Shown: positions 1-64,000 of the stretch, piece after piece | Position numbering within the stretch: position 1 is the stretch's first letter | Layout of the letters: every line of letters begins with the position of its first letter | Assembly (NCBI GenBank): GCA_000469685.2 | Contig: LS997565.1 | Coordinates: 33,140,645 to 33,204,644 of the forward strand | From: Haemonchus contortus | Lineage: Eukaryota; Nematoda; Chromadorea; Rhabditida; Trichostrongylidae | Length of the DNA: 64,000 nt | Reading direction: 5' to 3' | Position numbers and translations under genes: made by a program | The notes under the pieces: model-generated | Databases searched by the model: none | What the model was told of the DNA's origin: nothing | The model's input: the letters and a program-made list of their open reading frames with translations, nothing else

Positions 1-2239
1 GCTTTCCACACTCAGCAACATGACAACGGAACCGTTCTTCGAGATCACTGGAAATGATTCAACTCACAACTTATCTCTGAAACCGAATATGCATAGCTTA
101 CTTGATGCTGCATTCACTCAAATCTTCAACGCAATCTCCACTATTTGATTCATCTGGAATGAAAAAGCATGGTGGAAAATGAACACGCTGAGTTATGTGA
201 CCGCTAAAAGGTGGAGTAACTTAAAGTGGCGCCTTACAACACGATTGGTCCGAAGATCGAATACCGAACTGACACCTCCCCACGTTATTCAAGCTTAGCT
301 TAAAGTTGGGGATGAAAAGTTAGTACCAATACGTCTGGATGGATAAAAGCCCTGAAGTGTGCATTGGGTGGGGCCGAAAGACATTTTTTAAGCCACGGTA
401 TTTAAATGATAGAACGGATCGAAGATATGAGGGCATACCCCTAAGTTCGATTGATCTACATCCAAGGCTTTATATCACGAAACTTTTAAATGACCATCTG
501 GATTAGGTGAGAGGAAAAACGGTGCTTAAATCAACAGAAACGTATCGTCTCGGCGATTTCTCTAGCGTTTGGTACCCTGCATCTGTTCAAGGAGAACATA
601 ACTACTCCCACATGCTTTCAAAAAGAGAGAATAGCCACAGCAAATGCGGTTTCACTCATTGTATGGGGTCGTTTTAGCGTAAAGAGTGATCTATTGGCAA
701 GCAATCATAGGCTTTCTACGGTAGCTTTCACAAATTTCAAGCGTCTGAAAATTTCAATACGCAATATTTCTGGTCAGATGGCATTTCGAAAAGCGTTAAG
801 CTACTTGTGCCAAAACCAAAGACAAGGTGAGTTTGGCAGCCATAGCACCTTTTTCGTGCCTTCACTATGGAATTTCCAGTTTTCAGGTAGAAACCGTTTC
901 TGAACAGCTCAAAATTAGTCAAAACTTACCTTTTCGCAGGGACGATGAAAGACTTTGGACATTAGAGCTGCCAGCTAAAAACAATTAGGTGAGAGGAATG
1001 TTCACGATTGAGAATGCCAGCAAACTAACATTCATTTGGTCGTTTCCGATAGTGATTAAAAGTTAACCGAATAACATCTGGGTCACATGGTGTAGGATTG
1101 TATGCTGGTTGAAAGAGCCTGCAGTAGTTGAAGATTTTCAAAGAAAAAATATGAAAATCATGACATCAACCTGTAAACACAACTAAGTGGCATATTTGGA
1201 GTGGCTGAAGCACGGTTTTCCTCGGGTCCACTTTGAGCCTGACTGGCTTTCTGACGGTACTCTTCCTCTAATGGAGCTATAAGCACTGCCTTTGAGCAGG
1301 TGAGCGTAGCTAGTCGTACGTCAACTTACGGATGTGCGTGAATTCTATGTGGGCGATTAGATCGTCCGTACTGGAAAAATATAGCTGGCAACCACCGAAC
1401 GTGCATCTGTTCTGCGAAAGTAACGATAGTGCCATAGACTAGAAGAATGTTGTCTGACAAGATCTAAGCTGTTCTTGGCGTATAATCGTAGATATCAGTG
1501 TTTGGAACAACGAAGTATACAGACCACGCAGCTATACCAATATTTATTGTTCATTGATTAGAGTAGCACGTCGATACCCGAAACAGTGCAGCAATTGAGT
1601 ATCTGGCTACCATGTAAGATGCACATTCTATCAATCACAATCAAATCAATCTGAGTAAAAAATGAAGTGCACAATCCTGGGTGGGCACCCTATCAGCATG
1701 GATCACAAATGGAAACTACTTAACCGCTTGGTTAAAAGGTTGACACCGATTGAGAAAAAAAGATTCCTGATAAAATATGTTGAAACACAAGATTCTCCAG
1801 TAATGAACCTGGTGAGATGGACCCTGTACTGGGAGAGAATGCAAATTGAGACAAACGTAAGTACCTAATAATACGTGGAGTAGACGAGAATCCTTACTTT
1901 GTGCCTATAATGTAAAGAGATATAAAAAGTCAAACGATTAGGAGAGTTTCTTTTGGTCTTTCATAGCTATTGCGAGGTCAGTGCTATTAGAAGTATTAGT
2001 CCATAGACGTTTCACTCATGAGATGAAATGGAGATGAGTTCTTGGAGAGCTGGCTATTGCAAATGCATCGCACCACTTCCATAACACACGAGAATCGTAG
2101 CCTATTAGCCTCCTCGACAGTCTTAAGTTAACATTGTAAAGTTATCAAAGAAATGTTGAACAAAATTGAAAAATGTAGGTATAGAAGTACAGCAAATCAT
2201 AAAGATTACCAAAAAAATCCAATAATTCATACTGCTCAC
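1..2239. other. No gene assigned (left edge)
   Basis: I recognise no conserved protein, RNA gene or element here. The missing C-terminal exon of the KLHDC10-like gene, which is transcribed leftwards, should lie in this stretch, but I could not place it from splice signals. The only ORF that looks exon-like is the short one at 1662-1856, listed separately. Confidence 0.5.
1662..1856 (+). CDS. Possible first exon of an unknown gene
   Basis: An ATG preceded by an A-run opens a 65-codon frame rich in Lys, Arg and Leu. It ends exactly at a strong splice donor (AAC then GTAAGT). I do not recognise the family and found no continuing exon downstream; the next recognised gene runs on the other strand. 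Chance is a real alternative. It is listed because the start context and donor both fit a nematode first exon. Confidence 0.22.
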
Positions 2240-4719
2240 CTTGTAGTATATGTATGGTCGGAGCGAAAGGGCAGCCAATGTTTTCAAGGATGGAGGCTCT
2301 AGGTAGCAGTACTGGCCGATATTTGTACGATGAGAGCTGTAGATGTCGCGCACTCCGCCCCAAACCAACAGACATCCTTCCTAAACAGAATCTTTTGCCT
2401 AAGAATCAAAGTAGTGCAGATATCTAGCACTGTACCTTTGTGATTGCAGCGTCATGGAAGAAAACTGGTACGGCGAGATCGAATGGCATTTTCTTCCATT
2501 GATAGGTTTCCAAGTCAAACGACCACACATCGCTATACATGTCCACCTGAAGGTTCTGGTCAAGAGCAATAAACAAGTGAGTGTTCACAAATCGAGAAAT
2601 CTTAAACACTTACGTGTCTCACATCGTCGTCATCTTTATCAGCGCTGCAACCCCCAACGAGAATGGCCTTTTTCTTCCATTTGGTCACCGAATGACACCT
2701 GTTGAATTGTCAATTTTCAAGATGAAAAGGATCTGGTCTCAAGTAGGAACATATTCACAACAAAGAACACCTACCTTCGCCCTTTGGGGTACCCATCTTC
2801 CCAACTTTGAGAGTTTATACTTTCATCGGGGAGAGTTGGCAATTCCACAAACATCCTCTTCTTGGTGTCAAACACCGTTAACTGAAAACCCCTCATTTCG
2901 CGATGAAATTCGTTCTTACAGTACATAGTGGCAACTAGAAGAAGAGACGTACTGTGCGAAGTTCAGTGACATAATCGGGACGACCACCACCAAAAAGGAA
3001 GATAAGGTCATCATGCGCTACAGCTTCGAGACGGTATCGTCCTTCCAAGTTCGGAGTCTGAAAAAATTAAAGCACTTTATAATTGTAGACATCTTTTTCA
3101 GTTTATGCATTACCCATCCCTCTCTTCAAATTTCCAATATAACTTACAGCTTGTGCTTCGCTTGACCACTTCCATTTTCCTTCTTCAAAAGATAATTTGT
3201 CAACATCTAGGAAGAAGTTGTGCCCTGTTGTACCGCCGATCACATAAAAAGCACATGGATCCGAACCACGCAGCATAGCCTAAAGCCACATATAACAAAA
3301 ACGGTAAATTTCATCTAATCCCCATTTAAATATGAGTTTCCATGTGTTCTATTGACTGTATGTAGACCAGAAACAGTTTGTATAAAAATTGTAAGATATT
3401 TCGGTATTTACAAAGACGAAATAATACTGATATTTTAGAAAACGGCCAATGTCCCCTGTCATGAAACCAAACGAAAAACTAAGAATCGCGAAGTACTGCC
3501 ATACAACAATGAGTGGCCCTGCTCTTACAGGTTGAAGGCAGTCGGTGTTCCAAAAGTGAAAAAAGGCTCGAAAAATCGTTTGAAATTGGGCTGGACGAGA
3601 ATGAGAGCAGAAAAATGAAGAAGAATGGGGGTTTTGGACGAGCTATACTATGTGTGTCATTGTGTACGTGTGCGGCCTGCTGCTAACATCTGACTACACT
3701 AGGCAAAAATGTCCTTTAAACTCGTTCACTCACAAGCATAGGTTAACAAAAGCGCCAATAACAGCAAAAATAGCCCTCTTCTTTCAGCCTCTTGAGTTAA
3801 AAAATGAAACGGTTCGCAGCAGCAAAAAGAATACAGAGAATAATAGAAAAGAAAAAAATCGCCTCATTACCCGGCGACCAGCTGATTGTGGGTAGGTCCT
3901 GGCGCGAATATTGCAATCTGTACCGCCTCCTTTGCTCGTCAGACGAGACATCGATCGAGAGGCGGGAAGCCCGGGGGGATCCGGTAATGGGGCTCCCACT
4001 ATGCCCTAGCTGTTGAGTTTTGGACCCGACAGCGTCCTTCCTGTTACCCTTGGGGGCCACTGGATACTCCTAGGGAGAGAAGTCAGAAACCATTTTTATC
4101 GTGAACCGTGTCTTTAAGCAGTTCTGTGACAGAAGGAATATGTATGTGCAACGTACTAGTTATTTCTTTCACCTTTTAATAGAAAAAAAAAATACAAAAA
4201 TGATAAACTCACGTGCCCATAAGTTGCAAGCTTCTCTCCCTCTACTGGGAGCAAAGTAGAAAGGATTGAGTTGGAAGTCTTACTAAAAGAGAGTAGATGA
4301 ACACTGGAAGACGTAGATGCTCCGAACGGTACAGCGGTGCCTCCGAAAAGCACAACTTGGTTCGAATATGGCGAACTCTGCACCACTAAAACAAACCAAC
4401 CTGGTGAACTCGTCAAAAACTTTTCACGAAAAATAAATTTGTGAAGCATCGATGACTCACACGCAAACGAAGCTAGCGCTGTCGGGAAATTTCCAATGAG
4501 ATCCATCTCGGTCCATTCTTGAGTCAATAGATTGTATTTCCAAACCTATAACGATGGACAGATCCGAATAGTACAATGCATTCAACCATCCATTAAGACT
4601 GACCTCTCTATATATTTTACCACCCTGTTCGTCCGCAGTGCGATCAAATCCCCCAACGACGTATAGAAATTCATCATCCAAAAATATTCGATGGCCGCTA
4701 CGAGGAGCAGGTTCATTTC
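2240..4719 (-). CDS. KLHDC10: KLHDC10-like kelch-repeat protein (substrate receptor of a CUL2 E3 ligase), ends incomplete
   Basis: Nine minus-strand exons join in phase: 4604-4719, 4461-4545, 4213-4385, 3148-3279, 2953-3057, 2775-2881, 2614-2698, 2436-2546 and 2240-2380. Kelch blades are seen in order: PRSGHR then YVVGGFD; VWKYNLLTQEW; VVLFGGTAVPFG; YVIGGTTG; FLFGGGRPDY; ILVGGC; DVWSFDLETYQW; and a last exon with LVWGGV plus the start of the C-terminal helical part (PSLKTLAALSL). Order and spacing match animal KLHDC10, a beta-propeller that binds Elongin B/C and CUL2 and recognises C-terminal degrons (family knowledge). The start is not resolved. The first assigned exon begins with two bases of a split codon. 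A short ATG exon at 5043-5111 is open but ends in the wrong phase. The last exon ends at a donor (GTGAGC), so a further 3' exon is expected. The large intron 3280-4212 carries a dispersed repeat. Confidence 0.82.
3530..4110 (+). repeat. Dispersed ~0.55-kb repeat, copy 1
   Basis: This intronic block aligns by eye along its length with 11555-12105. Shared landmarks, in order: TTTGGACGAGCTATAC, CAAGCATA(A/G)GT, CAGCCTCTTG, GACCAGCTGATTGTG, GCAATCTGTA(C/T)CGCCTC, CACTATGCCCTA, and a tail resembling TAGGGAGAGAAGTCAGAAACC. ORFs inside are not conserved between copies, so I regard it as a non-coding transposon relic of unknown class. I did not find terminal inverted repeats. Confidence 0.7.
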
Positions 4720-6955
4720 CTGATCAGCAAGGAGTTATTTATGGGTGACGCTAGATAACCTTACACAGAGCTCTTATCGTTGTTGATCATTTGATAAAAA
4801 CAACATTGTACACAGCTTTAATTATTGTTGAGGGATTGATAAAAGCGGCAGGAAAAAACGAACCCTTTGAGAGAGGTCCTATTGGCAATTCCCTGAATTT
4901 CATCAGGTTCACTTCTTGATTACAATCAGAGCTCTGAATTTTTAATGATAACAAGCAGGTTAATCAGCTTCAACACCTATGAAAGGCAAAACTGTAGAGT
5001 AATTGAAACTACAAAACTCCCAATAAAAAAGAAAATACTCACATTTGACTTTCCCTTGCCAGCGTAAAAGAAATCCGATACGCCTGGGAAAAGGCGCCAG
5101 ATATTCAACATGACAGCAAACGCAGTCGCGCTGCAGCAACCAAGTGAGGACAAAGTGACCGCTGAAAACGGGTGAACGTCATTAGTGGTCGCATTAGCAG
5201 TGCGAGGTTGACGTCAGCGACATCTTCACCCGGAACATACTTATACGGAACTATCACACGTCTTCAATTTCTTTTTTAAATGAAGTTTTTTTGATGCTAA
5301 GATAGGTTTCGATCGACGGGCAACGCCGTCGCCAGCGTCGAGAGCGGTACCATGGACGTGCTCAGCGTCACGCTCATACTTTCCATCAATATTATGCAGA
5401 GCTTCAACTATCAAATTTATACTTTGACTCGCTTTCCTCAATACATTAACTGATTACAGCTTTCGAACTAATGGTTTAGAGGCTTTTTTAAGTGGAATTT
5501 GCTTTTATGAGGAGCCTCTCGTATTTTCCTGACTGCTAACGTTGGTGCAAATAAGTTATACTTATGCGATCGACATCCATGTGACTCATGCTCAAGCTTG
5601 AACTTTTTAGACATGTTTTTTTTCATCCCGATAGTCTAAAAAGGCGCCAAATAACATGAGTGATCAAAGTAATTATTGATCGACAGCCAGCACGGACGCC
5701 GGCGTCGACGTCTACACTATGAATGCAAGCAATTGATTGGAATGTTGACAAATGAAATTGAACAACATAACACCTATATGAAGAATCAGGTGTAGGAGAT
5801 TAGAGACAGGAAAACGAGAGCGTACAACTGCAGTGACCGCAATCAAGGATCAAATATCACCTGGACTTGTTTGTCAGCAGTATTTGACTCCGATCAACAA
5901 CAGTGGCTCGGACCTCTGCTTAGGCCATCGACCACACCGCAGAGGAAAAAAGACTTGCTCTCGAATGATTTCAAGTTCAAGTGGTCAAACAATTGATTAG
6001 CAAAGTTCTTGCGCTAGGTAAAATCAATGAAATATGTATTAAAGAGAGTGCGTAAAGAAGTTGAGCAGCGATAGCTGACAAAGAGTTCACTCAAAGTTTA
6101 TCCAGAAGAAAATTCCTGGCGTTACCCAAACACTAGCAGAATCGATTGAGTAGAAACAGCTGTGCCCAAGTTTAAACCGCAAATGATAAGAACTCGAAAG
6201 ATTTCATATAAAAAGAACATTGCAGAGGACATTCCATTCAATTTCAGACAAAGCCAATAGCAATGAAAGGCAAACAGCAGATCACCAAGTAAGAATAAGA
6301 CAAATTCGTCAGGTTAAAGCTCAATTTATGGCTGCTAACTGGTACCCAATAAATCGGCTACATATGAAAGCGGTGGAGTGAGGGAGAGGGAAAGAAGTTA
6401 ATCTGAAGACATGATTGATGTCTCGAACGCTTAGAGCAGATTCGAGTTCTGTACCAAGCCGTGTTACTCATTTTAACCTCAGAACCCACACAATAGTTCT
6501 ACTCTATGCAGTTGTTTCACTTAGATAGCGATGGAACAAAGCACGACCCAAGACTTCACAAATAGCCGTCGTAAAAAGAAACAAAATTCAAATAAAACGG
6601 ATTCTCGAAAACAGCAAACTCTTCTCCAAGGAAGAAACTTAAAAAGCCGTCGCAAAATGAGAAATTCAAACCAGGTAAATCCGGTAACCATAAGCCCTTC
6701 ACGTCAACTCACACAGGCTAGGTGCAACTGCGTACTTTGAGGGTGACCGTTCCCATAACTACCGGAAATTTTTCTGAGACGAACTGCTTTTTGTGACTTT
6801 CGATAAGTTGATTGTCTCTTTTATCTTCATTCATGTTTTTTTCAGTTGTTTGGTGAGAATGGTGACGAAAAGTTTTCGAGTGATCTTCTAGAAGTAGCTT
6901 ACAAAGTGTCAATGCAAATTTCAGGGCAGTCAAACTTGTTCGGAAGCAGGAGGCA
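4720..6955. other. Intergenic region between divergent genes
   Basis: This lies upstream of both the minus-strand KLHDC10-like gene and the plus-strand MICU1 gene, so it should hold both promoters and the missing first kelch exon. A Lys/Arg-rich ATG ORF (6531-6674) ends at a donor-like GTAAAT and could be a short upstream exon, but it matches nothing I know. I see nothing else. Confidence 0.45.
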
Positions 6956-9871
6956 ATGCTACGATGCCGATGCCTGTCTTTCCCTATTCGTCGTGCTTGG
7001 TTAAGTTCGATCTCGAGCTCCAGCGAACATAGTGCAACGACCAGTACGCCTGAGAAGTCCAAAGAACCCGAAGTGGATCCTGTTACTGCCTACACAATGT
7101 TCGGAGGTATTCGAAAACCCAAGCGAGATGTATTCCATTACACAGATAGGTCAGTTTAGAAGTCGCTTCTTTGTAATTTTTTTCATATTCTCTATTAGCG
7201 GAGCTTGGCAGGTTCCCAACTACATGCATTACATCGGGAGGTTTTGTGGTCTTTCTTTGTCACATAACCTCTTGATAGGTGGTGTTTAACCAACCCGAGG
7301 TTCTTCTCCCCTCGGAAAAAGTCGATATATCGAACTCCTGCTTACTGCCATTTATTTAACTATTTAGAAAGAGTGGCGTTGGATACTCGGACTTTTCAAC
7401 AACAGTGTACGACCATCGGCCGTATATATGGCCACCACTTCGGAAGTATTTACGCTACGAAATGATCTTCTGCAGTATCGCTATAGTACTTATATTTCTT
7501 GATTATGAATGGTAAGTACAGAGAACACGTTTGCATGCAGATGGCATTACTTTTTGGAATTCAGGATCATGGAACAATTCAATTCAATGGCAAAGGGTGC
7601 AAAACCACAGGCATCCCAGTTGAACGAAGAGGAGCTTGATGTTTCTACCGAATCCAAGAGCCCGGTGCTTACATTACATGATAGCTTGTGATCTTTTATA
7701 TTTTTCAATAAACAATATGAGCTCATACAAAGACCTTCGATCATGTGTTCTAGACCAAGTTCATTCAATTGCTGGAATTTTTCTGCTTCTAGTACGTGGA
7801 CCATTAATATTGAACCTTCAAGTATCCTTGTCAACATGGGTGGGTAGATAGTGGAAGGTAAAACGAATGCTATCGTTTCCGAACACTCGTTGATTAATTC
7901 CTTTCACCAAATGTTTTGGAGCCTTTAGACTTTCCCAATTTACCTTCTTGTCTGGGGGTGGGGTTATTCTTCAAAAAACACTTTTTGGATTGGGCAGGCT
8001 GTTTCCTTCCTTTGTTAAATCATGGCGGCTTACCTTACAAACAGGTGAATTTATAGGCTTGTGCAACAAAAAGAGCTTTCAATATTGCATAAAAATAACC
8101 ACTAATAGAGAATAACATCTGTTTTTCTTTTATTCACCAGTGTTCCGCTCATTTTATCAGTTCAGGATGGTGCAGAAGCAAAGGAAAAGCAGCCAGAAAA
8201 GCCAAAAAAGAAGAAAATAGGATTCCGTGAGCGTCGAATAATTGAATATGAGGATCGTATCCGCATGTACTCCACACCTGATAAAATCTTTCGATACTTC
8301 GCTACACTCAAGGTAGTATTCTCCCAAAGCTTTCCTGAGATCGTAATAATTTACAATGTTTGAGGTCATTGATAAAAGCGATGAGTCTGGAAGGACGTTT
8401 GAGGTGTTTATGACGCCTGAAGACTTTCTGAGATCATTCACACCTGGGGTTATGCAGCCAAGAAAATATGGTTTAGACAGCTACAAAATTTATCAACCTG
8501 AAGTGAGTTTTCCATTTTACTTCTACCGTATACTTACAGTTAACTCTGAGGAACTTTCTTATATTCATGATTTACTTTTTCCAGAAGCACAGATATAAAT
8601 TTTCTGACAAAAGAAGTATTTTCTACAAGTTGGGTGAAAATGGTTTGATTAGCTTCAGCGACTACTTGTTCTTGATGACTTTGCTGTCTAGTAAGATTTT
8701 CGCCTCGTTTTTAATTTTCGCCTGAAGACATAATTTGGAGTCAGGGCAATGAATTGGTTGCCATTTCAGCATCACCTAACGATTTTGCTCTTGCATTTAA
8801 AATTTTCGATATCAATGGTGACGGTGCCCTTGATAAAGAGGAATTCCTCAAAGTTCAGGTAAGTTAGCATTCTTCGACGTATTGGTTGAGTGAGTCACAT
8901 ATATTGTTTAAGCATCTTATTATGTCGCAAACTACAGTCGGACAGCGCCACCGCGACCACATTACGCCCAACTCTTCTTTCCGAGTGGAATCAAATTCGG
9001 CTCTCGAACACTACTTCTTTGGACATGATGGGAAGAACAAACTTTCGGCAGAGAAATTCCTCGAATTCCAAGTGCTTATCATGATCTTCATGCTATCGGT
9101 CAACCTTTGCTTATCCCACTTCAGGTTGCTCTTACAGGAGAACTTGTACAGCGATATCCTGCGAATGGAATTTGAGAGAAGGGACGCACTGGATGGTGTC
9201 GATGGTCTTATTGGTGAAGCAAGCTTTGGGGAACTCTTACTCATGCATGCACAAATTCCAGAAAAACGACAAAAATTGATGTTAAAGCGACTGAAAAAGA
9301 AATACAAGAATGGGCAAGGAATCTCTTTTGAAGAAGTGAGATCTTTTTCTTGAGAGCTCAGCCCTCAACTTTCATAACGTACAGAACGAACAATCCACAT
9401 AAACCAAATTTCCTTCAGACCCGCGCGTTCTTCCAATTCCTCTATCACATTGAGTCCGTCGACATGGCTTTGCATTTCCACCGTATGGCAGGTCTCCCGA
9501 TCGATGCAAGCTTGCTGAAACGGTGAGTTGTGGAAACTTTCATAAATCTATTCAGTACCTAAATTGGAACTATTCAGGGTTGCTCGAAAAATAACTAATG
9601 TAGAACTCAGTGATCACGTAATTGATGTTGTTATAACGCTCTTCGATGATAACATGGTGAGTTTGCCCGCAACATACAGTTTGGGTTATAATCAGAAGAC
9701 ATAATCTGTCAGGATGGAAAGTTGTCGAACAATGAGATGATTGCGGTAATGCGACGACGAATGCGGCGAGGGTTGGAAAGGCCTCGAGATACAGGACTCT
9801 TCCGCTTGGTCGATGCACTTGCAGTCTGCGGTCTACGCGCATATCAAGCTAGCCCTCTAGCTTTTCAGTGA
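6956..9871 (+). CDS. micu-1: MICU1 homologue, calcium-sensing gatekeeper of the mitochondrial calcium uniporter
   Basis: Twelve exons join in phase: 6956-7149, 7368-7511, 7565-7664, 8166-8312, 8365-8502, 8585-8690, 8770-8858, 8913-9071, 9138-9335, 9419-9522, 9578-9656 and 9713-9871. Together they give 1,617 nt, about 538 aa plus TGA. In order I see: an Arg/Ser-rich N terminus like a mitochondrial targeting sequence; a hydrophobic segment ending FLDYEW (about residues 98-112); a polybasic patch (KPKKKK); the signature [15 protein letters not shown]; a first EF-hand [12 protein letters not shown]; the middle lobe (LEFERRD becomes MEFERRD); a second EF-hand [12 protein letters not shown]; and a C-terminal helix that keeps a Cys (LAVCGL) at about the position of the human MICU1 Cys that disulfide-bonds MICU2. 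Calcium ligands of both EF-hands are intact, so it should be functional. In the family it keeps the uniporter closed at low calcium, in the intermembrane space. The polybasic patch favours MICU1 over MICU2/3. Confidence 0.93.
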
Positions 9872-10301
9872 CTTCGATCCCGATTTGACAGTTGTGGAAG
9901 GTCGGCATGGTTTTGCAACTGCTAGTCCTTTTGAGGCTTCTGTAGACCTCGTTTCCTGCTTTAAAAACGAATCTGTCGCTGTAATCTTGCCAGCCCTTGG
10001 ATCAAACTCGATTCTATCCAAAGACGTCGACCCAAACCTCGATGCTTAGCTGTAAGTATAGTTAAAAATGCATATAGTCGTTGTAACTCTTTGTTATCTT
10101 ATCGGGAAACTGCTAACGTGAAGAGTATTTCCATGAATTAATAGTAGTGTTCCTTACCCATCCATCAGTTTTTTTTGTGGTGCTTGTTAGTAACTTCTCT
10201 GAATTATAGTACAGAACAGGGAAATCCTCCATCCCCCAGAGGTCTAGCGGTCTTGCGTGTCGAGGAGCAAACGAATATCCTACTTTATACAATTCTAAGT
10301 T

Positions 10302-10350
10302 TGTCTGTTGGTGTGTCGGTGTGTTTGTGTGTGTCGGTGTGTGTGTCTGA
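10302..10350. repeat. TG-rich microsatellite
   Basis: Irregular GTGTGT/GTCGGTGT runs lie directly upstream of the spaced repeat units. Confidence 0.8.
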
Positions 10351-10354
10351 CCGG

Positions 10355-10690
10355 AAATTCATAACTCCTGTCCCCGTAGACCTAGAGCTTTCAAATTTGG
10401 TAGCAGGATGGGAACACCTATGGTGAGTGGCAGGACCGGACTTCGTCCACAGGGAGCACGGCGTGCACGTTAGTAATTTTGGGCCGCGAATTCATAAGTC
10501 CTGTCCCCATAGACCTAGAGCCTACAAACTTGGTAGGAGTAAGGAGGGCAGGATGGGAACACCTTTGGTAAGTGGCGGAATTGGATCCCGTTCATGAGGG
10601 CGAGGGATGCACGATAAAAAATTTTAGGTCGCAAATTCATATCCCGTGTCCCCGTGGATCTGGAGCCTTCAAACTTGGTAGGATTACACT
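10355..10690 (+). repeat. Spaced repeat, three units about 135 bp apart
   Basis: Three imperfect copies of a core run: an ATTCATA...CCTGTCCCC part, then GTAGACCTAGAGC or a variant, then TTCAAA(T/C)TTGGTAG. They start near 10357, 10490 and 10632. The first two are followed by a GGATGGGAACACC(T)(A/T)...GTGGC part. The same unit recurs in reverse orientation at 54300-54690. I do not recognise the family. Confidence 0.75.
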
Positions 10691-11554
10691 TTTCGTCCTA
10701 ACAGTGGAACCTCAGCACTTTAGTATGTGATGTAGGATATGACCTGATCGTAGGTACTCGGTGACAAGAACTGATGATAACTGATAAGAGAAGATGAGAG
10801 ACCTAAGCGAGGCCACCTATCGATCAAAATCCTAACGTTTTCGGTATCTACGATGTAGCTTTGACCGTTCAGTATGTTTCATTCGATAAGACGGGATGGT
10901 AGAGCACGGTGACAAAAGTGAGTGGGAAGTGCAGTGATAGCGACTCACTAGGGCAATACGATAAGCAGATTAGAACTTTTAAGTTCCATTTCTCGAGGTA
11001 GGGTGTTTGACACAGGAAGAAGGAGAGCCTGGCGTTAGCCGAGCAATCCGACTGGTACATGTATATTTAACGATTGGGTTTGAGATATTGGTATAATCTA
11101 ACCATTAGCAGTAATTCTTGGCAATATGTGTCTGCCTTTAAGAGTGGTTCAGAACTAGTCATCCCTTCATCAGTGGTATTTTTTTAGTGTGCCGTATTGT
11201 ACTGTTGAACTTCTGCTGTCATAGCAGAACTTACAGAACGGTATAGCATGTTACTATATGTTGTATAGATTTCGTTGTGTAAATAAAATTTCCGTAGCTC
11301 TGGAAATGTGGGATGTTTGGGGCGCTAGGACACGTATGTGGTGTACATATGGGATCCAGGAGTGATACTCTGCTTAAATGGATGTTATCATCGCTATGAA
11401 CAAGCTTAAAGCTATATGAGCGACTCTGGATGATGAGATTTTCTAAACGCACGATAGGTTAAAGGCACAGCTCACGATAATTTTCGGTAATCCAGATTAT
11501 GATGAAAAATGGAAGATAAGATGGAAAATAGTGTGATGAAGGTGAAGAAACTGC

Positions 11555-12105
11555 GTGAACCGGTGTTTACAAGGTGGAAAAAGCTTCGAAAAATAGTTAA
11601 AAAGGGGGCTGGACTAGAATGAGACCAGAATAACCAAGAAGAGTGGGGCGTTTGGACGAGCTATACAATGTGTCTCACTGCGTGCGTGTGGGTCCTCTTA
11701 CGTATAACAGACTACGGTAAGCAAAAATTCATTCACTTGTAAGCATAAGTGAACAAAAAACCCTAGTAACAGCCAAAATAGCTCACCTTTCTCAGCCTCT
11801 TGGGGTAGGAAATTAAATAAGGCATTGCGGCAGTGAAAAGTGTAAGAGAGGGAAAAAGAATGGGAGAAAAACATCGCCTCATCGCTCGTCGATCAGCTGA
11901 TTGTGTGTGGGTCCGAGAACGAATAATTGCAATCTGTATCGCCTCGACAATCGTCTGACGTGATCTCGATTGAGGGGCGGGGAGGCCACGCGAGCCGGTA
12001 ACGGGGCTTCCACTATGCCCTAACCGTTGAGTTTTTGGGAGGGAGAACCCTTTCTACTACCCTTGGGGACCAGTGAGTATCCCTAGGGGAAGAACCCAGC
12101 TAACT
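11555..12105 (+). repeat. Dispersed ~0.55-kb repeat, copy 2
   Basis: Second copy of the repeat at 3530-4110, same orientation, aligning by eye throughout with substitutions and small indels. Landmarks include TTTGGACGAGCTATACA, CGATCAGCTGATTGTG, GCAATCTGTATCGCCTC and CACTATGCCCTAACCG. Confidence 0.7.
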
Positions 12106-13005
12106 TACGACTACCTTTCTACCTCTTCCTTCAGCTGCTATCCTGTCCTCGCCTCTACTTTTTTTGTGTTTAGCTGGTAATTTTTGTTTGGGAGGTTTGC
12201 AACAAAACAATGAATATAGGTAATGATTGTTGAGGACACTCTACATCATGTAAGGAAGGAGCCTCACAGCGGCGAAACCTAAACCTCGAAATTGACAATT
12301 ACACTCAAACTTCAAAACGAAAACTTACCTCGCAAAACTTCTGTTGTAGAAAAACTTGGAATACGGTGAAATTTTGGTTTACTTCTATTTCTTTCTAATT
12401 TGAACTTGTTCCTTTCCCGATTTTTCCGTCTACGAAATCGCGTATGTGGTCCACTGAACGAATTAATTATAATCTAAGAATAAGGGAAACATGCCAAGAA
12501 TGTTCGCCATGGTCCAAATACTTGAAATAAAAACTGTAAGAGAATTTTCAGTGTTTATCACAACGTAGAATTATAACGGATTCACATTACGTAGGCTTTG
12601 ACACATTCTCACCGTACAGTACGCGTACAGTAAGCATTCAATGGAATACATTGTTGGTTGAGATAGTCTCGAAGTAACTCTAGAAATCTGCTGTAGATGT
12701 TGAGGTCTTTGACCACCTACTTGGATCATACAACAGAGCAATTGGATGAAGCACATCAACACGTACAGAACAAAAAAACAATGACGAATACCAACAAAAT
12801 TTCGGACCCGTTTCTTAGCTCCTATTTCTATTTAACAACAGAGTCACCAGCAAACTGAATACAATGCGCTCGGAAATTCTTAAAATCTAACAAAATAGAT
12901 CATGGATATGTTGCATGGGACAATAGCAATGTATAAAAAAAGTCATACAAGGAAACAATTTTATCTATTTTAAAGTTGTGCGAACGCTAGCTCGCGTGTG
13001 AGAGA

Positions 13006-16000
13006 TCAGCCAAGATGGTGGGGCCATCCAGGTGGCGGAACGTTCGTTGGAGGAACATTCGGTGGAGGAACGTTCGGTGGAGGAACATTCGGTGGAGGAA
13101 TCGATGTGTTCGGTATCAAAGGTATTATGGGTGGTGGTATTGCAGCGACGTTAGGAGCATACAGGTTAGGTCTGAAATGTCAAATGCTGCCTTATTCTGA
13201 TCACTAATTGAAAGAAACTTGGTAGAACTGATTTTTCTAGCAGCCCGCTAAAAATGAACGCCGTTGATCATTTGGTTCATAACAATGAACACTAATAGTA
13301 AATAGAGTTAAATGTCACGAACTGAACAATATATTTTGAAAGTGGTAGCGCTTGGACGCTTTGCAGCTATTTTCCCCTCACAGTAGCCATTTGGTTTGGA
13401 ACAAACATGTCAATGCCATTGACCCCACAAAGATCATATTTCTCCCACAATTGCGAGATCTCTATGAAAGTTGAAGAGTGCAGTATGACCCGCAGAAGCA
13501 GAGATGGCTAGAAACTCGTTCGAAGGAAATCACGCCAACTCTTTTCCGCAACAGCATTTCGACGAAATTGTGTCCAAAAAGGGTTGCAGAACGTGTATCG
13601 CAAAGTCCTATGAAATTCTCCTTTCTTCATGCGAGCAAGAGATAGGCAGAACTTAGTTTTTATACGTAATCGAAAAATGAAAGCTAACCTACTATAGCGA
13701 CTATGAAATAATGCATTTTTCGCATTCATCGAGATAGCTACTTACGTCACAAGTGTAGGAGGTGGCACGGAGAAGTTTGGAATCACGGGTGGAGGAGCAT
13801 CCCATCGACTTCTTGGGGGAAAAGTTTTAACCTGAAAAACTATGGATTTTCTCACTTTCGGCGACTTTCCAAAAACAAGGAAATCACCTGTGGTGCTAAT
13901 GGAGAAACGCGGCTCGGTGCAGCTGTATTTCCCGGGAATGGAGAGATTTGAGTCACAGCGGATAATGGTGCGACCTGGAAGAAAATGATTTGAAAGTTGT
14001 TGTCACTCTTGGAATATCTGATCACGGTGTAATGACCATGCATGGGGAATATTCTGAAGAAAAATTTACCTGAGGCGGCATAGCAGGGGGAGGAGGTGGC
14101 GCGACCAAAGGCGGATTCGTGGGATGAGATTGCACAACCGGAGATGGCAATGCAGGAGGAGGGTGAGTGAACACAGTTGGGAGATGGCTTATGATCTTCG
14201 GAGGTTCCTCCACACGACTGCCAGGAATGGGTATCTGAACAAAAAACGGCAGTTGACATCTGCAAGGTATACCACTTTCAGGCCGGAGAAAGCATACTTG
14301 ACCTTCAGAGCTGTAATCTATATGTAACTACACAACTTTGGCTACTATGGTCCAACATTTTAGCAATTAAGATGAGCAAGAAGGTTTTCATGTAAAATTG
14401 CAACCATTTCAAAAAAATACCATCGGCTCTTTACAATCATTACTAGAAATTCTAACACCAGAACTGGCTTACAGCAACTGTTGAGCTCTATGTAATGTAG
14501 CTCAAAACAAAAAAGCCCAAAGAATAACATTCTAGGTAAGTCGTAGTACCAGAAACTCCTCATCCACGTTGTATATGGAAAGCCTACCGATGGGCAGGTT
14601 ATTGTGGGTTAAAACACATTACCGCTATTCGAATATTTTTGTATGAGGACCTCGCTGTATATTTGTATGACTGTTTTGATGAATGGAAACCGGACAGTGA
14701 ACTATAAGAAGTCTTATTCCACGTTTTCCTACTGTGCAGTTTTCGGTAGAGCTCAAGAGCAGCACCGTCTTGCCAATAGCTCAGAATCATCAGAACCGTC
14801 AAATGTGAATGGCCAGTGTTAGCGTTAATAAAAACAAAACTTGTAGCAAGTACGAAAGTACTTAGAGGTATGAAAGGTTGACAGGAGACAGAGGGTCATA
14901 GTGGTAAAGTTAAGCACAGGCTACATGTTCGCCCCAGTATTCACTCTTCATCGAAATTCCTCTGATCACTAAAGGCACTGTTCACAATAATTTTGAGTAG
15001 CTATTACTGACGGCATAGGTCAAAGCATAAAGACTGTCTCCTGGAAAAATGAAGACGGGACGCATAGCAGGTCACGTATAAATACGTCGCCGTCTGGGTG
15101 TCTCCCACGTGAGCATACTGTTTGTTGGCATCCCAACGCTTTATGGTGAATGATGAAGTCTTAACAAGGCCGCCATAACACGTTCACTTTTGGGAGTTGC
15201 GTCGGCCAACACGGTTTTGGAGCCCTTATTACGCTCTGTCTCCTTATTACGCCAACATATCCCTAGTACTACTTCTTAGGGAACACAGGTTCATCTTAGG
15301 GAAAGATATTAGAAACCGTTTTTGTCGTAAACTAAATTCACGTAAGTAATGATTTGATAAATAATGATTTCCCGTACTTTCAACGCTTAGACTTCACACT
15401 CACCATTGATAATGTCACTCCGCCAGGAAGTGATACCGGGACATTTTCGCCACCATTGGTTAAGATAGGAGCTGGCTTCTCCGTTAATCTTTTTGCGAGA
15501 TCTGGTGCAGGTGACAACTGTACAGGCTGTGTAGTATTAACTACTAATGGAGATGTCTGAAAAAAAAGGACTCTAGCATTACAAAAGGAGAGAGAGAGTT
15601 TTTTCACTGATAGGAGCTGGCTTCCTCGGTAAGCATGTTTCATTGTCGCGCTAAAATTTGTGATACCATTAATGACTTATCAAGAGCCCATCAGTCACTT
15701 CAAGAAAAATCAGGCGCTTTTCCGTGTGGCTGCTTTCGAGAAAATGAATATGTATTACCAAATGAGCTTGAGCTGAACAATAGAAAAACTATATTCCACT
15801 ATTAGAACTACTCCTTGAAAGCGAAAACAGTGAAAAAGGATTCGCAGAAGCTGCCATCGAAGCGAGCTAGGAAACTGGCAAACCAATCGAATTCCTTTAG
15901 CAACATTACATAACTCGAGCCCAATCTAGTAGTAATAGTCGTTTATAATTCATGTGAAGCATACAACTGATCAGTCTAGAAAAAACACTTGTGTAGGGAA

Positions 16001-19000
16001 CCCAAGCAACCGCTACCGAGGCGTTCTCAAAGGCTGGCAGGCCTACACCCTTACTGCATCTCTTTCTGTAAAAGCTCCGAAAAAAAATACTTCTTTGAGC
16101 CTTCTGTTGTCTTCTTACGCCAACATTTACAATATTACCAAATAACAGAATGATAGAAAAAGGATTCAGAATATGAGTGGATATTCCACAACTGAACTTA
16201 AGAGGTATCTTTTTTCGGGCGAGCATACGCTAACAATGAGTATCTAGTGTATCTAGCAGCGCAATGCCGCATATGTTTTGTTTTTTCTTTCTGTAAAACC
16301 CCTGGCGTCACGGATAACATCGGGAAATTTCAAAGTTTCAGCTAAAAAGCATTATCTTTGAATCAATACATCAATTGATTGATTTCATCCACTTCAAGTG
16401 AAAGTCGCACATGTGGTGTGAATGCGGATCAAGGACATCATATGTACCTAAAATAACCTTTCGTTTAGGTACAAAAGTGCGGAACCAATTATTACAACCC
16501 GTTGTAAGTGCGTGTGATGGATTTGTAAAGTGTTGGATCATTAGAAAAGCAGGGAACGCAAAAAAACGAAAAATGTAATCCCAAAACTATAACCAAAAAC
16601 AGAAAGGGCTGCTACTGTAGTGTGATGGTAAAAATGGGATAAAGGGAGAAGGCTGAATGGGTTTCGTGTCCATTGATTTCAATGCAGATGGTAAAAGCGT
16701 CTGAATTAGTACCTGTCCATACAATGAGGAGAGCGGGAAGGGGAGCTGAGCAAGGTGCGAACTAATTATTTTATCATTTGGTTGAGTAACGTACCATTAA
16801 ACTGACCACGGGCAAAGGGCTCGATCTGGCCAAGCAAATACTGTTTTGCGATTTGCCCCTTGGCGAGACGTTTAGCAATGATATTATTTGTCCCTGTTCC
16901 AGCTCCACCTACTGCTGATTACAGCTCGACAAAGGCAGACGGTTCACATCGCGAGAATGCGCTTTTCAGAAGAGATAACTATATCACAAATTAAAAGTTA
17001 AATTATTTGAGCATTTCATTGTTCATTGATGAGTTCCTTGGGTTCTTCCTATCGGTACTTGAATTTTACGTTGTTTTTTTTTCATATGTCAGCTTGTCAT
17101 AGCGTTGAACTGATAGAAATAAACAAATAAAAATAAAATAACAGATATTGAGATGAAACAAACGGATGATGCAACAAATAGGAGGAGGTGGGAGTTGATT
17201 TCGACCACGACAATTCTAAGTGACTTATATGAGCGAGGAGAAAAGAAGGAAAAGAGTCACTCGCTGTATGCTAGCACCGCGTTACAGCTAGAAAATAACA
17301 TGGGGAGACTCTTCAAATGAAACTAAAGAAAGAGGACAATTTCAAAAAAGTCACGCCACCTCTTTCAACCTCACACTCTCCTTATGTATTAGACCTGCAA
17401 AGCACAGTCACTTATTTGCACATCCCGTGACTAATGGTAAGGGAAAAAACACCTCTAAAGTAAAGAATAATCAATGTTCTGAATACCTTTTCGGATTCAT
17501 TATTTTGCGTTGGTACCGGAGGAACATTGTCCGTAATTGTAACCTGAAAAGAGATTCGAAATACAGCCACAATGACAAGAACAATAAGAAAGACTTGCGA
17601 CTTTACTCACAGTGATGGTTTCGGGGTGGCTCTTCTCCGTGGAGGTAACTGGCTGAGTGCGTGTCTGCGTTCCAGACGCTATAATGATCCAACTTTTCTG
17701 GCATTCAAAAATTTCCATAAACTATGCAACACATTTACGTAAAACGTAATTCAATCATCTCCCGTTACACAATACATCAACAGAGCAAATGCTGAGCTAA
17801 TTCGAGCAGTTATGGAGCAGAGAAAGGGAAAAAAGAAATAAGCGTCAGCTATAAGATTACTTCTATTGAAGTCATTTCAAGTTCAAATGAAAACCTCTTG
17901 AATATCTAGATTTTTGGCATATCCTAATGCTTGAATGGAACTTTTTTGTAGTTGGCTGATATCAAGTCATAACCCGATCCATGGCCATGTTCCGCCGGTA
18001 AAGCGTCATAAACGAAAAAAAAAACCTACGCTTTCGGAATGGTTCATCTCCATAGGTGCCATTCCAGAAACCACGCTTCTTGTATTTGCTCGAATACCAA
18101 GGTCTTCCTTCTTCGTTGAACCTTAATTAAGAGTAGAAGAAATCTCATATTAGTTGAGGAACGAAATGAAGTAGAAGAAAATGAAAGCATATGTTATTTC
18201 ACGGTTAAAGTTATTAGGCGCATTCAGCTGCGTGCGAATGAGTGAGCAGGATATGAGCGGATTTTAAAACTTCGACCGCTTCAGAGATTGAATATAAAGT
18301 TCAGACGTTAATCGAACCCGTTTTGGAATGCGTCAACGAATTTGAATTCCAACCTGAGCCGAAGGGACGTTTTGATGCGTATGTGGCCTCTACTTTTATA
18401 AATTGCTGCCAAGCCGATGATCGAGGCAGTGCTTTATATTCTTCTAGAATCTAGTATGTAGTCTGGTGTATGTCTTTTGTATTGACAATGGAGTATTGAC
18501 ACGTTAGTGAGTTACGTGAAAACAGAAGGGATCATCAGTAGTTCATAGGAGGAAGTGATAAGACGTTTCCCTTTTAGGAAATCCTGGCGTGTGTGAGGTA
18601 GAAGAGGACAACTGTACTGTAAGAATGTTGCACCCTTGATTGGGTCAAAATTCAAGTTCCTAACACCAGTAGCAGCCAACTCCTAGCAATTTTTCCAGAG
18701 AGATTTTGTGCTAAGCAATCTGTGCTAAAGTTAAGAATGCTCTGAGTCGGTAGTGCACTCGATCTTGTTACAGAAAAAAAGAGAACCGACGCAAGCTGGA
18801 TGACCCAACTATCAATACATATAAGAAAACACCGAACATCATTGCTCTTTCAAAATATCATTGAAACAATTTCTCCGCCCAACTACAATACTCGAAGAGT
18901 TCTTACTTTGCAATGCGATCGATGGCTATCTGGGCATCTTCCATTGCCGGATCAACATATATTACACTCTCGAGGAATTCCGACACTACTGGCATTTCCA

Positions 19001-22000
19001 TAACAGCTGAAAATATAAGTGTTGCCGGAAGTCTTTTTGATAAACAAAGCCTGCCTACCTTTCAATTCGAGGAACGTTTCGATTGGAACTGCTGCTGTTC
19101 CTTCTCCTCTGTTTTGACGAAGATGCTTAGCGTGTCTCTGTTGCATCACCTCATCGGACGGAACAATCGTCACGCACTTCAACAGTTGGGTTTATAATAT
19201 GCAAAAAATGATGTGCAAAAATATTGCTTCCAAGCCATGAAAAATTGGGCCACACATTTAAGTGGGACGCGGGATAAGTCCCAGAAGCTGTACGAAAATC
19301 AGTCATAAAAAGCTCGATTACTACAGTTTCGTACTGAAAGGAGCGACAACCGTCTTGCTAGAGCACATGAAGAAGCACACTGCTCTTCTCCTGCTATGTT
19401 TCGCTCAATAATGATTTTTAAGAGGAAATCTAATCCAAAACTCAAATAATCTAAACTTGAATAAGAAATGATAGTAGGATAATCTAACACATGGTTTTCC
19501 GCATTTGAATCATGAGAAAGTCTAAATAAGTGTAGTATCTACTTATGCTGATGAATTATTCACCTGTCGGAAGAAACCTTCAAAAAGAGCCAGACGCTTT
19601 TTGCGTGTATCTGGGTCGCAGTTGGTGAAGTCAAGGATGTAATTTCGTCTCCGGCGAGCTGCCAAAGAAAGCAACCTGAATGTACACATGATTTTATTCT
19701 ACAGTATTGCAAATAGTTTGCAGTTACCTGTTTCTTGCTTTTCCAACTAAGCCGAGGACCATGTCCCATCGTCCTATATGGCTGCTGTTCCTGGAGACGC
19801 CGTTCACCTACGAATGAAATATACATGTACCGTTATATTTTGTGTACTATCTAGGAATATGTGAAGTAACCCAATAGCAATTATAATATTTTCCAAATCA
19901 GTTACTTATTTCAACCAGACCGAAGCTTGCCTGAACCGCTTAAGTGCGCAAATCACAAGTAAACCGCTGACTAAACCTGGTTTTGGATGCGCCCCGCATC
20001 AGACCCTCATATGGTTCGCATATGGTTTATATACAATGCACATCTCGACCCTGCCTTTACATATTAAAAGGTTTACCTTCATGGAAGCTAATATGGTATC
20101 TGCACTGATGAGCGTCCAGTGTTCCTTTGGATGTTCTCGTATATAACGACGAACCCACGTAGTTTTACCTACACTCGGCAAGCCAACCTGAAAGAAGATT
20201 TAGTTCTATATGGTTGGAATTAGTCTTCATTGGGGGGGAGGGGGGGGGGGGGAGGGGGGGGGAGGAGGAGGTCAACCTCCTAATGAACAGGACATAATAA
20301 TGGCTTAATGGAATTCATAAACCAGTAAGGAATCATATGTTCTTGTGGAACCGCATGACCACAGATACCAATAACTAGAGTTCTAGTCATTGCCAAACTA
20401 CAAACGAAATGTACCATCCTGTATCAACGGAATCAGTTTTCGAAATATGAAAGGTACAAGGTGTTTGAATCACAAAAAAAGGTTTGAAAGATAGTCAACA
20501 ACTCATCAAAAGAATCATCAAACCGATGAATGAACTCACCATCATGAGCACAGTGCAATCTGATTTACTGTCTGGTGGAACGGGAGCACGTTCGGTTTGT
20601 GTGCTGGGAAGAGAGTTCGGGAAAGTCCATTCAGGACGTCTAAAGATGCTCATGAAGGAAACCCAAGAAATATTGTATTAGAAATAACCTAACTTACTTT
20701 AACCACTCTTCTTCCCCTCCGGGGAATGTGCCAAAGTTGACAGATACCCGACAATTCTTTACACATATGTGAGGATAAACCGCTTCATCTTCGGGGATTA
20801 CCACATTGGAGAAAGCCACTCCCATACATTCGGAGTTCTTCCAAAAACTGATGGTGGCTTTTTCGAAATCCTAGAGTGTAAGAGATGAAGTGAAGGTTTA
20901 ATATCGAAGGTGATCTATATCTCACCAGTTCTGCCGTCACCACATCTCCAACCCCGAAAGAGTCGCCATAGTCAGTGAAAACATTGTTGTTCGCTCGTTT
21001 TCCCAGCGATGTACAGCAATAAGACCCGGGAAACTCTCCTAGCTAAAGCAACATTAGTATAGCACTAGCAAAGGTCATTGTTTTGAAAAAAGATAGCATT
21101 TATTACCACAAGCGGTGAAGAGCGGAAGGAGAAGCCAACGCGAATATCGTTAGGGTCCAGCTCATCAAATGGTAAATGCCTTGTTGGTAACAACTCCGTG
21201 ATCTTAATGAATCGCACAAATATTAAAACATTATCCAGTAAAAGATATCACGAAACAGTGTACCTTCACTTGAAATACTATAGATCGCAAATTTTCATTC
21301 GCACAATCAGAATCCGATTCTGGGTTGTTCCTAAAAACCTCCAAAATTGACCAAACAAAGCAGCAAACCATAACGATTAACTGTACCCACCGACACGGAG
21401 GAAAAATTCCATGGGTGCTCCTTACACCACCCCAAATAAGAGCCAGGCCATCCTGATTATCCGGATCAATTATCCAATCATTGTCGGGCGCTCCTTTCAG
21501 ATGTAAATCACCGTTGTCTGAAAATGGGCAGTAAAGGGTAATATATCCGTTGAAGGCAGCCTAGTCGCAATCAGACATGCACACCACTACAGTATGCACA
21601 GTATTACGGAGAGCCATTGCAGATACTTCAAGCCACGTTCTCAGGTTGTTATCTTATAAATTTTCAGAAATTATCCATCCACACATGAAAATGTGACCAA
21701 ACTCACAAAAATCTATCTCGAACTTTTCGGTACATTCGGGAATCCGTTCTTCAATTATGACTTCTTCCTTACGTTTGGGCTTAAGTCCTGCAGCCACCTA
21801 AAGTTACAGATGGTAGATACCGATGAACTTTAAGCATTTCCTTGAACTAAGCCGAGTGAGTTTATTTATACGTAGTAACCTCGAAGAGTTCATCATCGTC
21901 AGGGACAGGTTCTCCGTGGAAACTGTCCATAGGTTGAATGCATTCTTCTTCTTCGTAATCCTCATCATATGGCATTTGTGTATACTGAGTTCCTAGAATC

Positions 22001-25000
22001 AAGGTACTTTGGGTGTGAACAGTGCTTACTGTAAAATGAATGAATATGCTTAGCCAACTCAAGAAACTATATCCTAGATGCAATGCTTCAAAAGACAAAA
22101 GAACACTATTAGAATCAGCGCTGTAAATAACCTTACATAGAGTGACCGTGATTCGATCACAATGTTTCAAATGGTCATAGTATTGACAAGTGAACATTCT
22201 TCGTATCATGTATTTTTTAACGAATAAAACAGAAAATCGATCATGAGAGATGACCTTGAGCCATAACTACTCCTTATATCTAGCTCCAGATTCTACAGTC
22301 TTAATGGAACTAACAACTAAGGTAATAAAAACAAACGTATATGAGTTTGCGAAGACTTGAGAAAGGGAAGGAGAAGGCATTAAAGTAGCTAGCAGGTGAA
22401 AAAACAACAAAGAAGATATGAGATTAACCCATTGGCGACCGCGCCTTTTTAGCGTGTCTGGCGTGTGGGACCGAGCGCGCTTTTCGCGGGCTGCTGCTGT
22501 GGCCCGCTGGCGGGCCACACGGTCCTAGGAACAAGTAAATTTTTCGTAAGCATTTCCAGCCGACAAAAAAGTTTTTTTAAATGTGGCATGTAAAGATTAT
22601 AAGTCATACACACTATTTAGAGCTACGTTATGGCATCTAATGTTGATCGTTCAAAGGGAGTGAGAGTTTTTACCAAATCATTTCCAAATGCGACTCTGTC
22701 TAGACACGAGGAAGCAGACAAGATGAGAATGACATGTTTTGAATAATCAAATATCTCAGCAAAGTCCCTTTACATCCTTTTCACTTAAATTTGGTCACCT
22801 TTGGTTTTGCTCCTTTACCAATGCCCTCAGAAGTAACTTTGTTTTCTGTTATTACAAAAGTCAGAAGTAAACGTTTCACGGACCACTCCGCGTCAAGATT
22901 CCCTATTAGGTCATAAACCTGCTCGATACTTGAAAGGGTCAAAAAAAAATCGAAAATGGATGTTATGCATGGAAAATAAAACTGTGGCCCGTATACGGGC
23001 CACGCGGCCGTCAATGGGTTAATAAAGAACCAGTCAAAAAAGTTTTTTGATGAAGAATGCAATGAGACCAGGAAATCAGAACAGAAATGTGAAAACTAAA
23101 GGCAGGAAAACTTAAGAATGCTTGGATATCTTGAATCACGCTACCTGTTTCTATGACACTGACCACTTATTTGTACTGGCGGCTTTTGAGCAGCTTTCTC
23201 CTATTGGGCAGTGATGAATAAGCGAAAAAATATGAAAGATATTGTAAACGGGTCGAGAGATATCGGCTGAAGGGAGGATATTGATAGATCACGTCAAGGG
23301 AAGTTAGCCTACACAGAGAAAACAAGATAGTCGAGATGTTCGAGCAAGATTTAGCAAAATGGCTCATAAAGTCAATGAAAAAACGACCAAAAAGAAAAAA
23401 CAGGAAAAATTACTAAAAAATGTAATAAAAACTGAAATAGTGGCTAAAATACTGTTGTGTAAGGAGAAGAGAAGGATAGAGAAAAAATAGCAAAATTAAT
23501 AATCGGGCAGACAGAGCATAAAAATAAAAGGAGCATACTAAAGTGGAAGAAAACATAGAATAACACGTCCTGGTAAAAATACGCTACCCTAAAGGAGTCG
23601 TGTCTAAGTGAGAGTTCAGCCGAAGAACATAACTCTACCAGAACTACTTTATAAGCTAATGGTTAACATACCCTGTCCTTTTCCCAAACCCTGCAAGACA
23701 GCAGAAGCTCGTTGAAGTAAATGACGAGGATCATCCAAAATTTCGCGGTCACTAAAAGTCACAACACTCTTTTTGATTATCTTTTCCGAAAAACAAGTAG
23801 AAAACGAGTAGAATTTTCACTCAGGATCAATGAGACTTTTACTCACGGTTTCAAATCAAACTCTTCTTCTTCCGCAGCTTTATTCATTGAATTGTCAAGC
23901 GAAGACATGACTCCGTTTTCAGGCTGGGCGTTGAGCGAGCTAACTTGATCATTTCTTTTGCGAGTACGTCGTACTACCCTTATGAGTCGACCGTTCTCGT
24001 CTTGGCGCATAAAAGTTTCCTGATCAGGAACCCCCTCATCAAATTCGGAGTCGTCGTCGGAATCAGCAATAGACTGTATTTCGCTATCGCTGTCGTCCGT
24101 TATTTCGCCTTCATCAACGTCTTCATCAATATGTAAACCCGTGTTGGAACTGGGTGAGTATTGGTCGTGCTCAGGATTGGGCAGCTCTAGTGGAGGAGTG
24201 ATCGAGGAATCTAGCTCCTGAACAAAAAAAGCTTTTAGAAAAAAAAACAAAAGAAAGAGAAGAGAAGTTATCGACGAAAGTTACGAACATCAAAGGTTAC
24301 ATTTCGAGAGACTACGGCAGACGGCACGTACACCTCGAACTCTTCAACCACTGACGCATCCACAGGATCATACTCCTAAGAGCAGATGTTTTCCGAATAA
24401 CACCGAAAAATCAAAAGTTACATAATCAACTTATGCTCACCTCCTCGTCTTCGTTTGGAACTTCTTTCTGGGGATCTTCAACTGTAGAAGTGCCTTCGCC
24501 ATCAGTTCTCTTTTCAACGGGTGCATCGACACTGCTCGACGCTACGCATTCAGAATCAGAGGCAGCACCACGTTCAAGACGCTGCGAAAATGGTACAGGC
24601 ACCTGCGAACAAAACATGCATCAGAAGGAAGGAACTGAAGGCAGAGAACACACTGAGCGGGATCACTTTCTACTCCTTCCACAGTGGGAGCGGAACTGCC
24701 CGTACACGCACAGCTTACCGCCTTTAACGGAAATCAGATAATATAATACCTCCTTGGCGGGTAGAAGCTCTCCACTGATTTCATCGAACGGCCTTATAGA
24801 AGAGACCAGAAAAACCACATGTTCCAAGCACGTTTTTACGTCGGCCATAACTGAAAAAAAAACACAATATTGAGGTGAACTTCACTATGCACAAAGGAAA
24901 GTTCTACACTTACTTGTTGGGTCATCGGCTTTACTGTTCTCAGATGGGACTTCCCTAAACAAGTGAATAAATGTAAGAAAATTAGTATGGCATTGCACTT

Positions 25001-28000
25001 GAATTTTGAAAAGCTTCAAATAGTGAATTGATATTTGGATTAATCTAGAATTTTCCCAGTGTGCAAATGGTTTTGCCAAAATCGGGTCATCACCAGTCCC
25101 CGGTCACATCACCTATACACAGGCACAAGTTTTGGCTTTATGTCGATGAGTTCTGCACCGCTACTTCATTTCAACCACAATTACCTACTACAGATTACGA
25201 TTGACATTTCAATAAGTGATAACCGCATCACTTCGTGAATTCCCATCGCAACTATGTATTCCCTGACCGTCCGTCATGAATCTGCAACACTTCATCTCAC
25301 CTAATGCCCTTACGTACTATTCATCGCTCCACTACAGCCGTGAGATTACACAAATTCATTTCCCGTTCACAACTACTGTGCAAATATGGGATTACTAACT
25401 TTTCATGATTAGCAGAGGATGCAGCACAGTTTTCAAAAAAATCGAACATCTACATATTCAGAAAAGAAAAATGGCAGATGTTAATTATCAAAAGTAAACG
25501 AAGAATTATGTTGACAAGGGAGAAAGGCTCGACAGTTCTGATCCTACGTGCTTTCACTAGCAGGCACGTTATGACAGCCAGAGAAAATGTTGCTAAAAAA
25601 AACATACTGCGTAGTCCCGCCAAGTCGCATATTTACCCTTTTCCGCTCTTCCTTCCCCTATTTTCATGTGTTTAGACTATGTATAATGCAAATGGAAAGA
25701 GAAATTGAGCATCTGGGTTACTTGTTCCCCATTACCAATGTAATAACCATTAAAAATAAAAAAGAAAAAAACTAACTGCTTAGGTTCGACGAGGCCAGCG
25801 GACTCCTTTGCCGTTGTTTCTTTCTAAAACAGAAAAATAGAGAAACTATCAAATCAACAAGAGCAAAAATCTGACTGAAGACTACGTACGTTAGCAGCAG
25901 GTGGACGAGCAGGTTTGAGTCTTTTCGGAGGTGGAGGAGGTGGAGGAAGATCTTCCAGATTGCTGACTTTGGGGCGTCGCGGTGGTGGCGGTGGAGGAAC
26001 GTCTTTTAATGGAGGTAGTGGAGGTTGTGGTGGTGGCGGTGGAGGTGGGGGAGGTGGGACGAGAAGCTGCACCAACTCCGGGCTGAGAGTGAGACTCTTC
26101 TTGGAAGTGATTGTTTGTTGAAGAGGCTTTGGTGGAGGTGGAGGAGGAGGAAGAAGCGACAAGAATTGAGGACTTTTAGGAGAACTTTTAGATGAATTTG
26201 ACTCAGAGAATGTTTGCTCAAACCGCCTATATGCTTCTTCAGCAGCACCGGAGAGATCTGAAGGAAAGACAATTCTTTTTTTAACACCAACAACTAGGCA
26301 GTAGCAGATTCAATCTTACTACTCACCCGGCGCCCGGTCTAAACCTTGATGTTCTGAAATCCCTTCAGGTTGATCAACCCGAGGGGCAGCTCTGACGGGT
26401 TCGGGTGAACTTCTGTCTTCAGATCTACGCATTGTCTGCAGAAATTCGGACTGCTGATTCAAAATTGAATCCAAGAGATCGAGTCCTTCTGCTGTTTTTG
26501 ATCCACCGCTACTTGATTTCTTTACGTTACTAGGAGCGGCACCTACAACTGCAGTTCTTATTAAGGTGGTGTAATAATGATAGGTGTTAAGTTAGTCCAC
26601 CATGAAACTTGCACCACTACTATAAAAAATGCCAACTGAATCTCACCAGCAGAAGGTACAGAGGGTTTAGCACCCGTAGGTTTCCTCCGCAACTCCACTT
26701 CGCGTTCTTTGGATTTCTCCTTTACAATAGATCCAGCAGAAAACTTGGACGGGTCACTTTTCTTCAACTGTAAACATACTTTTACTAACCGACAGATTTG
26801 AATCGATGTTTTAATAACCGCTAAAAACAAATAAAAGAAGTATTAACAGAGTATTAACCTCAGCTAATCGCTCGGCCCATGCTTCCGTAATTGGCTTAGC
26901 CGTGCTCAACCGATCAGTCTTCGAAATACTCGAGATGGAGTTTCTGAAGGCGAAAAACAACGTAAGAAATTCTCATAATACGAGCAGAAAACTGCACTCA
27001 TGGGAGAAATGTTCAGAAACGTACTTCTTTTGCATATGTCGGTCATCATCGTCTTTTGGAGCAGAACTTTTTCTAGCTGTAACAGAAATTGTCAAATGCT
27101 TAAAGATACTGCTGTAGTCTCTTTGCAAATTATTACGTGGGATTTGGGGTTGTGTCCTACTCAGAACAAAAGTGAGTTGATCTATCTTTTTTTTGTAAAC
27201 GAAACGAAATCATAATCGAAGACGTCGTGAAATAAAAAACAGTTGCTTTCGAAGCATTAACCCCAAACTAGATTTAGGATTCAAAGTTTAAAAAATTTCA
27301 TTATAGGGGGTGGAGATAATTTTTACAACAATTTCAAAAGACGTGCTTACATGATAAAGCAGTTCCAAGCGCAGCAGCCGTGCAACCGGCACTAGAAGAC
27401 CTGAAATTAACTACCTTGGCAATGCCAGAGGAATTCCGACTGGAGCAAAGCCAAGAAAACAAACTTTCTAAGAACCCCGGAGTGCTTCTCAGACACTGGA
27501 GGCTTTTCGTCCGCACTAGAGTCGTAGACTAAAAAAGTTTTCCGCATCAAAAAACTGCCAAACCAATTCTGGAAGTTAAATTCAAAGCACTCACTGTCAC
27601 TATTCGTAAAGATTGGTGATGAAACAACATTATCAGAGTGCCTTTGGGGACGACTCTGCATTGTTGAGGTGGTTCCCGAAGTTTCTGCAAAAGAGATTGA
27701 GCCGACTTTTGGAAAACTAAGTCAGATGAGCTTTACCTGCACTAGTAGTTGCTTTAGGTGTGAACAACGACGGAAGAGGACGCTGAAAACTCCAAAGTGT
27801 CAGATTAGCCTTGTTCCATTTTCAAGCGAAAAATACCTACCACTTTTGGTAAAATTGATAGAATAGGCTTCATTATAGAGCAAGTCGGTGTTGGTTCAAC
27901 AGCGGAACACTGAAAGTAGAAAAAAATAGATTCGAGAAAAAGGGAACTAAGTGTGAGGATTTGTTACTCACCGCAATTTCTTCCTTTGAAGGCTTTATAT

Positions 28001-29947
28001 CTACAGGTGATTGTGGAGCCTCATCATTTAAATGGCTAGTGCTCTCACATGAAACTGTAACGTCTTTATTTGGAACTGCAACATCTTCCCCGGCAGAAGC
28101 TCTTTGCCTAGGCTTGCGTGTGCGGGCTGCTGTAATTATTCAATATTTATACTTCAGAATTGATCGAGTCACCAAATGAGCAAAAGTACCTGGAGTTTCA
28201 CTCGACGAATCCGACTTTTTCCCAGAGAGATTCAGCCTCAACCTTTTGCCCTTAGCTGACGGGGTTGTTTCAGATGTCGAGGTCTGAAAAGATGTGAAGG
28301 ACAGATTGCTACAATTGGTAAAATGCAAGAAACAACAGGAAATAAATAATCACATAATTCAAGTGGATATCACCTTTCGTTTCCCTTTTCTCTTTGTAGT
28401 AAGAGTTTGCGGCTCTGTAACAGCCGAGACCTAAAAAGAACTTTCATTTCATCTCTTTCCGCTGCACTAACTGCCTTCTCAGCATCGAGGCATGCACTTC
28501 TTGAGCCATGCTATAGGTTTCAACCATTTCGTAAAAAAATGGTTAGATAAAGGTGGGAATTCAGTTGTCAACTACTCTCAAGGGCGGCGGCCAATAGCGT
28601 TGAACTAATACAGAAGGGCAATAATCAAGATGACTAATGAAAAGAAGATTTGTATAGAATCAAACTCACAGGTCTACTATCACCAGATTCTGCACCACCT
28701 TGGAGGGGCGAGCTCGAATCAACATTCTGAGATTCATTAGAGTTGTCTTTCGCGATAACAGAAAATTCACTGGAACTACACGGCTCCTCTTTTTTCACAA
28801 TTCCATTGATATCGTCTAATAATCTGTCGATAAGATCCTGCCGTATGCCTACACGACTCAATCCTCTTCTCGTCAGTTCCTGCAAAAAGAAAAATATGCG
28901 AGACAATGTTATAAATTAGGATGAATGTGTGCAAGGCTGTATAATAGGCTATTTGGCAGGCTGTGTTAGCGCACATACAAGGAAAATTCAGAGCGTGGAC
29001 TTAACATAGAAGGAGCTCAAACTCTGAGAATGTCTGACCATAAAAATGCGGCTTCGTAGTAAGTAGTCACTAAAGTGAATCAGTCTCGTGAGATGACTGA
29101 TTAATGTAATTGGTGCCCATGAGTTCGAAAAAAAATCATAGAAAATCACATTTTCACAGCCAAAGGGCAAGCGCACCTAAAAAGGGACCCTTTTTTGAAA
29201 ACTCAAAGCCTATACAAGGCCGGCCTGGAGCAGTGCTCAGCGTTGGATAACTGTCGCCGTTCCTTAGAAACTAAGCGCTGGAGCAAATAAAGTCATTCAA
29301 CACATTCGGAAATGTCTCGATATAAGAAGAGAAAAGAAAAATCAACCACAAGTGCGATTTAAAAAACTTCAACCATTCAAGCAGGATCCTTCTAAAAATG
29401 AGCGTGTTAGAGCGTATACGGACGGTCCGAATACAAAACGAATCTCGAATTCTGCGGACATAGTCTAGTATCTTTTGTAAAATGAAGTTCAGACTACAGT
29501 GGCGGGTCTGTTATTCTGATTACAGACGCATAACTTGAATGAAATTAAGCCCGAGTGACTCTATCGCGGCCAATCTATTTCCACGACCCACCACGACATA
29601 CGATTTTGCCCTCAATAGGCCAATGGGAGAGAACGAGAAGGAAATTGCACAATGGAAATCAGCTCTGGAAAATAGAAGGCTCCGCGTGGAATCACAAAAA
29701 GTGTGAAAAAGCTCGAAAATCCATAACTTTGTGACCATAAGCTTATACTTTGCAACATTACTAGAACATCCAATAGGGGATTCATAGAGACGACCAAAAA
29801 GAAAGATGAAACATATGATAAGCTCGTAACGAGGAAAATTCATTCACAGACCTGCTTTAGCCTTGTGTCCGACCAGAGGAATATAGTAGAAGGTGACAAT
29901 ATCGAATCATCTCCTCTCGCACAGCTACGTCGCGGTCGGGACGACAT
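13006..29947 (-). CDS. HNRNPU: hnRNP U/SAF-A-type protein: SAP, SPRY and P-loop domains with long polyproline insert
   Basis: I traced 43 exons in phase from ATG (29945-29947) to TGA (13006-13008), about 4,980 nt and 1,659 aa. Family role: nuclear matrix-associated protein binding scaffold DNA and RNA, acting in chromatin organisation and RNA processing. Domain order is the hnRNP U order: SAP (about residues 22-60), low-complexity region, SPRY (about 970-1160), P-loop kinase-like domain (about 1196-1370). Exon coordinates are given in the block entries below. Vertebrate members are about 750-850 aa. The extra length here is a roughly 900-residue N-terminal half with a polyproline segment and acidic stretches. 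The usual RGG C terminus is replaced by a Pro-rich tail. Phase agrees across every junction and the total is a multiple of three, which argues for one gene rather than two. Weaker points: the 27401-27464 intron, the 17611-18121 junction and the E34 acceptor. Confidence 0.85.
13031..13102 (-). repeat. 15-bp tandem repeat inside the last hnRNP U-like exon
   Basis: About four and a half copies of GGAACRTTCGKTGGA (plus strand), read on the coding strand as PPPNV/PPTNV. The period is a multiple of three, so copy-number change keeps the frame. Confidence 0.85.
15284..15335 (+). repeat. Fragment of the dispersed ~0.55-kb repeat tail
   Basis: TAGGGAAAGATATTAGAAACC and the following TTTTTGTCGTAAAC resemble the 3' tail of the copy at 3530-4110. 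It lies in an intron of the hnRNP U-like gene. Confidence 0.4.
18345..18430 (-). repeat. SINE fragment
   Basis: The part around TGCGTATGTGGCCTCTAC and CAGTGCTTTATATTC aligns with the body of the SINE copies at 60535-60760 and 61262-61525. The tRNA-like head is missing. Confidence 0.5.
18907..20187 (-). other. hnRNP U-like gene, exons 31-35: P-loop kinase-like domain
   Basis: Exons 20077-20187, 19728-19807, 19564-19675, 19059-19176 and 18907-19006. Walker A motif is VGLPSVGKTTWV, where the usual family form is GLPGxGKTTW. Downstream blocks also match: HIGRWDMVLGLVGKARNRLL, AARRRRNYILDFTNCDPDT, LALFEGFFRQ, IVPSDEVMQQR, and VVSEFLESVIYVDP. The invariant Lys and Thr are kept, so nucleotide binding is plausible. 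In the family this domain binds ATP and supports oligomerisation on RNA. Confidence 0.85.
20232..20271 (+). repeat. G-run, possible G-quadruplex
   Basis: About 40 bases of almost pure G with single A interruptions (runs of 7, 12, 8 and shorter) in an intron between the SPRY and P-loop exons. On the transcribed RNA (minus strand) it is a C-run. Confidence 0.8.
20540..22028 (-). other. hnRNP U-like gene, exons 23-30: SPRY domain
   Basis: Exons 21880-22028, 21707-21797, 21391-21517, 21264-21330, 21107-21202, 20926-21042, 20698-20870 and 20540-20639. Recognisable hnRNP U SPRY blocks: YNGDLHLK, LALIWGGVRSTHGIF, ITELLPTRHLPFDELDPNDI, VGFSF, DSFGVGDVVTAEL, ISFWKNSECMGVAF, YPHICVKNCRVSVNFG. An Asp/Ser/Asn-rich insertion (exon 26) interrupts the early strands. 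The donor of exon 25 is CG then GTGGGT; the neighbouring GTACAG donor would break the frame. Confidence 0.85.
22424..23022. mobile_element. piggyBac-like MITE, ~0.6 kb, TTAA target
   Basis: The element is bounded by TTAA on both sides. The left end CCCATTGGCGACCGCG and the right end CGCGGCCGTCAATGGG are inverted repeats with two mismatches. Just inside are two near-identical palindromes, GTGGCCCGCTGGCGGGCCAC (about 22499) and GTGGCCCGTATACGGGCCAC (about 22984). TTAA duplication with CCC ends is the piggyBac signature. I see no transposase, so it is non-autonomous. It lies in the intron between exons 22 and 23 of the hnRNP U-like gene. Confidence 0.82.
23672..24954 (-). other. hnRNP U-like gene, exons 17-22: acidic region
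   Basis: Exons 24914-24954, 24750-24850, 24441-24602, 24289-24375, 23847-24217 and 23672-23751. Exon 21 is strongly acidic (DEDVDEGEITDDSDSE, then DSDDDSEFDEG) followed by a basic RRTRKR. An acidic stretch before SPRY is typical of hnRNP U, although here it is longer. Confidence 0.75.
25777..26257 (-). other. hnRNP U-like gene, exons 15-16: polyproline exon
   Basis: Exon 15 (25890-26257) encodes runs of 6 to 10 prolines: LLPPPPPPPKP, VPPPPPPPPPPQPP, DVPPPPPPRRP and LPPPPPPPKR. They resemble profilin, SH3 or WW ligands. Exon 16 is 25777-25823. On the plus strand this appears as GGTGGAGGA-type repeats. A long polyproline insert is not part of the usual hnRNP U architecture. Confidence 0.75.
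26327..28430 (-). other. hnRNP U-like gene, exons 3-14: disordered N-terminal region
   Basis: Exons: 28374-28430, 28190-28283, 27972-28129, 27841-27909, 27737-27782, 27595-27684, 27465-27528, 27351-27400, 27025-27076, 26859-26943, 26647-26767 and 26327-26542. Many are under 100 nt. They encode Ser/Thr/Pro/Lys-rich sequence with basic clusters such as KRKGKRK and GKRLRL, possible nuclear localisation signals. Exon 14 has a more ordered-looking LDLLDSILNQQSEFLQTM. No family resemblance was seen. Phase is the main support. Confidence 0.65.
28670..29947 (-). other. hnRNP U-like gene, exons 1-2: start codon and SAP domain
   Basis: Exon 1 is 29852-29947 (32 codons) and exon 2 is 28670-28879 (70 codons). 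The SAP helix-turn-helix spans the junction: WSDTRLKQ, then ELTRRGLSRVGIRQDLIDRL. SAP modules bind AT-rich scaffold-attachment DNA. I chose this ATG because the exon runs open to a donor in the right phase and supplies the first SAP helix, which no nearer sequence does. Confidence 0.8.
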
Positions 29948-31300
29948 TTATAAGGAGGTGACCAAATGACAGATCAAAATAAGAAAATAGGTGGTGAAAT
30001 CTACGGAGTTCACCGAAATTTTTCCAATCCTGAAACAAGGACGCGAAACTGAGCAAGATCTGAATCGGTTTTTCCTATATAGTCCTTCAAAAAATTCAAA
30101 AAAAGAGGTAGTTCTTTCAGTGGGTAACCATGTCTAGTGATACAATAGATTCACTGAAAGCTACACTCAATCTAGCTTCCTCATGTATAAGCCCAAAAAA
30201 TTCACGAAACAAACCAAATTTCACGACACAACCAGAAAAAAAAACTTCGAAATATTTTTAGTCTGAAACTAGCAATCCCTGGGCGACTTTTTCACCCTTA
30301 CAGCAAACCACAACTCGAACTCCAAAAGATTACAAACACATGTTATCAAAGCTGTCCAAATAAATGAGTTATTTTTATCCAAATCAATAAATTAGTCTCG
30401 CGATCCTGAGCAGTTATTTGAATAAAAACGGCAGCTTCTCGTTACTAATTTGACTTTCTGCCAGAAAAAACTCCTTTCAGCAAAGGGGAACGATTTTGAA
30501 TGAAAACAGAGATGAATTTCACATGAAAAGATCAAGGAAAGTGGAGCAGACGAGTTCGTAAAGACCCACCACTACCAAAAAAATTACTGCACGCGACCTG
30601 CGTGCGGTTGCGGCGCGTTAACGCTATTGGAGCGAGATATTAAATAAGGTATAACAAATTGGAATTAGTGGAGCTTGTTAAATTATGTGAAAAACGTAAC
30701 CATGTGACGATGAATAGAATGAAGAAAAAGATGTCTCGTCTCGCCTCTTCACCAGACGAACCACCATTTCCACGTTGCCCTGAGGCTCATCAGTGGTTTG
30801 GGGTCACTGGACAAAGGAACGGGTGAAATGCATTGTTCAATACAGTTAAACAAAATACACATGAAGAATTTCTGCTCTGTACCACATTGATGTAATTAAC
30901 AAGGTATTTCCCCAGAAAGTTGAAGATAATGTGTAATTCTTGAGCTAAAGGTTTGGTACTACTGTTATGAGCACCCATTATGAATCTGAATTTGACAGGA
31001 TTTTCATGTTACTTCGGAAGCGAATAAACAATTGGTAAATCCGCCTTTGGAGTTACATTGAGGTTACTGGTGCAGAGAAATTTGTCTTTTACTATCAATG
31101 AGGACTTATGGCACGATTTACCCTTTACTGCCCCATTTTGTCGAGAATGGGCTGGATTTCTATCGAATATTTTTTCAGCAAAGTGAAACCGACTAGAAAC
31201 TTGTTCAGAGGGGTAATTGGACTCGTAGAACACGGATGTCGCACCCACTCGTCATAAAAATGCCTGGCGCCCCGCTACGCTTTTTCTGCGCGACATTCAT
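29948..31300. other. Upstream region of the hnRNP U-like gene
   Basis: Promoter and 5' UTR of the minus-strand gene should lie just above 29947. I see no recognisable exon, RNA gene or element. Around 30600 there is a short GC-rich patch (GCGTGCGGTTGCGGCGCG). Confidence 0.5.
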
Positions 31301-32457
31301 ATGGGATGCCGATAGAGTGCGCGCCAAAACCGATAGCGTGTTGTGCCTAGCGCTCGCGCCTGTGGCGGGTAAATAGTACACTGCATGAGTTTATACGCAT
31401 TATTAGTATTCTCATAGATATATGTATTAGGTTGGCAAATAAATCCTGCGACAAAAAACTTGAAGCGTTGAAAATTTGTATCAACAGTGTGAACACGGTA
31501 GCAAGAGTGATAAACTTGTAGGACATTCCTCAGGTAATCAACACATAAGTAAATAAGGGCACGCGTTCGGGCTTTAGCTGCATTACGGTCAATGAATGGA
31601 CAACACCCGATTCGTACCATCACCTTCTACTAAGCACACTAAGGGAAAAACGCGGGTATAGCGGCTCGAAATATCAGCATTCTTTTCGATGCTAGCGCTG
31701 CTCACCGATCGACGGTCAACAATCGGTTGGATCACTTCGCTGCAGGAGATACTAGCCTTTGGAGTAACGCAAGCATCTCCCCTTAATTTGATGGAGGTTG
31801 AAGGAATCCATCCACTATGAGTTGCTAAACGCAGACTAGATGGACACAGCTATCCCTTGCCCCTATGATCTCCTTTGTATGGCCAACGGGATTAGAGAAG
31901 GACGATCAAACCTTAAATCAGGTCCCTACAGAGGGACAACGCACGTCGAAAATTCGCTTTAGACCCTAGTCAAAATCCACCGATCCAGCTTGGTTCCAGG
32001 TTACTCATCAGTCGTATTCCCGGAGTGTTCCCCTTTTTAACTACCTTGTGCTCCGTCTTTTTGAGCATTCCGTTGTGGAAAAGAAATTCGTAACTCAATG
32101 TGATCCAAAAACGGCAGTCTCTTAGTTCTTCGAGTCACAACTCCCTAACTCCTGAAGAGATGGCATCAGTGATTGGCTCAATGGATAAACGAAGGTTGTT
32201 GACGTCTTCGGTAAATATTTTTCCGAAAATTGATTGATATGAAGAAATTTAGAAATGGTTTAAAAAAGGTCTTCATTTTGTCGCAGGACTTATTTGTCAA
32301 CCTAATATCATCAAGCGCATTATCCGTAATTCCCATTTCTTTCATTATGATGCTCAAATAAATTTTTTCACCAATCATACCGTAAATATTTCCCGCTTTA
32401 TCCAATGGACAGATGACAAACTTATTCTGATACTGTTCAACTACATTCAACTACATC
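31300..32457 (-). pseudogene. Penelope-like retroelement fragment, split by a mariner-type insertion
   Basis: On the minus strand 32450-32305 encodes KFVICPLDKAGNIYG and YLSIIMKEMGI, resembling the N-terminal block of Penelope-like reverse transcriptases (family pattern roughly KFVxxPxDKAxNNF...KEL). The frame runs straight into the mariner inverted repeat. It resumes on the far side (below 31427) as YENTNNAYKLM if the insertion and one TA are ignored. Only a small part of the ORF remains. Assignment to Penelope is by resemblance only. Confidence 0.5.
31427..32304. mobile_element. mariner-type element, 878 bp, decayed or non-autonomous
   Basis: The left end begins TTAGGTTGGCAAATAAATCC. The right end, reverse-complemented, begins TTAGGTTGACAAATAAGTCC. 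They match at about 25 of 27 positions counting the flanking TA, and both ends are flanked by TA, the Tc1/mariner target duplication. TTAGGTTGGCAAATAA is close to mariner terminal repeats. No intact transposase frame is present; full-length elements are about 1.3 kb, so this is a deletion derivative or MITE. Confidence 0.8.
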
Positions 32458-32462
32458 AACCC

Positions 32463-32603
32463 AGTTCGTGTGTGTGAACAGGAGACGAGGGGGAGAATGA
32501 TTTATTGCTCACCATCATCCTTTTTATACTCTCTCTAATAATCAGTCTACTATTTCCCTCACTTCTTCATTCTTCACTTCCTCACGTGACCAACCCCTCT
32601 ACA
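32463..32603 (-). repeat. 3' LTR of the Ty3-type element (141 bp)
   Basis: In element orientation it starts TGTAGAGGGG and ends CACACGAACT. It matches the 5' LTR except for a roughly 50-bp tandem duplication present only in the other copy. Confidence 0.85.
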
Positions 32604-32613
32604 CCTCCCCCTA
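32604..32613 (-). other. Polypurine tract of the Ty3-type element
   Basis: TAGGGGGAGG on the minus strand sits immediately before the LTR start TGTAGAGG, where plus-strand DNA synthesis is primed. Confidence 0.75.
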
Positions 32614-32779
32614 GTGACCCCTACGATCGCTACTTGTACCAAGAGCCTACCCTATGGTGTGAGGGGTTCAACCTTCTGTCATCTCCTCCTCACCCACTGT
32701 TCTGCTTGCACCAACAGTATTTCAAACATTTTTATTATTTATATCAAACACCACCCCTCACTGAGGATCATTTCCCATG

Positions 32780-33184
32780 GCCTCACGGCCCGTATCCGCG
32801 CTTCGCGATCGTCGCCGCACCGACCGACCGCGGCTTCTTGCTTGCTTCTTGGCGATCAACTGTGGCTCCTCGAACGTCTTCTTGACGGGCGGCTGCGGCT
32901 TCTTACTTCTCTTCTTGAAGATCGGCCGTAACTTCTTCTGCGGAGGTCCCGCTGGATGCCCTTCAGCGCCGCCCACAGTGCTCTGCCACGTCGCTGCGGA
33001 CGACGCCTCGGCTTCTTCGCCGCCGCCACTTGTGGTCCCGACGGGGCCCACACCACCGGCGCCACCGCGGAGCGAAAATTCGGGGGCTCGCCTGCGGGCT
33101 CGAGCCGCCCACCCCCCCCCCCCCCCCCCCCTCCCCGACGAGAATAGGTAGTTGGGCTGGCGACAACATAATTAAGGTGCACAC
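32780..33184 (-). other. GC-rich tail of the Ty3-type element with a C-run
   Basis: Downstream of integrase, the minus strand reads Arg/Lys/Pro-rich in overlapping frames (for example KKRSKKPQPPVKK and RRRSRSAD). It contains an uninterrupted C-run (about 33114-33131, plus strand). It could be a decayed third ORF or a variable pol tail; I cannot choose. Confidence 0.4.
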
Positions 33185-33219
33185 TCCTTCCGCCCTCTTT
33201 TATAGGTCCCTGCAAGCTA

Positions 33220-34180
33220 TCACTGTTTTTGTTTACATTCTGCAACCCTATCCTCCTCATCGTACTTCCTACGCTTCCCATTCTCTCTATAATCCCTCAT
33301 TCTAGCGGTTTCCTGCCACTTACGTTTGGATCGTCGCAACCTCGTCCCTTCGGTACGTTCCTCTTTCCTCTTAGGGACCCTACTTTCCATCCTTCTCAGC
33401 AAATCCACGTCTGCCATCTCCCACGGAATCACCCTTTCCTTCATTTGATCAGCATGGATTTTCTTCACTCCCATGCCGAAATAAACTTCGTACACACTTG
33501 ACAGGGTACACAGGACTCTAACCACAATCCCGGGTATCCATCGGTCTCCGAACCCGGTGTAATTCCTTATGAATACCTCCTGTCCTACCACAAAAGTTCG
33601 CTCTTTTTTCCCTTGATCATAAGTTTTTTTCAGTCGCTCTTGATACTTGTTGGCGGACAGTTTCCTTGTTTCCATTCTAACTATTGTATATCCAGGGTGG
33701 TTCGCAATGGTCGCCCCATGAGCATTTCTGCCGGTGCTTTTCCCGTCGCCGCATGGGGTGTTACCCTGTACTCAAAGAGCAAGTCCAGTACTGCGTTTTC
33801 TAGTGTTTTATTGGAACGCAACCCTTTATACAAGATATTTTTAAACGTCTGGACAAAACGCTCTGCTTCCCCATTCGAATTAGGGTGATGAGGCGGCGGA
33901 AATATTTGCTGTCTCCCCTTTTTTCACAGTATTCCCGGAACTCTGCCGAAGTAAACGGAGGGCCGTTATCCGAAACCAACTGTTCGGGTTGTCCATTCCT
34001 ACTAAATATCTCCTTCAGCTTTAGTATCCTTTTTTCCGCCGTGGTGGCCCCATCTTGACCACTTCAGGCCACTTGGATTTCGCATCCACCACCACCAACC
34101 ATTTGTCTCCGCCACTCGCCCCACAGAAGTCTATGTGCAGTCTCTGAGCGTAACCGACAGAAGCCGGGGGGCGCGCAAAC
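33220..34180 (-). pseudogene. Integrase of the Ty3-type element, frameshifted
   Basis: In order on the minus strand: YAQRLHIDFCGASGGDKW (first catalytic Asp), VVDAKSKWPEV, QLVSDNGPPFTSAEF (second Asp), HHPNSNGEAERFVQTFK (catalytic Glu), MLMGRPLRT, then VGQEVFIRNY and RWIPGIVV, the C-terminal DNA-binding barrel. The DDE triad is present, but the reading frame shifts more than once (a TAG follows GRPLRTTLDIQ), so no continuous protein is made. The last part, 33220-33675, is a 151-codon open frame. Confidence 0.8.
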
Positions 34181-34375
34181 GAAGGATCAAAAGGGAAGGC
34201 CGAGCAGAAGCCCAGCTCGGAAAGGTATGAGATGCAGGGTTTGCGGAGCGTTTGGCCATGCCGGTTATGAGTGTTTCAGGAAGAAGAAGGCATACTGCAA
34301 TGTATGCAGGAATAGAGGCCACCTGGCAATGACGTGCTGGAAGAACCCCAGGACGGGCCAAAAAGTCGTCAAGGT
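34180..34375 (+). pseudogene. Inverted gag segment with two CCHC zinc knuckles
   Basis: On the plus strand, opposite to the rest of the element: a basic linker (RPSRSPARKGM) then CRVCGAFGHAGYEC and CNVCRNRGHLAMTC, two CX2CX4HX4C knuckles, typical of gag C termini. Minus-strand gag stops making sense at 34378 and integrase resumes near 34180, so this segment is flipped in place. Confidence 0.8.
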
Positions 34376-34377
34376 TA

Positions 34378-35073
34378 CGCTCATCTTTCCGTGTTCTTAC
34401 CGGGGCCACTCCAACCAGCTGAACTTGCAGCGGCCCTTCCTTAAAGTGTGGAGCATTCACTCCTACACGTTTGAAAGCTTCCGCCTGCTCGAGCGCCTTC
34501 GAGGATAGCTGTTCCTTCTTTAAAAGGCGCTTCCTCGTCTCCATAGAAAGTAACCCACCGATGAAGACCATCGTCACTACTGCATCCCGATGATCCTTGA
34601 TTTCTTCGAATAACAGTAATCGCCGCTTTCTGGAGCTCACCGTAATACTCATGCAGCGACTGTCCTTGCTTCTGTGTCTTCGACATTAGCCCGAATCGTT
34701 CTGCCAATACCAGCTTTTTCGGCTGGTAATGCTGCTCCATCGCTGCCCGTAGACCCTTCAATGGTACTTCCTCCAATTCGCGTCCCTGCAGGAGTGACTC
34801 CAGCAACTCGTAATTCGAGTTACCCACTTCCTGCAGAAATATAAGCCGCTGATCCCCCTCTTCTGTTACTTCCCTCAACACGAGGAAAATGGCGAACAGC
34901 TTCCACCAGGTCCGTCGCGATGTCCCCGGGACATAAGGCCCCGGGGCTCGACCTCGGTACACCTCAGTACCGGGATCTCCCATCGTGGCTCTTCCGGTGG
35001 CGCTGTTGCCGGTTTCCATCTTCACTCCTTGTGCTGGTCCTTGTCCTCGGCCTCGTCCTTGTGCTGCTTCCAT
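34378..35073 (-). pseudogene. Gag of the Ty3-type element (capsid part), frameshifted
   Basis: From the ATG at 35073: a Gly/Arg/Pro-rich N terminus, then capsid-like helices (LLESLLQGRELEEVPL, LVLAERFGLMSKTQKQGQS, LHEYYGELQKAA). After one frame change it continues as VTMVFIGGLLSMETRKRLL and ends near VAPVRTRKDE. This layout matches nematode Ty3-like gag proteins ahead of their zinc knuckles. Confidence 0.7.
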
Positions 35074-35091
35074 CGCGTTCGGCTGATCGCC

Positions 35092-35287
35092 AGTTCGTGT
35101 GTGTGAACAGAAGACGAGGGGGAGAATGATTTTTTGCTCACTACCATCCCTTTTATACTCTCACTCTCTAATAATCAGCCTACTATTTCCCTCACTTCTT
35201 CATTCTATACTCTCTCTCTAATAATAAGCCTACTATTTCCCTCACTTCTTCATTCTTCACTTCCTCAAGTTACCACACCCCTCTACA
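35092..35287 (-). repeat. 5' LTR of the Ty3-type element (196 bp)
   Basis: Same ends as the 3' LTR. It is longer because a roughly 50-bp block (TACTCTC...TCTTCATTC) is tandemly duplicated. The internal side reads TGGCGATCAGCC, a plausible primer-binding site start. Confidence 0.85.
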
Positions 35288-35292
35288 AACCC

Positions 35293-36210
35293 TACAGTTG
35301 TCCAGGTGACATTACAAGCCTTCTCACCCTGATTCATTGCAGTCATTTTCGTTTATATTCCAACAAGTTTCGTAGTTTTCCCATTCTATTCCATGGATTT
35401 CGCACTAGTTCGTCTTTCCTCAACCCCATTTTGTAAAGTTTGCCATCAATTCCCTGAATATTGTATTGAGTTTTGTTAAAAGTTTATTAGTTTCTCAATG
35501 CGCGATCGGGTATACATTGACCGAGCGAGCTCCAATTGAAAGCGAAAATCGTTGCAGGATAGCAAAGAGTGCCCGAGAATAACGGCTCTGCAGGGATTAC
35601 GGTATTCCAGACTATTGTTGTCTCTGAGCTTCATTCAGACCTGTTATCGTCACCTTTCATATGCACTTGTTCGAAACTCTTGATTCTTAGCCTTTATTGG
35701 ATAGCTTTTGGCATATAATATAATGCCTGGCATCTTAATTTTGCAATACAGTATATAGTCATTCATTTACATCGTAGAACGCACTAATCACATCAATCAT
35801 CATAGAATACAAATAACAAATTTAGAACACAAATAGCAAATTTATTTCTACCGACAAAGGAAGAGAAAGGATATTGAAACTTACTGACATATTCCTGCGT
35901 GGTTGGGGATTCTACAACACTCCTCGCTCTCTATGTCGTGGTACTGCGCGGTGTCTGTGATGCGACCAGACCGTGAGCTCAGCAATCCTCGGTCTCCTGC
36001 GCGAAATTCTTCAATCCTCCTCAGCTCTAATCGGGTCATGTAAGCTGTCCGGATAACAGCCTCACAGGGAATCCCCAATCCTTCCATCTATACCTCGGAG
36101 CTCCGGTTTTCACACAGGTTATGAACGTTAGGGCCATTTCAACAACATAGCCGAAGACGAAATAAAGGAAGACAGGCGAGACGACAGAAGAGCAACGATC
36201 AGGCACATTC
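35293..36210. other. No feature recognised
   Basis: AT-rich, with short unconserved ORFs. Sequence just right of the LTR element may be the upstream part of the Penelope-like remnant (same strand), but I see no clear motif. Confidence 0.4.
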
Positions 36211-36214
36211 CACG

Positions 36215-36515
36215 CCGGGAGGCGGTCATTTGGCACGATCCTTCCAAGCAGGCCTCCCATTTGACGAGCTGGACAACTCATTTAGATGATCAGGCAACCC
36301 ACTGACTATCCAGCTGATAGGAGCCCGATCGATGACGGCGTTACAATTAGAAGTCGAATTGTGGACCTGCTCGTATTCTGCCTATCAGCGTGGCGTCATC
36401 AATCGGGTTTCAATCAGCTGGATGGACAGTGGGTTGCTCGATGAACTGGACAAGTTGTCTAGCTCGCAAAGCGCGTTGAATGGCGACGTATTGGGAGGGA
36501 TCGCGCCAAACGACA
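36215..36515. repeat. Imperfect foldback (inverted) repeat
   Basis: Arms 36263-36337 and 36394-36466 are reverse complements by eye: left GACGAGCTGGACAACTC...CCCACTGACTATCCAGCTGA...CGATCGATGACG, right CGTCATCAATCGGG...CAGCTGGATGGACAGTGGG...GACAAGTTGTCTAGCTCG. Weaker pairing extends the arms outward to about 36215 and 36515 (GTCATTTGGCACGATCC with its partner). The spacer is about 56 bp. It could be a hairpin MITE. Confidence 0.7.
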
Positions 36516-36712
36516 TACGTCCCTCCGTGCCACATGGCTATAGCCAGCGTGACGAGTCGATGCACAGCCATCCCACAGTTTGAATAAGAAGGCGGTAGTG
36601 CCGTCCAATTCTACGTTGTTAGTGCGATTATGATTCGGGCGTTGAAAGAGTCGTGTGCGTTACGACGGGCTCATCAAAGTAAAGTTGATTTAACTTGTTT
36701 TGACTTGATGTT

Positions 36713-37083
36713 ACATGCCATAGCTTATCAGCACTCACACGTACAACGTGTTGAGCCGGCCAATTTCAGCACTGAACCGTTAAGCTGACGCTTCACATGA
36801 TATAACCTGTTTTGACTTGGTGTTTTGTTAACTGTTATTATATCACCGCAGTACGCGTTCCGAAAGTCTCACAAGGTTGGCGATTTATGGACAAAACTTC
36901 AGTCTCGCACGGGATTGAAGCCCGTACTTGTCCTTTCCGAGGACCGTGCTCTTACCTCTTACACTACCGAGACTCCGCTTGCTCCTGCCTTTTTAATGGC
37001 TTATATGCTATAGCTTATCAGCACTCACACGCACGTGTTGGGCCGACACCAGCACTGGACCGTCAAGCTGAAACTTTACAGGT
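36713..37083. repeat. Direct repeat pair flanking a tRNA-like sequence
   Basis: 36713-36800 and 36999-37083 share ATAGCTTATCAGCACTCACA followed by CG...GTGTTG(A/G)GCCG...CAGCACTG(A/G)ACCGT(T/C)AAGCTGA. The tRNA-like block at 36902-36973 lies between them. Confidence 0.7.
36902..36973 (-). other. tRNA-like sequence, probably a tRNA-derived repeat or pseudogene
   Basis: The minus strand has 72 bases ending where they began: 5' GTCTCG pairs with 3' CGAGAC (six of seven acceptor pairs). A D-arm-like GTG...CAC contains AGAGGTAAGAG. An anticodon-like stem GTCC/GGAC carries the loop TCGGAAA. A five-pair T stem ACGGG/CCCGT carries the loop CTTCAAT. The B box reads GGCTTCAATCC against the consensus GGTTCGAATCC, and position 33 is C rather than U, so I do not call a functional tRNA. 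Confidence 0.4.
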
Positions 37084-38340
37084 TTGCGAGTAAGCTTTTT
37101 GTCTGAATCAAAGATAAACGGTAGGATGAAACAGATGGGATTCAATGAAAAGGAATAGGTTGAGAACGAGTTTTGTCAGCCTTACCTTATTAAAAAACCG
37201 CCCCACAGCTCGAGTTACAATAGAGAGTAAGGGAGTCCTCAACCGTAATCAAATAATGTAACCTGTCACATGACTGCATCGTCTAGGAGAGAAGAGCTCT
37301 GGTAGGAGAGATAAATGACAGCAATAAGAGCAGAATTGGTTCAGGCTGGTTCATAACTTTTTCTTCTCCTTCTAAAAACATGAAACGCATCAAAGTTAAT
37401 CTGCGAATTCGTAAATTTTCCGCATCACACATTTGATACCTCTGTGATTTTCGTGTTCATTGTGTAGAGTGAACGTTTTCTCGCATGTGCTACATGTAAG
37501 ACTAATCTAAATTGCATACATATAGAGCGAGGTGATGAGAACAAGAACGATGAGGGAAGAAAAGTCCGTATGTGTTATGAGAAAGTGAGGAAGCACTGGA
37601 AAGCTACCACTTTTTTGAGACCACTGGCATAGATGAGGAAGACAGAATTTTTCGATTTCTTGACACGTTACACGACCTGATTCGTGAGTTAGGTATGGGC
37701 GACGCTACTGCATGCAGCATAACAGTTGACGTTCAGTCGTCCTTGAAGTCCCTCACTACATTTCCCAATTGCTTCGTATTGTTTGATGCCTCTTACGTTT
37801 TTCATCCTTTTCAACAATTTTGATTTTGTTTTGTCTGTACCTATACAGCTCCTTACGTACATCTCCTGGTATGTCGATCTTAAGTTTGCCCCTTATTTGC
37901 AACTTTCGCTTACTTTTTTTGACTATTATTGCATCATTGGCACATCTACTTTGCATCGTGAGGAAATCATAATCGACAACAATAACCTAATTCAACAATT
38001 TTTCCTTTCAACAAAAACAAAAACAAATAATTTTTTACCATCAAAATTTACAGCGAGAATGGTAGTGTTCAGGCTGACTACCGCGGAGTGAAGATCACAA
38101 GCTCATAATGAATCAGAAACAAGCCATGAGCAGGGAGCGAAGATCATGTACGGGCATTTGGCCCCAACATTGACCTTACAGTGAAATGAAATGCAACCGA
38201 TGCAGGAATTCACAGGCTTCATATTTTCTTTCACGGCATGATACTATTTCAAATTCTCATCCGTCATATATACAACGCTTTGAAAAGGGACTTTTGGCAA
38301 GAACAAAGATACGAGTGAGTCCTGGAGGAGACGGGGACTG
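37084..38340. other. No feature recognised
   Basis: AT-rich sequence with only short, unconserved ORFs. A Lys/Arg-rich minus-strand frame at 37756-37956 matches nothing I know. Confidence 0.45.
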
Positions 38341-38379
38341 ACATTGCATGACAAGCAGTCGTTCGGGTCAAGTGGATGG

Positions 38380-38640
38380 CCAACTACACGATCTACTACT
38401 GCAGGATTTCGCGGGAAAAGATTGTATAAAAGGCGCCCAAGACAGACGGTCTCCTAACCCCTTTTCCGTTTGTTAGTAATCCTGTTATTAACTGTTATTT
38501 TTGCTCGTGTATTGTAACCACTTTGATTACCCAAGTTTGAGATCAATAAATTGCTGTGCTTTGGCCGTCGGTATATACACATCGGAATCCGCGTGGCAAC
38601 AGGCGATACATGAGGGGTCGATGACGGCTGTGATAAAACT
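38380..38640 (+). mobile_element. Solo LTR-like sequence containing SL1 leader sequence
   Basis: A promoter-like TGTATAAAAGGCGCC (about 38425), preceded by TTTCGCGGGAAAAG, is followed after about 100 bp by ATTACCCAAGTTTGAG and then AATAAA (38545-38550). The TCGCGGGAAAA stretch recalls the start of the LTRs at 57293 and 58691. TATA, leader match and poly(A) signal in this order look like U3-R of an LTR. No internal region or second copy is adjacent, and the boundaries are approximate. Confidence 0.45.
38526..38541 (+). other. SL1 spliced-leader sequence match (16/16 core)
   Basis: ATTACCCAAGTTTGAG equals the last 16 bases of the 22-base nematode SL1 leader; three of the six upstream bases also match. 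It is followed by ATCAATAAA, not by the GTAAAC splice donor of a real SL1 RNA gene, so it is not an SL1 gene. Confidence 0.85.
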
Positions 38641-41600
38641 CTGTTATAGAAGGCAGCTCAACGGCCGTATTACAACTCTCAGACTTGGTTAGTGGTAAAT
38701 TTGTTGTCTATGCATTCACAATGTTGGTTACTGATGGGTGATTCTAGAATATAAAGGCCTCATTTTATGGTGTCATGTCATGTCAATTGTCGTCTCGTGC
38801 TCAATGAAGCGCTTTTCCTGGAAGCTGTAACACAATTCATAACGACAATTGTTTGGCAACGTCCGGCGTCGGTGTGTCTAGCCCTATATTTACTAGGCAT
38901 TCTCGTACACCATTAACATGTTTACCTTCAGAGAGCGCAATGTAGCGATGTGATCTATTGAGGCAACATACGCGTGCGTCCATACTTCCGTGGATCTCCC
39001 TACTCAGAATGCTGGGACGTAGATCTTTGTGTCGGCGAGGGTGGGCTCAACGTGCACGAGACGAGGCCGTTCGCCACGAAGCCACCCGTAAAAATAGCAT
39101 CTGCAACAAACATGGCAACCAGAATGATTACGTTGCAGTCTTCAGGAACATGATGAGACAATTTCGTACTCACTACTACTAATTCCGTAGTTTCTCCATT
39201 CTGTGTCGTAGACTGTCAGCATTTCATTCCGTAAACCTTCCACCGGATTTTGTATATGTTCTTATTTTCGATGTGGTGCTACTTTCATGGATGGCTCGCT
39301 GTCCGTTCATGGCACAAAAGGTGGAGATGTCGTCGTCCGAATCCTTGACTCTACTTGTCGACGTTCTCCGTGACGCTCATCCTTGTCCCGTGTACATGGT
39401 ACGTTGAATCCAGTCCTGCATTCTAATACCTCTTCGAACATAGTTATTATCGTCTACCATAGCCCCGCCCACCTCGTTACTACACTCGTCCACCTTGAAG
39501 AATCGTCTACCACATTCCCTCTGCAGCCTCTTACCACTTTTTCCGCACTCCTGAACAGAGTAATATTTTCTTCAAAAAATACCTTCCATTCGAATGCACG
39601 CTACATCGAAGGTAAGCTATGCCAGGTTCACGGATGCTCAGTAAATTAGGCCTTCACTCTTTTTTTCGTCCTCCACATTGTCGTTGAATCTAGCCATAAA
39701 CTTATGTAGAAAGTGCCGCCCACTATGAAAATGCTCCGCTTACTGCGGTCGGCTAGAATTCATTTCATTTGTTGACCCATTCCTGAGATTTGTTCATCAT
39801 TCCCGGTGTCTGGGCTGCTCTGAAAACACGTCCGGTGCATGTCACACACTGTCGTGGCTTTCACCCGACTTCTTAAAGGGCCACGCCTGGCATGACGCAC
39901 GCGGATCCAGGTGCGAACAGCGTATCGGCGCCTGCGCGTCGGCTATACTAGACGCATGCTCTGGCCTAAAACCATCCGGCAGTGTGCCTGCATGTCGTCG
40001 TCGTATCCTACTGCCACCGCCCGTCGTCCTGCCGTCGTACCGCTCGAGGATGGAGATATGATGCAGTTCGATTGAATGCGTAGTGATCGACTCTGGCATG
40101 GAAGCCCGAAGGCGCCGAGCGGTCCCAAGCGACGTCGCCCCCTCTCCCTCTTGAGACAACCCACTGGGTTCGAGCCTACTGATGCGGAGGTTTTCTGGTC
40201 ATCATCGTGTTTTTTAATTGCTAGAGTATTAATATTTTCCTTCTATGTATGTATGTATGTATATAAGATGTATTTCCTTTTACCATATCTTCTTTTGACG
40301 TATTTTTATTCTTCTTATTAGCGTACCTATGAAGGACTACTTGGAATATTGTGTTGAAAGCTTGATGTTGAAAGCTTAGACGATTTGCACCGTGGACGAT
40401 TATGTCTGGTCCCTTTGATGAAGTTGGGCTGTGCGTAGGCTGTGTTGTAGGACGTAACGCACGTAGGGCGACAGTTGGAGTGTAGGACCAGCGGGGGCTG
40501 CAAGGGCCAAAGCAACATCTCGCGTGGCAAGGGGCAAGAGCGAGGGTTTTAGGTACCTTGTGTTTATTCTTCTAATTTTCATTTCACAGGACCTTCCGAA
40601 TGGTAACAGATGGGGTGTTGTTAGTATTCACTGTTACCATAGTGCTAGAATATGTCTTGTTGTTATCCACTTTCAAGCTACTTTTAAGTTCTCGCTGCAC
40701 TTCACATAGTCCTTACAACTCCTGCAATTGCTCCACTGCAGAAGAGAGCAGCCTGGTGGTGATTATTAGCCACAGAATAATGATAATCGCTTCTAATTGA
40801 CCCTAATACCTGTGTAAGTTTTGCCGGAAATTTTCTTCTCGTGCTATATACCGTTCACCTGTACCAGAGCATCCGAATATGAAAGTTATGTCACAGAATT
40901 AGATAACTATGCTGGTTCTATACTTTCTAATTAAAGATTAGCCTGGAGATTGGTGGACTGGAAGCTGTAGGGATTTGTATCGATTGCATCCGCTTCAATC
41001 CAAATTGCTGAAGCTTTGCTGCCGAATAGCTAAACATTCTGTGGCTTAACCTTCGTTATGGCTTGGGGTTTAATCACTGCAATAAGGGCAATATCTCACT
41101 GAGGCTATTCTAGAGAACCGTCGTGTTTTAGCCCGATTAAATAGTGATAGTATGCAAATAAAGCCCTACACAGCCCTGAGCAGTCACACGGCTATAGCAC
41201 TGCCAACTGTTTCTGAAAGAACGAAATTGTGTAAGAAAATGCAGTCGTTTTGATTGTCTTGGAAACAGTTACTTACCAGATGTTATGATAAACATAACGA
41301 GTTATGAGCACGACGCTTGGTTTCAGACTCTTCTATAACTTGTACTCAAGCTTTTACCGTGCTACGTATTCCTTGCACCATGGGAACCATGCCTATTCTT
41401 AAGGGATAGCGACCATGATGGTCACTACTACTGCCTCTCCGTCAGCAAAAAGTTATGTCCCTCCAAATCACAGCAGAATTCATGTTCTCTGTGGATGTAA
41501 CAGGTATTAGGTACCTCAATGGAAATGAAACTCTGTTCTAGGTCTCATGAATGAGTTTTCATCTTTGCCTTTGCCACCACCGTTTGCTTTCGCAACCAAG

Positions 41601-42034
41601 AAACCTCCCAGTTCACATCGCTGAACCTAAGAGGCGTTCATTGTGTTGTCGTAGATTTGTAGATTTCCTCATTAGGCTTTGTGGGCGCGTCACATCGTAG
41701 TTGAAAGCCGGTTCCCTCGTGTGGCATCTCGAGTGATGAATAACCTCGTATTCTTGAACATCTCTTTGACTCTCTTCTCGGATATGTGCGATGGGATGGG
41801 GATTATAAGAATAGGCAAGACAATACTCAGTTTTCTCCTTAAATGAAAAGGGATGGATATGAAATCAGGTACGAAAAACAGCAGCTGCATTTAATTAATT
41901 GTGATCCTTATGGTGAATTTTCCTTATCAATCACGGTGAGATGGTGACAAAAAATGCCGCACCATGTACAAAAAAATAATCCAGAAAAAGAGTAGACACA
42001 TAAATCCTATACGCTCGATGTACTTCAAGTCCAA
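38641..42034. other. Repeat-derived region, no gene assigned
   Basis: I recognise no protein. 39840-40200 is a GC-rich block ending with a B-box-like GGGTTCGAGCC (about 40167), perhaps another tRNA-derived repeat. A short TATG microsatellite lies at about 40242-40263. The rest is AT-rich with scattered short ORFs. Confidence 0.4.
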
Positions 42035-42330
42035 AGAATAAAATTTTCCCGAAGGCGATCCATCCCGTCTGGGGGAATAGCCCTCGCATACGATTTCAAT
42101 CCAGAATGGCAGCAGCGTGCCGATGCGTATGAGACCCATACAATGAATTTCTGTGCCCAGCCGATGTAGAACTCAGTCCTTTTATCTTCCCAGACCAGAC
42201 TGATACATATTAACCAATCCTGGAGAAATGAGGGCTTGGTTAGCCTACGCTGATTTCGAGCGAAGTTTGAGTTTGAACCCGTGGCCATGCGTGTGGTAGT
42301 GTGCGCCACTTCCCACTAACCACCTCCGGC
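42035..42330 (-). repeat. tRNA-derived SINE, copy A
   Basis: The minus strand shows a tRNA-like head near 42300 (GTGGCGCACACTACC, then GGGTTCAAACTC) and a body shared with copies B and C: AGACTG/AGTCT blocks, CATCGGCTGGGCAC, CGCATCGGCAC. It ends near CCAGACGGGATGG. Internal A- and B-box-like motifs suggest RNA polymerase III ancestry. Confidence 0.7.
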
Positions 42331-43765
42331 CTTCATGTATTTCTATGTACTCTAGCGAAGTAAAACTACAGAAGGAGAACAACAGGATTCAGAGTGCATT
42401 GCTTGTTTAGGTAGTAGTGGAAAAAGTAGATGCTGGTGCATTAGCCTGCAGTTTGCATCGGTTTTGACAGATTTCGAGAACGATCCTTATCATCACATTT
42501 ATTGAATGTGAAACGCACGTGGAGTGAACAAATCCAACAACAATTGAAACAACAACAAGCAAGCAATGGTGGATGTAGAAGCGTGGAAAACTGTTGGCAT
42601 AAAGTCAAAGAAACCATATTGAGGTACACAACACAAAGAACTGATTGTGTTGAGTAATTGTGATCTAGCTGTGAAACTCCTAGTTTTTTTTCCGAAGTGC
42701 CACAGTTACTGTTACACTAGCGATGGATCAGTAGTAGCCCTTACGAATGGTCATTATATTATTTATTACATGAGCTTTTATTTGAAATCAATTATATGAG
42801 GTCCCCGCTGGATTTAGTGTCAATGGGCCACTAGACTACATAGATACTATAATATCTCAATTTAAGCTTACATATTTTCATACTTCTGAATCCTGTACAT
42901 GGATCATTCTGACCGGCCTATTATATACGTTGAAGGCGGTGCTTCTTCATCCCGCTAATTGTCAGGGCTCCTCGATCGACTCCATCTTCGAGGTGCGTAG
43001 AATTGATCTTACTGGAGATATTTTTCCTTATGAAGATAGAATATTCAGTGTAATACTCCACCCTCACAAAAAGGCAGTGCCTGCTTCCCTTCTTCAAATC
43101 GTTTTTTTGGGTTTATTATTTCACTAGATGCTCGGTTACAGTACAACTCAAGTTAGATGCTAGTATACTCTTTCAGCTGCTGCGATACAATGCAATTGAA
43201 AAACGATCTTGTGAGAGCTGTCGAGTATTCGAAACCCTTTTGCTGTATGATTACGTATGGGAGTTCTGAATGGGATACCATTGTTATCAGTGTTGCACAG
43301 GTGCAATTTTCATTTCGCTTCGAGACGTTCCGTAACGTCGCGTCTCATCTTGCCTCGAATCCTTTTGTTTCCAGCGGAGATATGACAGTCGAAAATGGAA
43401 AAGTATTACGACGAGTCTGTAATAAATCTTTAAATAGTTATACAGTCACTTTCCCTTATTCATGTTTTCATTGTTATATATGGATTGGTCCCAGTTTCAC
43501 AGGCAAAATTCTCAACCATTTCGAGGAAACCTCATCCTACTCCCTCTGAAAGCACAGTTCGAAATAAGAATGATTTTTGTGGGTTTTTCCCCTGGGAGGA
43601 ATCTCTGGCCAGAAAGCGAACTAGACAAGGCGTCTAAGGGCTTCAAAACCGGTTTGGCCAACATACACACGTGGCAATTTTTACGACTGGTGTCAATTCA
43701 CAACGAAGCTTCAAAGGCACAGTACACAATGAAAATGATTCTTACATTTTCCTTCTGAGTTCTCA
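42331..43765. other. No feature recognised
   Basis: A 130-codon plus-strand ORF (43157-43549) and an overlapping 98-codon ORF (43462-43758) have no recognisable motif and no splice-site support that I trust. Confidence 0.4.
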
Positions 43766-43769
43766 CTGG

Positions 43770-44190
43770 CCCCACGGGGAACAAAAGGACGTTGCCAGAA
43801 CGGAAAACTCAATAGGTAGGGCACAATATTAGCCCCATCAGCGGACTCGTGGACGTCCATGCCCATCGACCGATGGTATGTAAGGCGAGTATCGAGATGA
43901 TACAGGTGTTCGCACCAAGACCCACAAGTTCAGCATGCAATCGGCTGATCGCCGTGTGGGTGAGGGGATGTTTTACTCTTGTTTTTTATTGCGTTTTTTT
44001 GTTTTCATGTTTTTGTTCACGTATTTTGTTTTTGTGTTTCTTTTTAACAAAACTTTTTTCGTCGTACTTATGCTACCGATTTTGAGTAGATGAATGAATT
44101 TTTTAAGACATTTTTTGTTTACCGCAATCAGCTGTGCGCAATGACACACAGTGAGTAGCTCGTCCAAACATCCCTTCCACATAATTTTTT
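43770..44190 (-). repeat. Dispersed ~0.55-kb repeat, copy 3 (inverted, diverged)
   Basis: On the minus strand the order of landmarks matches copies 1 and 2: GTTTGGACGAGCT (about 44158-44170), CGATCAGCCGATTG, GTGGGTC, CTGTATC, TGCCCTA and GAGTTTTC. The middle is replaced by a T-rich stretch. It abuts the dead LINE at 44330. Confidence 0.5.
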
Positions 44191-44329
44191 TTGTTATAAT
44201 CTCGTCCCCTATCATGTACCACCTCACCGCGGTGATAGGGAGACACCATAGCAAATGGTGGCCAACGGGCACAGCACGAGGAAACCTCTACTGATGAGGG
44301 CCATTTAATCTCCTCTAATCGCATGGGAA

Positions 44330-47200
44330 TCAGGACTTCATCGGAACCGGAACCCTAAGTCTCCCCAAACCGCAACACATAGACTGCCTTTTCGTCTGCT
44401 CGTATAACTGCCGCACTTTAGCATCGGAAACCAGTCTTCGGATGCTTCTTCTTAATAGCCGGCCGCTTAAATACGATGTTATCGCACTACAGGAGACGAA
44501 AACCAGAACGAAAGCCATTCGAAAAACGGTCGAAAAACGGATCGCAACGAGCTGCTCATCATCGGGCCCGAAGTGAACGGCAATATGGGTGGAGTTGGAT
44601 TTCTTAAGTAGACCCGCAGAACATCTCAGTCCGCGTCTTGCCGTCCTCCTTCACTATAGACCGGGTTGCTATTTCTATCATCAATTCATGAGCACCTACC
44701 TCCGCGGCAGCAGAGGAAGAGCCAGAGGAGTTTGTTAGACTTTTGGAGAAGACGATTGAAGAAGAGAAGAGCTACTATATGCATATGTATATGTCGTAAG
44801 CGACTTCAACGCCGTCGTGGGCACGAAGTGCGATGCAGATTAGGGGCTCGGGCCTCGTGGCTCTGGCGACAGGAGCGGCAACTGAGAAGTTCTTCTGAAC
44901 CTCCTATATGCGTGCCGCTTTTTCAATGGGATTTTAATGTTCCAAAAACCAGCCAAGCGGCAATGGACTTGGGAAAGTCCAAACGGCCAAACGTATGGAA
45001 ATAGATCATGTTCTCACTAATGGAGTCTACTCAATGTATCCGTGTTGGCCTCTTCTGGCACCGGCGCGGATCATCGCCTAGTGCGCACAAAAACACGACT
45101 CAACAGGCGAATACTCAAGCGCGACAAGCACAAGCCCGCACACTTCAAGGCTACCTCCTTTGATACAGAGCTACTAGTATCTGTCATTAGAGCTTACGAT
45201 TGACGTCTTTTAGAGGATCCCACAAAAGTTTACGAATGCCTAACAAGAGACTTGCTTAAGTGTGCAGACATTTCTCGTCGTACGCAGCCAGCCCGAATTC
45301 CGAGGTTGAATGCTCTTCCAGTCTCACTATCTCTTGGGAAACAGGGGAAAAGGAGAGCACCCAAACAGGATTCTGACGCCAACCACCCGGAAAAGTATGT
45401 CAAGGAATCTCTTCGGGAGTACAGGAGGACCAAGTTACTCAAAACAGCCGAAGCGAGATCGAGCATCGAGCGCTGTAAACGAGACCTCAGTGATCAGAAA
45501 GCTGTTATGCCAGCTCTATTGGACAAAGAGGAACGTAAAAACGTCTAGAAGTTCTATAGAGAATGTGGTTCGAAATTCCTACGCCGAACCCTTTCGCTCC
45601 TTCATCTTTGTGTCTGAATGCTCGATGCCGCCTTATGAAGAGCCTTCCGCTATCCTAAAATCGCAAGTGACGAATGCGACAAGAAGCATGCTAAAAGGAA
45701 CAGCCGCAGGTTTAGAGAATATCCCTGCGGATTTGCTCCCTTCTCACCCCTCCGCTCTTCACACCCTTCTTGCAGAATACTTTAATCACTACCTCAAGTT
45801 GAAAAGGATTCCAGAGCAGCGGAATTAATCAAAAGCATTCTCCTTTTCAAGAAAGGTGAGCGAGAGGACATCTCCAACTACCGTTCCATCAGCCTAATAT
45901 CGGTGATACACAATTCGTTCATGAAAATTCTGCTCAATCGCATGGAACATCTTGAACGAATGCCAGCCAATAGAGCGGACCGGATTCAGGAAAAACTTAT
46001 CGTGCATGGACAACATCCGAGCAGTCACTCAGCTTATTGAAAGGAGGCGGAAGTATCGCCCCCCTTTGGCTCTTCTTCTCGTGGATTACAAGAAGGCATT
46101 CGACTCTGTGGAGATCAACGTTGTATTAGATGCTCTTGCGCGAACTGGAGTTGGTCCCGCTTACGTTCAGCTGCTCTAACTGTGCCTTTTGAACACAACA
46201 ACATCCATCATTGTTCGAGTGAAAGCTGAAGATTCCAGTTGGAAAGGGGTGCGACAGAAAGATACGGTTTCTACAAAGCATTTCACGGCTGCGTTACAGT
46301 ATGCGATGTTGTATCCGACTGGAAAGAGAGGGGATATCCCGTCAATGGCAAGAACGTCAATGACCGATGATATCGTCTTGAGATCTAGCAGCACAGTTGA
46401 AATGGAAAAGATCGTCAGCGAATTCAATGCGATAAGCAGGCTGATAGGTCCGGAGATGATTATGTCCAAAACGCACTTAATGATTAACAAGTGGTGCGAT
46501 ACGGGAACAGTAAGATCAGAGGGAAAAGCTCTGCGAAGAGTTGAATCCTACGTGTATCTGGGAAGAGAGCTGAACGTGATGAACAACAATACTCCGGAAC
46601 TAAATACTAGAAGACGTGCTGCATGAGCAGCTTTTGGTTCAATCCGTGAAGTGACATAACAGGTCAGCGCTCCCAACCTCAAGGCGTCGATATTCAGCGC
46701 CTCAGTACTGCAAACGATGTGTTATACGACTGAAACAAAACATTCGCCAAAGCCATAAGGCCTTCTCATCACGCGTTGGGAAGAAATTTTTCTGAAAATA
46801 AGTCAACGCCAACAGTTGCAGCAAGGCTGGCGAAGTTCAGACCTAGAGAAGAAATAGCGTTCGAAAGATCCGCTTTAATACATGGTACATTCAGAACACC
46901 GCTGGGCAGGTCATCTACTTCGTCGAACAGATGACTGATGGAGTCTCCGAGTCACAGAGTGGCTTCCGAGAAATAAAACACGACCACCAGGACGTCCGCT
47001 GACTCGATGAACCGATTTGCATTCCAAATATTTCAGAGAAAACGGCCTACATTGGATGCAAGTGGCGAAAGATCGGGCTGTATGAAGGAGCTGGGGTCCC
47101 CTCTGAGAAGAGCCTCTTGCTGATGGACCACCCAGGCGGTTACCGACGGCGACGCTTCTATACGGATCCTCTCTGCCATTTTTTGAGGAAATAGATTTGT
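44330..47200 (+). pseudogene. RTE-type LINE, degenerate copy
   Basis: Plus-strand fragments in several frames. Endonuclease start: FVCSYNCRTLASETSLR, DVIALQETK, GGVGFL followed by a stop. Reverse transcriptase: GFRKNLSCMDNIRAVTQL, LALLLVDYKKAFDSVE, KGVRQKDTVS (usually GVRQGDT). The catalytic box reads MTDDIVL where FADD is expected, and the thumb block is YVYLGRELN. Frameshifts and stops break it into pieces (45310-45828, 45952-46179, 46189-46626). It belongs to the RTE group but to a different lineage from the intact copy at 51195. Inactive. Confidence 0.85.
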
Positions 47201-49446
47201 GTGCTATGACCGTCAGTACTGGAATGCGCCTAGTGGAAGGCAATTTTTGCTATTTTTGACCTCTGCATTCAGCTCTATATGCTATTGCGGCAGCTGACAT
47301 TCCGTCCGGATGCCTCTTCTCATCCGCAATGTTTCGAATGGTCATGAAGCCAATACCTCAACCGACGCCTTTACTATCGCAGGCTCCAAGAAGCAATTCT
47401 CCTACAATCTCACGAATGGCGTGCAAAGGACGTCTTATCGTACTCGAGCTTATTTGTCTGTCCATTAGGTGCTTGAAACACGCTTTCGATTCGAGCGTTC
47501 ATCCATATTATGGCTCTGAATGTGAGATATTAGGAGTTCATTGGGGTCTCCTCAGATTCCGCGGAATGGGGTCCATTTTTTGCACTGTTACTGTTTTCGG
47601 TAGTTGACACTTCAGTGAGCCCCGTAACAAAGTGGATAGCTGACACACCTCCAAAGCCTTGCTTGTTAGCATAGCTGCCCTTCATACATTATTCTGAAAA
47701 TCTTGTTGAATATAATTTGCTTCCCCACGCCTTGATATGAGAAAGCACCGCTACCATCGTGAGCGAAAAAGTGAACTTCCCATAGAGATACATGCTTTTT
47801 ACTGTGCATTTGGTGTTCGACATTGGGTAAGAGAACTTACCCATCAATGGCATGACAGCTTTCCCATGGTATAGTCATCGTAATAAAATCTGCCCATCTT
47901 CCAGTAAAAAACTGGCATATAAAGTAGAAACTGATCATACCACAGAGAAATATACCGCTTTGAACAATGGCCTGCAAATTAAATGCAAATTAAAAATGAC
48001 CCATGTGCCTCGATGTGCACAGTATCAGTGCAAATGTTCACCCAACCTTGTCACAGGGAACAACGTGATTTTGGCAGTTAGGGCAAATTGTTCTGTTTAG
48101 GATGTCAACTTGGGCAGTTCAGGGGCGAATGGGGTTTAACGAAAGCCTCAAAAACCTTGAAGAGTATGGATCGCTGATATTCTTTATTTTTCAGGACATC
48201 AAGCGAGCGCTCCGGCTGCACTAATCTATTCATTTTAAGAAGTACGGTAGATTATGATGCTTCGATTGACGAAACGAATCATCAAGAAGTTGTAGTGGGG
48301 GTATTCTCTTCTGTTACATAACTTAAAAGGTCGTTGTCGTTCATTACAGCGTAATAATTGTGATTCACTCTGACCTCGAGGCAAATCCACTCGAGGTGGC
48401 TAACTTCGAATTGTTTCACGATTTAAAAGACGCTGCAGAGTGCTAGAGCCGCTATGTCTCCTAAACTATGTACTTCCCACAAGGCGTGGCAGATACCGAC
48501 ACGAGATTCGATCCTCGAACCTTTGAGTCCTGTATGATAGTGTTTGGTAGTGCATCATTTGCCCCTACATCACCTACGCCAAGATGAGACCTGCTGCTTT
48601 CACGAGTTGGTGTTTTTATCCGCAGGGACTCTTCACAGGGTTGTGAGTCATTTACAAAACTTCTAGCCTCCTGCTGGACTCGATGTGGTGTGGAATGTGG
48701 AACTCATGCTCGTGGTTTCCAGCTTTTCTTATGTATTACCTTTGCTACTGATCAGAACACTCGCTTGTACTTTGCTTTTTAATGACGTCACACCTTTGAC
48801 GCGTATTGGCTTTCACAGGTATAACGTGATGTTAGACAGCCAGTGAGAAACAGCCGTATGTCAAAGACCTCCAGAAGGAACATATTGCCTACATAACTTT
48901 CAGGAGTTTCAAGAAAGACGTTGCCATAACAATGGAAAGGAGTTCGAGAGTGGACTCCTTGTACGAGTTCGAGAAGCTCAAGAGAAGTTTGGAGAAGGGG
49001 GCAGTTCGTCTTCTGTCCGGCAAACCGGCGTCGGGCCACTGAGGACATCGGAATAGTGTACTCCGTGATATAGCGTTCACCATGTATGCTGATCTCGCGT
49101 GAGACAGCTGCCATTTATTTCGGTCGTTACAGAACTCCTCTCTTTGCCTAAGATGAGGATATCAAAGCTACCGTAGCCGAGTTCAGAGCTTGTACGATGG
49201 AGGGAGGAGTTATGAAGAAGGGCAAAAGATGGTGGAACAAAATGGAGTGTGGCAAAGGCTAAGATCGTTCGCTATTAGAAAATAATTTTTTGAAACCTAA
49301 AAAGCCTATTTACATTCCGACCAGTAGATACGAAAACAGTTCAGTCACAACGACGAAGAAGCGATTGGTCAAACATTGCTTGGATTCAAATTTTTTCCTG
49401 TTTTTACATTAACATTTTAATTTGTGCAGGGGAAAATGAAACTCAC
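47201..49446. other. No gene assigned; expected site of the missing 3' exons of the Srx gene
   Basis: I looked on the minus strand for the last transmembrane exons of the receptor and did not find a convincing one. Around 48480-48580 the minus strand has a B-box-like GATCGAATCTC and an A-box-like part, possibly another SINE head. Other ORFs, such as 48788-49114 minus, show no known motif. Confidence 0.4.
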
Positions 49447-52400
49447 TTGACAAAAAAATCGGACTTCAACTTTTCTTCGTGATTGACGCAGCGGATTCGT
49501 TGTAGAATTTCCTTGAGGCTGCTGTAGAGTCATCTAAAAAATCTCTAATGCTAATGATTCAGGTCCAAAAGCAGGTATAGCAGACTCACTTTATTACTCG
49601 CCCTTAGTTTCGTTGCAGTTATACAGTCAAGAACTATTTTAACTGCACACCATGTGCAGCCAGTATAGAGGTCTGTATAAGTTGAAATAATATAGCCACA
49701 TCCTGTATCAGCGAACGTCCATACCCACTGCTGTGTATCGAAAACAACGTAACACGAATCAACTGAAATAGTCGCATCTCAATCAGTTAATTCATCTCCC
49801 AATTATTTGTATTTTATTAAAGTTGAAATGTCGGCTCGAAGAAAGTCTATAAACAACAACAACAACATAATTCTCGAATTTCTACACCATTGAACATGAC
49901 ATAGTCTTCTTGATGCCCTTGTTTCTCTCTGGAAAGTGTGGGCAAATAAAAGTCATCCGGACGATGAACACTGATTGCATGGTTAGATCTCGTGACACAT
50001 TATATCATACTTCATTTGCATTGAATGCGTGATATAATGCGTCACGTAACTACCTACAACTTCAGGCTCAGGGTGGAACAACTATCCAAACAGCAGGGTG
50101 AACCCTGTGGTACGGTTTCAAGATTTTCAAGTGGTTTCCGAGAGTCTCAATGCTTCGAAAAAATAAAAGTCACCCGGACGATGAATATTGGATGATTAAT
50201 CGAGCCGTTGAGCAACAGGGAAGATGAAGATCGGAGATTGACTGACTTCGATAGATGGTCATCACCCATCCGGATCAATAGCTTTCCAACCCTGGTACAC
50301 CTTGTTGTTGCAAGGACTGCGTCCTCTGTTCAGAATGCAATGATGCCACTCATTGCTTCTACCTTACTGCACCAAAAATTAGACAAAAATTAGGATAATG
50401 AATTAATGGGTTAATTTAAGTACTGTGTGAACTCTTCAGAGGTGCCACTACAAAAGAAACTATTCTGCTGCTTTCTCTCGTGGCTACTTCGAGATCATTA
50501 CCAATTCAATTAGTTACCCTCCAGCTTCAATTTTTCCCCTTTTCATTCCATCATCAGATGAAAATAATTATTTGTTCCAGTACTCACCCCAGAAATACGG
50601 GATCACGTGACAGAATGCGATAAACCAAACTACAGCAATGAAGCAGAGTGTGCAATTCTTTTCAAGAACATGCTTGGCACGATAAGGCATCGAAATTGCA
50701 ATGAGTCGATTAATTGATATAAGCAGATGAGTATAGACGCATACGTCCCAGAAGAACATGATCAGCTGCCCAAATATTTTTCCAGGCAGCTCAGTAGCCA
50801 TGCCACTTTGTCTGAAAAAAGTTCAAAAAGTAATGAATTAAAGACTGCAAAATGAGAATGTGACGGTTAAAAATGTGACGGAGCCCTTCTAATATGCACC
50901 GTCTTCATCACAATAACCTTCTAGTGCACCTGTTAGATGGGTGGAAACATCCTTCTTTAATGTGAAAGGAAGTGAAGCTTTTTTAGCCCATTTTGAAGCT
51001 GAGGATTCACTGATCAGAAGATGCGTGTAATAAATTATTTTCGGATTCTCAGTATTTGGATAGATTCAATAATGGATCTCCCTTTAGCCTTACATTTCCT
51101 ATCTGAATTCGGCCTTAAAGGTCTGGTGTGAATCAGAATTGCGTTTTATGCTACCTTGAAGATGTAAGTGCATTGGAAAAATGTATCACCTGTATCACCT
51201 GTATCCGACTTGTCCTCGCGAACTTCTCCATTCACGCAAGTCGACTTTGAGCCATCCATTCCGGTCCTGCGCACGTCGTTTCCATTGTTGGCCGAGCATA
51301 TTCACCATAGGATCGGCCCATCTCAATTTAGGCCTTCCCGGCGCTCGCTTGTGATCCAGTGGGACCCAATTCGTTAGCCGGAAGGTCCATCGGTTGTCTT
51401 TCAATCGTGCCACATGACCGGCCCATTCTCGTTTACGTTTATACATTTCCTGGACAACATCAACAAGGCCACTTCGTCTTCGTAATTCTGTGTTTGTGAT
51501 ATGTTCACGAAGTGACACCTTGCAAATTCTGCGTTCCATAGATCTTTGCATTACAGCAAATTTCTCTTCGTCTGCCTTCGTAGACGACCAGCATTCTGCG
51601 CCATACAAAACCGCGGGTATCACAGTCGAGTGGAAAAGAGACGCTTTCAGTTTCATCGGGAGGTCTTCGTCTAGTAGTAGCGTTGAAATTTTGTTGAAGC
51701 TAGACCAAGCTGCCTTCCTGCGCCTGCTGTACTCTCCACTGCTGCCTTCTGTGAAACTGAGCTGGTGTCCGAGATACTTAAAGCTTTTTACTTCTTCGAT
51801 GGTTTCGCCATCTATTTTGACTGTCGCTGTAGGACTGAATTGGTTGTGCATCCACTTCGTTTTGGACAAGTTCATTTCAAGTCCGATTTCACTCGATTTC
51901 GTCTGTAGTTGCACAAGTTTCGCCTGGAGCTCTGATGCATCATGTGCAAAAACGACGCAGTCGTCTGCAAAGAGTAGATAGGTTAGGTTTTCTCCGTCGA
52001 TCTCAATACCTCCGGTCCAGTCAAGATCAGTGAACAGGGCTTCCAAAGTTAATGCAAACAATTTCGGAGAAATCGTGTCGCCTTGTCGAACGCCCTTGCA
52101 TATTTTTATTTGACATGGATCGTTGAAGAGCTTGATTTCGGTAGTACAGCCTTTGTTCAGCTCTTCGAGAAGGTCGACATAGCACGAATTGACACCGTAT
52201 CTACTCATCGCATTTAGCATCGCGTTTGTTTCGACAGAGTCGAATGCTTTCCTGTAGTCGACAAACGCGATGCATAAGGGAATCCGATACTCTCCACATT
52301 TTTCGGTAAGCTGACGTACGACGTGGAGATGGTCAAGTGTGGAGTACCCACTTCGAAATCCCGCTTGCTCTCGGCTCATGGCCATGTCCAGGTCTCCAAC

Positions 52401-55400
52401 TATGCGATTCAGAATTATTCTGGTAAAGGCCTTATAGACTTGGGACAGCAATGTGATGGGTCTGTAGTTGTCCAAACTCTCGGGATCGCCTTTTTTCATT
52501 AGCAGTATCGTCCGTGATTTCTTCCATGCCGCCGGAATCCTCTTCTCACGGCAGTATCTGCTGAAGCGCTGGGCCAGCGCTTTAAAGAGAGGCAATCCAC
52601 CTGCTTTCAGGTGTTCGGGACGTATGTTGTCGCAACCTGGGCTTTTCCCCGCCTTAATCTGTTTTACTGCATGCTCCACTTCTTCCCACATGACATCTGG
52701 GATCGGTTCTCCTGCAGTGTTTTGAACGGCTCTTGCGACGACCGCCTTTGAAGAGTACAAGTCGTTAAAAAACTTAGTACATATTTCGTTCATCCGGAGG
52801 CGGTTGGTTGTCCTGAGACCTGTATCGTCCTTGAGAGCAGATGGAATGTGGTGCCTAAGGCAAATATCCCTTTCTACGGCTTTCAGACTAACCCTTCTTT
52901 CAGCTGCTTCGCGGAGTTTCTTTTGTCTAAAGCCTTCATAGTCGCATTTTATCTTTTTCCTTATCGCTTCGCAGAGTTCCCTGTAATCCGCGGTTTGCAC
53001 TCGTCCTTCGGCTTTCATGCGCGCTCTCTTCTTCATCATTTGCACCGCTTCTGGAGTTATACGCCGTCGCCTTGCTGGTTCCGTTGCTGTGCTCGATGCC
53101 TTTACGGCCTGCATTATTTTCTCCACTAGATCTTCGTAGTCGGCATCGATGCTGTTACCAGACTTCATCTGTAGGTCTGACGACGCAATCATCGTTGCGT
53201 ACGTGTCGGCATTGAAAGTACGTCGTATGAGTGTTCTTTGCGAATGTAGAACTCGATTTTCTTTTCTGACATCGCAGAGGATCACCGAGCGCAGAAGTCG
53301 GTGATCGGAGCCGGTCGCAATCACACTTTCCCCGATAACGGAGACGTCGGCGAACAATCTCGGTGTATCGGTAAGCACATAATCAATCTGTCTTAAAGTT
53401 TTCGTGTCCGGGCTCCTCCAAGTCCAAAGACGCTTGGCTTTTTTCTCGAAGAAGGTGTTCATTATCGAGAATTTGTGTTGTTCTGCAAACTCGACTAGAC
53501 GGTTTCCTCTTTCGTTTCTTACTCCTACGCCGTACCTTCCTAGAAGGTGTTCCGTACCGTCCAATCGGGAGCCGACTACGGCGTTAAAATCGCCTTGAAC
53601 AATAGTGTACGTCGATTTGACCTTCAAAGCCCTCTCTATTTCCTCGTAGAAACGCTCAAGTTCGTCGTCCTCTGCTGATGCAGTGGGCGCATATACTTGC
53701 ACGATTTTGAGCGTTCGATCCCCCAGCTTTTGCAACTCGATCTTCAGAACCGCAACTCGTGGGGACTGAATATCGCAAGAAATCACATACGGGGCCATCT
53801 TTGCTTTCACGATAAAACCGACTCCACCTGTTCTGGACACATTATCAGCTCCTTCTCCTAGCAGAATTTCTTCACCGCTCGACCACTTCGCTGAGACCGC
53901 TCGTGCTCTCCTAGTTTCGCAAACACCGACGATGTCGGCTTTGATCTTCTCTATCTGTTGCAGGTATATGTCTAGGAGAGAGTCCGTCGATAATGTCCTG
54001 ACGTTGTGGGAAGCGATGTGTATTCTGATGCGTCCGTGGTCCTTATTCCGCCCCTGCCTTACGCCGAGGTGTGGGCTTGTTGTGCAGAGTCGGGGCATCC
54101 TCGCACGCCCATCTCGGGTCCAAATCATACCATTTTCAAAGTTTTTGGCGGTTTTCTGTTGCAGCAGTACATTCGGGTTGGCAGCCCTCTTGTCCTATAG
54201 CTGCTTTGTTCGCTCGATTGTTCGCGACTGCTTATTCAATATATTCGCAGCTAACCGCCACGGTGGACGGCCTTTCCTCAATCCACGACCTGAGGACGTC
54301 TGTACTCCTTCCAAATTTGAACGCCACAGGACCAAGAGTTATGAATTTCTGCTCAGACCCGTCCACGTGCCCACTGTGGGCGTAGTCCCACCAAATTTGA
54401 ACGTTCTTGGTCTACGGAGACAGGGGGCGGGGTTTGGTTCTGCCAACCAACCATAAATGTTCCCATTCTGTCTCCAGTAGTCCTACCAAATTTGAACGCT
54501 CGAGATCCACGGGTGCAGGAATTACGTTTTTCCGATGAAACATTTATTTCGTGCAAACCCTGCCATCTGTTCGCGAAGTCTAGTCCTTCCACCCACCATA
54601 AGTGTTACTATCTTGTCGCCTGTACTCCTACCAAGTTTGCACGCTCTGGGTCCACGGGGATGGAAGTTATGAATTCCCGAACGAACACCCACACTTCTCG
54701 ATGGACCGTTTCTTTTCATCTTGTCAAGGTGCGCTCCCAAGAAAAGGGTGGCCCTGTTTAACAAATCTGGCGGGACTCAGCACAAGACTTCCTTATCCAC
54801 CGGCGTTCTGAACTCGAAACTTTTAATCATGTCTTCTGCAAAAGCACTCACTTTGAACCCTGCTGAAAACCGAGTTCCTTTGATGGAAGGTAGTCAAACT
54901 ATGTATAAGCTTACCTCAAGTTCATTGGTGTCACCCAAAACATGAATACGATCATTACGCCTAGATTGGCAACACAATGTGAAAGGCAAAGAAGTCCAAA
55001 AGAGCTTCTGAGTGCTGGGTTCATGCGCACTGTATGTAGCGCTAGAACGTTAAATATTATCCCGAGAAGAGCAATCTGAAAAGTATGGATTAAAAGAAAC
55101 TGTCATTATAACTATAAGTGTAGGCTACTAGACACTAAAAATAGTCCCTTCTTTGAATACACCTTTTTTCGCAATAGTGTCTATAAATGTTTGAGTGTTT
55201 GTGAAGTGAATCCATGTGTGCCACTTGAGGCTGTTTAACATCCCCAAAACGAAACTTTCTTGAGGGTAATGACCTTTTGGCTCTCTCTTGATCGGTTTTT
55301 TAGAAGATATAAGCCCATACGTCGAGTTGCCTAATATTTTCTCAGACTCAAAGCTCGGTCCCATTAGGTAATCAGCAAAATCGAATCCATTCCGACTGAT

Positions 55401-58400
55401 TTCGTCGTCACGATAAATGGTATGGGATGTGGCGGATTTTACAGCCCTCACATTTGATCATCTCTGATCGGTTCCCACAACCATTACAAATGTCTTTTGT
55501 ACACCATATTACATCTCCCAACCTTTCCCTTTTATCATTTGCCATAGGTGCCATATTCATGGATTTCTAAAGGACCGTTTTTCAAAGGATCGCTCTTCAG
55601 TGAAATAAGTGGTCAACAACGATGTCGTAATCCGTAACAAATTACTGAGCCTTTGGAGAAACCCTCCATTTCCCTTTCCTTCAATTCCACTAGTTTTCTC
55701 ATATCTGTTCGGCCTTTTTCATCCGGTTTCCTACATGCGTCTAGCCAAACGACAGGCATGTTGATGTTTTCTGTGGAAGTGGACTACCGGAAGAGAATTT
55801 TTTCCATCACCAATGCTCTTAAAAAGTCTGAATTTTATCAGCTTGCTTAATTCTCCTCCCGTTCCAGGTATTATTGAAGGCAGTGCCATTCTAATACTTT
55901 TTTTTTATAACTACGTTCACACTCCAAATGCCTACATTCTTCCAAATGGTCATCGGATTTTTCAGGCTGCTCCATGGAGTTCACTACTTCATAATTGCCA
56001 AGTAGTAAGGGGTGACTCCCTGTTACAGCCCTTCTCGAAGCCCGGCATCCAAAATTGCAATGACTTTTTCTACGAAAGATGCCACTTGTTCCTCAGCAGA
56101 CGAAGCCAGCATAATTTAAAGTTCCTTCTAATAACATCGCTATTGGTACTGTAGTCATTGTAGGTATAGTCCTGCCTTTGAAATGCTTCATCTTTAGATG
56201 GATTAGTTTATGCAACAGTAGAGATTGCTATGAATTACGACGAAATGAAATGATACAATAATTCCAGTCGTGGGACCTACAGTAAGGGTACTGTCACAGG
56301 GTTGAGGTGATCCTAACAGGCCAAAGTAATCGAATCATCACACTCTTTCCTACTTTATCACCGTACCACATTATAGTCAGAACAGCAGGCTATTACAGTT
56401 TTTGGAAGACACTCATGAATTTCATTTGGCAAGCTTTTACATCTCGCATGAATCAGCTTCGACGTCAGTGCAGAGATCTCATTATTATTTATATCGTATA
56501 CTGCAGATTGTAAAAACTTCTGCTCTACGACAAACCAAAGAAAAAGCTGCCTGATTAAGAACTTAGCTTAAAATTTCGAATCTATAGAATGAATATTCGG
56601 ATCGCTAGGCTTCACTCGACCAAAACATGGAATACACTAGAGCGTGACTGACATTTGAACCACTTTTAACCGCTTTCCGTCTCCATATCTTCAACATCAT
56701 CCGCATGTGCATCGATGATTTGGTAACTTTCCCGATGACATGAAGTTGTTCTCTGTTCTGAGCACCCTACTCACTCGTAAGTCCTGTTCTGCGATAAACA
56801 CCTGTCACCACACTGCACTTGTGATCGGCAAATAATGCCGAAAGGCTTTGTATGTAGAGAAGTAGAGTTTTTCCTGCATACGCACGAATCACTACTCCTA
56901 TGCACTACTCAATGGAGATTGATACCACTATGTTTACCGGTCTGCTTTGCTCGAAGCAACGACTAATGATACGAAAAACAGGCGGTGTCAAAAGGTTCCT
57001 AATCATATCGCCTTTATGGGCGCTCGCTCGCACCTTACTTTCCTCCTTTGTGGTGTAGTGTCGTGTAGCGCACTATCACACTTTTCCGGTCAAGGGAACG
57101 AATCTTGACTTGATACCCACCTAGGCCAATCGAGGGTTCTAGTCCTTCAGGATGGGTTAATTCCTGCTGGTTCTTCCTACTCGTCAAGTAAGATGAAAGC
57201 ACTGGCATAGGTTGGCCACTGAAAGTCATTGAATAGGCCCCGAACGCATTCAAAGCGTCACTTCCGCTCTGTATCACGATGGTGTTCTCCATTGATCCGA
57301 GATCGCGCGGGAAAACTGCGCACGCATGCCGACGCCCCGTGCTCAAGTTTCATTGATAGATTCGGCAACCGCGGATTGAGCATCACCGGATAACGCATAC
57401 TTTTTCTCATCTTTGGTTCATCTTACTCGCTTACCTCCCTTGTTCATCTCACTTTAACATTGCGCATTGCACGAAGTTTTGCATGTTAGTATGCTATGTA
57501 TGTATGTTGTTTTGTATGTGTTGTATGTATTTATGTTTTATATGTTTTGTATGTGTGTGTAAGTTGAATAAACGTTTAATTACCCAAGTTTGAGCTATTC
57601 GGTCACCGGACCAACCTAACCCAATCGAACTCACATTTGGTGCATCGGCCGGGAAGATAGAGAATAACTCAAGCTTCAGTTCTATGCAAAGGCGAATCAC
57701 CCCTAAGAGCCACCTGGAAAAGGTGCATCTCGAAGGATGTTGCACAACAGATATTAAGATGTGCGTCGGAAGCAACAGCAATGGGCTACGACTTACACGA
57801 ACTTCTAGTTCTCTAGGACGATACGTTGGCGACCTCAAAAGACAAGGTTTCTGAGGAGAAGGTGGAAGGAGTGTCCCTGGATCCGACATTCATGGCAGAC
57901 TTCATTCTTTCATGAGGCCCAGTTTCAATCGGAAATAGAGACCCATGAATCCATCTAAGAAGAAATCAGGCGCATGTTGAAAAGGCTTGAGCAGAAAATT
58001 GTTGAAAGATTCGACCAATTCGGCCAGCAACAGGAAAGGTGCATCAACAGATTGACTGATCTCAAACACAAGGTCAAGAAAACATGGGGTCACTGCTTGC
58101 AATAGCAGGAGGAAATCAAGGACATGCTAAAGGATCCCATCAAAGCCAGACATTCCGTTGCAGACAAACACACGCATTCACCGACTCCAGCAACACCATT
58201 ACGACGCGGCGCCAAAGAAGAAGACCTTCTAGACTTAAAAGCCGAAGTCGTTTTCGAGCATTCTGACGGTGGAGGTGTCGACGACAATAATAACGGCAGA
58301 GCTGAGCCACTCACCGCGGGAGAAGAAAGGCTCGAACTCGAGCATCGGCTAGACGTCCTAAAGAAGCTAATCGAGTCGGAGCTCAAAGTTCCCGAAAAAA

Positions 58401-61400
58401 GATTAACATGCACGACCCTATGCAAAACAAGGACCGTTTTCTCCTATGTTCGTTCTGTTTCGCCAAAGGTCTGCACCATAGCGATGTCCATACTGCAAAG
58501 GGAAGGCTGAAGCGCATCCGTCGTGACATTTGTCTGTCTGTCGTGTCAAGGCTATGTGCCGTCTTCCTGAACGCATCTATGAATACTACGTGAAAGCGAA
58601 AAAATTGCGCAAGAACTCGAACCAAGCAGAGATTGTTATTATAAGCCTGCACCATCCCGAAGAAGAGAGTATCGCGAAGGGGATCTCCACTGGACAGAGA
58701 TCGCGCGGGAAAATTGCGCACGCATGCCGACGCCCCATACTCAAGTTTCATTGATAGATTTGGGGACCACGAAATCACCGGATAGCGCATCCTTTTTCTC
58801 ATCTCTGATTCATCTTACTCGCTTATCTCCTTTGTTCATCTCACTTTAACACTGCACATCTTTCTTTTTTCTCATCTTTAACATCTTTGCACGAAGTTTT
58901 GTATTTATGCATTCTAAACTTTATTATTGGTTTACTCGCCCATGTTATTTATTCACTTCTACTTCACTGATAAGTCATTTGTTATTCGTTCTTGCGCATT
59001 GTTATTTTGATATTTGTTCATATTTGTTTACTCTCAACACTTCCATGAGATTCTCGCATTCCTTTTACCGGCATTTGTTCGCACTTCGTACGGTTTAGCT
59101 ATACTGTACTCTTTTTGATATCTCTACGTGCTCACTATTACTTTTTCGTGTTTGTCACGTCACTTAATCGCTCACTAAAGTTAAATAAAACATTATATTA
59201 ACTATCATTACCCAAGTTTGAGTTTGAGCTATTCGCACGAGTCGGTCACCTGACCAACCTACCTCAATCGAGCTCACTCACTTAATATTCTACTGCTGAG
59301 CCTCATTCCACAACGGAATTGATCAAAGCGAAAAGGTCACGTCCTTATCACCTTCTACTACTCAAAGGTCAGACGCATAAGAGCTCACAAACACGTATAG
59401 GCAGACATACTAGGCCGATAATATAAAGGCGGCTGTTGATAAAAGAGGTATGAACTAGAACGTTCGGACAGTCCAACGTGCTCTATGTACCCACCACGCG
59501 AGAGCAAGTTTTAGGAAGAGGTGGTCACCGTAGCTCAGGACGTGGAAGCAAAACTCTATGCATCGGATGGCGATTAGGGAAATATTTTATCGATTGAGAT
59601 AGACATTCTTTCACAGGAAACCATACGCAATGGATATCCATGGTTCGAGGAAAGCATTTCCGGTGAATCCTTGACACCAAGCAAAAACTTGAATGGTTTG
59701 GATATGCTCTGTAGGCCCTTATGTATAGATAAATGTGAACATTGGTCAAAAAATACATAGAGCCTCGAAAATATCCCGTGGGAGATCAATAAGCCATTGC
59801 CAATTGCCGATTTTCATTGGAAAAAGGTGACTCAATGATCTTTTGCTTCATATCTACCTATAATCCAATTAAGTGACTATTCAAACGATAATTCTGTTAT
59901 CGTTTTAGCCCATTCAAGTTGTATTCATAGAAAGGCTTACACTGTTCATAAATTATTATCCAAGAGCGTTTTAGCAATAAATGAGCAACAGCAAAGTGTC
60001 TGGATGAGAAGCACTCCCGATAATTCCTTACAGGCTTCGAAAGTGAACGTCTAACCTAATCACATTTTCGGCCACCACGGCGAGCATTGAAGCATTAAAA
60101 TACATCGCACATGTGGGTAAAGGATTTTCCCGAAGTCATATGGGCTAGGAGAGTCACCTGTGATAAAGGACAGAAACATACTGGAGCCGAGGCTGATTTT
60201 TGCCGTTCCAGGGCATCGGACAAACACCGCTGGCTAATGTCTCAACAATCTCGAACATATCAATAACTTTGCACCGATCCTGTTATTTTTGGCTATTCTT
60301 CTAAATCCGACGATGAGAAAAATCTTCGTTCAACGCTGACTTATCATGGTTAATTTCAAAATTCTACACTACCAGTTTCCAGTCATCTATTTCAGTAGCC
60401 TCCTTAAGTTACACAGCTCTCACGATTGTTTTTTAGAAATCTGCTCACCCCACGCACCTGGTGGCAGCGCGGACAAAAAGTTATTCGTAGCCAACGACTT
60501 TCGCAATCGGATGCGCCCTCTCATTTGACTTCCATTCAGAATTGTAGTGGCGTATTGAATGTGTATGTGGCCTATACTATGAATTGCGGTGGCTAGCTAA
60601 TGTACAAGTCAGTGCTTTCATCCTCCCGGGCGAGTCTGGTACCAATAAAGCGACCTCGGAGGGATGGAAAGCTTGATTGGTTCTCGATCTGGTATACGAA
60701 CCCTTGACTAGGCGTATGAGATAGTGCGCCACTTGCCTCTACACCATCCCCCCTTGATGTATTCGCATGCAATGAATTACGATTACGGTTTTCCCACAAG
60801 GCTCCCATGCACGAAGCCTTGACCCAAGGACGATATTACTTGCTTCGACGTGCTCACAGATACCGCACAACACCTGTAGGAAATCTTTGGGGAACTCTCA
60901 GATCCTCTTCCCGTGTGCCACATTCATATACTGCTCGGCAGAATCGAATACAGCCCGAGCCTCCACTGAATGAAGCTGTCAAGCCGTTGACTGTCAGAGA
61001 AAATCCTGTACTGGACTGTACCAAGATAAGAATAAAATAAGATTTGACGAGGCTGAACTAAATTATTGCTTTTTCAACAATAAGGATGATGATGTAATAG
61101 TGAGAACATAAAATTCGAATAGTGCATATCTTGGCGAATCGCGTAAGAAGTCGAAAGAAGCTACAACGTAGCTTATGAATCCGTTACAGCATTAACTTCC
61201 TTGCTCGGAACAGTTGAGGGATGAAGGAATGACGGTGTCTATAAAAGTCCAAAGTCTTTCGCTGTAATCAATCCCGTCTGAGGGATGCACCCCGCAAACG
61301 ACTTCCACGCAGAATCGTAGTGGCGTTTTGAATGGGTATGCGGCCCAACTGCGGTGCCCAGCCGATGTACAAATCAGTGCTTTTAGCCTCGTAGACGAGT

Positions 61401-63165
61401 CTAGTACTAATCAAGCGACCCCAGAATAATGAAAAGCTTGGTTGGGTTAGGCGAATATCGATCCGGGATTCGAACCTGCGACAACCGTCCCTGACGGTGT
61501 AATATCTCCGGTAAATCATAAAAATCCCATAGCTATTGTAAAGGCGGTTTCAGATTAGCTCGGCCGAAGTGAACAGTCCCCGATGGCTGCAGTGGGCTTT
61601 TCGCCATTCAGTGGAACTCATTATACCAGAAAGATCTGTTTGGTGAACATTTCAAGTAATTGCCGTTCTCAAAAACAAAAAAAAATGTTTCCAAGTAATT
61701 TTTCCAATGAGAAAGTCTTGCCGCTTCTACTAACTTCCCACGCGTATAATTGTATAACTTAGGCCATATGGGACACCATCGATTCTGGGTACTGTCACTA
61801 CTCTTGAAAGGAAATGAAAGGAAGAAAGATTTTCGTGACGGTCATTCGCTCATTTCAGTTGTTCAGCTCCGACGTTTGCATTCTAAGGTAAAGGCAACTC
61901 TCCCCTCGTGTAACTTTCTAGTGTCACTGTCGTCTTTTGAACGATCAAAATCGCAAATATGGCTGGGTTCCTCAGCTTTTCATCTGCTTGGCGTTTTTTT
62001 ATACTCGGACCATCTTGTTAACGGATGTTTTATGACTTGACTACTTCGAACCCGCTGACTTGCCCTCCGTCTCAAAGTCCTCTCCTCCGCTTTCACACGG
62101 GTGCTAGTGACCGTCCGCTTAGTCCTTACTATAATTTTCCCGTGTGCTAGTCGATGATTCAACCTCACGCAAACCTTGTGATATCTGTCGATTGCTCAGA
62201 TGGGAGTTTGGGATGAGAATGTCCTGAACGAGAAACTGAACGAAAATCAGCCTGAAGGGGATACCACGGGACCCATTACTCAACCAAACATTTCCAGAAG
62301 GGAAACCGTCAAATGTAAAAATGAGATTATTTCGTTTCCCATGTTTAGGTGTACGTCAGCGTTGTTACCATATGAACGCTCCCTTAAAAACTTAACCAAT
62401 ATTCCTAACAAAACTGGAACGAGTTGCAAGGAGAGGAAGTTACGTCAATGGTTTTGTTGTTCATTGGTGAAAGAGTCATGGCAAAGAAAAAGGAGCAGAC
62501 AATCGAATAAGAGAAACAGAATTATTCTTTCTGAAAATTTCCTCATCCTTCCGTTATAAGTGCTGAATTGCTAACAAATTGCAATCACTACACTGTAACC
62601 TAAGGCAACATAGAACACATTTGCAGAAATAATTTCTTACGTGTGACAAGATATGGTCACATATGAACAGACAGTTAGTTAATATAAAACTAACTCGTCC
62701 ACTTAGTGACAGAGTATAAGAAATCAGAGAAGGTCTGATTAAGGCTTTCTTCAGGCTTGAAAGGAGCCTTGTAAGGTTGGTTTTTTTGTGAAACCAGCGA
62801 GCAACGCTGACGACACTTACCACTTTCCGACTTCCTCGAACCTCATTCGAGTCTTCTTTTAGCATTTTAACAGTGCTGTCACGTTTCTTAGCACACCCCT
62901 ATGGTGAACTAATCAAGAAAAGGAGTCTGGAAAGTACTAGTTCTCAGCCTCGACTGCCACTTCTGTTCGAGTTGAAGTCAGGAGCTAATCACGTTACAAA
63001 TCCAAAAGTAAATCCGCCTCATCGGAAAACCTCCTTCATCAAGATGATATTTTCTAGCAACGATGAGAAAATTTAAATGTTGCTCAGTTGACATACCGAG
63101 AAAATTATTGACGTGGCAATAAGATTTTCAACAGGATGCGGCATTTCGGCTAGTGTTTCCGTCAT
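49447..63165 (-). CDS. srx: Srx-type nematode chemoreceptor (7TM GPCR), 3' end unresolved
   Basis: Five exons join in phase: 63097-63165 (23 codons, ATG at 63163-63165), 54915-55075, 50588-50811, 49590-49762 and 49447-49533. Exons 2-4 carry the Srx pattern: GIIFNVLALHTVRMNPALRS (TM1 and loop), SSFGLLCLSHCVANLGV with FMFWVTPM (TM2), WDVCVYTHLLISINRLIAIS (TM3 and its Arg), then WVWTFADTGCGYIISTYTD. Exon 5 ends RRKVEVRFFCQ, the family RFFxQ motif before TM6, and stops at a donor. TM6-7 exons are missing from my model, so it is incomplete or a pseudogene. The first exon is assigned by phase and because it completes TM1 across an 8-kb intron, which is less certain. In C. elegans such receptors sit in sensory neuron membranes. 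Confidence 0.72.
49945..50205 (+). repeat. Local direct repeat around a hairpin
   Basis: CAAATAAAAGTCATCCGG and ACGATGAACA at about 49944 recur as AAATAAAAGTCACCCGG and ACGATGAATA at about 50161, in the intron between Srx exons 3 and 4. Confidence 0.7.
49991..50046. repeat. Perfect-looking hairpin (17-bp arms)
   Basis: CGTGACACATTATATCA at 49991-50007 pairs with TGATATAATGCGTCACG at 50030-50046 with one mismatch around a 22-base spacer. It could be a small foldback element; I see no transcript evidence. Confidence 0.75.
51170..54270 (-). mobile_element. RTE-type non-LTR retrotransposon, apparently full-length
   Basis: A single long ORF is followed within a few bases by a 3' tail of short tandem repeats (GGATACAGGTGATACAGGTG then ATACA), the usual end of RTE elements; the stop codon TGA lies inside that tail. 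It sits in the 4.1-kb Srx intron 50812-54914, on the same strand as the gene. The 5' limit is approximate and no target-site duplication was identified. Confidence 0.85.
51195..54128 (-). CDS. RTE ORF2: apurinic-type endonuclease plus reverse transcriptase, intact 977 aa
   Basis: The protein nicks target DNA and reverse-transcribes its own RNA at the nick. Endonuclease motifs: ASHNVRTL (about 39), CETRR (70), QGDFNAVVG (178), SDHRLL (274). Reverse transcriptase motifs: KAGKSPGCDNIRPEHL (492), NYRPITLLSQVYKAF (554), EQAGFRSGYSTLDHL (587), CIAFVDYRKAFDSV (619), KGVRQGDTISPKLF (678), the catalytic FADD (720), LEMNLSKTKW (750), and FKYLG (783). The C-terminal part has RAPGRPKLRW, as in RTE proteins. 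No stop or frameshift interrupts it and all catalytic residues I can check are present, so it is a candidate for recent or current activity. The annotated start is the first ATG; a later Met is possible. Confidence 0.95.
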   Translation of the reverse strand: MIWTRDGRARMPRLCTTSPHLGVRQGRNKDHGRIRIHIASHNVRTLSTDSLLDIYLQQIEKIKADIVGVCETRRARAVSAKWSSGEEILLGEGADNVSRTGGVGFIVKAKMAPYVISCDIQSPRVAVLKIELQKLGDRTLKIVQVYAPTASAEDDELERFYEEIERALKVKSTYTIVQGDFNAVVGSRLDGTEHLLGRYGVGVRNERGNRLVEFAEQHKFSIMNTFFEKKAKRLWTWRSPDTKTLRQIDYVLTDTPRLFADVSVIGESVIATGSDHRLLRSVILCDVRKENRVLHSQRTLIRRTFNADTYATMIASSDLQMKSGNSIDADYEDLVEKIMQAVKASSTATEPARRRRITPEAVQMMKKRARMKAEGRVQTADYRELCEAIRKKIKCDYEGFRQKKLREAAERRVSLKAVERDICLRHHIPSALKDDTGLRTTNRLRMNEICTKFFNDLYSSKAVVARAVQNTAGEPIPDVMWEEVEHAVKQIKAGKSPGCDNIRPEHLKAGGLPLFKALAQRFSRYCREKRIPAAWKKSRTILLMKKGDPESLDNYRPITLLSQVYKAFTRIILNRIVGDLDMAMSREQAGFRSGYSTLDHLHVVRQLTEKCGEYRIPLCIAFVDYRKAFDSVETNAMLNAMSRYGVNSCYVDLLEELNKGCTTEIKLFNDPCQIKICKGVRQGDTISPKLFALTLEALFTDLDWTGGIEIDGENLTYLLFADDCVVFAHDASELQAKLVQLQTKSSEIGLEMNLSKTKWMHNQFSPTATVKIDGETIEEVKSFKYLGHQLSFTEGSSGEYSRRRKAAWSSFNKISTLLLDEDLPMKLKASLFHSTVIPAVLYGAECWSSTKADEEKFAVMQRSMERRICKVSLREHITNTELRRRSGLVDVVQEMYKRKREWAGHVARLKDNRWTFRLTNWVPLDHKRAPGRPKLRWADPMVNMLGQQWKRRAQDRNGWLKVDLREWRSSRGQVGYR
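54300..54690 (-). repeat. Spaced repeat, four units (reverse orientation of 10355-10690)
   Basis: Cores near 54309, 54390, 54484 and 54629 read CCAAATTTGAACG or TACCAAGTTTGCACG, then a GGTCCACGGGGAT-like part, mostly followed by GTTATGAATT or GAATTACG. Reverse-complemented they match the unit at 10 kb. They lie directly upstream of the intact RTE element, in the same Srx intron. Confidence 0.72.
55076..57044. other. First intron of the Srx gene, proximal part; no feature recognised
   Basis: Short ORFs on both strands (55128-55451 minus, 55813-56154 plus) show no known motif. I see no additional receptor exon here. Confidence 0.45.
57045..57292 (+). repeat. tRNA-derived SINE, copy E (plus strand, truncated)
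   Basis: The head reads GGTGTAGTGTCGTGTAGCGC and CACTATCACAC...GGTCAAGGG, aligning with the reverse complement of copy B. The body contains ACTCGTCAAGTAAGATGAAAGC and ATTCAAAGCGTCACTTCCG, matching copy C. It stops where the BEL/Pao-like LTR begins. Confidence 0.65.
57567..57572 (+). terminator. Poly(A) signal in the 5' LTR copy
   Basis: AATAAA directly abuts the SL1 match. Cleavage 10-25 bases downstream would place the RNA 3' end at or just after the leader sequence. Confidence 0.6.
57573..57594 (+). other. SL1 spliced-leader sequence in the 5' LTR (21 of 22 bases)
   Basis: CGTTTAATTACCCAAG followed by TTTGAG matches the nematode SL1 leader at 21 of 22 positions (first base C instead of G). 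It is followed by CTATTCGGTCACC, not by the SL1 RNA intron. Confidence 0.9.
57638..57655 (+). other. Primer-binding site resembling tRNA-Gly
   Basis: TGGTGCATCGGCCGGGAA begins two to three bases after the LTR end. It matches the complement of a typical tRNA-Gly(GCC) 3' end including CCA with one mismatch (recalled tRNA sequence, not searched). This is where minus-strand synthesis would be primed. Confidence 0.7.
57638..58690 (+). pseudogene. Gag remnant of the BEL/Pao-like element
   Basis: 58124-58510 is a 128-codon frame (Glu/Lys-rich; LEHRLDVLKKLIESELKVP). An overlapping frame at 58408 gives CSFCFAKGLHHSD, a CX2C...H zinc-finger part of the kind found in BEL/Pao gag, and a third frame at 58530 continues it. 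Frameshifts prevent one protein. No protease, reverse transcriptase or integrase motif follows. Confidence 0.6.
58691..59280 (+). repeat. 3' LTR of the BEL/Pao-like element
   Basis: Starts TGGACAGAGATCGCGCGGG and ends CAATCGAGCTCACTCA. It is about 250 bp longer than the 5' LTR because of a T-rich insertion (about 58860-59180). It contains AATAAA at about 59184 and SL1 sequence at 59207-59222. Confidence 0.7.
59207..59222 (+). other. SL1 spliced-leader sequence in the 3' LTR (16/16 core)
   Basis: ATTACCCAAGTTTGAG, then a repeated TTTGAG and CTATTCGCACGAGTCGG, aligning with the sequence after the leader in the 5' LTR. The upstream six leader bases are diverged. Confidence 0.85.
59281..60530. 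other. Srx first intron; no feature recognised
   Basis: Right flank of the BEL/Pao-like element. Only short unconserved ORFs; no exon or repeat recognised. Confidence 0.45.
60535..60760 (-). repeat. tRNA-derived SINE, copy B
   Basis: The minus-strand head near 60750 reads GGTGTAGAGGCAAGTGGCGC, ACTATCTCATACGCC and GGGTTCGTATACC (degenerate B box). The body shows GGTACCAGACTCG and GAAAGCACTGACTTGTACAT, shared with copies A and C. Confidence 0.75.
61262..61525 (-). repeat. tRNA-derived SINE, copy C
   Basis: The best-preserved copy. A consensus B box GGTTCGAATCC is at 61466-61476 on the minus strand. Then come CGCTTGATTAGTACTAGACT, AAAAGCACTGATTTGTACAT, CGGCTGGGCACCGCAGTTGG and GCATACCCATTCAAAACGCC, ending at CAGACGGGATT. 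Confidence 0.8.
61526..63096. other. Srx first intron, distal part; no feature recognised
   Basis: A 119-codon plus-strand ORF (62200-62559) and a 103-codon minus-strand ORF (62554-62865) have no recognisable domain. I do not call them genes. Confidence 0.4.
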
Positions 63166-64000
63166 CTGAAAGGGATATGTTATTAACATAGGCAAGAATC
63201 TCGAAAGGAAGCTGTGACTAGTTGAACTCTACAGGCCTTTGTTCTAAAAGACTCGAATGGCATGTACGCGAGTGCAGAAAGATTAGAGGAATGTGAGGGC
63301 TAAATGAGGAATGATAGTGGCAGGTGAGAGGAGGCCAACGACGATTATTACCAATCCATCCAGCTCTGGATCACTGGCATGACAGGATAGCTAAAGATAA
63401 CGACATCTTCAGAGGTGTGTAATAAAAAAATGTGAAGTGATTGTACTGAATAAAAAGTAGTGGCAAAGTTCAAAGGCCATAAGAAAATCAAGGTCAAAGG
63501 AGATGAATAATCAGATCGGAATCAAGAGGAAACCCTGAAGGCGACCCTCAGAGAGATAAACTTTTCAACCACACCAGGTTGTCGATTTTACCTGAATTAG
63601 GTATCAAACACGAAGATTGAAAAACATGCTGAACAACAGTAGATAGCATAGGTAGTACACTCTCTCTATCGAGCTGTCTACGATGGTGCCGCGGAAATAG
63701 GGGACTGGTTGGGCACAGTGCAGCCTCCGCCCACAAGTGTCCCACCCACTTTCTCGTAGACCTTCATATTCAGTGGTAACGACGGTAACATAGAAGTTCG
63801 AAACGTGCGAAGGACAGAAAGTGAGTGAAAGCCTCCATGGTCAGGCCTTCGAAGCCCTCGACACTCGACGTATCCTTCTTTTTTATAATATTCCGTGATC
63901 GAATATTATCTTCAAAATTCCAGCATAATACATATAATAATTAGAGCACGTAAACCATTCGAGCCTATCCAATAAAATCAGCAGGTACAGGCTTGCTGAT
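63166..64000. other. Upstream region of the Srx gene; no feature recognised
   Basis: Should contain the promoter of the minus-strand receptor gene if the first exon is right. The splice acceptor-like TTTCAG just upstream of the ATG (63166-63171) could be a trans-splice site for a spliced leader. Confidence 0.4.

Follow-up and report, generated by a model that had tools for sequence, protein, structure and literature searches.

In Haemonchus contortus, copies of the 22-base spliced leader SL1 were found at the expected start of the R region in both long terminal repeats (LTRs) of many retrotransposons, which are, to judge from their sequences, a subset of the Bel/Pao elements primed by tRNA-Gly. 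SL1 is a short capped leader that is normally joined to the front of worm messages by trans-splicing. In an ordinary LTR retrotransposon, R is present at the 5' and 3' ends of the RNA and serves the first strand transfer; it is encoded by the element and begins at the element's own transcription start, whereas here the 5' part of R equals a host exon and would be supplied in trans. We propose, with a probability of roughly 65%, that the genomic RNA of these Bel/Pao elements is trans-spliced with host SL1 before reverse transcription and that SL1 forms the 5' end of R, rewritten in each cycle.

The window (the whole 64,000-nucleotide stretch of DNA that was analysed) was scanned with the SL1 22-mer at up to three mismatches, with 100 shuffles as the control. 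Two matches were obtained, at 57573 and 38520, and none in the shuffles. The copy in the 3' LTR was missing from this list because it has four mismatches over 22 bases. The features of the window are as follows.

38425..38432, + strand: TATAAAAG, 95 bases before the third SL1 copy
38520..38541, + strand: third SL1 copy, in a putative LTR of another family (relative L087); 19 of 22 bases, core exact
38545..38550, + strand: AATAAA shortly after the third SL1 copy
38589..38598, + strand: U5 motif CCGCGTGGCA, complementary to the tRNA-Gly anticodon loop
57006..57637, + strand: 5' LTR of an old, short Bel/Pao-like element; begins with TATCGC, as do several other LTRs, and its end abuts the primer-binding site; partner from 58670
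57567..57572, + strand: AATAAA directly 5' of SL1 in the 5' LTR; a signal is at this place in eight of nine window-family sequences (seven AATAAA and one TATAAA; the exception is the window 3' LTR)
57573..57594, + strand: SL1 copy, proposed 5' end of R; 21 of 22 bases, 57574-57594 exact
57595..57637, + strand: remaining R/U5 of the 5' LTR
57638..57655, + strand: primer-binding site (PBS), complementary to the 3' end of tRNA-Gly(GCC)
57656..58669, + strand: internal region of about 1 kb, probably non-autonomous or deleted
58670..59283 (end approximate), + strand: 3' LTR, recognized as a repeat pair with the 5' LTR
59184..59189, + strand: AATAAA 5' of SL1 in the 3' LTR
59207..59222, + strand: SL1 core, 16 exact bases, in the 3' LTR
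59223..59228, + strand: additional TTTGAG directly downstream of SL1, a repeat such as would arise from trans-splicing at the internal AAG

The preliminary description of the window had reported SL1 in both LTRs of one element, each copy shortly after AATAAA and neither with the splice donor of a leader gene, and this observation was confirmed; the extra TTTGAG directly after the 3' copy had been missed. The 5' copy departs from SL1 in its first base, which is C. The AATAAA of the 5' LTR abuts SL1, and that of the 3' LTR ends 17 bases short of the core. Both sites lie within a repeat pair (103- and 86-base pieces with 85% and 91% identity) that looks like an old LTR pair; TATCGC begins both LTRs (57006 and 58670), and the PBS TGGTGCATCGGCCGGGAA follows the 5' LTR directly at 57638. 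The identity of the primer was taken from locus L047, in which a complete tRNA-Gly in antisense orientation lies after an LTR. The window SL1 sites at 57573, 59207 and 38520 are followed by CTATTC, TTTGAG and ATCAAT, respectively, and none by the GTA donor of the SL1 RNA genes that were read, and Rfam at gathering thresholds gave no match within the window; SL1 RNA genes or pseudogenes were thus rejected as an explanation. An SL1-tagged retrogene, in which a single SL1 precedes a host coding frame, was also rejected for the sites at 57573 and 59207, since an LTR pair with a PBS was found instead.

The interior of the window element contains no long frame (the longest is 143 aa) that would be taken for gag or pol, and no clear target-site duplication was seen by eye. 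At most, it may be a non-autonomous or deleted relative of Bel/Pao elements, a kinship suggested by the LTR start, PBS type and SL1 place that they have in common. Copies of its family elsewhere in the genome are mostly degenerate. Because the element is old, short and without a clear duplication, it is a poor copy for judging the mechanism, and the argument is carried by its relatives in the genome. The site at 38520, absent from the preliminary description, was classed as an LTR by its U5 motif and its relative L087; neither a PBS nor a partner LTR was found for it.

Genome-wide, 295 SL1 cores were counted that are not of the SL1-RNA-gene type. When 97 sites followed by GTA were excluded, 49 same-strand pairs of cores 4-13 kb apart were found and no opposite-strand pairs, against 1.24 expected from random placement with rough contig sizes. 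Nine of the 11 pairs that were read had paired LTRs (94.5-100% identity) with a PBS after the 5' LTR. The target duplication of 4-6 bases that was looked for together with these features was seen by eye, as 4-5 bases, in seven of these nine clean pairs (not in L007/L006 and L077/L076). Altogether, 47 of the 62 loci read were of the LTR type, five of them by the U5 motif alone; at first classing, 16 of the 62 showed no LTR sign, and one of these (L059) was later moved to the LTR type by homology to the window family. The 47 loci form 22 groups (at 75%/60 bases), which correspond to about 20 families, since L055, L056 and L059 belong to one, the window family.

The same elements were examined for coding sequences. 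Of six frames downstream of 5' LTRs, five were tested, and all five contained the Pao-type Gag domain DUF1759 (PF03564; E values 3e-20 to 7e-29), which we take to be a marker of Pao gag. Five frames upstream of 3' LTRs gave no match over a family's cut-off. At 36 of the best 150 gag matches in the genome, SL1 was found 0.55-1.26 kb upstream on the same strand, against 0.16 expected and none on the opposite strand (GTA-followed sites again excluded), and at the other 114 of the best 150 no exact SL1 core was found within 3 kb upstream. Frames around gag matches reached 2,866 aa, and 2,769 aa where SL1 was upstream. SL1 as a universal Bel/Pao feature was rejected: among gag-upstream stretches without a listed SL1, L121-L124 were compared (L125 was left out), and none had an SL1-like stretch better than shuffles. 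The same PBS was present in L121 and L123 despite the lack of SL1, and none was seen in L122 and L124, where the LTR may thus lie outside the stretch fetched.

Since the loci had been chosen by the exact 16-base core, the conservation of bases 7-22 among them is meaningless, and only bases 1-6 and whole-LTR searches are free of this bias. Bases 2-6 were kept in 18-21 of the 22 groups and base 1 in 14, whereas agreement with the commonest base at -40 to -1 averaged 0.46 over the 22 groups, which gives SL1 a sharp 5' edge. On the other side, T was found at +24 in 18 of the 22 groups. An exact TTTGAG follows SL1 at five of the 62 loci, in four elements, against a background of 17 in 22,048 positions (53 loci, including L080, L015 and a few unclassified loci); suffix repeats of length 4 or 7-16 were found at none of the 62. 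Such a repeat would be the remnant expected from trans-splicing at the internal AAG of SL1, although it could be slippage.

Whole-LTR searches showed SL1 to be far better conserved between copies than the adjoining LTR sequence in both families tested, as the preliminary description had asked of its own reading. For family B, 24 copies were aligned from 26 matches, leaving out C2:5480218 (partial) and a last match of 42 bases; the related L017 and L003 are outside the match list. The exact core was present in 17 of the 23 copies compared with the query (4.16 expected), and in the 11 divergent copies the identity was 95.0% for SL1 and 72.7% for the flanks. In a second family (17 LTR-like of 20 matches), the core was exact in 10 of 16 copies, with 3.01 expected. 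The family B flanks carried 167 inherited and 237 private changes over 280 columns, and SL1 carried 0 inherited and 15 private changes over 22 columns (Fisher test, 0.0006); only windows covering SL1 had zero inherited changes, and the result was similar under three alignment settings. Three SL1 columns had a change in exactly two copies each, and on the tree these read as probably having arisen separately. In the second family, L128 and L130 have two SL1 changes in common and are probably one duplicated locus, because the letters past the LTR end are also common. It seems, on this pattern of changes, that the SL1 copy is not inherited but refreshed from the host in each copying round. After insertion, SL1 decays, as seen in the private changes of family B.

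We infer trans-splicing of the genomic RNA, with its acceptor, poly(A) site and strand transfer, in the following form. Transcription would start in U3, upstream of SL1, and the RNA would be spliced at a 3' splice site formed by the end of the LTR's own SL1 (..TTTGAG|), so that the capped leader of host SL1 RNA takes the place of the outron and of the DNA-encoded SL1 within it. From a tRNA-Gly primer, minus-strand strong-stop DNA would copy U5 and then the leader up to the RNA 5' end, and its end would pair, for the first strand transfer, with the SL1 copy at the RNA 3' end, where the poly(A) signal precedes SL1 directly or follows it closely. Because the leader would be copied into strong-stop DNA before strand transfer, both new LTRs would end up with an SL1 copied from host SL1 RNA. 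The chances seem about even for a stricter form, in which the 5' part of R is never inherited and is written by host SL1 RNA every cycle, trans-splicing is obligatory for the element, the terminal repeat consists of nothing but the 22-base host exon where the poly(A) signal precedes SL1, and the poly(A) signal of the 5' LTR is also spliced off. As a nematode 3' splice site UUUGAG is weak, which counts against the mechanism, as do the T at +24, for which it offers no explanation, the 114 gag matches that lack an upstream core, and the TATA findings given below, both the many loci without TATAAAAR and the looser stretches closer to SL1.

The R-region interpretation of the preliminary description is partly supported. 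Families whose poly(A) signal directly precedes SL1, such as the window family, agree with SL1 as the whole of R. AATAAA was found nearby in 10 group representatives, however, and in eight of these it follows SL1, so that R there would extend some tens of bases beyond SL1. Upstream, TATAAAAR was found in 14 of the 47 LTR loci, always at -91 to -209 (0.69 expected by shuffling), and was missing in 33; the 14 represent only about six families and four of the 22 group representatives. Looser TATATAT lies nearer to SL1 (-39 to -48) in L009, L010, L076 and L077, and TATA-like TTATAAAT and TATATAAAT lie at -56 in L005 and -8 in L059, respectively.

Other explanations would also account for part of these data. 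If the RNA has to resemble a trans-spliced host mRNA for translation, stability or packaging, purifying selection could maintain an SL1 encoded by the element, the trans-spliced RNA not being the template. Zero inherited changes and the presence of SL1 in many families would follow from this as well; however, nearly all 21-22 bases would have to be essential, neither the TTTGAG repeats at the internal AAG nor the abrupt edge where the leader begins is predicted, and transcripts begun at an upstream TATA would carry SL1 at the 5' end only if trans-spliced, so this explanation appears unlikely. Similarly unlikely is a mixed use, in which genomic RNA usually comes from a TATA-directed start in U3, R is outron plus SL1, and trans-spliced RNA is mainly mRNA and only occasionally a template, enough to keep SL1 clean. 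The TATA boxes 91-209 bases upstream agree with it, but the absence of inherited SL1 changes on the 24-copy tree of family B requires frequent renewal. The C. elegans Gypsy element Cer1, whose full-length RNA is not trans-spliced and whose spliced mRNA occurs with and without SL1 (PMC3315495), favours mixed use and counts against trans-splicing of genomic RNA.

It is considerably less probable that the LTRs took SL1 from SL1 RNA genes as a promoter or start-site element, with Pol II initiating at the first SL1 base without any splicing. In Ascaris, the promoter of the SL RNA gene includes the SL sequence, and G and then T often follow SL1 in the LTRs as in the SL RNA gene. However, no conserved position was found at -90 to -1 (highest 0.51 bits, mean 0.12, in 30 representatives including L080 with a kinase frame, L015 with a DENN frame and some unclassified loci, a set also used for the U5 motif), TATAAAAR lies far upstream and never at -40 to -20, and the TTTGAG repeats are left unaccounted for. 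Moreover, two tandem arrays account for 65 of the 66 GTA-followed SL1 sites among the matches listed, and the GTA of the gene thus seems to be avoided at the LTR sites. The least probable explanation, and a very improbable one, is the simpler alternative of the preliminary description, a single capture of SL1 from a trans-spliced transcript and its carriage as a passenger. Apparent SL1 retrogenes do occur in H. contortus (L040, L051 and L080), and leaders in Brugia have been read as added to expressed elements and then integrated (PMC7181701). Nevertheless, passenger changes should be inherited at the flank rate, whereas in family B 0 were inherited in SL1 and 167 in the flanks, and SL1 recurs over about 20 LTR families.

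That SL1 occurs beside Pao elements is already known: in Brugia malayi, SL1 was reported outside SL RNA genes near Pao elements, sometimes as two same-strand copies flanking one, and the authors inferred a leader joined to expressed elements that then integrated (PMC7181701, Nat Commun 2020). In the parts of that report consulted, flanking pairs are described as occasional and as a trace of past addition, and no analysis of an R region, strand transfer, renewal, inheritance or splice traces was found. Flatworm LTR and LINE loci carrying an SL exon were read as possibly integrated trans-spliced transcripts and set aside (PMC12582326, PMC5832876); they concern another phylum and another leader, and no LTR anatomy was found in the sections seen. 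Dinoflagellate retrogenes with relict spliced leaders, attributed to reverse transcription and insertion of trans-spliced mRNA (PMC12014239), bear a single 5' tag, whereas the H. contortus elements have the leader in both LTRs and pass it on. A role of SL1 in R or in strand transfer was not found in the literature searched, part of it in excerpt.

If trans-splicing of the genomic RNA is true, host RNA splicing supplies part of the terminal repeat of a mobile element, and retroelement replication is tied to SL trans-splicing. Retroviruses and LTR elements carry the sequence of their terminal repeat themselves; should a trans-added host exon take over the work of R, part of a genome-carried repeat would be host-written each generation. 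Segmented negative-strand RNA viruses also take a capped host leader, by cap-snatching, but use it as a primer and do not keep it in the genome, whereas here the leader would enter integrated DNA. The proposed mechanism would also explain the leaders beside Pao elements in another nematode and would provide a DNA record of trans-splice site choice.

SL1 was also sought in a viral contig collection, with no occurrences. The retrogene-like loci with SL1 form a class separate from the LTR loci. For SL2, the exact 20-base core followed by a base other than A occurred four times in the genome. All four cores precede a GTAC donor and, by eye, an SL-RNA-like tail; therefore, the LTR feature appears to be specific to SL1 at that stringency.

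The preliminary description had placed SL1, the 22-base spliced leader, in both LTRs of a retrotransposon, and both sites were confirmed; the element is old, short and Bel/Pao-like. They sit inside an old LTR pair, each member of which begins with TATCGC, and the 5' LTR has a tRNA-Gly-type primer-binding site (PBS) directly after it. That description lacked one further SL1 site, the third in the list below.

57573-57594, SL1 in the 5' LTR
59207-59222, 16-base SL1 core in the 3' LTR, directly followed by an extra TTTGAG
38520, third SL1 site, in a different LTR family
57480-57566, TATG-rich part of the 5' LTR, similar to many repeat-like places in the genome and not observed in the 3' LTR
51195-54194, minus strand, 999-codon stop-to-stop frame with the look, by eye, of an endonuclease and reverse transcriptase, probably a LINE

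The SL1 and SL2 leaders of H. contortus are given as GGTTTAATTACCCAAGTTTGAG and GGTTTTAACCCAGTATCTCAAG (PMC7652881). In the 283,439,308-base assembly (7 contigs), the 16-base SL1 core (bases 7-22) occurred 392 times and its reversed control 0 times. The core was followed by a letter other than G at 39 sites, by G and not T at 93 and by GT and not A at 163; subtraction leaves 97 sites with GTA next to the core, which is the type of the SL1 RNA genes. Elimination assigned 66 of the 100 core sites listed to the GTA type: two tandem arrays on C1 hold 65, and one lies at C1:29897663. This placement covers 66 of the 97, the other 31 lying outside those 100. The 295 non-GTA sites formed 49 same-strand pairs at 4-13 kb, where random placement expects 1.24, and no opposite-strand pair; both members had the same following letters in 45 of the 49.

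Sixty-two unique SL1 loci were read, 3 kb each. By pairing, PBS, cluster or U5 motif, 46 were of LTR type, or 47 counting a relative of the window family (L059). Nine of 11 neighbouring pairs were clean LTR pairs (296-862 bases, identity 94.5-100%) with one PBS type in common, in which the LTR ends 24-167 bases past SL1; the two exceptions were L085/L086, a tandem whose members overlap, and the window pair, which is degenerate. At 75% identity over 60 bases the 47 loci made up 22 groups, and at any similarity 16; as the window family accounts for three of the 22, the number of families is about 20. Host frames for a porin (L040), a kinesin (L051) and a kinase (L080) began shortly after SL1, and these loci are apparent retrogenes of trans-spliced mRNAs.

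DUF1759, which we take to mark Bel/Pao gag, was found in all five frames tested from behind 5' LTRs. Among its best 150 genomic matches, 36 had the exact SL1 core upstream at a distance of 552-1261 bases, always on the same strand (0.16 expected); none had it on the opposite strand or within 3 kb downstream. Since the other 114 were without an exact core in the 3 kb upstream, and no SL1-like stretch was found in the four gag-upstream loci read among them (L121-L124), SL1 marks only a subset of Bel/Pao elements. Two of these four (L121 and L123) have a PBS of the SL1-LTR type. In this genome the presence of SL1 in LTRs is a real and general feature.

The best reading, with a probability of about 0.65, is that the leader serves as the R region; what is new in it is that trans-splicing would renew SL1. 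Transcription would start in U3, the RNA would be trans-spliced at the LTR's SL1, and the spliced RNA would be reverse transcribed, SL1 being the 5' end of R. For Brugia malayi, PMC7181701 gives 120 integral SL1 sequences, 60 of them within 1 kb of PAO elements and occasionally two flanking one element, and attributes them to addition of the leader to expressed elements. For flatworms, where leaders are reported at LTR and LINE loci or within transposable elements, a like explanation is put forward (PMC12582326, PMC5832876). For C. elegans Cer1, the full-length RNA is described as not trans-spliced, and a spliced 2.4-kb mRNA as occurring with and without SL1 (PMC3315495). No description of a leader serving as R was found in titles and abstract openings, which covered subscription journals little.

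Because the loci were picked by SL1 bases 7-22, bases 1-6 provide a fair test of conservation. Base 1 was G in 14 of the 22 groups, and bases 2-6 matched in 20, 20, 19, 21 and 18, against a mean agreement with the commonest base of 0.46 at -40 to -1; conservation therefore sets in with base 1 or 2 of the leader. Agreement was 0.37 at +23 to +62. A changed first base that members of a family share would fit a cap-adjacent base that is not copied. T stood at +24, the second base past SL1, in 18 of the 22 groups, whatever the base at +23.

Renewal was studied in family B, whose copies were gathered with a whole-LTR query, so that SL1 made up only 22 of 314 query bases. The exact core was present in 17 of 23 copies (4.16 expected from flank identity), and in 11 divergent copies identity was 95.0% in SL1 and 72.7% in the flanks. 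On a tree built from flanks only, the flanks had 237 private and 167 inherited changes in 280 columns, and SL1 had 15 and 0 in 22 (Fisher 0.0006). Per site, the two were alike in private changes (0.85 in flanks, 0.68 in SL1) but differed in inherited ones (0.60 and 0.00), with zero only in windows over SL1. Minority letters in at least three copies occurred in 92-97 flank columns and in none of the 22 SL1 columns under three alignment settings; three SL1 columns had one in exactly two copies, read by the tree as separate events. In family B, SL1 thus decays like its neighbours after insertion yet enters new copies clean, a pattern that agrees with host SL1 RNA as the template, or with very strong selection. 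In a second family (L005), the exact core was found in 10 of 16 copies (3.01 expected) and in three of nine at 85% identity or less (0.15 expected); the six copies without it all still show SL1, each with a few changes. Two of the family's copies (L128 and L130) have two SL1 changes in common and, since letters past the LTR end are also common to both, are probably one duplicated locus.

Trans-splicing would use the end of the LTR's own SL1 as acceptor; if the internal AAG six bases upstream were used, SL1 followed by TTTGAG would result. An exact TTTGAG repeat follows SL1 in L035, L041, L043/L044 (one element) and the window 3' LTR (L056), a five-base form in L047 and TTTGAA forms in L057 and L116. 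Suffix repeats of length 4 or 7-16 followed SL1 in none of the 62 loci, and 6-base tandem repeats occurred elsewhere in the loci at 17 of 22,048 positions. The plain alternative is slippage.

TATAAAAR was present within 300 bases upstream of SL1 in 14 of 47 LTR loci (about six families, and four of 22 group representatives; shuffled sequence would give 0.69). Its distance from SL1 was 91-209 bases in every case, which would put the transcription start well before SL1 there. Looser TATA-like stretches lay nearer SL1 in three families (-39 to -48 in the L009 group, -56 in L005, -8 in L059), and no upstream position was strongly conserved. In 10 of 22 groups, where 0.59 would be expected, AATAAA lay no more than 25 bases ahead of SL1 or 45 past it: eight groups had it after SL1 and two, both of the window family, before SL1; with variants, 17 groups had a poly(A) signal, 11 after SL1 and six before only. 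A signal after SL1 would make R SL1 plus some tens of bases, and one before it SL1 alone or nearly so, in which case trans-splicing would also remove the 5' poly(A) signal.

The U5 motif CCGCGTGGCA occurs in many SL1 LTRs (window positions 38589-38598; L006, L043, L088) and in L121, which is without SL1. It could pair with the anticodon loop of tRNA-Gly(GCC), to which it is complementary and which is presumably the primer. With at most one mismatch, the 9-mer CGCGTGGCA was present in 14 of the 30 stretches examined downstream of SL1, a set that includes two non-LTRs; 0.3 was expected, and no 9-mer away from the adjacent offsets 33-37 reached more than three of 30. The motif may be a second primer contact, resembling that of HIV-1 with tRNA-Lys. 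At L047, a complete antisense tRNA-Gly(GCC) lies directly past the LTR end (minus strand, 1465 down to 1392), and the locus looks like a chimera of an LTR and its whole primer tRNA.
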